Of a stretch of DNA of 64,000 nucleotides, positions 1 through 64,000 are shown one piece after another. The stretch covers positions 286,069 through 350,068 of the forward strand of contig KN832888.1 in assembly GCA_000827325.1 (NCBI GenBank). The letters are read 5' to 3'. Positions within the stretch are counted from its first letter, which is position 1. Each line of letters begins with the position of its first letter. The position numbers were made by a program, and so were the translations under genes. The stretch is from Oidiodendron maius Zn (Eukaryota > Ascomycota > Leotiomycetes > Myxotrichaceae). Below the pieces are notes generated by a model. It was not told the origin of the DNA. It saw nothing but the letters and a program-made list of their open reading frames with translations, and ran no database searches.

Positions 1-1046
1 TTGAGATCGAACCCCAGGGCATGTCGACGGCGACCACGCTGAGGGGATAGCGGCGTGAGGGAAGTGTTAGGGAGGGGGGGGGAGGTGCGGGGTTGAAATC
101 AAAGTAAAAAACCTCACCTAGCGAGAGTAGAGAGATATATAGTAAACGATGATTGAAGAATAGATGGAGAGTATAGTAGTCCTATCACTTAACCTGATGG
201 TGCAATTCATCGTGGAAGTTGAGGTTATCTGCACGTGATCGCTACCCCTGAAGCCACACCATCGGCGTGAGATTTGAGATGACGACTCCCTCCCACTTCT
301 CATTCTGGGTTTAGGAATCGAGCCAGCCGCATCGACGTCTGCTGATACGCCGTACCTGCCCGTCCTCAATCAACTGTTCGTACCACGAGGCGCTGTACTC
401 TACTGTACTGTACTGTACTGTAGCCGCCCAGCGAAAAGGAGAAGATAACAACGGCCAACAGGGGGCCGCCCATCTCATTTCGGCTGTCAGCCACTCCCAT
501 CCAATCATCGACTGTGCCGCATCCCATTGGCTGTGCAAGACCTCGATCCCCATTCTCTATCACTGTGGGCGCTGATCTTACCATTTCCTCTCATTTCCTT
601 CATCCTCTCCTCTCTCTTTCCTTCTTTCTCTTCTCCTCAACGACGACGACGACGACGAGATTCCTCTTCCTCAACCCCTCGCTCTCTCTCATCCTTCGGG
701 ACCCTCACCTTCTTTCGCGCTCCCCCCCCCAGGTATCGGCTTCACTCCTTTAGCCGGTCACCGTCCATTCCTTCCGTCGCGACTGTGTCCTTGTGCTTGT
801 GCTTTTGTCCATTCCTCGCGCGCGTAAGTGTTGCATTCTTCCCGCTAGGTATGCCGTACCGGCTTCTATCAATGGAGCGTGAGTCCGGTGTGCAAGGGCG
901 AGCGAAGAGACACCGTGGTTGAGAGATATAATGGCTAACGCTGATGTGTGTAGTTCCCAGCAGTCCCCTCATTCTCGTCTTTTGAAATCATCAACCCAAG
1001 TGCCTCTCCAATTGGAACCAGAACAAGACCCCGCCATCTTTCTGCC
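1..1046. promoter_or_regulatory. Left-edge intergenic region and leader of the small membrane protein gene
   Basis: No gene is supportable here. The stretch holds a short TACTG pentamer repeat (about 401-422), a pyrimidine-rich tract (about 555-640) of the kind common in Aspergillus-type promoters and leaders, and a CGA trinucleotide run (641-658). A minus-strand ATG at 20-22 starts only seven codons before the window ends, so a gene entering from the left cannot be judged. Confidence 0.5.
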
Positions 1047-1598
1047 ATGACTACCCTCCATAACCTCCTCGCCAGAGGCAACGCCCTTCTGGCCCGCGAC
1101 AGCAGCAACAACGGCATGTCCACCACCGTTATTGACCTCCTCATCACCCTCCTCGTCCTTGTCTTCGTCCTTCTCTGTCTCACAGCGGCCATCTTTACCA
1201 TGCGCAAGATCCGCCAGCGCCAAGCTATGGCCCGCCAACAGTTGCCCGTCTACCACGAGAAGCGCAGCTCCCATCATCGTCGCCTGACCATCTCCACCAC
1301 TCCTGGCCGTGGATCAAGCATCTACGTCTACGACGAGAAGCCATCTCTCAACAACCCTACGACGCCCACCTCACCCGTGCCTGAGATCCGAATCACCTTC
1401 CCCGATGAGCAAGACGAGTCCGGGCGCCCGAAGAGCGGCCGCGTCCTCATCGTCCGCGTGGGCGAGACCGGTGTCGGTCTGGAGCCTCTGCACGATGATG
1501 AGCAGCTTCCGGCGTATGAGAAGGAGAGTAAGGGCCGCTTCCAATCAATTGACATCGAGCGCATTGGTGGATTGAAGGAGAAGCCAACATGGTCATGA
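1047..1598 (+). CDS. Small single-pass membrane protein, function unknown
   Basis: I do not recognise a named family. The uninterrupted 183-residue frame starts at the first ATG after a pyrimidine-rich leader. It has a short polar N-terminus (about 1-27), one strong hydrophobic segment (about residues 28-50, rich in Leu, Val, Ile and Thr), then a basic stretch (MRKIRQRQAMARQQ). The remaining 130 residues are soluble and rich in Ser, Thr, Pro and acidic residues. The positive charges just after the hydrophobic segment suggest an outside-to-inside single-pass topology with a cytosolic tail; this is inference. Marked third-position C/G preference compared with the other frames supports real coding. 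Such small one-helix proteins are common and mostly uncharacterised in Eurotiales. Confidence 0.7.
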   Translation: MTTLHNLLARGNALLARDSSNNGMSTTVIDLLITLLVLVFVLLCLTAAIFTMRKIRQRQAMARQQLPVYHEKRSSHHRRLTISTTPGRGSSIYVYDEKPSLNNPTTPTSPVPEIRITFPDEQDESGRPKSGRVLIVRVGETGVGLEPLHDDEQLPAYEKESKGRFQSIDIERIGGLKEKPTWS

Positions 1599-2668
1599 TC
1601 CAGGTCAAGAATGTCGCCTCCTTCGTGACATGATCATTTCATCTCTCCCAACAACCCATGCCTCTCAGCGTCTCCTCGTCTGTGCTGTAACGACTCTTTC
1701 ACTAGCAATCAACCGAGATATCTACCACACTTGCGTACTGCTGCACATATTTCCCATTCTCTCGGACCGGAGTTCCTGCCCTCGGATGTTTCGGAATCCC
1801 CCCACTATGCTCTTCTCTCGTGGACGGAACCATGTGGGCGAAAGTATGGATAGAAAAGCACGACATATCTATGAAAGCAAACACAAGAATGGATAGGAAG
1901 GAAGGAAGGAATTAGAAAGCTCACGTCGGAGTACATTAAAATTCACGAAGAAATGATCTGCTCCTAAAACCAACCTCTTGGACATCCCTGTTCGCAAAAT
2001 GGGAGGGAGCATTGTTAATTTCTACCTTGTAATTAATGTATTCTACGTAATTTTTCAAACACTCCCCACGCCAACTGCGTATATTCTGAGACCCGTGAGA
2101 CGAATCCCTGAGTAGATTTCATCCCTACTATGTGCAAGCAAGTACAAACTTCCCGACACTTTTCTATATACACTTACGGCACTTATCATATCACTCTTCA
2201 CATAAGATGCACGAACACTTGGATAATACCTCGCATATATCTATGATGTTGGCTAGCTGACTACTTACAGCGCCGTCTATAATACTATCGGGGGAAAAGG
2301 AGATAACCGTGCAGGTCCGAGCGAGCCGTTGTAGTCGTTGGAGAGGTGCACGGCAGCATTAACGTATGAGACGATTCTATGAGCATCGACCCATTGGTTG
2401 TTGGGCCACTCATCTATTCCCGTCCCCAGGTAGGCAAAGCGCAAAGCAAATAAAATTTTAGAGTACGAAGGGGCCAGATTACAAGAGGAAGGGAGAGAAA
2501 AGGTTAGCAAACAAAGCAATCTATCCCTCTCCCTGCTCTCCTGCCGGTAACGCCTGAACGACCTGGATGAATGTTTATTCGCCGGATGGCGATATTCGAA
2601 TGCTCGGAGAATCTATATTCGATGGGTCGGTGTGTGACTTACGCAGCCACTCGAAAATGATTCATCAT
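1599..2668. other. Intergenic, convergent 3' regions
   Basis: This 1.07 kb lies between the stop of the small membrane protein gene (+) and the stop of dbp2 (-), so it should hold two facing 3' UTRs. It is AT-richer than the genes, with a short GGAA-type repeat near 1898-1910. I see no coding signal in either strand. Confidence 0.55.
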
Positions 2669-5186
<2,518 letters not shown>

Positions 5187-5526
5187 CTTCGTGTTTGTTG
5201 GGTCGGGGTGTGGAAAGGAATGGACAAGCGTGGGAAAGGTAGGACTTTCGTGACTGGGGCGGGTGAGGACTTTCTGAAGTGCTTCCCACTTAGATGAGAA
5301 GATAGCTGGGGGTAGAGATCGTGATGGTTGAAAAGTAAGGGAAGGTTTTCTCACGACTTTGCGCTTTCTAGTAGAAAAAATGAAATCGCCACTGCGCTAG
5401 TCGATTTTAGCAATAGCCTGGTCCACTCACGTGATACCACTGTCTTACGTATGTCATCTGTACAGTAGTCCGCACGGCCACATCCTGGCAATAGTATAAC
5501 GATTACTTCAGCACAGGCTCTCCACG
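5187..5526. promoter_or_regulatory. dbp2 upstream region / thi20 downstream region
   Basis: These 340 bases separate the dbp2 start from the stop codon of the next minus-strand gene. They must hold the dbp2 promoter and leader plus the 3' end of the thi20 transcript. I see no coding signal and no recognisable element. Confidence 0.5.
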
Positions 5527-7706
5527 CTACATATTACTTCCTGACTTTCTATATCTTTCTGCCATTCCGGCTCCCATGTCCCAAAATCCCGTCTCCATCT
5601 AAGAGTACATCAGCACCAAGACATCCACCCACAAGGAGGTAAGTAATCACCTTTGTCGCATGGATGAATATTCGCACCAGTTCTTCAATGCGGCTTGGGG
5701 ACTGCAAAACCGCATGTCGTTCCAACAGTGCTTGACAGTGTTAGACGATGCAATGTAGGAATCCGGAGTGCAGCTAACCAGATCCCATTTGCATTGCCTG
5801 TGCATAGTCATCCGCAACGTAATTTTCAATCCATTTCCAATATATATTCCCTTCCCTCGTTGTCTTCGGGTCATCGTAGAGCCGCCTGGCAATATCACCA
5901 TAGCCTAAAAGGCAAGGGGCAAGTGCCATTTGCAGGGCAAACCAGTCCTGCGACTGCCCGATATCGAGAACATATCTACGCTTGGTGAGGTGGTGCAATC
6001 TGCTCCATGGATTTGTCAAGAGCTTACCTAGTGTATGCAGTACATGCTACAATGATTGTTAGCCTTGTAGTATATGAAACGATCGCATAATACCTTGGCT
6101 CTCCTCCGTGGCTTCGATTTCCTCCTTCGTGACTCCAAATCCTTGGCAGTACTCGATATGCAACTTCATCTCATACTGTATATGAGCTACAATTTTGGCT
6201 CCCTTCCAATGGGTCAGTCACAATCAATATGATGGCACATTAACTTGCTCACAGCAGTTATATCTTCTATTGTCTTTGCCTTATATGCAGCCAAAGCATT
6301 TGCCCTCGCGAATTGGACCTAGCTTAATCAGATCCTGCAACAAATCACAATACGGAATGCTACTTACTAAAAATAGGTAGTCTTGGATAAGATAGAATTT
6401 GAAGGATTCTATGGGTAAGGTCCCGTTGGCAAGCCCTGCGATAAAATCATGCTCGGTATATTTCCTCCAGCAATCCAAAACGTCTGGTCTTTCAAGTATG
6501 TACTCGATAAAGCGGTCTCTAGTTATGAGTAATAAGCATGATTTCATCGGACTATGAGAAGGGTAATATAGGCTCACGGAGCAAACGGTAACGTATAAGT
6601 CGAGTGGAAGTGGTTGATGGGGCCACTTCCATGGCCCAAACTCGACGCTGTCTTGATACCTGCCTCAACATATCTACAAGCATTCTTAACAGCTCCGATA
6701 ACACTCATACCATTGGCAAGATTTGATGCGATCGCGGCTACTGTGATCAGAAAACTTTCATTCAAGGGAGAAGGGACAGGTTACAGGCCAATGAGCATCC
6801 CGTTCCATGAGTATTCGTCGAATTCTGATACGCGGTTTCAAATTTCGTTACTTTACTCTCACCAAACATGATATCGATCATGAGTTCTCTGTCCTCGGGT
6901 TTGCTAGCCACAGTGCCATCACTCTTAAACGGGAGATGACCGCCTTTAACTAGGACATGCTTCGGACCAAGGGTCTGAACGGCTCTAGCAATTTCCAGCA
7001 GATCGTCTATATTCTGAGGATCAGGAACCTCCTTGCCGGCGCTGGAGAGGAGCAGTATCGCTTCGGGAACGTTAGGTGTGAGGACAGTTGTCATAGGAAG
7101 GAGGTGTTCTCGTAATTCACGAACGGCCTCTACAGGTAGTAATTGAGAGCCGCTAGTAGATATCATGACCTAGCCGCTAAGGTCAGAAGAATCTACTAAG
7201 CTGTTAACTTTGTATTCAACACTTACAGGATCAAGCACAATCGTAGGCACTTTGTGCTCCTGAAGAGAGCTTGCCACCACTTTTATCGTTTCCGCAGAGG
7301 TTAACATGCCTTTAAATAATTAGAACTCCGGATAATATATTGCTTTCCTTCATATCGAAACGGGAATAGGAAAATAGGGTACCGGTCTTGACAACATCAA
7401 CACCAATATCGCTAATACATGCATCGATCATCTTCCTCACAAATACCGGGGGCACAGGATGGATATCCACAACTCCCATTGTATTTTGTGCCGTCAGAGC
7501 CGTGGTGGCGGTCATGGCATAGCAGCCATGTGCCGCAACCACCTTCTGATCTGCTTCCAGACCCCTTGAACATCTTGTGTTAGCTGGGATGCTTCTGCCT
7601 TTCGTCTCTCAGGTCAAAACAACGAGGAATTGTGTATGCTCGGGAATACCCACGCTCCACCCGAGCTGTCCGAACCGGCGATGATAAGAACCCTCCCTTT
7701 GCTCAT
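5527..7706 (-). CDS. thi20: Bifunctional hydroxymethylpyrimidine (phosphate) kinase / TenA-type thiaminase II (Thi20-like)
   Basis: The N-terminal half is a ThiD-type kinase that phosphorylates HMP and HMP-P to HMP-PP for thiamine synthesis; the C-terminal half is a TenA fold that hydrolyses thiamine breakdown products for salvage. Both act in the cytosol. Twelve exons (7706-7654, 7564-7383, 7309-7227, 7169-6785, 6740-6578, 6518-6368, 6318-6253, 6202-6094, 6046-6028, 5975-5779, 5730-5651, 5598-5527) sum to 519 residues, close to yeast Thi20 (about 550). Seen: IIAGSDSSGGAG at the N-terminus, completed only by splicing intron 1; the anion-hole/active-site Cys motif THGTGCS; TenA features (FYLIQDYLFL, MALAPCLLGYGDIA) and a C-terminal VRIFIHATK..GFW signature. 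The ninth exon is only 19 nt. The kinase-TenA fusion is the usual fungal arrangement. No TPP riboswitch core is visible upstream. Confidence 0.92.
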
Positions 7707-8605
7707 TACAAGATTGCGAATTATAGATCGATGGAGAGAAAGATCGAAGATGGAGTGGAATTTATGAAATTCGGGGCATTATGTAATCCCCCCACTACAG
7801 TTGTACCTTATATATCATATCTCTACTTTACTAGCAAATTGGAAGGGGGGTCTTGTACAAGATTTATGTATACACAAAGTTTAGGGTTACATTCCACAGC
7901 TATGTCACAATACGAGTCAAGATAGGTTTGAAGTGTGCTTGTACCGACAGTAGCGAACTGGCTGGCTGGCTTTGAAGAATGAAATATTTGTACAATGTGC
8001 CGCCCCTCACAAGTCGACTTGCCCTTTGCCCTCCAGCCAACATACTGTCTTGTTGGCGACCAAGATTGGTATATGGATGGATTTCACTCCACGTCCTCCC
8101 AACGTCACCCGAGGTCCGAATATTACAATGCCAGCCAGCCAGGCCATCAGAAATAAGATGCCCCCGATTGTGCGATCGCAGACGCTCCGTCACCAACTGA
8201 CGATCCTAATCGCGGAAAATGTATCAACGCACGCAAAACTGCAACGCAACGTTCCGAGCAGTACGCTCGGACAAAAGAGAAAGCGAGATAATGTAACAAA
8301 AAGCTTTTAGTCATCGACCCTCGCTGCCGGGTAGGTCAAATCCATGAGCCAAAGGAGATATCGCATATCGCAACAAAAGCAACCTGTCTCCCGCACACCG
8401 CCCATAATGCGCAGGAAATCAACGACGAAATCTGGAGGATGGAATGCAGTCTATTGGTCGAATGTGAGGTATCATGATAACAGAAGGAGGAACTTTTAAC
8501 ACACGTTAGAGAACAGAGGGCTCTCCGCAAATGCAAGATTAGCCTGCCGGTCTATGCAGATATTAGGATGCTCGAGAGAAAACACTCTAGGGTATCGTCG
8601 CACGT
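7707..8605. promoter_or_regulatory. thi20 promoter region / 3' region of the eIF4G gene
   Basis: These 0.9 kb lie between two minus-strand genes. Runs of GGCT at about 7960-7972 and of CCAG at about 8130-8142 form a short inverted pair. Nothing here reads as coding. Confidence 0.45.
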
Positions 8606-11600
8606 TCAAGATTCGCTCTCCTTCTTGTCCTCGGACTTTTCTGCAGCTGCAGGGGTTGCCTTGGGCAATTCGGGAGAGTTGGATGCTGAAGGAGGTGAGG
8701 CCGGGTTTTCTGCTTCTCCAGAACCTAAACCTGCTAGAGGGCTGTGGAATCATCAGCATAAACTTCTAATCGTAATGAATGAGAAACATACCTAAATGCG
8801 TTCACGGAGGATGACACCTTCTCCTTCTGTTGAGGGGGTGTGCCAGTTCTTGATGAAGCTCCTGAATCCTCACCAGTTCGGCTCTGCGATCCCGATGGAC
8901 CAGCCTTGCGGCTGTTGCTACGGGACGAGAAAAGCGAGGTTGGCGCGAAAGACATTTGCGAACTCGACTGTCTATTGGCACCGCCCTTGTTAGTCAGACG
9001 ACGAAGGTCATCCATACCAACCGTGTTCTTGGTGTAGTCCACCGGGGGTTGGGCGCCATATTGGTTAGAGAAGTTCCTAGAATCACCACGTCCGATCTGC
9101 ATGCGTCCACCGCCGCCGCCGCCGCCGCCGCGTTGATTGCGACTACTCTCTGCGGCTTTCTGGGCAGCTGCTGCATCGGCCTGTGCTAGGTTAGTAAAAT
9201 TCCGTCTGAATTGTGCAAAGGTTGTGAAACATACCTCTGCTCTGATTTCCTCGAGCGTCTTCGGGCCCTTGTTGGCCTCCTTGGATTGCCAGTTCTTCTT
9301 TCGCAGATCAACAATATCCATAAGCATGAACCTCAATCTGCTGGGCAGCTCTGGGGTATCGATCATCGCCTGGATGCGTGTGAAGTACACGTCCATCATC
9401 GGCTTGCCCTTTTCGGTACTGTCCAAGTTTGCACCAATGGTCTTGAGAAGCTTGGTCAGCGACTCAATCTCGGCTTCATCAGGGACGCCAGTGTAATCGA
9501 CCAGCTTCTTAACACACTCATGCATGATACGCTCTGTTAGCATGCTGAGTTTGTAGAGCTCACCGATGAACTGAACAAGACCAAGACCGCGTCGCTTAGC
9601 AGCAGCGGCGATGTAATACTCGTCGGAGAGCATAGCAGCCTCTTCAGTCTTCTCCTCTCCCCTCTCATCCTCAGGCTTCTCTGGCAAGTCAATCTTCCAG
9701 CCACGCTCAAACTCCTCTTGGCATCTGTTGAGCAGGTACTTTCGGAAGAGGTTTCCACCCGAGACGACATTACCATTCTTATCGAGAATGCTCTCATCCT
9801 TAATGTCGGGGCTCATAGTCTCCAGCATACGCTTGCAAAACTTGGCATACATTGAGGCCCAGTGAGCTTCATCAGTGGCCTTCTCAAAGGTGAGCTGAAT
9901 CACTTGTCGGAGGGTGCGGCCATCCGCTTCGTCCTTCGACTGGGCAGCGATGGCAAGGATCTGGTCAGCAATCTTGTCGAATTTTTCGGGTGTCATCTTG
10001 TTCAGGGCTGCCTTGACCTTTCGCTGGACCATGTCAGGATCCATGTGGCCCCCAGCTGCGCCAGGAGCGGGACCAGCTGCGCCAGTCGCCGATTGGGCGG
10101 CACCAACACTGCGAGGTTTCCAGCCGTTGGCAGAGGTCTGAATGGGTTTAAGTTCCATACCAGCGGTGAGCGGCATTGTCTTTGCGGCTTGCGCTTCAGC
10201 TTTCGCGTTGCCGGTTTGGTATCCATCACGCTTGCTACCACCGCGTTGCGATCTGCTTTGTTGGCGAGGAGAGTGAGGCATGCCACCACCTATGGCTGAA
10301 CTAGACGGAGTTCGGGTCATTTGGCTGCCACCGGGGAAGGCTCCACCTGGACGGTTGAAAGAGGCCATAGGGTTGATGGCAGGTCGAGCCATGGAGCCAG
10401 TGGACATGGTAAAGCGTTCTGCCGAAGTGGTTCCAGGAGGAAGAGTCCTTCCACCAGCACCAACTGCGCCAAAAGAGCCCATAGCAAAGGCTCCCGGAGG
10501 GTTTCTGTTCGATCCTTGTCGTGGGCCCATGCTAGAAGATTGTCTCGTGGAGGCTGATCTGGCTGAACCGCCGTCGCCTTCGCCAATAAGATTCTTGACT
10601 TGTTCGGCAAACTCCAAGGATGGCTTCTCTGTGAACACTTTCTGGAACTGTAACAAGAACTCCTTATCGTACTTGAAACTTTGGCCCTTGGCTGCTACAG
10701 CAGAGTTTAGTGCAGGATTTGGTGAGCTGATGTTCGGTGGGTAGATGGATGCGTTGAGCACAGTGAGGAAGCGGGCCGACTTGAGGGACTGCAGCGCCGC
10801 GCTGGGTTGGGGTGGCTCTACAGGCTTTGTGTTCAGGGGCGCCAAGTTGAGTGCCGCAGGCTTTCCACGCTTCTCAGTAGATGATGCCTTCGGGGGTGGC
10901 GGAGGCATGGAATCATCCGAAGCCGGCGTGGATGCTCCACTGTCAGTACCGAGTGTAAGATTAGAGAGCTTGGACGCAATGGTAGTAGGGGTCGCGGGGG
11001 CATTCCTGTCGTCGGCGCCAGCCTTGCTCTCGGCGTCCTTGTTCTCGGCATCAGCCTTGTCGCCATCTTGAGCCTTTGCCTCTGCCTCAGCTCGCTTCCT
11101 CTCACGCTCATCTTCCAGGCGCTCCATCTCTCGCTCTTGCTCACGAAGTTTGCGATCGTTCTCCTCAGCGTCTGCCAGCCGCTTTTCCTCGTTGACCTTC
11201 TCAGCAGCAGCCTTGTCAGCAGCGCGCTTGGCCAAGATCTCGGCCTCCTTCTTCTCACGCTCAGCTTCGGCCTCTTCCATCTCTCGAATCGCGCGTTCCA
11301 GCTCCTCCTCCTCGTCTCGCTTGGCCTTCTCAGCAGCAGCAGCCGCCGCCGCCGCCGCTTCGGCCTCGGCCTTAGCTTCTTCCTTGGCTTTCTCTTCCTT
11401 GGCCTTAGCCTCAGCGTCCTCTTTTGCAGCATCATCAGCCTTAGTCGCCAACTCTGTAGCCTCAGCAGCCTTCTTAACCTTCTCCATGATTTCGGCCCGG
11501 ACCTGTTCCTGAGTCTTTAGGGCGGCGCTGTCGGAGCGAGCATGTTGAGGCGTAGAAGGTTTGGGAGGGGGGGTAGGGGTAGAGGCTATCACAGGCGGCG

Positions 11601-13605
11601 TTCTAGCGCGGTCCTTGGGAGCAGGCGATGCGGGAGCTTTTAGGTTCTCGACATTCAAAGCTTCTCCATCAGGCTTCTTGATAACGATGGCGGCGCTCTT
11701 CCGGGTCGGTCTCGTGAAAGTTGAAGGTTCGGGGCTAGCTTTTGGCTGGGGTGCAAGAGCGTGAGCCGGGGCCATTGAAGGAGTTCCGGGTTGGCCCATA
11801 CTGGACGCTGGCCGCGGGTCTGATACCTGGGACGAATTTCGGGACATTGGCTGCGCCTGAGGAGCGTACTGGCCGGGAATATAAGCGTTTGGCTGCTGGT
11901 AGCCGGGTTGGGGAGCCTGCGGGGCTCCGTTCATATACTGCATCTGGGGATACATGTATGGGGCGGCTTGCATGGGCATGCCCATGCGGTCAGTATATCC
12001 CTGGGGTGGGAATCCGTAATTCTGCTGCTGTCTCATTGTCAGAAACTGATCAAAGCCACCGCCTTCAGGAGATATGTCCATCTTTTTAATCTGCGCGACA
12101 CCCAACTGAGGAAAGCCAGCGACAGGTGGAGAGAAGGGGGGGTGCGTAACAGGAAATGGAGGGGGGAGAGGGGGGTAGTCAGCTTCATCAGATGTCGTAG
12201 GCTGTTGCTCCGAGCCTGGTGGCACTGATACATTCTGCTGCATTTGCGGCGAATGTCCATGCTCCGTGGGCTCTTGGGCCGATACTATCGTAGCCTCGCT
12301 CTGACCTAGACTCTGTTGCTCTGCAGGCAATGGCCCGTAAGCAGTATAGTAATGAGCAAACAACTCTCGCGGCTGCTCCGAAGAGCGCTGGCTTGTCGAG
12401 GACTGCTCAATTCTGCGCCAGTGCTTGTTCTTACGATTCTTGCTTGACTTTGGAAGATCTGAAAATTGTTGAGGGAAAGAGGGGTGGTATACTTGAGGTC
12501 CCTGCATGTGTGGGGGATAGTAATTATTAAACGGCTGAGGGTTCTGCATCGGTATCGTCTGATTCATGTTCGGGGTGCCAGGGAGCGAATTCGCCAAGGC
12601 CGGGCTGCGAGCAGCTTGATGCGGCGAGTTTGGGAATTGAGGGTTCATCGGCCGGCCCTGGCCCTGGAAAGGAGGGGCCATGCCACCACGTCCTTGATTG
12701 GGTTGGTTTCTGAATGGCTGCGCGGTGGGAGGATAGCCCATCTGCTGCTGGTACTGAGGGTTGAAGCCGCGTCCTCGTCCACCCTGAGTAGGGAATCCAC
12801 CACGGCCAGGTCCGCCTGGTCCTTGGGAGTGGCCCTGATTACCCATATCGCCTTGCCCGGGTTGAGACGAGTCCCGGCGCATGTGTCCGGATTGGTTGCC
12901 AGGTGCTAGCGGGGCCTGAGATGTAGAAACTTGTCGCATATGACGCTATCAAACACGGCATATTAGCATAATATCGACGCGTGCGTCAGGAGAATAACTT
13001 ACATCGCTATCGCCACCGAGACTGCCGAATGTAGGACCGTTACCCTGTGCCAGCCCAGAGGGCGGACGCCCACCACTCGCGGAAGGTTGTGGGATCGGAG
13101 AGGGGGACTGTGCGGGCGAAGGCACTCGTGGGTTGCTGGAGATGGGGATCGGTGCAGTCGCGGGCTGCGAGATCTGAGGCGTGCTGTGCGAGGCCGCAGG
13201 GGAGGCAGACCCAAATTGCAATCCCTTGCCGCCTACAGGGCCGCCATTAGAGACATAGCCGCTGGGGCCGTTGGCGCTGATAGTGACGGAGCTCTTGCGG
13301 CTGTGGTTGTTCGAGCCGCCATTGACGGATGCGCCACCGTGTGCGATGGCGGGCGCCGCCACCGCCGGCACAGCAGGAGAGATCGGAGGTCTGCCGTTTA
13401 CCGGCGAGACCGAAGATGACTTTCCATGCTGCACCGGCGCAGAACCTCCAACAGCCACGGCGGGAGAGGGGGTCGAGGAGCCCGTCGCGATAGGGGGCGA
13501 CGAGACTGCCTTCTTGGCGGTGGAGGCGTACGACGATGTCGAGGACGCGCTGGAGGAATTTGCGGGCTGGCTAGGGATCTGAGACTGCTGGGAGACTGAA
13601 GTCAT
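8606..13605 (-). CDS. Translation initiation factor eIF4G
   Basis: Scaffold of the cytosolic cap-binding complex: it bridges eIF4E, eIF4A, poly(A)-binding protein and eIF3/40S. Four exons (13605-13003, 12945-9235, 9180-8792, 8741-8606) give 1612 residues, in the range of large filamentous-fungal eIF4Gs and longer than the yeast proteins. Domains in order: a Ser/Ala/Pro/Gln/Gly-rich disordered N-terminus with RGG/GRG boxes; a long Glu/Lys/Ala charged coiled-coil-like block (about 680-840); an eIF4E-binding motif YDKEFLL (Tyr near 960, fitting YxxxxL-hydrophobic); a MIF4G HEAT domain (about 1170-1400, VQRKVKAALNKMTPEKFDKI onward); a poly-Gly/RGG stretch; and an acidic/Pro/Ser tail. Intron 9181-9234 is 54 nt, in frame and stop-free, with a canonical ACTAAC branch site; reading through it would add 18 spurious residues. 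The start at 13605 is the first ATG of the open frame. Confidence 0.95.
9109..9132. repeat. CCG trinucleotide run encoding poly-Gly in eIF4G
   Basis: About seven to eight consecutive CCG units on the plus strand. On the coding strand they give the poly-glycine run just before MQIGRGD in the RGG-rich region of eIF4G. Such runs are prone to length change between strains. Confidence 0.85.
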
Positions 13606-15621
13606 AGGGGGAACTGGGGTCGAGTCCCCGGAGGAGGTCGCGTTGTGATGGGATGGGCAGAGGGTGGAATGACGTTATCACGACCAGGAGAGACTTTCTT
13701 GTCGGGGGCGCCTGGTATCAAACCGAGCGGCAGTGGACGCGAGAGACGCGCAGTAGATGGATATCGGAGTGGAGAGGAGGTGAGTTGGTCGAAATTAATC
13801 GCTTCCCTCGTGTGAAGAGATTGCCGATGGTAAGGCGCTCTTAAATTTTTTGTCCCGGGAGGATGAAAGAGAGACTGTCGCAACGCGCAGGAGTCAAGAG
13901 GCAGCACGCGACGAAGGTGCCGGATCTGAGGACTCTAGGTGTATTGGAGACGGAGTCCAGGCGCTCAAAGTTCTTCTACAGGGTAGTAGAAGGCGCCGGT
14001 ATTAAGGGGAGGGTGGTTGTATGGAGGATGAAAATCCGATGGGACAGGCAGACAAAGGGAGGAAGAGAAGAGGAAAAGCAGAAAATAATCGGGCGGATTT
14101 GTTCGTGCCTGATGAATTAAGGCAACAACATTCGCTTATCCTGAATGAGGCAAGTAGAAAGGGCCGAGGTGAATTCCTGGGACCAAAAATATTTACATCG
14201 AATATATGGAGAGCATACAGACATGCTGTATACTCTACGTTCCCATTCCATAATAATAATTATGGCGCTTTGGTAGGTCCCTTTCAGATACATTACTTAC
14301 CTCACCCCGCCAGATCCTGTCTTCTCTCCTCCCTCTCACTATTGCCACCACGCACGCTGGCGCTCTCTACGTACGCAAGTACCTCCGTGCCACTACCGCA
14401 TACCAAGAGCTGAGCCATCACCGCAGCACCGCGGTACCACATCTCAACCACCCAACGTACATACACTCACCCACTATTGCCTTGTATCTGACTCAGGCAA
14501 CCCAGCTGAGCTCTGAATCACCCGCCGCCCAACCATGCCCCTTGTGAACCCCTTCTAAATGGCCTCCCTTTCCTATCTCTTTCTTCCCAGCCAACACATC
14601 TCGGTCGCTTCTCCTTTCTCTCGCCTGGTACCATGTGTTTGCGCAGACGGAAACAAAAGCAAACTCCCCAAACCCCCTTTTGCGGGTGGCGAGGGTCCTT
14701 TCGTTCGTCGCACCACAACAACAGACACATCGTGGCATGCATCAAGATAGTTGACCCTGTGAATCTTACCAGGACACGGCCACCAGACCAAAAAAATATT
14801 AGCACTCTAGTCCACTCCGGGTCTCTCCTTCCAAGCGTCCGGCCCTGCGCGCGGCCTGCAGTGTGACGACAGGGAGAGACAACATCTAACACAATTATAG
14901 TACACATGTAAGATTCAACCGATACGGGATCCAGGAGATAGGAAATACAGAAATCGGTTCCAAAAACTTTAGACTAAGCAGCCAGACGCAACTTTATCCA
15001 AAAATAACCCATGATCGCCCCTTTGGGTAGTTTTTCTGCGCCGTCGCATGCACGCAAGGTAGCTATCCGCTTGCGCGCGCGAGGCACGCCAGCATGCCCA
15101 AGAAGGTCCAAGCCCAACGCAGCCGCATCCCCCCTTTTCCGGCACGCGTTGATCATCCTATCGGGGCGTGGTGATCGGCAGTTCATGCAAGGACCGTGGT
15201 GCCATGCTTGGGATTTCTTGTTTCCTTCTCTGTGTCTTTCTGGAATTGCGCCTGCCAGAACTGCCCTTGGCCCTTTCGGCGCCACAGAGCGAGCGCCCTG
15301 ACGTTTCGAGCTAGGTCTCCTCAAACAGTCCCTTTGTCTGGACCCAACTCGGGTGCGAGGATCGTGCGTGGCGAGAGCGGGCCAGTCCGAGACGTGGTAT
15401 GGGTTCATATTTAACATAACTCTTCATCGTGTTATATACAAGCAGCACGAGTCCATTGTGAGCTCTTTGTTCCCCCCGAAACGCCTTTGTAGGCCTGCAT
15501 ACAATAAATAGAACCCGATGCCCTTGCTGCTAATGCGGATTAGAATATCAAATGCAGTTTTGTTCTTCCACTCTCCAGGAGTTTGGAACACTCAACCACT
15601 TTTCAGCTACAATCACCATAA
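13606..15621. promoter_or_regulatory. Long upstream region of the eIF4G gene
   Basis: Two kilobases without a supportable gene separate eIF4G from the end of the RING-LON gene, both transcribed leftward. Near the eIF4G start the sequence is GC-rich; around 14200-14260 it is AT-rich with an AAT repeat; pyrimidine-rich tracts fill 14320-14640. Open frames here are short, overlap on both strands and resemble no family I know. A long leader with upstream ORFs is plausible for an initiation factor but is inference. Confidence 0.5.
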
Positions 15622-17419
15622 TCATAGCACTATGCAGCTAGAGCCAGATCCCCTAGATATGCTTTGGTTAGCTCTTGTCAAATATCCAGTCCCACTTCTA
15701 ATCGTAGAAGGAAAAGAGTAAATTTGCATACCATCGCCGCGCCTCTAGCTGCTCTGCCCACTCCACGCACAGCTTCAGCCTTTCTCGTACGCTTGTCGTC
15801 AGGAGCATACGATACTTCTCAGCGTTCGAGGCTGGAACAATGCTGGCGAACCACCATGGGAACAGCGCCGCATCGTTGGGACAGTCTCCGTAGGCGTTGA
15901 CCACTCGGTTGTGTAGCCACGTTGTGCTTTGCTCCTTCATATTATTGATGAAGCTCGTGCCCTTCTCTAGGAGTTCTTGCGTGGATAATGAGTCAAGATC
16001 TCGAGATGGGGATGAATCCGGTTCTTCGCCTGATGAGACCTCGTGTGGAGAGAAGTGGGTATGGTCTTGAGAGGAGGCTTCTTTGGAGCTGGAAGTCTCC
16101 GCCGCTTCGATAGCTTCTTCTTCTGTGATGCTGATATCACTAACTCGCTCTATCTGGCCCACGGTGTAGCCATCAAGCATGGAATGCCTGAGGACCCTGA
16201 ATCGGGAGATCCCAACGGTTTCGAGAAGGCTTCGACCATCGGGTAAGAGTTGCATGTTCACGACACTCAGTAAGGTTCCATATTCGTAGAATGGCACCCG
16301 TCCTAGCTCTCCTTGTGCCTCGCGTGTCGGATTATACAGCAGCATGCCGAACTTTCGTGTGTTGTCTTCAATAACTCGTCGAATCATGAGGCGATACCTT
16401 GGTTCGAAGATATGTAGGAAGGTGGCCATGTGAGGGAATGAGATAGTGCAGACAAAAAGTGGCGTGTCCAACTCCATATCCCCGTCCATGTTGTCGAACT
16501 TCTCCACTTCCATCCTAGATACAAGATCCTCTTCGAAAAGGCCAGACACCCAGCTGGTGAGAAGTGCATTTGAAGGAGCTTGTCGAGCATTCGGTCCGGG
16601 GGGAAGCTCCATGGGCTGCCGGCATATCGGACAGAGATTCGAATGATCGAGCACTCGATGCATGCATTTTCGGCAGAGAGTGTGGCCACAATTTGAAGTC
16701 AGAGGGTCCAAGAAAACACTGTAGCAGACTTGGCAGTCTAACTCTGGTCTTGTAGACCCTTTCAAGCGTCCCAATAACGTGGAGTCTGCTTGCTCAGTTT
16801 CGTAAGGTGAGTCCAACGCAGGGAATATCGCTTCGGAGTCGTATGCGAGCTGCCCCTCCTCCACCATGATATATGTAGACAGTAGTCGTCCACCGGGTAG
16901 TTCTCTGACTTCTTCCGCAGTATTATGTAAAGTGGATTTGACCTCACTTGCCCCAGTTTGAAACAGCTCCTCAGATGCCTTGATAGAGTTTCTGTAAATA
17001 GATACCTCTGTCCAGATATGATGTATAATCTTAGTGAGCACCACGTCCACATTATAGTCCCCTTCAGCATGTTCCCTCCTGCACCTTTCAAATGGGCACA
17101 GGAAACCACGTAACCTGTTAGCCGTCGCCGGATAGGATATATTCGTCCGCAGATGCAGTTCGGGGATGCATTTCTTACAGAGCGTTCTACCACAGGGCAG
17201 GGTGACTGGCTCTCGGAAGGGATAAGAGCATTTGGGGCACTGGGCTAATCTGACGATCTGGCGTGCATCTCTCGAGGCATTGAGAGGTGTGACCGGGTTC
17301 GTATGTTCAGATGCCGACGAAGTTGATGCTGTAGGGGCGAGTGTGGGTGATGAGGTTACGATATCAGGCGTGGCGGACATGAATGGCGATGTGAGGGTGG
17401 GGTTTATATCTCTCTGCAT
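15622..17419 (-). CDS. RING finger - LON substrate-binding domain protein, CrgA type, with C-terminal CaaX box
   Basis: Predicted E3 ubiquitin ligase. Two exons (17419-15732 and 15652-15622) give 572 residues. Visible: an N-terminal RING-like Cys cluster (CPKCSYPFREPVTLPCGRTL), a second canonical RING (CQVCYSVFLDPLTSNCGHTL then CRKCMH and CPICRQPM), then a LON-type N domain from about LFVCTISFPHMATFLHIFEP, with an acidic/Ser insert. Known relative: CrgA of Mucor, a RING-LON repressor of light-induced carotenogenesis that carries an isoprenylation motif. Reading straight through the donor after RRW ends the frame in SFYD. Splicing a 79-nt intron (GTATGC donor, AGCTAAC branch) instead gives GSGSSCIVL-stop, so CIVL is a CaaX box whose terminal Leu predicts geranylgeranylation. 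Start at 17419 is the first ATG; Met-13 is an alternative. Confidence 0.88.
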
Positions 17420-18183
17420 TGTGGAAACAAGGCCGATAGAGTCACCTTATGGTAGTCGGTTTTATAGAAGAGTAAAGAAATATGTACATATATTAAGAAA
17501 ATATCGACATCGCCCTTGACACAGGATGGTGTGTAAGTGGAGTTACAAAGTAACCAGGCGTCGGGTAACTGGGGGTCATGTGCGGGGCAGAGTGTCAAGC
17601 ATTTCCTCGCCGCTCTCAGATACGCGAGCCCCCTGCTATATGATATTATCCAAGACACCAATACCGTTTCCTAGTGCTAGTCACAGCAATGTAATTATAT
17701 ACCCCAGACAATTATGTGAAGTTTTGTTTGAATTCTCCTAAGCAAGATCGCACTCTGCAAAACGGGATGTAATAACTCTTCTAGCCCAATTCAAGACAGC
17801 CTCGGTGATGAGCCGTTTCTCACATACGCTTGCAACTTCTGCACACGCTCTGCCACGATCCATAGCATGAAGACTCGGCAGGGAGCGAAGACTTCCTCCC
17901 CCATCGATGCAAGCAACAATCTAAAGCAACTACGCCAAGCACACGCGTATAAAACTGTATGACCGCTCTGAGAAGGCTTTGAGTAGCACCATGCTACAAC
18001 TGAAATCGAGAAGACTGTAAGGGCTAGGCGCGCTTGCCCTGCATTCTCTTGGCATTTGCTTCGCATCCAGCCTTACTTCCTGCTTTCGCATGGCCATTGC
18101 AGTTAGCTGTATCGCCGGATTAGGCTCTTGGCTTTGCTTCTTTAGCCTTTGCTCTGGATTTTTGGGCTTTGGCTTCTCCTTGG
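17420..18183. other. Intergenic, RING-LON promoter side
   Basis: These 764 bases lie between two leftward genes. The half nearest 18180 continues to read as Lys/Gln/Ala-rich codons on the minus strand after the F-box-like stop at 18184, so the upstream gene may have a longer, spliced C-terminus. Otherwise I see nothing definable. Confidence 0.4.
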
Positions 18184-19991
18184 CTATTTTCGCTTTGTCT
18201 CTAGCGATTGCTGCAGCTTTTTGGTTTCAAGTCGAATATCCCTCTTCACTTCCGTATCGAGCATTTTAGTGTACTTATCACCCATTTCCAATTTATACTT
18301 CGAGTTTCTCGTCCGTAATCTCTTGTGTCTCTTTTTATCTACCTCCTTCTGATGATCATCGCCGTCGTCAGCGCCGTCTTCAAGCTTCCAAATATCAAGG
18401 ACGAGTCTCTTGCCATAGGCATTAGGGCGCAACTGATAAAAACGGAGCATCGGCCCCCGATACTCGACATGGTCTAGGTCGGAGATTTTCATCCAGATCG
18501 TTTCATGCTCACTCTTTGGAGGAGCACGTAGAGGGTCGAAGAGAAGATGGTCACTTTCCGGGTGAATATAATCTGCTAGGGAAGCAGCGCTTGCATTAAA
18601 ATAACTGTGACTTTCCACCAGAAACTCGATACCATAGATATCATCACACGATTTGCGAGATTTTAATACGTGCGAAACCCACCCTCTGCAAGCACCATAT
18701 TTCGAATTAAATTGCGGAATTATGCCGTCGGGTCCGATCTCCTGTGGATTTCGAATGCACTGGCGGGTACGTGTCGCAACGGCTCCTCCAATAAGCTCAT
18801 GGCCCATTCGTCTCTCTCCATCCAAGTCCAGACATGCGGCCCTCCTCGCATTTCTAAGAATATTAATGGAGTATGGGGGGAATCGTTCGCGAGCAGACTC
18901 AGTGCGGAGGTCGTGTTCCAGCTTCGCACACCAATTCCTTGCAGCCGATTCTTCTTCTTCAAACGTTCCGTATGGAGGGCTAGGATCATTTGGCCGACTC
19001 TGTGGGTTGAAACTGACAGACATATGTTTCAATCCCTGGGTTGCTGTGAGGAGTCGAGACAGACCGGGCGGTGGCCGCTTTAGGAAACCGAAAATGTAAG
19101 AAGTGTCGACCATTGAAAGCACTAATTCGAGGCTTTTTAGGCCCGTGCAAGCTGCAAGAAGAGTGTAAACAGAACTAGAAATGTCTCTCCAGCCAACGTC
19201 ATTTACGATTGGTGCTTTGATAGAACGGATTGCGGACAAACGATCAGGAGTAACCGCAGCAAGATATGTAAGTGTGTCAGAGATAGTTAAGAACTCAAAC
19301 CGATTGATTTTGTAGAACAAGTGAGTCTGAGCAACCTCTGTGTAGACAGTTCGAGACACTTTGGAGAGTTGGACGAAAGTAAGCTGCGGCTTGCTGAAAA
19401 CCTCGCCTTGGGCGCTTCCCTGAGGATCGGAGTACCATCCGCGTCTCTGTCTATTGAGAAGCTGGTCTCTTGACCAGAAGAATTCATTGGATCGGCGTTT
19501 GATCTGTAGCGGCATGACTGACTCCGGGACCGCAATGGCGTATTGGAAGATTATCTGTCTAGTTTCAACAGGGAGATCCATCAGGCGAAGCGTGTTGGCC
19601 TGAGTTATATTAACCTCAATCTAAAAGACTAAGAGGGATACACCACATACATTCAGAGAATTTGTATCCGCGGTTGGAATTAGCCCCGCACCCGATACAA
19701 TCGGATCCTAAAGGACAAGTCAGCTCTTCATCGATCTTGAAATAACAACAATGTTGTCACACTTGGACAACGGCGTTAGGCGTCGATCCTGCACTATCCT
19801 ATCAGAAATGTTAGAGATATTTCAACTGACAGAGGTGGCTCAACTTTACATACCCACGAATCTGGGGTACTAGCATGCACGCTAGATGGGCAACTGGGTG
19901 TCTGCGCGGCCTCTGCTGTTGCCATGTTTAAATCACCGTTTGTGTTTGGGATTTTGTCTCCGTTAATGAGCAACTCGCTCCGTTGAATCAT
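18184..19991 (-). CDS. F-box-like hypothetical protein
   Basis: I do not recognise a named family. Four exons (19991-19854, 19798-19763, 19707-19651, 19599-18184) give 548 residues; each junction has clean GT/AG ends and the frame is kept throughout. After a disordered N-terminus the segment MDLPVETRQIIFQYAIAV resembles the start of an F-box or the LP.E.R..I short motif typical of large families of Pezizomycotina proteins. The middle part contains LRR-like stretches (AACTGLKSLELVLSMVDT), and the C-terminus is Lys/Arg/Glu-rich. A role as a substrate-recognition subunit of an SCF-type ubiquitin ligase is possible but rests only on the N-terminal resemblance. The C-terminal boundary is the least certain part. 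The 5' exon could instead begin at an upstream Met near 20150. Confidence 0.65.
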
Positions 19992-21291
19992 AATGCTAGA
20001 AGGAAGTCGAAATAAAGGCGACTGAAATAGAGAGGTTTGGTAGAAGAAAATGGGATGAGATTCATAGTGTAGTGGTGAAATACTCTTACTATCAGAGTGA
20101 AGCAGATATCCAGCTCGAAGTGGGCGAAGCGAAGTGATGCGTCCTACCAAAGCACCAGGGCGACATCGAACACCAACCTTGCCTACCCTGCTAGATGGCC
20201 TATTAGGAGTGATAGCATCTCATGAATTGACTTGTCACTGAAGGAAATCAAGTCTAGGATACGTGATATGGGAAAATATCAGATAAAAGTTTGGCATCTG
20301 CTCATATGGCGTCTTCGTGGCATCAACAGAGGCCATTATGAGAACGATATCCAAATTGTTAGGACAGACGTACACTCTACATTGCCTTATAAGGTATACT
20401 ATATGAACAGAGGAAATCAGGACAGGATGATCATTTCCGTTATAACCTTAGTCTTCCACTCAAGCTGGGACAGTAAATATCGCCCACCAAGCACTTTCAC
20501 ACATCGTCTTGGTGCACATTCTTCCGACTGAGCTAAGCTAAGCTACAGGTATAGTGATCGTGCTATAGCTGGATTAATAGTATGCGCTTCTCCTACTCCA
20601 TCGGAAATAGAGTGCTGTAGTGTATATATAGGCATAATCGAAGGTCGTGATAGTGAGCTGCCGTTGTAATGCTGCGTCTGCATGAAGTTAAATAGCCTAT
20701 GTGGCGCAGCAGCGGCACACTTGCGCATCCAGGGGAAAAGGGAAAGGAGAGCGTCTACTCCAACAACAAGTCGCATTGAGGACTAGAACAACAGCGAAAG
20801 GAGCATGATCTAACGTTATTATGTTGTTTATCCAATTTTGAGAGATTTAAGCTGTGTAGTGGAAATGTTCATGAACCTGAAGCAAAATGTTCCTTAACAT
20901 ATTTTATTTAGCGGCTGTTCAACCCACAAGTAAATAAAATGGCAAAAATTAGTTGCGGCAAATGGTGCAAGAACCGAAGATATTGCACCTGCCTGGTGGA
21001 CGAAGGTCTGGCATATGTCAACTAATTCAAGCACTTGATTTTCGGTCATTCCCCAGACGGATAATGAATCCGTATTTTGCCCGGAACGGAACATTGCCAA
21101 ACACTTAAGACTTTGAATGGGTCACTCTCAAATTAATGCTCATGGCCAAATCATAGCTATTCAATGGTCTTCTGAGATTATAAGTCTTACAAGTACATCT
21201 GCGAAAAAAAAGCGGCATGTGACCATTCTGTTGTGGATGGCTCCAAACATCTGCTGTAACTGCAGAGTGGTACTCTCTTGGCAATTGTCTT
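19992..21291. other. Intergenic, AT-rich
   Basis: These 1.3 kb lie between the start of the F-box-like gene and the end of the THOC1-guanylate kinase gene, both leftward. It should contain the promoter of the former and the 3' UTR of the latter. Frames are short and I see no family signature or structured repeat. Confidence 0.5.
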
Positions 21292-24112
21292 TCAAGTCCC
21301 CTCGTCTACTACAGTCTCAGCTGCAGCTAGCGAAGCTGGCACCTCTTTATTCGGTGTAACCATTTGTCCTGATGCATCATCATCCCCACTTGCCATTTCA
21401 ACATCTGTATTCCCGGCCACTAATGGCTCCTTTATGCTATCAGTCGAGTTTGACTCTGAAAGCTCACTTCTAAATATAAGACTTTCAAGATCCTTGTATG
21501 CAGTTTCAAGGTCATCATTGACAATGATGGTGTCATAGAACCCATCGAGCTTAGCTTGCTCAACCTCCTTATTCGCTTCGTCCAGCCTCTCGTGAATCTT
21601 CTCATCTGAATCAGATCCTCTCTGCTGTAATCGTAGCTCTAGCTGATTCATATTAGATGGAGCAATGAAGACAAAGCGAGCTGCGTAATCTTGGTCTTTA
21701 AGTTGCTGTATGCTCTATGAATCGTGAGCAGTCATCAAAACAAGGACGGTGGTAATCAAACGTACGTGCATGTCCATTTTCATAATGGGCACTTTACCCT
21801 CAGCAATGATACCTTCCAAAATCTTTTTGCTCGTCCCATAATCATTACCATTATAGTTGCTGTGCTCCAGAAAACTGTCCCCATCAAGAAGAACATTGAA
21901 TTCTTCTTTGGTCACGAAGCAGAATTGCTCTCCAGGAGTCTCTCCTTCTTGAGGGGGGCGAGTCGTATGGGAAACTTTCTTCGCAAAGACTTTAGAGTGC
22001 TTGTCTACTAGCATGTTGATTAACGTGCCTTTTCCAGCACCACTTGGACCTGATATGACGATTGGACGACGATCTGTCGGAAAGATAGTCTCATCTGACT
22101 CTTGGGGTTCATCCTCACGATTGGTAATTAGCTCTTCAGGCCTGATATCGTCTTGAAAGATGTGGTCAATTTTTTCAGAGCGCTCGATCTTGTCAAAAGC
22201 TACCAGTTTGCTCGTGCTAGCGATGCGTAAGGCTCTCCAGCTCTTGCTTGCTTTGGATTCGATGGCGATATTTCTCGACTCTTCATCCTGGGCCATATCA
22301 ATATCCATGTCGTCCAATTCGATCTTGCTTTTGAAACTCTTAATTGAAGGGAGCTGATATCGTGAAGGGTCCATTAATCTCTCCAAGCCGCCACGGTCGT
22401 CACGACCAGAGAGAAACTTGAGATCCAAAGATCCAAGGGGCGTTGCACGGATCCGCTTACTGGCAGTGGCTTTACTGGCAGAAGCTTTTGCAGCGACGTA
22501 GTCTTCAGGCGTGACAGCAGGACGTGCAATAGAAGGGCAGTTCTCAATCTTCCAACGAGCCCAATTTTTGTCTCTAGAAAGAACTGTTTCGACCATACGG
22601 TAGAAGAAAGCACCTTCAAACCCTTGTTTCAAATACTCCGCGATTGACCGCTTCATATCCAGCGCCCAGTTTGCCTATTGGCTCATTAGAAACGAGGACA
22701 CAACAAGCTCGCAGGGTGAATAGCAAAGAGAATACAAAACTATGAGAGACTGAGAGATGAGAAGATCCTTACATCATTGTCGGCCAGAAGTTGATCTGCA
22801 TACAAAACTGACTTGTTTAGATTGTCTGGCAGGTTCGCTTTGGCTAATTTCTCTTTAGCTCTCGCGCTCAAGGAGAGGAGGAAATCCAAGACAATCAAGA
22901 CTTGAACTAGAATGTTTCTCCGGAAAGAAAGGTCGCTGATCTAGTCTCACAGATTAGGGAAGGATTCTTCTATGCCGTTAAGTAAGGCATACCTCAAGTT
23001 CAAATAAGTCCCGGCTAGTAAGGTACTTCGGGTTGAACGCATTCGCTAAATCATCTTCCGCCTGACTTCTCTTCCGTTTAATGCCTCTTTTGCCATCTTC
23101 GGCAGCCTTTACAGGGCGGCCACTCATGTCATTTTGGACGGACTTAAACATGGCCATCGTAGATTCCAATCCAGCCTTAAACCCTGCAAATTTTGCCGGC
23201 TCGAACAGCTTCTTGGGTTGATTGAAAGTTTCTTGTAGCGACCAAAATATTGGGTACAATTCGTTTACACTCAAGGGCGTATCCGGTTTAGAGAAGGTCA
23301 CCCCCTTAGTCCCAGTCTGTGACTCTTCGTTCGGGTTTTCTGTACTGCCATTCGCAACGGGTTTCGACTTCGAGGGATCTTCTGAATCTACATCCATCTG
23401 CTCAAGCCCCAGCTCTTTGGGAGGCAGCACATCGAATGACGTGACATTCTCAGTGTGGTATTCTCCTCGCAGGTTTACAGAACTTCTGTCCCCAAGAGGG
23501 AAGCTCTGGAACATGAAGATGAACACTCGCCCGCAGAAAGCAGTATCTTCAGCTCGGGAAAGTCGTCGTAGGAGCTCATTACAACTTCGTAGAATAACCA
23601 AATTCTTTTGACCGAAATGTTTGCCTGTAATCTTCTCCCGCCGCGATTCTAAATAATCAAAAATTCTTCGACAGCCGGCGATTGTCTGGCTGTCCAACAG
23701 CTCTTCGACCAACCAAAACAAGAGTGCCGTATCGCATTGTTCGTCATCGGAGAGGATAGATAATATGTCGAGGAGATTCCACATCTGCACGAAGGATGGT
23801 TTATCAATCGTCGTAGTAGCCTATGAATCGTCAGAGGAAATTCCCCAGAATGCGCCGATGGAGACTCACGAGTAGCTCGTTGAACTTGTTCCGAATAGCC
23901 GTGTCAATAGCTGCATGCTTCTGCTTTCTCTGATCTGGGTTCTCCGCGGACGAAAAAAAGGTTGCCTCTACCGTCTCGAGAATATCTTCAAAGTCCACTT
24001 TACTTAAGGATGGCTCCACTGTGTCCGTCTGCTTCACCTCTTCAGCTCTCTGAAGCAGCCCATTTAAAATCTCCCCAAACACATCGACGGCTTCCACCCC
24101 ATGGCCAGCCAT
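21292..24112 (-). CDS. THO complex subunit 1 (Hpr1/THOC1) fused to a guanylate kinase domain
   Basis: Five exons (24112-23870, 23820-22993, 22940-22773, 22674-21766, 21714-21292) give 856 residues. Residues 1 to about 600 match the THOC1 family, the THO subunit that couples elongation to nuclear mRNA packaging and export (MWNLLDILSILSDDEQ..., FEGAFFYRMVETVLSRDKNW). From about 615 to 795 comes a guanylate kinase fold (GMP + ATP to GDP + ADP): P-loop GPSGAGKG (622-629), GMP-site SHTTRPPQEGE and DYGTS, lid RLQQRGSDSDEKIHERL with both Arg present, and VNDDLETAYKDL. The usual DxDxQG segment reads KMDMHS, so the first Asp and the Gly are changed. A 60-residue acidic tail follows. The two domains meet inside one exon, with no intron, stop or nearby Met between them. 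Whether the kinase is active is unknown. Confidence 0.9.
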
Positions 24113-24574
24113 ACTGGCTGGCGCAAGCCGTTTAAATATAGATTTGAACTAAATCTCGGCTGATGCACTGTTGGAGTCGACACAAAGGTGGAATTGTCCT
24201 CGCGTTGTCATGGTTTCGCATGCCGAGAGGCTTAGGATTGCAACATGCAGCGATTTCGTGGTGTATGTTTAGAATCTATCGCGTATCTTTAGTATTTGGG
24301 ATTGTAGCCCATTTTAAGCATATGGCTCCCACGACCAAATTTTAGATTGTTAAACGCCGTTTTTCAGTCGAATGCCCATAGGGTTATTAAACAGGGTTAT
24401 TTTGTACTGTCTATATCTTGCTAAAATCGTCTTAGAGGTCCTGCAGATATTGTCGTCTTTGAAGAGGCTCGGACTGTATCAATTCTTGGAGGCTCGTTAA
24501 AAATTACAAACGACTCTAGTTGATAGGAATTTATCACAAGGCACGCACTGCATGATCAGAACACAGCAACAACG
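24113..24574. promoter_or_regulatory. Shared divergent promoter, THOC1-guanylate kinase / Aquarius
   Basis: Only 462 bases separate the two start codons, which face away from each other, so both genes must be driven from here. The sequence is AT-rich with no clear named motif. Confidence 0.6.
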
Positions 24575-27500
24575 ATGGGACCGAGAACGAGAGGGAAGCA
24601 AGAGTCTCAGCGAGAAGCAGATGAAGGGCAGTCAGCTACTGCCCATTTCCAGGAGGAAACGCCGTTTGCGCAATTTGCAAAAGAGAACTGGTTGAAGCTA
24701 TCCAAGAAAGGTTCCAAGATCAAGGTCAAGTCAGACCTTTTAAAAGCTGAAGTATGGGACGTTCTGGAGAAGGAGAACTTTGCATTCAAGTCACTCTTAG
24801 AGCTGGAGAACTTGCAGATCCTGGAAAAGTGAGTGCCATATATCCTTTGGTTCTCATTCGTACTTTGCTAATTGCCTAGATACCTGTGGCCAGGATACTC
24901 CGAAGACTCTTCCAATTTTCACGTCCTACTGATCGTTTTGATCGCGAATGTTAAAATACGGGAACACCTTTCAACATGGGGTACGAGCTCAGATAACCAA
25001 GTAATATGATACGCGCTGACTTTCAGTAGATATATTTACCGACAATCCGACAGAATTCTCTTCTCTCTTTCGCCGAATCCTCTCTATGACGCTGGATACT
25101 ACGCTATCTCTGACTGTCCGGACCCATCTCCTTTCATTTTTAATTAGTGCCTTTCAATCACTGGATACCGGAATAGTTAGAAGGGAGTGCGCCCCGTTAG
25201 TATCCATTTCGATATGGCACAACATTTCCAGCGAAAAGAAGCGAGATCAGAAGTTAGACCAGACTGTTCAATTGAGGAAGGCCTGGAGAGCAGCGACTAA
25301 GCGTTATGATGCGGCTGATGACTCAACTAAACCAAGACTCCGCTTTGAAAGGTCATGGCTTTTTACACTCGTACTAGGGTTTTTCAACCAGCTTTATGCC
25401 GAGGCGAATAAACAAGGTGCGCAGCCAGTAACAATTTTTAAGGTGCTGACTGACGATGAATAGAGAACATAAGATATTGTGAACGTTTCGTTGAGTTCCT
25501 GACGGACCTTCAAAGCCAACTACCAACAAGAAGATATGTCAACACACTTTTACAAGATCTACATACCTTGTCCGTCATTCGCATGTCTCCCGCTTTCAAT
25601 GACGAAGATAATGGGCTTTTACGAGACATTTATGCGCTGCTTAAGCATTACACCTACTTTTCAATCGACGATCATACTGGGATCCAACACAGCGCTAATG
25701 AGGCATATGACCAGCACTGTGCAACGCTGGCTAAACTGCAAAGAGTGTCGCTCAAGCACTTTAAAGAGAAGCTGACAATTTTGGCATTATCAAACTACGC
25801 ATCCATTGACAAACGATCTGAGCTTGAAGGTCACTTGGAAACGCTCTCAGACACCGAAGTCATTGAACTCTGCAACTTGCTTGATCTGCGCACATCATAC
25901 CCGGCTTCAACAAAGATTTCATGTGATCGTCAATTCCTAATCGAGGTATTACTGTCCACGCATGAAAAGCGAAAGACTTTCCAGGAAGCCGCTCGCGATC
26001 TTAGTATTCTCCCAACAGAGACTAGTCTTTTTGAGTCGGCGCTGTTAAGAAATGATAATTATGACGGGTCACAGCCGCTGGCTATTCCAAAATTAAATTT
26101 ACAATATCTTACAGTTGGTGACTTTTTGTGGAGGTCTTTCATTCTTCACCGTTGCGAGTCATTTTATGAGATTCGGAAGGATGTGGAAGACGCTATAAAG
26201 CGTCTACGACCAGTAGCTGGCCGCACAGGCCAGACGACATTTGATGGAATGTCCAAGATGGCGCTGCCGATCTCAAGTTTTTCGTAAGTTTATTATCTAT
26301 ATCCTTGATAAAGACGCTCCTAATGGTAGACAAGTATTTTGGAAACACTTCCGCCCCTCGTTGGAGGTGATAAGCCCGCTGCTGTCCGAGCTGAAATAGT
26401 CCTTGATACTAGTCGGCTGGCAGAGAATTTTAGGCGCGAATGGGATGCCCTCAGACCAGACGACGTGATATTTTTAATAGCTGTCCAAGGTAGTGATGAC
26501 ACGAGAATGATTACGAATGGCGGCACGGTTCCTCCTGATGCGCAAAAGCTAGGGTTGAGACACCTACGAGCAGCTGAGATTATCCAAGTTCTCGACGACA
26601 AGGGCCGTTCACTGAGGGAGCAAGCTGATTACACCAATAGCTATGGCCGCCCCAGGGGACGCAGACTGCAAGTGAAGCTTGATGCAGCCTTGTTCCGTGA
26701 TGATATGAACGAGGTTACCAAAGGGAAGCCTGATATTTACGAGAGTATGAATGTCGTTATCCGTAGAAGACCACGGGAGAACAACTTTAGACCGGTTCTG
26801 GAATCTATTCAGAGTTTGACACTCTCTGATGTTCCATTAGCAGCCTGGCTCCACGAAGTGTTCCTCGGCTACGGAGACCCGGCTGGAGCAACATATACTC
26901 ACCTTCCGAATAGAATTGAGCGAGTTGACTATCGGGATACTTTCTTGAGCTGGCAGCACCTGATTGAGAGCTTGCCAGGGAAGACAGTGGAACCGAGTGA
27001 TGACGCAAGTTCTAGCTTTGGACCTCCTTATGTATTGGAGTCGGTGGCTACGGCCGTCGAACCTTCTCCGGCCAAGACTTCAAAGAAGAGACGTCGTGAT
27101 GCCGAGCCCACACCCCAAGTCCAGCCTCAATCGATCTTGGTATCTACATACAAACCACCGAATGCAGGTCCATATCCAATGGATGCACCTAAAATCAATC
27201 AAGTACGGTTTACTCCTACCCAGATCGAGGCAATAATCTCTGGAACTCAACCTGGCCTTACTGTCATCGTCGGGCCTCCTGGGACCGGCAAGACCGATGT
27301 TGCAACGCAAATAATCAACAATATCTACCACGACTTTCCCAACCAACGAACCCTTCTCATCGCGCATAGTAATCAAGCTCTTAATCAGCTCTTCCAAAAG
27401 ATAGTGGCTTTAGACATTGATCACCGTCATCTCCTGCGTTTAGGCCATGGGGAGGAAGAGCTTGATACAGACGCTAGCTTTAGCAAACATGGGAGAGTGG

Positions 27501-29127
27501 AATCTTTCCTAGAGAATCGAGATGGCTATCTAGGAGAGGTTGATCGTCTCGCGGCTAATTTCAATGCTCCTGGTGCGCATGGCAGTTCTGCAGAAACTGC
27601 TGGTTATTTTAACTCCGTCTACGTCGAACCAGCTTGGAGAAAATTCGAAGAAATTTCCAAGTTGCCCGAAGCCACTGCCCAGACGATTGTTGAAGCGTTT
27701 CCTTTTCACCACTATTTCTCGAATGCTCCTCAACCTCTCTTTCCAACTGCCGCCGAGAAGGACACAGTTCTAGATATTGCAAATGGTTGTTACCAGCACG
27801 TCGCAAAGATCTTCACTGAACTGGCCGATATCAGACCTTTTGAGATATTAAGACGAGATCGAGATAAGGCAAATTACCTCCTCACCAACGAAGCTCGAAT
27901 CATTGCCATGACGTCTACACATGCGGCGATGAGAAGGCGGGAGATATCGTCATTGGGCTTCCACTACGATAATGTCATCATGGAGGAAGCTGCTCAGATC
28001 ACCGAGATTGAGAATTTCATCCCCCTTGCGCTACAGAATCCGAAGGATGGCGAGATGCCACTGCAGCGAGTGGTCCTTTGTGGTGATCACTTGCAAAATT
28101 CCCCCGTCATCCAAAACCTAGCCTTCCGGCAGTACGCCAATCTCGAGCAGTCTCTTTTCTCGCGTCTTGTCCGCCTTGGCGTTCCAACCATAGAGCTGGA
28201 TCAGCAAGGCCGTGCTCGCCCTTCAATTGCCACCCTTTACTCATGGCGCTATAAGAATCTAGGGAACCTGGACATCCTGTCAACTATGCACGAGTTTCAG
28301 ACTGCAAATGCTGGCTTCAAGTATGACTATCAGTTTATCCAAATTCCTGACTATAAGGGTAAAGGAGAGTCGGAGCCAACGCCCCATTTCATCCAGAATC
28401 TGGGAGAGGCTGAGTATGCTGTTGCCATTTACCAATATATGCGCCTCCTTGGCTATCCGGCATCGAAAATCACGATACTAGCTACATACGCGGGCCAACG
28501 GGCTCTTATCGGAGATGTACTCGCCCATCGATGCGCCAAGCACCCGCTATTTGGTCTGCCGAAGATTGTCTCGACGGTTGACAAATACCAGGGCGAGCAA
28601 AACGATTGTAGGTTCCATCTCCCCAGGCAGTGAAATGCAGCGTAACTAACATAATAGATGTAATCCTCTCACTGACTCGTACGTCCCGCGTCGGATACCT
28701 GCGCGATGTTCGACGCCTCACCGTCGCACTCTCTAGAGCCCGTCTAGGGCTGTATATTCTTGGCCGGCGCGAGGTTTTCGAATCTTGCTTCGAGCTGCGC
28801 CAGGCTTTCGACATTCTACTACACAGACCAGATAAGTTGATGCTTGTTACTGGGGAGCTGTGGCCCAGCGAGAGGATCTTGGCAGACGAGGGAGGCAAGG
28901 ACGTGCCTGGGCAAACAGCCATGGAGAGCGTAGAACACCTGGGGCAGTATGTATACGAGATGACAAAGTCTAAGATACAACAAATTAGAGCTGAAAGAGG
29001 GTTGGAGGAAGCCGAGATCGTGGCACCTGAGGAAGGAGTATCTACGGAGGTACTCGACGATATTGAGGAAGAAGATACCTTCCGGGAAGAGGTAGAAGAG
29101 GGATTTGAAGCAGAGGAAGAGGAGTGA
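24575..29127 (+). CDS. cwf11: Aquarius / Cwf11, intron-binding spliceosomal RNA helicase
   Basis: SF1 helicase of the intron-binding complex in the activated spliceosome, contacting the intron upstream of the branch site in the nucleus. Six exons (24575-24828, 24880-24980, 25027-25416, 25464-26283, 26335-28607, 28658-29127) give 1435 residues. N-terminal armadillo-like region (about 1-480), then beta-barrel and stalk parts, then the helicase: Q/Walker A GPPGTGKTD (about 834), THSNQALNQL-like AHSNQALNQLF, motif II EEAAQ (about 1071), GDHLQNSPV, QGRARPS, VDKYQGEQND and LSRARLG. The last of these is on the final exon. The third intron is 47 nt with a GCTGAC branch site; it avoids a frame stop and restores the conserved ENIRYCERFVEFL stretch. 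The acidic C-terminus is typical. In human Aquarius the motif after GDH reads HQLPPV; here it is LQNSPV. Confidence 0.95.
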
Positions 29128-31820
29128 ACAGAAGCATAGGAATAATCAACAGGACACGGCGCTAGTAGGATAGGTAGTGGGCATACCCTAAAAGAATATT
29201 GTGTTGATGCTCTGGACAATAGAGGACGGCTCTCTGGTATGCTCTTTATGAAGCGCGATGTTGAATGAAGCTACAAAAAGTCGAAAATGATCTACGGGCC
29301 ATACGAGATGCATCCGGGAAGACAGAATTGGCGAAGAGGGAGCTGTGCGGTATTCGATGACGCAGGAAAGCAATGGGACAGGGTGCTCCACGGATTCTGC
29401 ACATCCTTCCCTCCACATTGCATACCCTCTTTCTGCTCTCCTTTACAATCCTTCCGATCTCCTCGACGGCTCTATTAGGTGGGGTGGCTGGAGAAAATTT
29501 GGCACATGCATATGTCGCTAAAAGCGGCAGAAGTCCCTCTGCAAACAGACGCCCAGCGACGCACGCCGAAGACCGTCCGCGTTCGCATGTGCATGCAATG
29601 CAGTACTCGTATTTTCCCTCGCGACAAGAGAGTGAGGTCCTAGCAAACGCCAAGACGGGGTTCTCGCAAGCGAAGAAACAAAGACTACGCAAGACATTTG
29701 ATGAGCTGACGTCGATTCAGGGTTTCGAAACATTCAACAGTGGTCTTCCTTAAGGCTGATCGAGATGAGAAGGGGCCGGCTCGGAAAATTAGCTTGCCAA
29801 TCGCCACGACCGCTGTTAAAGTCTAGACCCACAGGGGTATAGCCAGGAACATAGGGTAAGGATATATATTAAAGCCCATGACTAGCGGAGGGCAGCAGAG
29901 CTGGCGTGACGATGGCCGTCTTTGAGTCGGATGAGGAGAAAGATGCGAATGCATATTCTCGGGGTATGGCCGAGCATAGAGAGCCGGCTTTGCATCATCC
30001 TAGGGAATGGCCCTACTGCTCAAGACATGAGCGCCACTGCTGGGCGGCGACTGAAGGGGTAGCGCGCGCGTGAAGGGACGCAGCACGAGACACCTAGGGC
30101 CGATAGACAAACCTGGATGTCGGCGGGTTGGTTGGCTGAGAGTCGTCGAGGCCGAGTTCAACGGACATTCAAGCTGTGTGGCTGGTGTGGCACCTCTTCG
30201 ATGCTGCTCGTACTCTCGCGTGCTGGTAAGACGGATTTCGAGCCAGGGGGGCACAGCGGACAGCAGCCGACAAGATGATCCCAGGGCGCCCCTCAATCTT
30301 ACGGATAATTAGGTCTGTCTAGCCTCCATGGATTGATCCTCCTGTGGTGTGCTGCTACAGCACAGTGCCTACGCTTGGGCAGTAAGCACGATAATTCCAT
30401 TCATCGCATAAACTCCACAACAACGTGCATTCGGGCGCGTTTGAGCCTTTGCGGATCCCCATCTCGATTTGACATGTGGGCGGCAAAGGATTCTTTGCCG
30501 GGGAAGACGAGACGAGACAAGACCAAAAGAAGAAGGTGGAGATATCCCGTCGCGACAGTTGCGCATCGAGACGTCTGGCAGTGACGGAGCTACGATGTAC
30601 TGCTGCCAGACGTTGCCATGTCGTTGGTGGCTGGCTCAGACTGTCCAAATCGGGGAGGACATAGACGACGCGGAAGAAGCTCCCATGGCTTGGGGCTAGC
30701 TCGGTACAGGAGGTGCCGTCGCCGTATGTATACTGCTCCTGGATAAGTGTGACGTTGTGGAATGGCAGCGAGCAAGAGGGAGCTGCTGCCGGCCTGCCAT
30801 TCTAGATCTGTAGTCGGATCTCATGAGCCAGCGACGAGTTTCATGTGTACCTGCATTGCCATTCTGGATCGATCTTATTGTATTACTACTATTGCGTCTT
30901 CACCTACACTACCAGAGGCTTCTGCAAGCATGCTATTGCCCATGGGTATTTGGCAGTTCTGCTGCGTCGTATGGAGGCAATGCACCACTTCCATGGGGGC
31001 CACAAAATAAAGGGGAAAATGGTATCCTTAAAAACGGTTACCGACAGCCGGCCCCCCCAGCACCCCTCCACCTCCCTTACGAGCGAGTCCACCTTAGAAG
31101 GCAGAAGAGCCGTCTCGATGTTCCGTGCACAGCAAGCTCGTGTGGAAGTCAAAATCAGCCTCTTCTGCGATTTGTGACACTGCCCGTCCCCAACCTGTCT
31201 CAGCCTTATGGGGAGATCGCTGGCCATGGTGCCGCAGGCTTCTAACACGGAAGGACGACAGCGAAATCGTGTGCACTCTCTGCGGCATTTTTTTCATCGG
31301 GCAGGACCGGTTTGATCTAACGAGATGGCAATGGCGGAGAGAAGCGCGCAAATCGCAAATCTCCTGCCGCTGGCTGCCACACTCGAGGCACAGAACGACT
31401 GTACTCGCACGGAGGGCAAAATTCCAAGACACTGATCCTTGTCCGGCATCGCACCGTGTCGTATAACAGCAGTACTAAGAGGGCCAGCCGCAAGAAACCA
31501 TGATGGCCCTTCCGCACATCCCCAGGGTCCCAAGGCGGTAGTAGATCCACACTGGGCCCGGAATCAATATAGAATGCCGACTGCTCCGCGTGCTCGTATC
31601 GCGTCGAGCAAGCTGTCCTCGGCAGTAGAGAGCCAACGGGGCGGGCGGGGCGACTCGTCCTCTGGTCGTGTACCTACATGCCCCAGTGAGGACGGTATGC
31701 GGTGGTCGTAAGTACCTGGTGTTGTACTGTACCAGTCGCAAACAGTCGCCTGCTGCAGCTTTGAACGGGGGTCCCGCCCCGCCGGACCGGCGCTGGGAAA
31801 ATGAGGCCATGACGATTCGA

Positions 31821-31847
31821 GGCCAGCAGGCCAGCAGGCCAGCAGGC
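31821..31847. repeat. GGCCAGCA tandem repeat
   Basis: Three perfect 8-bp units followed by a partial fourth, in the GC-rich non-coding region. Confidence 0.85.
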
Positions 31848-31930
31848 GACGAAAGAAGCCGTGGCAGCGCGATAAGGGTAGGCACCGAAGGGGAAATGCC
31901 TCTTCGGTGCTGCCTTGGTGCTTCCACGAC

Positions 31931-31996
31931 CCTTTCCTTCCTCTCCCTCACTCCCTCTCCCTCACTCCCTCTCTCTCTCTCCCTCCCCTTTCTTCC
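31931..31996. repeat. Pyrimidine (CT/CCCT) tract
   Basis: A run of almost pure C and T, including a doubled CCCTCACTCCCTCT unit and a CT dinucleotide run. This kind of tract is frequent in filamentous-fungal promoters and leaders near transcription starts. Confidence 0.8.
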
Positions 31997-32466
31997 GTGC
32001 GACGAGGAGGACGAGGTCCGGAGGGCGATCGTGCCTCCGGGGGACAACAGCGTAGCACCACCGGAGTGCAGAGGCCGTGAGCAGTCGCGCGTGAGACCTG
32101 CCAAACGCAGTTGCAGCACGCACAAGGCGTCGTACCTAGGCAGGTCGCCAGAGGTACGTACCGCTCCGTTCGGCACCGGCCAGCAGGTCAGGACCCGGGC
32201 TTCTGTGCCTCCCAGCACCGTTCATTACAGTAGCAGCGTGCCTTCGTAGCTCCTGGCTGCGTCGCAAGGGCGGAGGGATGGCTGGGCCAAAGAGTCCGTG
32301 GCATTGGACGCCCGAGGCATTCTAGAGATGCGCGGTCGTCGCCCCAACGGTTGCGGATGCGCACTGGCATCGCTGGGAGTCGCGCGGTGGCTGCTCTGTG
32401 TCGGTGCTTTTCGCGTCCATTTTGTGTGGTGGATGGACAATTCTCCCGTTCGGAGCCGATGCATCA

Positions 32467-32502
32467 CTACCACCACCACCACCTCCTCCTCCACCACCAC
32501 TC
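32467..32502. repeat. CAC/CTC trinucleotide run
   Basis: Consecutive CAC then CTC then CAC triplets. It yields poly-His or poly-Pro in open frames that I do not regard as genes. Confidence 0.8.
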
Positions 32503-34926
32503 ATGACGAGCAGTGGCAGCATTTCTGCTTCGAGGCCAACGGTCGGCGCATCTCCTACCTCGGCAGCAACACCAGAGACAACACCACAAATCACACAGCT
32601 CCGCAACAACAGTAGCAACTGTAGTAACAGTAACAGAAACAGCAACGGCGACAGAAGCAGCAGCCCCAGACGTCAGGAAAGACCAACGCCGACGCGTGCC
32701 TCGCCATGGCATGGCCCCCCTCCCTTGCTGGGCGCCCGTCGCCGGCATTAATGATTAACCCGCTCGGCGCCAGCTCGCCCTTCCTTCTCGGCGGGCATCC
32801 TGGGCATCCTGAAACGGCAGGCTGGCTTCTCTGGCTGCCAACCTTACCCGCAACCCCCGCCACTGTCCAGCAGACAGTCAGCACGGAAAGGCCAATCTCA
32901 GCGCGCCCTCTTCCTGCCCGCCATCGCTGCAGGTTCCACCGTCTGGCCCAGTCTAGGAAGAAGAGCGAGGGGGTGCGACTGGGATACGGTGCAGGATACA
33001 GGAAGGGTCAGGGCAGGACAGGCTGCGGCCAGTCCTGTTGAGCTGCACTGCAGGGCGCGCGGTAGCAACAGGAGCAGCATCGGCATACTCCACGACAAGA
33101 CATTGCTCCCTCACCATTTTCACGAGCTGCCGAGTGGCCTCCGTCGCCGTGTCGAGGGGAGTTCCGGGTCCACACCCGGCACCGCAAAGGGACCAACCTC
33201 GAGTGGGATGGCCAGGGGAGGGGGAGGGAAGTCCGCTGCTGCAAAACATGCTGGGAAAGTCTGCGTACAGGTCGACCCTTCCTGGGGTCGAAAGTGCCAC
33301 AAAGCCTCCATCCACCACCCCTCGGCCGAGCCTGTCAAGTTCAGGGCCCTCACGTTGTGTAATCGTTGCTCGCATCGCTGCTTGGGGGGTCCCATATTTC
33401 ATTGGGTTATCGGTTTCAAGGCCCAGTCATGGCAAGGTCATGCGTTAGCCCGCAAAATCATCATCCTGCGGCGGAGCGGCCCAGCTTCTATCTCTCCGCG
33501 TTGCTCCCGTTGCACCTGTTCTGCGTCCTTCATCAGGCATAGCAAGCAGGTCGAGCCGCCTCACCTTGTCCCTCTGGCTCCATTACGGAGGATGATTGCT
33601 GCTCCATCTGAGTATCGGATGATTGCGCCGGCATCAAATCCCTCAACCCCAGTCACTCCTTTCTGCAAAGTTCTTGATATAGTAGTATCCAGCCAGCTGC
33701 ACCCTCATGGCCATTTGCATGTCCACACAGTACTTGCCAGGGCCTTCCCACTACAACTCTCGTCGTTGAAAGCTGGCAGCTCCTAAGGCAGCCCTCAATC
33801 TGCCCTGTGGCTAAAACCTCCTTTCATATCGGATCCTGTCCGGCCGTGAGACCTTCTTCTTGCTGCTCTCATCTACCTCCATTTGACCGTGTGCTCATCG
33901 CTCCTCACCGGAAGTCTCACAGGACGAATCCTGGAGACAACTCGCATCCGTGCATGCCCTGTCCTCTCCTCCTCAACATCCAGAAGTCTCCGGTGTCGTT
34001 GGAGTATTGCCACGTCCTAATTGACCTGCCTAGGATCCTGTCCTGCACTTTCCCTGTCTGAAAGGGCCTGGCGGCTATATAGCGCCTTCGGATCCTTTGG
34101 ACCTTGTTATGGCAATCATACCCCCAGCTTCGGGTCAAAAGCTTTCAATCTTGCAGGGCAACTCCCGAGACTCGTTGATCCAGCAAAGAATTCAATACAG
34201 TATCCCGCCAACAACTACTTAGCACGTCAGGTTGCCTCAAAAGAGGACGCAGCTCGTCATAACCCAGCATCCAATTTACCCATCCTGTTGGCGCGGTGGA
34301 AGATTAGCACGACGGGTCACGTAGCAGGTTATCCTTGGTATAGATTACCTGGTTGTATTCCTGAGGCTGGACCTGCCACCTTGGACGTCTCGTCGTCCTT
34401 TACCACGGTATATATGTTTTGCAACACCTACCGACCTCTGAAGTCTCTCAACCTGGCCCTCACGAAGACTGGAGATCTGGGAACGACCTATTTGAATATT
34501 GATTGGGAACGTTCGGACATCCCTCGCCTTCATACAAAAGGATAAGGATTTGCCACAGCATCCACCTTACGCATCTACCGACCGCCCAAATACTTTCTGC
34601 ATTTCGACAAGCGAAATCCCCTCTTGATAGGCTGTCTGACTTTCCTAAGTCAATATTCGGCACTTGTTCTTCCCACCCAAGGCTCTTTCGCCCAACCAAC
34701 ACCTTCAAACCTGTTTCCGAGGTCCCCTCTGTCTCATCCGCAGCTCTCATTTGGACCGCTAAGCCTGCTCAGTCGGATAAGAAAGGCACTCCCGAGCTTA
34801 CAATCATTCTTGGACTAGAAGCAAATACTCCTCTCAATGCTTGTCACACGGCAATGTGAGATAGGACGGAACACCTGGTCTTCTAGCAAGCTCGAGGCCA
34901 TTTATAAGGACGTCGCGTCTCCACGC

Positions 34927-37049
34927 ATGTCGAACTTTGAGGCACTGTCCACGCAGCCGGACTGGCGAGAACAGTACTCTCCATTTCCTCTGTCTGGAGA
35001 GAATGCAATACTCCAGCCACAATTTGAGCAGCCATCAAGCTCAGATGGACCAGACGACGATCAAAATCGCCATCAAGGTGCAGCGCGATCCCATCTAGAG
35101 CCTCAGCGCAGTCTTGATACAATACAGCCGGATCGCCAGCCATCTGTGCTCACTGAACAGCTGGAGGTCGCGCCATCCGACTCTGATAACCAGATAAATT
35201 CATCAATACGCGATGGGTCTTTGGTCTCAACAGAGTCAAGGTCACTCTCTTTGGGGTCGCTTGGCACAACGCAACTCAACTCAGCTTTGAGCGCACCACC
35301 CCAACAAGCAATATTAGCCAATGATGAAGGAGTGGGCGGCCATTTAGACCTGAAGGATGAGGACGATGAGCTGGATGATGATGAAATGCTAGATGCAGAA
35401 GACGGCACAGCTGCCCCACAAACAGCTGCAGAGCGTCGAGCAGAGCGCAGGAAGATGAAGCGTTTCCGGTATAATCTCCTTAGAAACTAATGCCTTGTGC
35501 CCAATGTATACTAACCTCTATCTAGACTTACACATCAACAGACCAGATTTCTAATGAGCGAGTTCGCAAAACAGGCTCATCCCGATGCTGCACATCGAGA
35601 GCGTCTCTCGCAAGAAATCCCAGGACTCAGTCCTAGGCAAGTGCAAGTGTGGTTCCAAAACAGGTGAGCCAGACTATTCAAAGGTTGGGGCGGATTATTG
35701 ATCAGATCTAGACGCGCGAAAATCAAACGTCTTACGGCAGACGATCGTGATCGTATGATGAAAATGAGGGCTGTGCCGGACGATTTCGATAATGTCCAGG
35801 CGCTGCATTCGCCGTACGGAGCCGTCCAGGGCATAGGTACACCTATGCAGTCACCTGTGGATTTCGCTCCTCAGTTTACAGATCATCTGATACGTCCTTT
35901 GATGGTGGATACTATGCGAAGAACGGAGAATGAAGACCACCTTTCACCGACTGGTCTCAGTCTTGCTTTTGGGCAAGTTGGATTCCACCCGGGCGGGGCT
36001 ATGAGCAGTCCAGACACGCTATCTCCTCTATCATTGAATTCAGCCGATCGATACTACTCAAGTCATCTCTCCAGCCCCCTAAGCGCAGGGTCGCGGAGCA
36101 CGAGTCTATTCGATCGACACAATAGCTTCTCGGGGATTTCTCATGTCGGACAACAGAGCCGGCAACTGCAGCCCTTGCAGCTTCGAGAGACCATGTCTAG
36201 GTCCAGATCAGACTCCCTCCAGTCTCCATTGAGGTCAAGCATGTCATGGAAAGGAGAGACCCTCGACTACAATAATTATCAAATGGGGCAACATAGCCCT
36301 CAATTAAGCGGACGGCAGCAGTCCGTGTATCGGCCTGATCAAAGTAGCGGTAGCAGCACTACTACTATGAACCAGTTTGACGGAAATACATACTCAGGTA
36401 GGGCAAAGCTCAAGGCAGCCCACTAGTGTTATATGCGGGATTAACTGTTCGAACAGGTTCAGGTATTCAGGATTCGGTGTCTGTGACACCCTCAACGCCT
36501 CATAATCCATCCACCTCCACCCAGCCATCTCCACCATCTGCTATGTCTAGGCTCAGAGCGGCGTCGTCGGCCTTCCCACCAGGCCTAAACCTTAGGAATC
36601 AGTACCGTGCACTCCCGCCACAAAATAGCACTCCTGCACCTGCAGCACCACGAAGCCAGAGCTTTTCAAGTCCTTTTACGACCGGCTACTCAAGCGCGCC
36701 ATTAACCGCACCTGTTGACTTCTCTCTGCCGCGCACTCCAGCGGAGAGTGGCCAAGCACGTAGAGATTTCAGCATTCCACAGCTCAGCGCCCCGATGGCG
36801 CCACCACAGGACTTTCAAAGCGCTTACAGTTCCACCATTAGCTCGTCTAGGACGCAACAAAATGACAGAGACTTTGGGAGCCAGCGACCCGGCACTGGAA
36901 ATCTAGGAAACTTTGGTCAGATACAAAACGAGTCGCAAAAATTACCAACGTCAAATCATGAAGACCCATACCTCAGACCGAGTGAACACAACTCTGGGCA
37001 GACACGAAAAAGGAGCTTCACGATGCCGGGGACATTTGGGACCACCTAA
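34927..37049 (+). CDS. Homeodomain transcription factor
   Basis: Nuclear DNA-binding regulator. Four exons (34927-35468, 35526-35663, 35712-36397, 36457-37049) give 652 residues. The N-terminus is disordered with an acidic run (KDEDDELDDDEMLDAED). The homeodomain begins with KRFRLTHQQTRFLMSEFAKQ and ends with the recognition helix SPRQVQVWFQNRRAKIKRL; two of the three introns interrupt it, one near its start and one between the two Arg codons of FQNRR. The long C-terminal part is rich in Ser, Pro and Gln, as in fungal homeobox regulators of conidiation and development. I cannot say which of the several Aspergillus hbx genes this is. The start could also be the in-frame ATG at 34837, adding 30 residues. 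The 5.8 kb gene-free upstream region fits a developmentally regulated gene, but that is inference. Confidence 0.9.
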
Positions 37050-37666
37050 GTATACCCAGCTGGCCGAAACTATTCCAAAGGACATCTGATAGGATTTATA
37101 TCAGGGTTCGACACAATGTATTACGAACTTATTTCTGTCGGGATTTGTTTAATCGGGGAAACACAATGCGTCAAACGGATCACTGCAGAACCATGTCAGA
37201 TTCAACGGCCGGCGTTGCGATTTCTCTCTTGTATATGCCTTCTCATATAAAAATGTTTATCCATTCATACAGCTTTGTTACTATTTAAGTACTTGTACCT
37301 GACTCCCACAGGTTCGGGATATGGTCGGAACAGAAAGAAGGAATCCCACTGGGTTGCAAATAGCGAGGGCGAACGCAAAAGCTCCCGCTCTCTGAAAACT
37401 ACAGCACTTCGCTTACTTTATGAATGAGTGCAGCACAAAAAAAAACTTCGATTGCAAGCCGAGATATGCTGCTTTCAGCTCGAGCTGGCTCGGCAGCTAG
37501 CTTGTAGATATGTGATTTATCAGACCTTGGGGCAATTAGGCAAATTTAAGATGGGTGTTAAATGCAGTCGATGCTAAGAAGGGTGGTGACGGCTAGAAAA
37601 CATGTACATGAACCTGAGAGTTGGACATGACATGACTACATCTCTATATTGGAACAGCGTACGTGC
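37050..37666. other. Intergenic, convergent 3' regions
   Basis: These 617 bases lie between the stops of the homeodomain gene (+) and the dehydrogenase gene (-). It is AT-rich with an A-run near 37437-37445 and should hold two facing 3' UTRs. No coding signal. Confidence 0.55.
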
Positions 37667-38778
37667 CTAATAGTCGTAAAACCTGTGATGATATTAGCGT
37701 CTGCACTTCTTATAACAGATAAAGGGACTTACCCCTTTCCGCTCTTCTTTCCCAACCACCCAGCATCGACCATCTTGCCGAGAAGCACGCTGGGTCTATA
37801 CTTAGAATCTCCCGTTTCCGTATACAGCACCTTCATAATCGCCAAGCATGTATCTAGGCCGATGAAGTCAGCCAGCTGAAGGGGACCCATAGGTACGTTT
37901 GTTCCATTTTTCATGATAGCATCGATGTCATCCCTACCCCCAACACCAGTCTCCAAACAGGTCACGGCCTCGTTGATATAAGGCATCAGAATCCTATTTG
38001 CCAAGAAGCCCGGCGAGTCGGCAGATTTCGATGGGATCTTGCCCATGGCCTTGCAGAAAGCGATCGCCGTGTCGATGGTCTCCTGACTAGTCTGCAGACC
38101 TGTAATGATTTCGACCCCTTTTTGCACCGGCACGGGGTTCATGAAATGCGTAGAGATAACGCGCGAGGAGGCGGAGGTGTCTCTAGGGTCCTTAGTAGTC
38201 GCGGCTGCGATCTTAGTTATGGAGATGGAGGAGGTGTTGGTCGCAAGAACGGTGTGCGGAGGACATATCTGGGCGAGAGAGCCGAAGATGTCGAACTTGA
38301 GAGAAGGGATCTCGGGCACGGCTTCGATGACAAAGTCGACGTCTGAGAGAGAATCCATGGTCGTGGTGGGAGAGAGGAGGGATCGTATGGAGTCGGCCTG
38401 TTCTTGTGTGATGCGCTCTTTCGAGACATCTTTTGCCAACAGTTTCTCTGTATTCACGCGTCAACATAAATGAGACCTTGATGGAAGCACAGCAAGAAAG
38501 TTACCGGCAAATTTGATGCCCTTATCAATTGACGCCTGATTCGTGTCGACCAGAGTGACTGGAACCCCAGCTTTCTGTGCGGCTACAAGAGCTATGCCCA
38601 ATCCCTGGTAACCGTTAGTCGCAATTGAAGAAGAAGGGGAAGCTCGCATTACCATCTGCCCAGCACCAATGACGCCGAGACGCTTAACCTCTTGCACGGC
38701 AGCAATTGGGCTTGAACTAAAGCATCTCGACTGCCGCACAGAGTGGACTAAGGCTCTTCGAAGCGCAGGGGAGACCAT
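37667..38778 (-). CDS. 3-hydroxyacyl-CoA (3-hydroxybutyryl-CoA) dehydrogenase, mitochondrial
   Basis: NAD-dependent oxidation of L-3-hydroxyacyl-CoA to 3-ketoacyl-CoA, the third step of beta-oxidation. The N-terminus (MVSPALRRALVHSVRQSRCF) is Arg-rich without acidic residues, as in mitochondrial presequences. Splicing joins VKRLGVIGAGQM to GLGIALVAAQKAG, completing the Rossmann GxGxMG motif; a second intron follows DKGIKFA. Further seen: VIEAVPE, ATNTSSISIT, the catalytic-His segment ISTHFMNPVPVQKGVEII, a Glu-containing VEII pair, DSPGFLANRILMPYINEA, and MGPLQLADFIGLD in the C-terminal HCDH domain. A last short exon adds only FYDY after GKKSGKG. Length and order match the family's single-function short form. 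Confidence 0.93.
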
Positions 38779-39311
38779 TTTTGCCAGCTATCACTCCGCT
38801 GATCTGGGAGGAGTGAGGAGTTCGTTGTTTCCGTTAACTTTGTGAGATGTAGGTTTTGGTTCCGTATTAAGCCGATTCTGCCCCTCGGCCCCTCGGTATC
38901 TATGCCCACCAGAATATGGCTAGATCAGCACCGTCAATGCTCTTTCCAGCTCATTTAGCGAATGAAGTGCGTCCCTTGAAAATAGGACATCTTGATTTCA
39001 TATTTCGGGTGTTCTGATAATAGGCTCTATTATACTCAGGTTACAGTTTGTAGACCTTGCTCTGCCATCGTGTGGACATCACTAAATTGCCATGTACTTC
39101 CTAATCCTTCATAGGCCTAGGATGGCGTATTTATTTCATTTATTGTTGAAATCTAGTACAGCTCCAGTTGCTTGGAACTGCAGTTCAACCCCGTGCTAAT
39201 ATCACAAATACGTTATAAGCTCTCTACTTATCCCCTAATATTCCCGTCCTCTTATCGAGGAATTCCCCGGTGCGGAGATGCTTGCATCTCCCCAGAACCG
39301 TCAAAAATCAT
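38779..39311. other. Intergenic upstream of the dehydrogenase gene
   Basis: These 533 bases contain the promoter of the mitochondrial dehydrogenase and then pass into AT-richer sequence at the edge of the decayed block. No coding signal. Confidence 0.5.
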
Positions 39312-39339
39312 CTAGCAAAGTGTTGGGGGTTTCGTACGC

Positions 39340-40660
39340 CGCAAAATGACCACCGAAATTATGAACATAGAGCGCTGTGACATTGCCGCCTCTCTGTGCC
39401 CAGGTGAGTGGAAGATCCCAACCTCCGTCATAGGAGCGCTGAGTGACTCCAACCGGTACAGTAACATAAGGCGGCTAGCCAAACCCGCCAACGTCGACGA
39501 TGGCGCCATCACGGTAGAATTCCTTGTAGAAGCGCATTGCTGGGTAAGGCCCTTGAATGATGTACATTATAGCCCATGTGATGATCTCTGTGAGAGAGAA
39601 ATTATAGAAGGGGGAAAGCTCTGCCATGAACTGGTAGATGTACATTGCCCATCCAAGTGGGGAGTCCGTCATTGTATGCCCCGGTACCAGAGGCTCCGTA
39701 GATTGGATAATGAAATATCCTTCGTGCAAGGTCTCGACGTTTATCAGCTTCCGAAGGTATGTTGTCTCATCCGGCGTTGTCAGATTTGCGTTATAACGAG
39801 CGATATCTGTTGTGTTAGGATTTATGGTCCAAAAATTGGAAAGCATCGAGACGACGATGTCAGGGAAAAGCGCAGCTTGGTAACGGAGAATAATCCCACC
39901 GTTATCGCCACCCTGTATCACATATCGAGAGTAATTTAGTTGATGCATCAGGCAATTAATGCATGTGCTGCTTCTATAGGGCCCGTTCCAGGTTTGACTG
40001 GAGTTGGACTGAACCCACAGCCAGGCAAGGAGGGTGCAACCATATGGAAAGCCGGGACAGAGTCATTCGGCGTGTTTGTGAGCGATGATATTACTCACCT
40101 GACTTCCATGAATGACCCAGGGAATCTATTGATGAAAAGGAGGGGGATCGCGTTGCTGCGTGGGGAGCGGTGGTGGACGGAAAACAGTGGCACCGGCTCA
40201 GTGTAGTTGGAATCTGATGCATCCACAGTCGTGGTAAACATTGTATAGCTATAATGGCATTAGGAAATTTTATTATACTGTGGGATGATACCCTTCATAC
40301 TTCTTGTTCAGTTCCTTCTGCATTGTCCTCCAATTATATTCCCTCACCCAGAAATCTCTGGTTGAAAGTGGCAGTCTGAGTAGATGGTCCATCAACAAGG
40401 TTAGGAACTCCAATATCATTGGCTATCCGCGCCAATGACACTTTCAGTTCTGTAGTTGCAATGAACGAAGGGTGTATGTACATCCAGAGTAAATGGAGCT
40501 GGAGTGTCGCCATAGTTTGCAAAGATCTCCGGGATATTCTGGCCGAGAGCAGAGGGCAGAAGCAGAGCTGAAGCGCAGAGCAAAAAACTTGTTCTCCGCA
40601 ACGAAATGGTACCAATAAAGAATGAGAACATTTGAAAGTCATATTTAAAACCCTCACAAG
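39340..40660 (-). pseudogene. Decayed secreted epoxide hydrolase-like gene
   Basis: Read right to left, recognisable pieces of an alpha/beta-hydrolase with an EHN-type N domain lie in order but in several frames. They are: a signal peptide (FLLCASALLLPSALGQ); ATTELKVSLARIANDIGVP; RDFWVREYNWRTMQKELN in another frame; VDASDSNYTEPVPLFSVHHR; then FPGSF where functional relatives usually read HGWPGSF; HMVAPSLPGCGFSP; the nucleophile region YVIQGGDNGGI; and the catalytic-His end HNFGGHFAAYETP. Lesions I can place: at least two frame changes near 40350-40470, another at about 39950, and an in-frame TAG at 39475-39477. With these breaks no full-length product can be made. Working relatives would open epoxide rings extracellularly or in the secretory path. 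Confidence 0.8.
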
Positions 40661-40748
40661 GATACCTTTTGCTCAGGTGCCGTTCCCCAAAGCTCCAGCT
40701 CTTTATACAGGTGGGAGTGAAGTGGATTAGAAAGCAACCATGATGCAA

Positions 40749-41905
40749 CCAGGGCTACCCATACAGGAAGTTTTCCTAATTCAAGATTATTTTGCAAGCG
40801 AACAATTAAATTTATTGCTATTTAATCTGTGGCGGCGACAATGATAGGGTAGTGTGCTCGGTGATAATGTGCGGTATGTAATCTGAAGAGACCTTACCTA
40901 GGTAAAATACGGCATATGGTCTCAGCACATGCAGGTTCGACTCGTACTCTGCTATTATAGTAATATATCGGTGAGGTATTTTATTAGTATCTCGTCATTG
41001 CACAAGGTATAATAAATATTCTGTACTACATTTCCTCAACTCTCGCACTACTACCTTGTCAGCAGCCGTCATCGGACCTCTGGACGAGATACACGGATTT
41101 ATAACTTGAGCAGAAAATGCTCTCCAACCCCATATAATGATACTGCAATCTAGTAAAATCATTGGGGACTGGGAGATGAAACCACAAATCATTAATTTGC
41201 CTCACTTCACCGTATTTCTTACATTGGTATCCAAGACAAGTCCCGTATTTCTGCGCGTATAATTTCTAATCATTGGCTCCCAATCAAAGCAAGTCGACGA
41301 TTAAACACCTCGTCGAGCTGCGGGCTGTCAGACAAAACGACCGTTGGTTCATGCTCTGTAAGGTGAGCGGAGCGGGTTGAAAGTCATCCCACCGCAGATG
41401 TTTATTAAAATGAGCCTGCCTATATTAGCTCTGATATTTTCTTAACCTTGGGTCCAATGGCTGTCTATCCTGGAATTTCAGGTCTTGGTAATATTTTTTC
41501 TCTGGCCATGAGATTCTCCAGGAATGAGCATTTTGAATCAACAATGGATTTCCTCCTGGATGGTCAAAGTGAAGATATTATTTCATTAAAATCACATACT
41601 ATCTAGATTAATATATTGCAATACAGGCACGCAATATACTAGCACCAGACAGATCAATGCTTGCTAAAGCTCCTTTTCCAACTTTGCGAGCTCAGTCCAC
41701 CCAGGCAACAGTGCCTTGATGTAGATTAATAAACCCGCTATCTTGTAACTTCAAAAATTATAAATTTCCATCGCACCTTTTAAAATACTTGGGCAAATTC
41801 TATAATTAGCCACTCTAAATCTGTCAAATCTAAAATATCTTCTATATTGCATCGTTGGGCTGGGGGTCAAATGTTGCACCCCGCGCTCACAATGCGGCGA
41901 CTTGC
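40749..41905. other. AT-rich intergenic sequence
   Basis: This lies between the two broken genes. It is strongly AT-rich with poly-A/T runs and no open frame of note. It could be further-decayed coding or repeat sequence, but I see nothing I can name. Confidence 0.5.
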
Positions 41906-43312
41906 TTATCTCGCTGTATTATCTACATGCCAAAATTTGGACTTGGTACATAACCATTCGCCATATCTCATCAGCACAAGCGGAAGGGGCAGCAAAAAAG
42001 CTGCAACGGCTCCTATTATCGACATGCCAGGTCCGACACCCAGGATATTGAACATAGGTCGGGCAAATAACGGAAATATCGCGGCCAGAAAGCTCCGAAG
42101 CAAAGTATTTGCGGAGACGGCACTAGCTGCGTAGATGCGATAAGTATCGACAAGATAGTTGAGGCATTGCTGAAATATGACAGTAAACCCTGCGCCAATG
42201 AAAACAATTGCCATCATTGGAGAAAGCCAGAAGGCATTGAGAGTCGTCCACCCAAACCAGAACAAACCGCACATAATTACCCCACCGACTGTCATGGGAA
42301 GTAATCGTCCTTCCGGAACGGGTCTTCCATCCGCTGCAGCGGAGAGTCGACGATAGCGTGGCTCGTTCGCTATATTTATTAGAGCGGTGACAAGAACCCC
42401 TAAGAAGAGAGACACAAATGGGAGACTGGATGCAAATGGTAACCATTCTCAGTGATCCCGAAACGCAATAGGGAACACCTCAGGAGTGAGGTATAAAATT
42501 GCAAAGACGAAAGACGCATAGAAGGCCACGAAAGTTACAATAGGCTCAAAAATAATCATCCGACCAGGACGAGCTAGATGCTTCGCAAAAATTGACTTTA
42601 AATCGGCCTTGACTTTCTCATGATGATGATGGTATCTTAAGTCTCCTGTTTGTTTCCGCAGCATCCCCGCTTTTGTTTTCAACATATATGGCGAGTATAC
42701 TTCTGGTAGACAGAAAATTGAAATAGCTGTAATACCAAAGACGAAAATAGCTTGAACACATATCTGCATCATCAGTCAGCCATAATAATTGCGCATTAAC
42801 CTAGACGAGTTTATGCATCTTACCCTATCCAACGCTAACTAAGATGACTGTTGATTAGAATCGCACTTCCAACGACTGGGCCTAGCGTGATGCCTCCAAG
42901 AACAGCAAGGGTATAAAAGCACCTTGCAGTTCCTCGGACTTGAAGGGACCACATATCCCCTAGTGCTGCAGATACATTGCTCACAGGGGGCGGAGCCAAA
43001 AATACCGGAGAAAAATCTTGTGATCAAGATACTCTGAATATTTTTGCTTTTTGCCGTCCCAATGATAAAGCAACCCAGAATTACCATTGCTGGCAGCATG
43101 CTCCATCTTCTCCCCCAGACCTCACTTAAAAGGCCCCAACAGGAAGGCCCGAAGGCAAATCCGAGGACGTATAATGAAACAGAAGCTATTGCGAGTTCAT
43201 TTGATACGCCGAAAGTTTGTGCAATGTCTTGAGTAATGAGCGTGGTGTTGTTGGTTTTAATATTATATAGAGAAGGAAGAAGGATTCGAAGCGTAATGGA
43301 AATGTATGTCAT
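41906..43312 (-). pseudogene. Decayed MFS transporter (DHA1/polyamine-like)
   Basis: The sequence follows a 12-helix major facilitator in order: SLYVLGFAFGPSCWGLLSEVWGRR (motif A region, split here for length: GPSCWGLLSEVWGRR), RFFSGIFGSAP, VRGTARCFYTLAVLGG, LPEVYSPYMLK, EPIVTFVAFYASFVFAILYL, ASSLPFVSLFLGVLV, LVDTYRIYAASAVSANTLLR. Three lesions break it. An extra C in a run of five (42986-42990 on the plus strand) shifts the frame after FGSAP. A TAG at 42835-42837 stands where WRW is expected. A TGA at 42449-42451 stands where an Arg is likely. A normal-looking intron with a TGACTGATGATGCAG end lies near 42770-42820. The two stops fit C:G to T:A changes (TGG to TAG, CGA to TGA). Not functional as written. 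Confidence 0.82.
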
Positions 43313-44559
43313 ACTAGCGTGTAAACGAAGTGAAAGTGAATCATAGACAACGTAAATAGCGACTCCACAACTTCTCTACACTTTTCTTATAACTTCTATA
43401 TACTTCTAGAATCCTAGGTACAGGACTAAGTACCTTGGCGCAGTAATAAGTTTGTGGGGAGTCCCAATATCAGTAAACCCTAAAAGGGATGCAATATCCC
43501 AGTCCCAATTAATTATATGATCAGGTTTTGGGTTGTCCTAATCTAGTCTCCTATGAACTTTTTGTTCTTTTCTCGAAGAGTAAGAGTTACAATCCTGCAC
43601 TGCTTGCAAAGCCTTCCTATACAAATCCCCTGAATGAAACCCCACACCTTATAACTCAACAGTGACTAGTCTTGGGGTTCGTGACCTTGACTCCGAGTTC
43701 CTTAGCACAGGCAATAATCTCAACTCTCTTTCTCGACGAAACAACGTGTGCATGAGGAGGAGGTCGACATCTCGCTTGTTGAGAAAGGCCATGTGACCGG
43801 AGGGCATCATATGGCCGAGTCCTCTTGTTGGAGCCGAAATAATCGATGGCATATCGGACACGGCTGTCAATACCCTTGGGCTTTCTCCAGGTGGAGGGAA
43901 CACATTTGTAGCTGTCGAGCTAATGTCTATGGAAGCGCTTCGTCACAGAGTTGTCGTTCTTTGTCCTTTTTTAGTTTAATTTTTATGCTTTTTTGTATTT
44001 TATATTTTTGGTTTGCTTGCTACTTGTCTTGTACATTTGCTTAAGTAGCGCTATATGCGCCGTTTCTCAAAGTTTGCAACCAGTTTAGGAACGTCTCGTA
44101 GAAGATTCTCCCTGGGCTCGAAGGCTGCTTGATTCCCATATCCGAGCCATTTTACAATAAGGTTTCAAGTCTTCCCAGTCTTTGTTGGTCGAAGCGTTTG
44201 GTGGTTCACCAATCGCGCATCGTATAGCGTGCTCAAACGTCTGGCTATTGGCTGACGGATGATGCGCCATTATGAATGCTAGTCTAGTCTTGGCGCGCTC
44301 GAAAAGGGGGACAAGAACGATCGATGAACTAGATTGGTGGATTCCACTTCGTCTGTTACCTCTGAAGGGTTTGTCAGGAGGTGCTCTAGTGGAGGTCTTG
44401 GTGCCTAAGGCCTAAAACACACCCTTTCACAGAAAGCGAGACGCTAGTCGCAATCACGTGCCATGTTGCAGGGATACGCGCTCCATACGCGTTCTCCAGC
44501 AGACAGCGTGTATAGAGGTTCGAGGAATATTGCGACAACACCAAGCCACCACATGCAAA
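43313..44559. other. Intergenic, AT-rich, upstream of tof1
   Basis: The left half continues the AT-rich decayed block. The right part, from about 44400, should hold the tof1 promoter. Two short minus-strand frames (43649-43903 and 44085-44270) have no recognisable relative and no supporting features, so I do not call them genes. Confidence 0.5.
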
Positions 44560-47500
44560 ATGGAGTTTGACGACAGCAGGAAGGATGTTGTAGACCCCGA
44601 GGTTCGAGCCTATGTATCAAGTCTTGTCTCAGCAGTAAGTCACTCGAATTTCGCACTGTGCTCTACTAAAGTGCGCTGCTAGCTGGGCGGAAATGGTGCG
44701 GACGAAGATGGACGATATGTGCTTGGAGACGACGCTTTAGCATGCCTCCGAGATCTGAAGAAATGGCTGAAACTATACGATGAGAAGGCCAATCGACTCG
44801 ATGTGGCGCGCTGTCTGGCGGAATCTAATCTGGTGGGAGGCGATCTACTTCAGATTCTTGCTGCTTGGCCAGAGAATGCCACGGCAGACCGGCTCAAGTC
44901 GAAGATCGCTTTATCATGCCTTGAACTTCTCGTACCTCTGACATGGCCCCTCGAGAAAAATACGGAGCAAATGACTGTCAACCATCACAGGCATATGCCA
45001 TACCTCCAGATTGCCCAGCTTGGATACAAACGAGCAGTTATAAATTACGATGGGGCACGGATTCTGCACACGGCAGTCAGATGTGCTTTGCCGTCTATGG
45101 CAGAGGCAATCGGGGATCGAAGCACTCGGGATGAAGGCATCATCAAACTTGTGCTCTACTTCTTGCGGAATATTGTGATGATTGCCCCCCCTCCGAGTGT
45201 ACAATACGAAGGAGATGAAGCCGAGATATCGAGATCTGCAACTATTGATGCATTTGATTACCAGGACATATTCCACCTTCTCCTCACTGTCTCCTCCTCC
45301 ATGGGCGAAGACTTCAACACTCAAGACATTGTGGTTATGGAGATATTATTCTATCTCATAAAGGGGGTTGATGTCGAAACCCTATTTCAGGATGATGAGA
45401 AGGCTGGCAATGTCAAGGTCGACGAGATGGTAAGGTTGAGGAAGAAAGAAGCAGCAATGCTAAGAAGCTATCAGAGCAATGCACCTACAAGGCATAATCG
45501 ATTCGGTGCCATGGTCTGGCTTCAAAGAGACGATGCTAAGATGACGACTATATCCGGACAGGCGGCATTAACTGATACTGCCAGGGGTCTGGCTAAAATG
45601 GATAGCACCAAAAAATTTAAGCCGCCTCGTCGTGCAATTAAGGGGGATACTGGCCCTATGGATTTCGAGATACCGGTCACTCTGAGCACACAGGCAAATA
45701 AACACCTAAGTGCTTTTGTCGAGGACTTTTTAGACGCAGGTTTTAATCCGTTGTTTAACCACATTCGCAAGGCCATTGACCGTGAGGCAGAACGGGTTCT
45801 AGAGTACCACAAGCGGCAATTTTTCTACCTGGTATCGTGGTTTCTCAGCGCGGAACGGGCGAGAAGAAAGAGCAAGAAATTGTTGGTTGAGCGAAAGTCC
45901 TCTACAGCTGATGATATAGACAATTTTGCTCTCGTTGCCAGTGTCTTGAATCAAGAAATGTTCGTAACCCTGAACAGGGCTATGGACTCAACATTCGAGA
46001 ACAAATTGTGGCCTGATCTTAGTGCTGCCATGAGGTGTTTCACTCAAATCCTTCTCACGGTTCAGGAAATGTCCGAGTCACCGCTAGAGGAAGACCAAGA
46101 TATCGCTGAAAACATTCTCAATCGAATATTCTACGAGGAGGAAACGCATGATAGAGTTGCCAGCATCACGCGAACGTACAAAGATCAAGGATTTGGCTAT
46201 CTGGATTCCTGTACTGAGCTTACTCACAACTACTTGCGAATACTAGAGCAATACTCAAAGCAGAATGTGGACCTGCAAGTCAGATCACGACGAAGGGTAC
46301 GGCGGAAGAAGAGATCTGCGGGGGAGGCTGGTGGCGATGACAGTAATAACGACGTCGATGATTCAGAGGGAGAAGATGAGGCACGGGCTGAAAAAACCAC
46401 TCGTGAAAGAAAGTTCGATTTCAAACGCTTCGCCTCCAGGTTCTTATCGCAAGGATGCATCGACACATTTGTTGCGTTTACGAATTATTACAACGATCTC
46501 AAACCTTCTCAACTCAAACGATCACACAGATTCTTTTATCGCATTGCATTCAAACAGGAGATGAGTGTGATGCTATTTAGAGTCGACATAGTCGCCCTTT
46601 TGTACAAAATGATCAAGGGTCCAGAGGGTCTAGACCCTCAAGCCAGCCATTTCAAGGAATGGGATGACTTGGTAAAGCAGCTGATTAAGAAATGTACAAG
46701 GAAAATCCAGGAGCGCCCAGAGCTTGTTGTTGAACTGCTCTTTTCAAAAACGAATGGCACGGCGCATTACTTAGAGTACGGATATGAGAAACAGACAGTA
46801 ACAACAAAGCCAAGAGCTGCAGCAGAGCTGGAGGTAAAGCCGGGCATGGAATGGGAAGAACAGGTTGGTGTTGTTGTAGGAGCGCTTTTGGACCGGAATG
46901 AAGGAGAACACCTTCAATGGCTCAAGTCACAACTTTTGTCTGCGGAGAGCGAGCGTCGCAGCTGGGAAGGGGCAAGCCAGGCAATTGTATCAGTCGAGAA
47001 AGATCCTTTTGAGGAATCTACTGACATAACCGCTTCTAATTCCGAACCACCGAAGCCACCTTCAATATGTATGTGGTTCTATTTCTTTACACGTTTTACA
47101 TGCTAACTTCTTAAAGTGATTAAGGCGAGTGATGAGCTTCGCAGAGTGGCACTGTTCAAAAACGGCTATCTTCGACTTCTGATGATGCTTACCGGATTCC
47201 AGCGCATCGGCCTTGAGGACGACCCTGACGCTTCTTGGGTTATGCCGTCAACAATGCCTGCCGACAAGATTCTGGATGGTCTCAACCTAATTAAGAAGTT
47301 TGAATTTAGCCCACCCGTTTTTGACGATGGGAAGGAAGCCGGAGATTTCATCAGAAGGAAGTCCGCTGGAATCGCCAAAAGTAAAAGAGCTGCCTTTGAT
47401 GATGAAGATGACGGGATCGATCATGATGATGAAGAGGAACTACTGTTTCCAGCTGGTGGGCCTACTGCCCGCAAGAAGTCGGCGGAAGCTTTGGAGGCAC

Positions 47501-48189
47501 TTAAAAAGACTCGCCGTAGGAGGCGGCGAGAAGATACTGATGAAGACAGTGCTATTACTGATGAGCAACACGAAGCACGCGCTGCTGCCCGAAGAAAGCG
47601 AGAACTTGAGAAGAATCGCAAAATTAAGAGTGAACTATTTATTGGTGATAGCGACGACGATGAAGAGGCAGACCGACTCTTTTTCGAACAAGAGGAGAAG
47701 ATAAGACAGGCAAACAAAATAAGTATGATGAAAGAACTCTTAGGTCTGGAGAAGGCGAAACAAAGTGAAGGACAGCAAAAGAAGAGACAATCAAGTGCCA
47801 TATCTGCGGACAGCGATGAAGAAAATACTCAAACCTCATTTACAAGAAAACGGCAATCAAATACGACCTCCATGGACAACGATGACGACGTTGCAGATGT
47901 GAGTTTGCGTTCCTCACCAGCAGGCGGGGATAGCACTCTAGCAGCATCTGATGATGAGGCTACGGATACGCCGATGTCGAGTCCCCACGCAAGATTGTCG
48001 CAGACAAAGCGACAGAAACTCTCAGATGATGCCGAGGCCGTCTCATTTGTGCCTCCAAGATCCGGGAAAGAAATTAGGCATCGAGAGACGATGTCCGATG
48101 ATGATGAAGAGGATGTGGCGCCGGTTGCCAGACCAGCTAGGCAGAGGGTCAGAGCAGGGTTTATCGTTGATAGCAGTGATGATGAATGA
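44560..48189 (+). CDS. tof1: Tof1/Swi1/TIMELESS replication fork protection complex subunit
   Basis: Nuclear scaffold that travels with the replisome together with Csm3/Tipin and Mrc1; it supports fork pausing, S-phase checkpoint signalling and sister cohesion. Three exons (44560-44634, 44683-47068, 47117-48189) give 1177 residues. The N-terminal TIMELESS domain is clear ([42 protein letters not shown]). The middle reads [20 protein letters not shown] and [20 protein letters not shown], a hallmark of the family. The C-terminal third is a long acidic and basic alternating tail with DDEDD, SDDDEE and an ending VDSSDDE. The first exon is short (25 codons), and the start at 44560 is its only ATG in frame. 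Exon 3 joins as [14 protein letters not shown]. Length agrees with other fungal Tof1 proteins. Confidence 0.93.
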
Positions 48190-48349
48190 ATAATTAGACA
48201 TTGGAGTAGTAGACTACGGTACACTTTGTGGCGTTCGAACAAGGCTGGAACCTAGCGAATCATCCAGCAAATCAGCCAGCGAATCATCCGGCAGCCGTCA
48301 ACGTTCCTCACGTTGGCACTTCCTTACTCTGACATTCCCACATCTTCGC

Positions 48350-48778
48350 ATGCTCAGACTCCCAAGCCAGCAAGGGGTCAAGGCTCTTTGCAAGTGTCTT
48401 CGTAACCCTCCTCGCAATCCTCTCCACGCACGCTATGTTCACTCAGAGCAAGCCCCGTACTCTGGACCTCCGGGCTGGGCAACCATTTCTCGGCGCCTCT
48501 CCTCTCGCCCTAGTCCACTAATCTACTTTGCCAACATGAGGGATGAAGAAGCTAGAGAGCGTAATGAATTTATCGACATTCACGATATAGGGGGCGTCGA
48601 TCCAAACACCTATGATGTCTTGCTCTCGGATATAAACGACAACATGTACGATCTGATGTTGCGGAAATGTGACCTTTGCAACCAACACATCCCCTATTGG
48701 GAAGTTGACAGCATTGGTGGGTCAGTGAAATGGTACATCGGTAAGAAACTGTGGCAGATCACCCCCAAAAATCCATAG
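48350..48778 (+). CDS. Small hypothetical protein
   Basis: A 142-residue frame starting 160 bases after tof1 ends. The N-terminus is basic with Arg/Ser and could be a mitochondrial presequence (RLPSQQGVKALCKCLRNPPR), though it is also Pro-rich. The C-terminal half is acidic (IHDIGGVDPNTYDVLLSDIN) and holds a CDLCNQHI Cys pair. I know no family with this pattern. It could be a genuine small gene or chance coding; a shorter start at the internal Met of MRDEEARERNEF is equally possible. Confidence 0.4.
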   Translation: MLRLPSQQGVKALCKCLRNPPRNPLHARYVHSEQAPYSGPPGWATISRRLSSRPSPLIYFANMRDEEARERNEFIDIHDIGGVDPNTYDVLLSDINDNMYDLMLRKCDLCNQHIPYWEVDSIGGSVKWYIGKKLWQITPKNP

Positions 48779-48988
48779 GTTTGATACTGGTGTTTGTGGA
48801 GGTTTTCCAAGCAAAGAACGATTCGATTAGCATTTCGTCGCTCAACCATTCCGCTTGCTTCGCAGGGGACAAAGGCTACCTTTCGGTACACAGGTTTTCA
48901 ATACAACCGTAGCTAAATATAATTCTGTACTCTATGATCTGGTCTGCCATTTCAAACTTCTTCTCGGACTTTTATCCCCATCCATCTC

Positions 48989-49948
48989 TCAGAACCGATC
49001 GCCATCCACCCACAAATAGCTCGAGACCCACGACACCTCACCCCCAAGAGCCCTCATCACGCCCTCACTCCCCTCATTCCCCATCTTTACATCCGCATGC
49101 ACCCATCCGCTCGACCCCGCGTAGCCTAGATCTGCGTACTCTCCTCTCGCCAGGCGCCGCAATAACTCCATCGCCACACGGGTAGCTAATCCACGGCCCC
49201 TATACCCGGGGAGGACGTACAAAGTAGCAAGGCTCCCGTCAATGCCGATGTAGCCCCAGGCGGCTAACTTGCCTGACTCATTTAGCACGCCTACGCTGGG
49301 CAGGACGAGATAAGTAGATGGCTGCCGCTTGATTTCGGACGTGGAGAGCACGATATCAAGCTGCTCTTCTGGGACGCGGGAAAGGGTGAAGCCTGCTGGG
49401 AGTTTGGACTGTGATTCTTGAGGAGCTGATGAGAGAGGAGAGGTAGGTATCATCCAGGAGTTCCAGGTCGTGATTCGAGATATGGAGTTCGTGGATTCGG
49501 TGATGGCGCGAAAGGACTGGGTCATGGATTGATGCACGCAGGCAAAACGAAGAACGGGAGAGAACGGCCATCCTGGTGCGGAAGGGATAGTGAGGGCCCT
49601 GAGGAAGTGGATGGCCGATACTAGATGTGAGGAGAGTGTGTTTTGCTCTCTTTCGGATAGGGGACTGAGGTGCGTCACCAGTGGGTTGAAAGCCCAGATT
49701 TGAGATTCCTCATGCCGAGAGCGGTCGGCAAAGAGGATTGTATAAATCTCAGGGACTGATAGTGCGGACCCGGGAGAGGGTGGGAATGTTGCTGCGAAGA
49801 CGCAGTGTCTTGAGGGTAGGTTGTGTGGTGCTTGAAGCCGGTTGTAGAGAGGATTAGAGTGAGGGAAATGCTCGTGGAGGACCGGGAGGAAAGTCCGCAA
49901 TGCAATGGATTGTTCGTGCAGGTAAAATTCAGGAATTTTGTCTTTCAT
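48989..49948 (-). CDS. GNAT N-acetyltransferase (FR47 / glycine N-acyltransferase-like)
   Basis: An uninterrupted 319-residue frame. The N-terminal half looks like the degenerate GNAT-like repeat of glycine N-acyltransferase-type proteins. The C-terminal half is a proper GNAT domain: beta-4 GSLATLYVLPGYRGRGLATR with the acetyl-CoA pyrophosphate-binding motif R/Q-x-x-G-x-G/A (YRGRGLA), followed by helix VAMELLRRLARGEY. The downstream stretch GWVHADVKMGNEGSEGVMRAL matches the motif-B region where the substrate side closes. Predicted cytosolic acyl transfer from acyl-CoA to an amine; the acceptor cannot be told from sequence. Single exon, with no signal peptide. Confidence 0.85.
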   Translation of the reverse strand: MKDKIPEFYLHEQSIALRTFLPVLHEHFPHSNPLYNRLQAPHNLPSRHCVFAATFPPSPGSALSVPEIYTILFADRSRHEESQIWAFNPLVTHLSPLSEREQNTLSSHLVSAIHFLRALTIPSAPGWPFSPVLRFACVHQSMTQSFRAITESTNSISRITTWNSWMIPTSPLSSAPQESQSKLPAGFTLSRVPEEQLDIVLSTSEIKRQPSTYLVLPSVGVLNESGKLAAWGYIGIDGSLATLYVLPGYRGRGLATRVAMELLRRLARGEYADLGYAGSSGWVHADVKMGNEGSEGVMRALGGEVSWVSSYLWVDGDRF

Positions 49949-50665
49949 GGCTATCGATTTTCTATCCCGAAAGATAATAAGTATGTGTCAGGAGTTCAAT
50001 TGCTTTTGTCAATGCTTTCGGAAGTTTCCAAGCATGAGAGAATAAGTGGGATGCAGAAGAACAGCCAACCCGAGGCAATTGATGCACAGAGATTGTCTTG
50101 AAACTAAAAGCAAATAAAGTTAAGAAGGGATATTTAATAAGGAAGTAGAAGCTTCTATGCGCAATTTAATATGAGCACTCAAAATTATAAAATTATACTG
50201 AGGTTGAGTCATATCGAACGGCGGGTATAAGATGCAGTAATCACTGACAAAAGGGGAATGTATTTTGCATCAATCGGCAACCAGCGGCCGAAAATTGCAA
50301 TGTAAGAATATTTTGATTGGATTTAATAAGGAAATTGGTAGGTATGAGATGAAATGGTGAGTTTCGATGGTACTGATAATTAGCTGTATGGATCTTGAGT
50401 TCCGAGGCCGAAACTTAGGCATTTTGGTGGGTGTGACGCAAAGGGCTGTCTGAGAGACTTCAAAACGAAAGCGATATTCCTCACCAAGCGTGGAAAGAAG
50501 ATGGAAAAAAGGATACATAGGGAAGATAAAAACTAATACTGATACTCATATACAAGTCGTAAGTTGTCGTGGTCATATCATTCATACATCGCGAACGCCC
50601 CGGCTTGCAAAATTCCTCCCAAACTATCACGGACTCCAAAGCCATTTTCCGTTCCGCCATGAGAT
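49949..50665. other. Intergenic between two leftward genes
   Basis: Upstream region of the acetyltransferase gene and 3' region of the methyltransferase gene. AT-rich around 50110-50350. No coding signal. Confidence 0.5.
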
Positions 50666-51993
50666 TTAACCAGTTGTCCTTTCCCTATCCACCGTAATCT
50701 CAACCCCAGGTTCACTCTCCACTCCTTCCCTTTTATCGTTGCTGATGGTGCTCTCAGTCACCGTTGCCGGCCGGGCGACATCCGCATCTTGTGGTGCCAT
50801 AGGACCATCCGGCTTCCTACCGACCAGAATCTTGAGCTTAAATGCAAACCCCTTTGAGCGAACAGGGTCTAAGCAGAGCTTCCACAGCTCCTGCGCTACA
50901 CGTTCGCACGCGTCCCGCACCTCCTCCGCCGTCCAGCCCATGTACTCTGCCAGAGGGCGCATGCATATCGCCTCGAACCCGCATAGGGTGTTGACTAGAA
51001 AGTGCTTCCCATTCCTCTGCGCCTGCTCATCTTCGAGCCACATGCCCGTGGGTATTTCCACGATTGTGGATTGGACGTCGACAAAGCCCAGGTCCTCCAG
51101 GCTCTGGGGCTCGAGATGCACGACGGTCCGGGGACGTCCTGAGCGCTGAGAACCTTCCATGATGGCGTGCAGCCACATGGGGAAGCTGGTGTTATCCCGA
51201 AGGAACTCCCGGATGGGCTCGTGGTCATCGAAGTCCAGTACCTCAATCCAACCGCCAGGCTTGAGGTGCCTGTAGGTCTCCTGGTAGATGTACTCCCAAG
51301 ACATGAAAGCGCCGCACATGTAGCGGAAATGCACAAAGTCGAACTCCTCGTCGGCCCAGGCCCAGCCGCCGGGTTCCTCGGCATCATCGATCTCGAAGAA
51401 GACGTTGAGAGGCGCGGACGTGGGCTGAATCTTGGCGATGTCGGTCCCGATAACCTCTGCGTCCGGGTACTCGTCGCCCATGGCCATAGCCCACTCGCCA
51501 ATGCCCGTCCCGACGTCCAGAATCTTCTTCGGATTGACGAGAGGGACGGTGGTCAGACGCTGGCCGAGCAGGTTGTAGTATATAGCATTGAGCATCTGCA
51601 TACGGGTCTGCTCTTCCTCATCATTGGGCATGTTGTACCCCCTGCAGTATCGTCGGCCATTGATGTCGAAATACGGCACAGTGCCATCATAGAGGGACTG
51701 GGTCGAATGCCTATTCGAGAACTTGTCAGCAAAGATAGTTCATGTGGTTCCGCGGGGAGGAGCCCATACAGCGTCTCGCAGTCCTCTTGCAGCGTATGGT
51801 AGATGGACCTCTGCTGGGCATAGTGTTGCGTGTTCACGCTGTATATAGTGTAGGCGTCGGCCTCGTCATCTTCCAGCACGTACTGGGGACGCGGTGGGCT
51901 CGCGATTGGAGGGGGCTCGCCGTCGTGCGAAGGTGGCCCCTCCCGAGAATGTCGCCTCTCCCCCATAGAAGTGCGGACGAGGCTGTGGAGCAT
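50666..51993 (-). CDS. LaeA-like SAM-dependent methyltransferase (TAM domain)
   Basis: Two exons (51993-51770 and 51710-50666) give 422 residues, or 413 if translation starts at the second ATG (51966). After a Pro/Arg-rich N-terminus comes DEADAYTIYSVNTQHYAQQR. The splice then brings in SLYDGTVPYFDINGRRYCRG and PNDEEEQTRM, the arrangement preceding the methyltransferase core in LaeA and its paralogues. SAM site: motif I ILDVGTGIGEWA, motif II AEVIGTDIAKIQP, acidic FEIDDAEEPGGWAW, then FDFVHFRYMCGAF and HLKPGGWIEVLDFD. Known for the family: LaeA acts in the nucleus with velvet proteins on secondary metabolism and development. Which LaeA-like (Llm) protein this is, and its substrate, cannot be told. 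There is no secondary-metabolite backbone gene in the window. Confidence 0.88.
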
Positions 51994-53553
51994 CAGGCTG
52001 AAGACCTAGTGTGATGTGTATTTCGTCTCCCCTCTCATTACTGTGCACTGATCGGACTATTCAACACAACAGGAGGTAGCAGTGCGGGCTCATGGCAAGC
52101 ACGTAGCCTGTAGCAGCATGATAGGGAGGGAGAGAGGAAGAGAGGAAGAGACGGGAATATTGAGAGAGAAGACAAGCCGCCACAGCCGTGCGTATATAAT
52201 ACAGTAATACTTACCAATAGCTGCGGAGACTGATAAGTGGGAGGAGGGCTAGATGGGAGCTAACCAGGGGCGCGAACGCTTGGGGGCGGCATCAGACGAG
52301 GGGAAACGGGCGACGGAAGAGGGAGGACAAAGGAGGGGAAGGAGGAGGAGAATCCCTTTTACCTCCAAGCAGGGATCATGAAGGCAAGAGGGTCAGGCAC
52401 AGCAACGGCCCCAGAAGGCCCAAGTCGGAGGAGACACAGAAGGGAGAGGACCGAGAGGATAACGAGGATGCTGTCCTTCGAGCATAGCAAGAGAGTCGGG
52501 ATAGCCGAGCACCAAACCAGAAAATTCCCGGCCAGGAATTCCCAGGCTGCCAGCAAATTCCCAGCAAGCGGCGCGGGCCGGATCCCTGGGGGACATTGCG
52601 TTTCGCAGGGCGAGAAACATGCCATGGAGTTGGGATTCCCAGGGTGTCGGTGCAGGGCCTGCATGTCTCGGGCCCAGAATCCCACGGGGTCAGAATGTCG
52701 TGCACAAACACCTCCAGGGACGGTAGCAGGTCCCGCGAAGCGATGGGGCTGATCTATGTACAGTAAAGAAGGCGGGTCTGGTTACACAACGCCCATCGCC
52801 TGTCCCCAGAAGGCTGGGAAAAGCAAAGCGGCGGAGGCGGTCGAGGAGGGGAAATAGTGGCCTGGACAGAGAGCCCGATATTGGCTTCCTGTCCTTTGAC
52901 AGCCTCGTGTACCGCAATATAGCACACGGCGCTCTGGGCGGGAATGCCTTTCATAAACCAAGGGGAAATGCATGCGCAAAACACCCAAAGTGCGACGGAC
53001 AGCTGCCAGCGCAACAAGCTTCATATTCCGGGATACCTTTGCCGGCTGGCCCACCGCGCGGTGGGGATCCCTTCCAGAGTCGGGCCTACCGTTAAGAGTG
53101 CAGTGCGTGTGCGAGAGGTTTGCCCTTGCGTGGTTGGATGTAGCAGGTGGCATTAGGGTTGTGTACGAAACGGCTGCAGGCTGCACGCAAGAACTACGTT
53201 GTATGTCAGTGGCCCACCACTCGCAGGAACGCAGCGTTGCATGCATGTCCGGGTGGAATTACATGCCGCGGTTCGCACGGCGAGGGACGCTGCTGGGGCG
53301 AAGCATACAGGGAGCGAGTTCCGCACAACCCCAGCAACTTAGAGATCGCATAGGGCATGGTGAGAGTGTGGCAAAAGTACAGCGCGGGAGAGGATAAGGA
53401 TCCATGGATATACAGTAGTCGTTAAGTTTATGGGGGCGCAGGTACCCCCCCATCTATCCCTCATGATGGCATCTGCCAGTAAACTCGTGACCAAATAATG
53501 CACGACGCCCCCAATCTAGTCTAAATATACAGCCTGCGTGCGTCACAGGCTTC
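51994..53553. promoter_or_regulatory. Upstream region of the LaeA-like gene
   Basis: These 1.56 kb separate the methyltransferase start from the end of the next leftward gene. They contain a GA-rich run (about 52125-52160), purine-rich sequence to about 52350, and GC-rich DNA beyond. Frames are open on both strands because of base composition; none is convincing. Confidence 0.5.
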
Positions 53554-55166
53554 CTAACAATGCATCTCATTCCCAGTCCCAGTCCCATTTTCAGCGCCAT
53601 TCTCGTTCCTACTTGGATTCTCGTTAAGCTTTCGCTTCTTGGGAAGCACCACACCGTCATCATCCTCGCTTACGTTCTCGCTCACCACGATGTCCTCCGC
53701 AAATTCCTGTAGCGGCTCTGCGTTCGCAATCACCTTCGTGCCCGCCACCGTCGGGAAGGGCGTGAGCACCTGCGAGATGTCCCCCCACCACCGCTCGCCG
53801 TACTTCCGGTACCAGTCCACCGTGATAGCCAGTCCTTCAGCGAAGCTCGTCTTCTGGTCCCAGCCCAGCCGCCGCAGCTTCGTTCCGTCCACCGCGTACC
53901 GGTGGTCGTTGAAGGGCCGGTCTCGTGTGTGCTTCACCCACCGGTGCAACTGCTCCTGCGTCTTGTGTGGGATGTTGAGGTAGGTGAGGAGCTTCGAGCA
54001 CAATGTCAAGTTCGAGATCTCGTCATATGATCCCACGTTATAGACCTGCCCCAATGTACCCTTATGAAGGATCGTGTCAAATGCGTCGGCGGCATCTCCG
54101 GCGTACAGATATCGCCTCGTCGGAGTCCCATCCCCGTGCAGAACCACCGGCTGCCCTCGCTGCAGGAGGCAGCTGAATTTCGGGATGATTTCTGGCTGCT
54201 GGTTAGCATTGTATTGTGCGAGGGGGAAGGACACACACTCTCCGGGTATTGGTGAGGGCCGTAGACATTGTTACTCCGCACAATGATCACCGGTAGCTTG
54301 AAGCTCTTCTGGTATGAGTGCACAAGCATCTCTGCTGCTGCCTTGCTCGCCGCGTATGGGTTGGTCGGCGATAGGATGCTGGTCTCGAGCAGATCATCAT
54401 CGTCGTCCTTCACTTCGCCGTAGACCTCATCTGTGGAAATATGTATAAATCTCTTGACCCCGACAGACTTTGCGCTCTCTAGCAATACATGGGTTCCATA
54501 GACATTAGTGTGCGTAAAGGCGTACGAGTTGCCAAAGCTCAAATCGACATGGGATTGCGCTGCAAAATGGAATACAGTATCAATGCTGTGCTTCTGCAGG
54601 CAGTCCATTACCTCGTCCGGGTGCGTGATGTCGCCATGGTAGAAGGTGAAGTTCCGCTTGCCGTCGAGGACCCGTGTGTTGTTCAGGGACGAACAGTAGT
54701 CGAGCTTGTCGAAGGAGACGATATTGTATGCATTGGGGTAGGTTAAGGTGAGATGTCGTACTAGCCAGCACGCACTGTCCGCGAGTCAGCAAAAGGCTCT
54801 TAATTCATAGGGCGTCATGTAGCGATGTCATGCATGCGACCTGTGTCTTCGGGCAGCTCACATGAATCCGGCACCACCCGTGATCATGACATTCTTGACA
54901 TCTGGCAGCGGTTCGAATTTGGTGCACCCAGTCAGAATGGGTGCCTCCTTCCAAACGCCAACGTCGTCGTGGAGCTTGGCCATATGCCCGCGAAAGTAAG
55001 CTGGAGATGATGGTCAGCCGCAGGTTACGTTGAGTACAGGCGGTCTGGCAAACTCACTCGCGCCAACCCCAAATGCCGCTGCCACTGCCACATGGGGGCA
55101 ATAGTGGGCGGACAATTGGGAGGTTTGGAGAGCGCGGGGCTCGTGCCGAGCGGAAACCGCTGACAT
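53554..55166 (-). CDS. Nucleotide-sugar 4,6-dehydratase (dTDP/UDP-glucose 4,6-dehydratase, RmlB-like)
   Basis: Extended short-chain dehydrogenase that converts an NDP-glucose to NDP-4-keto-6-deoxyglucose, with transient NAD reduction; in fungi this is the first step toward UDP-rhamnose-type sugars. Four exons (55166-55058, 55000-54862, 54774-54239, 54191-53554) give 473 residues. The Rossmann motif NVMITGGAGFIACWLVRHL is formed only across a splice. Further: FHFAAQSHVDLSFGNS, the catalytic STDEVYGE (Thr-Asp-Glu triad), YAASKAAAEML (YxxxK), and RPFNDHRYAVDGTKL near the C-terminal substrate part. The C-terminus carries about 70 extra residues including a basic PKKRKLNEN that could act as a nuclear signal, unusual for this enzyme. 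The N-terminal 50 residues are also beyond bacterial RmlB. The base (dTDP or UDP) is not decidable here. Confidence 0.9.
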
Positions 55167-56082
55167 TTTGTAGCGTGGATCGCGCGCCGCTGTAGCCGAC
55201 AGGCAAGGACCTGCACTGGCTCAGGTACGGCCAGTCAACCAAAGCCTCGAGACTGGCTCTAATCTTTGTTCCGTCGGGACGGCTGGGTAATATGATTGAT
55301 CGAGTAGTCAAGGGGTAAATTATCCACCAGAGCCGAGCTGTATCAAATCCACAATGATAGGCACCGGAACGTGTGGTTCCCCTTTATACTTACACAGCTA
55401 ATCCCCTGCCCGGTAGAGCAGGAACAGCCTTCTCACTGTCGGAAGGGACACTACACAGAAGTAAGCACTGTGAGGGACAGGGCCTAACTTTTGTAGGGTT
55501 TGCAACAGCAGGAACAGCCTTCTCACTGTCGGAAGGGACACTACACAGAAGTAAGCACTGTGAGGGACAGGGCCTAACTTTTGTAGGGTTTGCAACTGCA
55601 TGGTCAGTAACTCTTTGGGGAGCGATGGTCATCGATAATCCCCGCCATCAGTACCACTTCAGAGTCGTACGTTCGCACTGGATGTTGACATCTTTACCTA
55701 TATCGAAAATCATTATATAGGAAACACAACCCTACCTATTTAGCATGCAGGTTTCGGACGTGGCGTACGGAAGAGGAGGATGCTCCTCCGAAGGCATTTT
55801 GAGGACCCGGCGGGGTTTCTGGGTAAAGAGGCAGAACAACGACGACGACGCGGCCGCGATGTAGTAGATGACGACAACACATGGGAAAAAAAGATAGATG
55901 GCCTGATCAACCGCATTTGGAATCAGCTACCTCTTTCAAAGAGCTCTCTTCTAAACTTAATCGTTGCGGAGGTTGCATCGTACAGTTCGATGATCTTCAA
56001 TTCGATCTCCATATGTGAATATATATCGAACATCCTCTACGTTGTACTCCCGATCATCGCCCGAATTATCGTGACGACCGCC
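55167..56082. promoter_or_regulatory. Shared divergent promoter, 4,6-dehydratase / sugar transporter
   Basis: The start codons of the dehydratase (-) and the transporter (+) face away from each other over 916 bases. Both genes handle activated sugars. Within it lies the 90-bp tandem duplication (55417-55596). Open frames across the duplication are a by-product, since the unit is a multiple of three without stops. Confidence 0.6.
55417..55596. repeat. Perfect 90-bp tandem duplication
   Basis: Two copies, 55417-55506 and 55507-55596, identical at every base and directly adjacent. The unit begins AGCAGGAACAGCCTTCTCAC and ends GGGTTTGCAAC. Perfect identity in non-coding DNA suggests a recent event. 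Confidence 0.97.
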
Positions 56083-57483
56083 ATGACCCACCCTCCAATT
56101 TCTCCTCTCCCAGGCGCCAACGCTTCTTCGGCTGCGGTCGATGATCCCAATGGTAACAAGGACTCACTAAGTGCCGCCGCCCAGGTGAGTCTTGCGAATC
56201 TGCCAAGCCCTGGCAAGGGCGACGTTGGGAAAGATGTCGAGCAGGCGATACACCTGAAGCCACAAGAGCTAGAGTTACCTGCGCCCGCCCTGGAGAAGAG
56301 TACGAGGTCGGCAGCGTTATGGATGGGAATCAATATCCTAGCAACAATTGGCATTGTACGCCGACCGATATCCTAAATTGGTATCCTGTTGTGTTAAATA
56401 CTGATTATTGGTGCGCAGGTCTTTATCAACAAGGCCTTATTCTCAGACTCAAGGTTGAAGCATGCGCAAATCACCTTCGCGGCATTTCACTTTGTTATAA
56501 CGTGGCTGGCACTGTTTATACTCTCCCGACCTTATGTTGGCATGTTCACGTCTAGGAGGGGACCAATCGTACAACTTACCCCTCTCGCCATAGCTATGTC
56601 TCTGAATGTCATCCTCACAAACCTCTCTCTTGCATATTCGACCGTTACGTTTTACCAAGTGGCTCGAATCCTCCTTAAACCAACAGTAGCATCCATGAAC
56701 CTCTTTCTCTATAGATCCACGCTTCCCAGGAATGCAATCTATGCTCTAGTACCAGCCTGCATTGGAGTAGGAATCGTCTCATACTATGATTCGCGCCCAT
56801 CTAAGGATGCACCCGTCAAAACTACTAGCACACTCGGTGTCATATTTGCCATCATGGGCATCTTCGCAAGCTCCCTATATACGGTCTGGATCTCCACGTT
56901 CCATAAAAAGATGAAGTTGAACAGTATGCAGCTGCTCCTCAACCAGGCACCACTTGCCGCTTTCATGCTCTTATATGTCATTCCTCTTGCAGATTCATGG
57001 CCCGTATGGAAGGAAGCACCTACCGACCAGTGGATGCTTATTTTGCTGGTAAGCGTCGTAATTTTATATATCTTTGTCTTGTCCCACTCCCCAATTCCCA
57101 ATCGTTGTAATCTGACATCACCCAAAACCAGTCCGGACTCTGCGCTTGCATGATCAACATGTCCCAGTTCTTCATCATTGCACAGACTGGCCCCGTCTCC
57201 AGCACAGTTGTCGGTCATGTAAAAACCTGTACAATTGTTGCGCTGGGCTGGATAACATCAGGTCGTACGGCGACCGACAAGTCTGTACTGGGTGTGATCA
57301 TCGCCTTGTCAGGGATCATATCGTAAGATAAGCTTAAACTTTTTATTTCTTGGGTCTTGGGTATCAGCTCCCTGCCAATCCCCAAAGCTTTGTCGGTAGC
57401 AAGATAAGGTCACAGCAGCTAACAATTCTTGAAGGTACTCGGCCATAATGCTCCCGGGTAAAGCGACACAGCCAAAGCCATAA
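56083..57483 (+). CDS. Nucleotide-sugar / triose-phosphate transporter family protein (SLC35E3-like)
   Basis: Polytopic Golgi/ER-type antiporter of the DMT superfamily, expected to exchange a nucleotide sugar or sugar phosphate across the secretory membrane. Four exons (56083-56355, 56419-57048, 57132-57322, 57435-57483) give 380 residues. A cytosolic N-terminal tail of about 75 residues rich in Ser, Ala, Pro and acidic residues is followed by roughly ten hydrophobic helices. These begin ALWMGINILATIGIVFINKA and include FHFVITWLALFIL, SLNVILTNLSLAYSTVTFYQ and LLKPTVASMNLFLY. The TPT family signature TGPVSSTVVGHVKTC lies near the C-terminus, followed by LGVIIALSGIISYS. A final small exon encodes the end, KATQPKP, a Lys-containing tail. 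Substrate is not decidable; the gene shares its promoter region with a nucleotide-sugar dehydratase. Confidence 0.9.
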
Positions 57484-58902
57484 ACTTGTCCTGTGACTAC
57501 GGGCTGGATTTTTTCCGTCACCGCATCGGGTCGCTCGCAAGCATCTCACTTCAAGGATTGTGACTTCTTGATGATGTGCTGTTACGTTTGTGAGTTTTAC
57601 GTTGATCCTTAGCGAAGCAATTTCACGGCCTCCGTATGATTCACGAACTGTCTGGTAGGCCAACTATATTTTCATTGGGCCGGAAAGCTTAGAATATAGA
57701 ACAGAATGAATTCACAATAATATTTCCGACAAGGTACTTTGCGGGAAGACTATTACCTTTCGTCTCCTCAGGAGCTCTTTCGCCTTCGACGTCCTCGTAA
57801 GATTGAACAACCGAAAATCGAGCCGATGACACAGTTAACATGTGACGAAGATACCGACATAACTGCATAGTCCAAGACAATTGTCCCAAATTTCTACAGT
57901 GCGAGATCAGATAAAATGTAAACAATCTGTGCAAGGGTGGGGGCAATACGGTCGGCATCGAAAACCCTGCCCAGTTTGCTGAGGAAAAAAGATGGCCCTT
58001 GGATGGAAAAGTTAGGAAAGAGGTCTGGTACGGGATTACAGTTAGAAAGTGGCACAATATAGAAGACTTGGGTGTCTCGTAATAATTAAATCGACGTCTA
58101 AAGTTATAGCATTGGCCAAGAATATTCCCTGAAGCTCAAGCATCAAGTCCGGGTTTCGGCTTATTCTGCGCCCCGGCGGGAGGAATAAATTAGGAGAGAA
58201 CAAGAGGAGCGGCACGAAAACTTGTCCCAACCTTAGACATTATTCTTCTCCCATACCTCTCAGTGTTGCAGAGTTTCTGCACTTCACATTATCCTATTGC
58301 GGTCCTAAGATTTCAGTGTTAATGGAGTTGCCCTTCCTAGATGCCCAGACACTGCATTTGGGAAAGGTGGGAGTTTGTCCTTGAAACGGACATATGAGGC
58401 ATAGAGGTTACGGCAATCGAAATATATTACATCTGGTCCCTCCGATCGAATTTTGTATACCATAATCCTCGAAGTTCGAGCAATACATTTTGCTTTCTGG
58501 AGGTGAGAATCTGGTTAGGCAAGTGCCGATGTGGTCCGGCGAGCGTCTATATCCCAATGGGTGGCAAACATCTCTTATCAATGGTCAAAACATTCTGTAG
58601 GCAATTTCTCCACGTACGACGTCGTTGATTTCCTATAAACGGTGTTACAGTAAGGATGGGCTGCGTACCTACCTATATCGGGCAATGAGACAGGTGATCA
58701 CCAGATGCCTTATCAGAGCTTCCCCCAACTTGCAGTCGAGAATGGGGTAACATAAGAGCTTCAGATTTATATGCCTCAAGTCTGGTGTATACCAAATACC
58801 GTCTCCGTTTTCTGTTTCATAATTCCCGTGCTATTATATTCCTTTTGACCCTTTGATCGCTTTTCTACAAAGATCGGGCCCATCTTAACATCCGTCTTCG
58901 AA
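57484..58902. other. Intergenic between two rightward genes
   Basis: These 1.4 kb hold the transporter 3' UTR and the promoter of the MFS gene. AT-rich without recognisable genes or RNA genes. Confidence 0.5.
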
Positions 58903-60827
58903 ATGGAGGCCCCGGAGCGTCAACAAAGCTACCTTGACGAAACAGCTATTCCCGGTACTGTGCACCTCGTCGATCTAGAAGGAACTATCCGAGCGAAGCA
59001 TGCATCCGGAGCCCAAATGCGAGACGTCGTTCTCGTGCCCGCACCATCCCAGGATCCAGACGATCCGTTGAATTGGTCTCCTCGACGAAAGTGGCTGTCA
59101 ACGGCCTCGCAGAGCATGTACACACTGATGGTCGGGATCGCTTCTGCGGCAATTTACAGTGTCTTGGAGCCAATTTCAACTGATACTGGGTTAACTTTGG
59201 CCGATCTGAATGCCGGGACAGGGTGTGTTCTAAAAGTAGATTGCTATGCGAAACCGACTGACAATTTCCAGATATATGTTCCTTTTATTTGGTTTGTTAA
59301 TGCCTTTTCTCATTGAGATTCTTGCTAGGGGACACTAATTTACAGAAGGTTGGGGCTGTTTATTCTGGCAAGCAGTGGCTTTACAATATGGCAAGCGTCC
59401 AGTATATTTGTTCTCAATGTTGGCTACTCTGGTATGCAAAATGCCTCACCAGAACACTAGAAACTGACATCAAAAGGGCATTATGATATGGGTGCCTCAC
59501 GCAACCACAAATGGCGCCTGGATAGGGAGCAAGATTCTCCAAGGCTTTGTCGGTGCTCCTATCGAGTCCCTTTGCGAGATCTCAATTACAGATATTTATT
59601 TTACTCATGAAAGAGGCACGTATATGGGTCTTTATGCCTTTATGCTAGCGGGCAGTAACTTTCTTGCTCCTCTCCTGGTAAATGCTTAAATTATGTCCCT
59701 ATTTTATGCATCGGGCTAATTTTGATCAAGGCTGGCTTTATCAACAATGGCCAGGGTAAGTCAATCGCCGGAAAATATAATTGAGTGCTCACGTAGTCAC
59801 AGGGTGGCAATGGGTAATGTATTGGTGCGCCATTTTTCTCGGAATAGGCTTCTTGTTTTGCTTCTTTTTCATGGAAGAGACAAATTATGACCGTGCTCCT
59901 CTAGAAATGGTATCGGCACTATACACGCCAGAAACTACACCGAAAGAAGGTACATCTATAACAACTGCAGATCCCGAAAAGGACGGAACTGCTAGAGTGG
60001 TGAATCCAATCCAGGATGCAGGAATCGGCAAAGTGCCTTACAGTCCTAAAACTTATATCCAAAAACTCTCCCTCCTGGATAAGAAACGGGAGTTCTATCT
60101 ATTCCGAATGATGATACGGCCGCTTCTATTCTTCTCTCTCCCTTCTGTTGTCTATGCTGGCTTTTCATACGGAAGCAATTTGATATGGTTCAACGTTTTG
60201 AATGGGACGGCTTCCCTTATTTTAAGTGGATCACCTTACAACTTCTCTTCGTCTATGGTTGGACTAGCTTATGCCAGTCCCTTGATTGGAGTAGTCTGCG
60301 GGTCATTCTACTCAGGAGTGATTGGCGACAAGATTGTTCTCTGGCTCTCTCGCCGAAATGCAGGTGTCCTAGAGCCCGAATATCGCCTATGGCTCTTTTC
60401 AGCCTCTCTGGTCCTCATTCCCGGATCCCTACTTCTATGGGGTATTGGTGCTGCCCATCACGTCCACTGGTTTGGGCTTGTTTTCGCAATGGGTGTTATT
60501 GCTGCTTCCAACTCGATCGGCGTACAGCTGAGTGTTAGCTACTGCATCGATTCGTACAAGGATCTCAGTGGAGAGGCCATGGTGACTGTTATTATTATTC
60601 GAAACACCATGAGTTTTGCAATGGGATATGGGATAACCCCATGGGTTACTAATATGGGCTATCAGAATGCCTTCATAGTGGCAGCATTTGCCGGCTTAGC
60701 CCAAGTCTTGACTTTCCTGGCTGTAGTTAAATGGGGAAAGGTATGGAGGAATAAGACCAAGGCGAGGTATTATAAATATGTCAAAGAAGCTCAGAGTCTA
60801 GGTAGAAGCCACAAGAGAAGGTTCTGA
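58903..60827 (+). CDS. MFS drug:H+ antiporter-type transporter (DHA1)
   Basis: Plasma-membrane major facilitator predicted to export small molecules using proton movement. Six exons (58903-59222, 59272-59291, 59346-59431, 59477-59677, 59731-59755, 59803-60827) give 558 residues with the frame intact. A cytosolic N-tail carries DPDDPLNWSPRRKW, a signature before helix 1 in this family. The first helices follow (YTLMVGIASAAIYSVL), then LFEGWGCLFWQAVALQYGKR, FVGAPIESLCEISITDIYF with the AP..S pattern of motif C position, ERGTYMGLYAF, the central loop after FFMEETNYDRAP, and helices 7-12 from LLFFSLPSVVYAGFSYGSNL to FAGLAQVLTFLAVVKWGKVW. Exons 2 (20 nt) and 5 (25 nt) are very small. No lesion seen, in contrast to the broken MFS gene at 41.9-43.3 kb. 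Substrate unknown. Confidence 0.9.
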
Positions 60828-61410
60828 TATCAGAAGATACGTCTAACTTTGACTCTTCAGTAAAGGGGTAGAAATTCAGAACGACGGCTTTGTGGTATAT
60901 ATCTGGGACAGCAGGAAGCAATTTTCTTTGTGGAAAGAATGGCGCATGTAATGTTTCGTACTAATCTTTTCTCACGTCACCATTCCTAGATCGTCTGCTG
61001 AAATGGAGTATTCGCGACGGCCAGAGCCAATCATCATCTCTCCTGAAGGACCTCACGTGCCATATATTGACCAACTCTTGAGCAGAGAGCATCCATACTT
61101 TGCCATCTGTAGTACAGCATCCTTACCTACACGAGTCGAGCCGATAGATCATATACAAGTTGGAACTTGTATCCAAACCCTTGTTTGACATGTACATCCT
61201 ACTCTGTAATAATGATGTAGGTGTTATTTCTGCCCAACGAAGCCTCAACCTTGCTATAGCTGTTATTGGGCATAACAGGGTTATTTCTTTCTGCCACAGT
61301 TAATAAACCTCAGGTTGTTGAAAGGAGGCCAGATATTGGCCGGCTTCCTCTGCATCGCCTCTGTCGTGGCGTCGTGGTGACAGATTTTCCACACCCTTCG
61401 TCAGCCCTGC
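60828..61410. other. Intergenic between two rightward genes
   Basis: These 583 bases contain short AT-rich and mixed sequence with no convincing frame beyond a 61-codon one at 61003. It should hold the MFS 3' UTR and the promoter of the RING protein gene. Confidence 0.5.
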
Positions 61411-64000
61411 ATGTCGCATCGTATCCAGTTCCGACTCGCGCGCAAACTACGCGCTGGTTTTGCTTCCGGACACGCCTCATCTGGAGATAGTCAACCCACC
61501 CCTGGAGGGCTCAACTCTCCAAAGATCGAAACCATGGAGCCGGCGAAGGGTGGCCTTGACTTGGAGAAGGAGTTGACATGTTCCGTATGTTGGCTCTCAG
61601 AATTTATACCCCACATTCAGTTGTTCCTGGCCGAACATCGCATCTTGTGCCTAGGCCGTACGCAAGAGAAAGGAATTTTACACTTGGACCTTAAATTATT
61701 TACCATAAATGAAGCAAGCTAATATAATTCTACATTTAGATTTGCACTGAGGTCCTATACCAACCGTTGACTCTTCTTGACTGTCTACACACCTTTTGCG
61801 GGTCCTGCTTGAAGGAATGGTTCACCTCGCAGCTTAATACGACGCGGAAGTCTCCAAACTCCCTACCAGCGGGTACTGCTCCTTATACTTGTCCTTCATG
61901 CCGCGCCCCGGTGCGTGATACGAAACACAATGCGACTGTTACTACATTGCTAGAGATGTACCTAGCTGCAAGCCCAGAGAAGGGGAAGACGAACCAGGAG
62001 AAAGCCGAACTGGAGAAGACGTACAAGCCAGGGGATAGTATCCTTCCCAAGCTAGATTCGAGGGAAATGACGCTACGTGAGAGGATGGTTGAGGACGAAG
62101 ACAGGGCGTTGATAAATGAGGTTAGAGACCTGAGCCTCAGAGAGGCAGGCGTGGAGTCCTCAGAAGCTCGAAGACAGCGTAGAAGGAGGGAAGAGGGCAG
62201 ATCACACGAACATCGAGCACGTACAAGTCTAGATAATAGCAGGGAAAGTAGGGAACGTAGGACCACAGAGGATAGGGAGAGACGTCGCCGTCGTGAAGCT
62301 GAGGCTGAGCGCCGGCAAGAAAGAGTGCCAACTGAGGAGAGGAGAAGAAGGCGCAGTGATGGAGAATCAAGGAGAAGGCATGAAGAGGCTCACGAGACTA
62401 CAGCACGGCAGGTTGAGCACCAGTCTTCTCTACGGTCCTTGATAAGCTCATCTGACATTGATTCGCGCGAGATGGAGGAGGAAATACTACGCCAAATCAG
62501 GGAGGAGGGTCTCTTGGATGGGATTGATCTTGAGAATATCGATGTGAACCAGGAGGACGATATCAGTGAGAGGATAGCGGAGGCTTTCAGAAGGCGACAA
62601 AATGAGAGAGCGAGGCACGCACAACCCAGGAGGAGTGATGCGAGCGGCACACACTCTCGAACACACTCACGGTCTCGAACTTCCGGCTCTGTGCCGAACA
62701 CTCCATCTCGGGATACGAGCATCGGGGCGGGAAGGAGAAGGACTCACTCTCGATCGCCCAGTAGTGTCAGCCAAAGTGAAGAGCAGAGTCGACCCCCACC
62801 CTCCATCAGCGCAATTCAGGCAAGTCATCTTGAAGTACAGTCTAGTGACGAGAGCAGGAGGAGAAGAAGGAGGACGACAAGTAGTAGTCGAAATTCTACA
62901 CCAGCAGCTGTGACGGAGACACGAACAGGATCCCGGTCACAAACGGACCTCAATGATAGACCCCGTTCAATCAATACGCCAATTAGCGGGCCATCGTCAC
63001 CATCAAATACAAGAAGCAGTACAGATCCAATTGTGCGCCGCTCTGCAGACCTATCCTCTTCGAGTCGACCTGTACAGGAGCCTCAGCCAGCACAACCAAT
63101 GAACTCTACTCCTACGGCCGATACATCACCCCGACCACAAGAGACTTCTGAAATCAGTTCTAAAAATGTACCTAAATCTCGAGCTCCACCACCGGGTGAG
63201 CTCCCTCTAAGCAATACTTCAACAAGCTTCTCAGAGCCACTTGATAGATCACTATTACCGCTACCATTGTCGCCTCGTGCCCTAACGCAACCTACACTGG
63301 CAGACAGAGCCAATGCTTTATCGAGTGGTTCCCGGCCGACTTCCTCGTCGTCTTCTGTTGTGCGGCCCCGGCCAGAATACTTCGCTGAGCCGTCCATTAT
63401 GTGTGCTAAATGTGGAAGAAATCACATCGAATACGAACTGCATTACAATTGTGGAATCTGCTCATCCGGACACTACAATATCTGTCTTGGCTGTTATCGA
63501 GCTGGGAAGGGTTGTCTCTACTGGTTTGGGTTTGGATATACAGCATTTGCGAAGTGGGAAAGTAAGATTCAATCAGGAGACTTACCTGCAAATGCCGAAA
63601 GACCTCATATGCTTCATGCAAGTCGCTATGTCCCTCCAAGGACGGTCCCCGGCGGTGCCGAAGGCAGGAGAACACTGACTACAGATGATCCGCAGAAGAG
63701 ACTCCAGAGTGGTGTTTTTTGTGCAAATTGTTTGGCCTGGACGAACGAATGCTACTGGCGCTGCGACGTCTGCAATGATGGCGATTGGGGTTTCTGCAAT
63801 CTTTGTGTCAACCAGGGCCGATCCTGCACGCATCCTCTTTTGCCTCTTACCTATAAACCTTCTAACCAGAATACCCCGCCACTATCGCCAAGTCAAGACC
63901 AGAAAGCCCCTCCATCAGCAAGCATCCTCACTGGGCCCAACGTAGTCACTTTTGGTTCTTTCAAACCCCTTACATTTCTGACGACATGCGATGTGTGTCA
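61411..64000 (+). CDS. RING-finger E3-like protein with C-terminal Cys-rich (ZZ-like) zinc module, truncated by the window edge
   Basis: Predicted ubiquitin ligase. Exon 1 (61411-61584) ends KELTCS and joins exon 2 (from 61740) at ICTEVLYQPLTLLDCLHTFC, so the RING is assembled across the splice; it continues GSCLKEWF and CPSCRAPV. Exon 2 then stays open to the window end, more than 750 codons. A long Arg/Glu/Ser-rich linker (RRRREEGRSHEHRARTS-type sequence, roughly residues 160-620) contains short acidic helices. Near the end are two Cys-rich modules: MCAKCGRNHIEYELHYNCGI with HYNICLGCY, and FCANCLAWTNECYWRCDVC with FCNLC and H, resembling ZZ or related binuclear zinc folds. CHFR-like proteins share the RING plus Cys-rich ending, but no FHA domain is visible. 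The start is provisional, since other in-frame ATGs lie downstream. The 3' end lies outside. Confidence 0.85.

Follow-up and report, generated by a model that had tools for sequence, protein, structure and literature searches.

A THOC1-guanylate kinase fusion gene in Oidiodendron maius with substitutions at the GMP site of its kinase domain

The window analyzed here, a 64,000-nucleotide stretch of contig KN832888.1 of Oidiodendron maius Zn, carries on its minus strand a gene (24112-21292) whose five exons are predicted by spliced translation to encode a protein of 844 aa (94.9 kDa), with an efThoc1 domain in its N-terminal part and a guanylate kinase (GK) domain toward its C-terminus. Each of its four introns is of the GT-AG type and in phase 0. 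The contig carrying it is 955 kb long. The coding features of the fusion, its two Pfam domains, and other genes assigned in the window by Pfam are as follows.

21292..24112, minus strand: complete fusion coding region, 844 codons plus the stop codon (21294-21292), with introns inside the span
23870..24112, minus strand: exon 1, residues 1-81
22993..23784, minus strand: exon 2, residues 82-345, where the Pfam efThoc1 match begins
22773..22940, minus strand: exon 3, residues 346-401
21766..22674, minus strand: exon 4, residues 402-704, stop-free, with the end of efThoc1, a short linker, and the N-terminal part of the GK
21292..21714, minus strand: exon 5, residues 705-844, with the C-terminal part of the GK and a 59-residue tail
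22096..23784, minus strand: efThoc1 domain (PF11957), residues 82-594, introns inside the span; 498.7 bits over profile positions 1-486 of 490
21472..22071, minus strand: Guanylate_kin domain (PF00625), residues 603-785, one internal intron; 164.7 bits over profile positions 2-180 of 182
3702-4922, minus strand: DEAD-box helicase
8737-12945, minus strand: eIF4G
15701-17446, minus strand: protein with RING and LON-substrate-binding domains
44683-47103, plus strand: TIMELESS

The first-pass annotation had proposed that the exon at 22674-21766 runs without a stop from THOC1 sequence into a guanylate kinase, and the spliced translation and Pfam matches bear this out, exon 4 being open across the junction. 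From the WRAL motif of the THOC1 part to the P-loop of the kinase there are 63 codons, for which the chance of meeting no stop is 5% by base composition; over the 158 codons that remain of exon 4 from WRAL onward the figure is about 5e-4, although most of these codons belong to the GK domain and would be coding anyway. The accompanying observation that the kinase start lacks a Met also holds. Counted from the start of exon 4 as zero, the P-loop motif starts at codon 208, and the nearest Met codons lie at 126 and 220; a product initiated at the former, 82 codons upstream, would retain 82 THOC1 residues, and one initiated at the latter, 12 codons downstream of the motif start, would be without the P-loop. 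A separate kinase gene was judged unlikely, there being no suitable start codon. Three donor-like sites occur in exon 4; the one in the linker (GTGAGG) was judged unimportant by eye. That an assembly or gene-model error has joined two adjacent genes is barely conceivable, given an exon that stays open over the junction, the lack of an interdomain Met that would give a P-loop-bearing kinase, and the same architecture independently described in Magnaporthe oryzae, where the gene was deleted and complemented (PMC5732230). One fused reading frame for efThoc1 and GK, in one five-exon gene, is confirmed as far as the predicted coding sequence goes. In the tail that follows the GK domain, the residue counts include S 8, E 7, A 7, D 6, and V 6.

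Among structures in the PDB, the THOC1 part matches human THOC1 (7znk, 4e-41; 7apk, 5e-41) through the WRAL motif, and its efThoc1 domain is 32% identical to a stretch of the human protein. A PF11957 profile search of the genome (45.9 Mb in 58 contigs), with the best candidates scored (two of two), retrieved the fusion gene alone, in three exon-wise matches; similar searches, again scoring the best candidates, placed Tho2 and THOC7 at one locus each. Because the efThoc1 domain is full, no other THOC1 was found in these searches, and Tho2 and THOC7 are present, the predicted fusion protein is most likely the THOC1/Hpr1 of this fungus. In these same respects (full domain, one copy found, both partner subunits) it resembles THOC1 and yeast Hpr1, from which it differs by carrying a C-terminal GK domain. 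The C-terminal end of human THOC1 is a death domain. No relatives of the THOC1 part were found in viral contigs (5 and 214 pattern stretches) or in bacterial and archaeal contigs (40 pattern stretches), sets in which such negatives are uninformative on the spread of the fusion among fungi; for that spread, the literature on M. oryzae is the source. A GK search of the viral contigs returned four loci.

The architecture itself is already known. MoGuk2 (MGG_06394) of M. oryzae, a protein of 810 aa combining efThoc1 and GuKc, was described by Cai et al. in 2017 (PMC5732230), so the first-pass suggestion of a new kind of link between purine nucleotides and mRNP assembly does not stand as a discovery. 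Both proteins, 810 and 844 aa long, have an N-terminal efThoc1 (PF11957) and a C-terminal Guanylate_kin domain (PF00625), and both genomes hold a separate Guk1; the MoGuk2 gene has three introns, whereas that in the window has four. According to PMC5732230, loss of efThoc1 caused more severe defects in conidial morphology and virulence than loss of GuKc or of the P-loop, the last being mildest, while in vegetative growth the three deletion strains all equaled the null. The article notes an involvement of efThoc1 in mRNA export, and neither "THO complex" nor "Hpr1" appears in its main text. A 2024 review (PMC10879430) describes this step as characterized in M. oryzae only and repeats the enzyme reading, and another review (PMC10055536) mentions MoGuk2 once. 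A term search of PMC3032688 returned no occurrence of THOC1, kinase, or fusion.

On its Pfam score, the GK fold of the C-terminal domain is not in doubt. A separate canonical guanylate kinase, for which the first-pass annotation had advised a search, does exist in the genome: a PF00625 search, with the best candidates scored, found the fusion gene and one other, in two exon pieces on contig C2 (L002 1415-2138, G000:C2), which our own gene model makes an ordinary 198-aa guk1 containing two introns. This guk1 scores 206.2 bits against Pfam Guanylate_kin, compared with 168.9 bits for the fused domain excised. The two share a homologous domain, the GKG end of the P-loop, and one phase-0 intron, but guk1 stands alone, has an extra intron near its start that is absent from the fused domain, and keeps R42, Y51, D99, and G104 (yeast numbering from Met1, as in the whole of the active-site comparison below). 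The shared intron lies at

21715..21765, minus strand: GK-domain intron, 51 nt, phase 0, matching canonical guk1 in alignment column and phase

and follows KMDMH in the fused domain, as the second intron of guk1 follows DIEME, both at alignment column 112. Because the intron occupies an identical column and phase in guk1, the simplest reading is that the GK domain most likely derives from a duplicated, intron-bearing fungal guk1 that then changed fast. A bacterial or retrocopied origin was judged unlikely in view of the same intron. Identity of the fused domain is highest to its own guk1 (46.2%), followed by the enzymes of yeast (40.7%), E. coli (38.8%), and mouse (37.8%) and by PDB entry 8pts (37.1%). 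In a six-sequence tree it groups with its own guk1, with a bootstrap of only 62%, and its branch length of 0.96, compared with 0.35 for guk1, marks it in this tree as fast-evolving. Both the fused domain and guk1 have Gly where yeast has Ser16, but this is weak evidence of kinship because Gly also stands there in 20 of 80 prokaryotic GKs (the best 80 of at least 575 relatives). The 51-nt intron is in frame and contains a single stop codon, the TAG at its acceptor site, so that its retention would truncate the protein mid-kinase. In the canonical guk1 the corresponding segment is DIEMEG; its second acidic residue is an E, in contrast to the D101 of the yeast, mouse, and E. coli enzymes, and 14 of the same 80 prokaryotic sequences likewise have E there. 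In the PDB, the fused GK (21472-22071, minus strand) scored best against FAP42 (7n6g), a ciliary structural protein, which it matched at several stretches.

The first-pass annotation had listed a P-loop GPSGAGKG, the motifs TTR and YGT, and the lid arginines in the kinase, with KMDMHS in place of DxDxQG. All are found in the translation and alignment, three arginines aligning with yeast R132, R136, and R147. The positions most relevant to nucleotide binding, as assigned by alignment, are

22027..22050, minus strand: P-loop GPSGAGKG, retained, residues 610-617
21949..21951, minus strand: Q643, aligned with yeast Arg42, which contacts the GMP phosphate
21922..21924, minus strand: F652, aligned with yeast Tyr51, which contacts the GMP phosphate
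21778..21780, minus strand: K700, aligned with yeast Asp99, which contacts the GMP ribose and hydrogen-bonds with Ser35 in apo-enzyme simulations

According to PMC4325336, four residues of the yeast enzyme (Tyr51, Tyr79, Arg39, and Arg42) hold the phosphate of GMP, and two (Lys15 and Asp99) hold its sugar. R39, Y79, and K15 are kept in the fused domain and the other three are replaced, which leaves the set of phosphate and ribose contacts incomplete. Overall, G9, K15, S35, R39, E45, E70, Y79, D101, R132, R136, R147, and N169 are retained, and the substitutions are R42 to Q643, Y51 to F652, D99 to K700, Q103 to H704, and G104 to S705; D50 has also become Q, at a position that is variable in prokaryotes too. 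R42, Y51, and D99 are present in the fungus's own guk1, in the enzymes of yeast, mouse, and E. coli, and in PDB entry 8pts. As a prokaryotic control, the best 80 of at least 575 GK relatives were used, that is, those most similar to the fused domain, which makes the comparison conservative; many come from enterobacteria, pseudomonads, and clostridia, and the sequences are not independent. Within these 80, position 42 is R in 79, Y51 and G104 are invariant, and an acidic residue occupies position 99 in 79 (45 D, 34 E); K15, S35, R39, E70, Y79, R132, R136, R147, and N169 are found in all 80. As aligned, the changes affect the hinge and the side that contacts the phosphate and ribose of GMP, with the P-loop, lid, and guanine contacts retained. 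Because GMP phosphate and ribose contacts are lost, the fused domain probably has weak GMP kinase activity or none. The earlier suggestion that activity might be altered or abolished is thus strengthened by the changes at R42 and Y51, and what weighs against it is that the MoGuk2 data have been read as activity.

Under that reading, the protein would be an active bifunctional one, making GDP, perhaps near transcription sites, and contributing to the GTP pool, a role put forward for MoGuk2; we regard this as possible but rather doubtful for the window protein. The P-loop lysine and lid arginines of an active GK are present, the equivalents of Ser35, Arg39, Glu70, Tyr79, and Asp101 are intact, and the domain passes the cut-off of the NCBIfam equivalog TIGR03263 (179.5 bits against 160.45). 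Expression and deletion data for MoGuk2 speak for it as well: in a heterozygous yeast guk1 strain, GDP was 6.72 with MoGuk2, 3.54 with MoGuk1, and 2.92 with the vector, and in the M. oryzae deletion mutant GDP fell by 60.1% and GTP by 63.7% while GMP rose by 34.0%, the mutant being partly rescued by addition of GDP or ATP. The authors read this as GK activity and MoGuk2 as an enzyme of GTP synthesis (PMC5732230). The yeast experiment, however, used a heterozygote and was not the rescue of a null, and, should the protein be the THO subunit, the mutant could have lost its nucleotides indirectly. Furthermore, R42, Y51, and D99, replaced in the window protein, are near-invariant in the prokaryotic set (best 80 of at least 575) and are shared by all the other enzymes aligned (the fungus's guk1, yeast, mouse, E. 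coli, and 8pts). MoGuk2 is reported as active from GDP measurements, whereas the window protein is without some GMP-site residues, and the two were compared by architecture.

The fused domain also invites comparison with MAGUK proteins, as the first-pass annotation had proposed in raising a repurposed binding module, since in both cases a GK fold is embedded in a larger, nonmetabolic protein. Animal GK enzymes have been converted into protein-binding modules by one hinge change (PMC4718807 and PMC4325336), and K700 would affect the residue whose hydrogen bond with hinge Ser35 is seen in apo-enzyme simulations (PMC4325336). A MAGUK-like phosphoprotein-binding domain in the old GMP pocket is nevertheless improbable here. 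The hinge Ser35 equivalent is retained as Ser636 and is not Pro. Between MAGUKs and the enzyme, the contacts Ser35, Glu70, and Asp101 differ and the other five are invariant (PMC4325336), and in the Dlg GK domain the phosphate contacts are conserved while the LID, with many ATP-binding residues, has diverged most (PMC3335814). The window GK instead keeps Ser35, Glu70, Asp101, the lid arginines, and the P-loop and loses R42, Y51, and D99, hence two of the four phosphate contacts, so that its residue pattern, as aligned, is the reverse of that of MAGUK GK domains and the earlier proposal finds no support at the residue level. GK protein-interaction domains are, in addition, reported to be absent from fungi (PMC4718807). 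With other residues changed, a MAGUK-type conversion was judged unlikely, and the fused domain could serve as a docking module by a non-MAGUK route. Neither SH3 nor PDZ appears among the 12 families matched by the whole fusion protein in Pfam at E up to 1. The usual MAGUK architecture places one or the other beside the GK.

For the role of the fusion, the position of THOC1 within THO provides a framework. In human THO, the bow of THOC2 is sandwiched by the THOC1 dock domain. The C-terminus of THOC1 can bind the export factor, weak density for which lies near the THOC2 stern (PMC7744094). Ubiquitylated Hpr1 helps to recruit Mex67 (PMC7682988). The fusion protein would act as THOC1/Hpr1, the THO subunit that holds THOC2, with THO function in mRNP assembly and export as its main job. 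Its C-terminal module, putatively derived from a duplicated fungal guk1, would combine an ATP-type P-loop and lid with lost GMP phosphate and ribose contacts and, sitting at the THOC1 C-terminus, would lie near the presumed site of export-factor loading. Since the ATP-type elements are kept but the GMP site is damaged, we infer that nucleotide binding or docking is a more likely task for it than GMP phosphorylation.

We lean toward the view that this gene encodes a THOC1 with a guk1-derived C-terminal nucleotide-binding or docking module and little GMP kinase activity, and think it rather probable on the sequence features described. It draws on the fused frame, the single THOC1 found, the separate guk1, the shared intron, and the substitutions. 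The milder effect of P-loop deletion in M. oryzae (PMC5732230) was counted in its favor; the MoGuk2 GDP data from the same study, the TIGR03263 score, and the 62% bootstrap were counted against it. A broader and more tentative proposal, which we consider possible though short of probable, is an independently evolved fungal pseudokinase that lost its GMP phosphate and ribose contacts and kept its guanine contacts and ATP site, by a route opposite to that of MAGUKs, and that would act from the end of THOC1, its C-terminus, as a nucleotide-gated switch for export-factor loading; MoGuk2 would then be mainly a fungal Hpr1.

The one functional paper located reads the fusion as a purine enzyme (PMC5732230). 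A search by title and beginning of abstract, with most subscription literature outside its range, found no paper that treats an efThoc1-GuKc protein as THOC1. Within the literature searched, no publication was found that identifies such a fusion as the THOC1 of its fungus or that describes the lost GMP contacts of this member. If such fusions are the sole THOC1 of their fungi, as the genome search indicates here, the developmental and nucleotide phenotypes of MoGuk2 may need to be reread in terms of THO. A damaged GMP site would represent a route from GK to pseudokinase in a kingdom reported to be without GK protein-interaction domains (PMC4718807).

Adjacent to the fusion and divergent from it, a homologue of Aquarius, the intron-binding protein, was identified by Pfam on the plus strand from 24575 to at least 28630. 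With its ATG taken at 24575, the start codons of the two genes are about 460 bp apart, and because of this short divergent spacing the Aquarius homologue and the THOC1 fusion, two genes of mRNP maturation, may share a promoter region.
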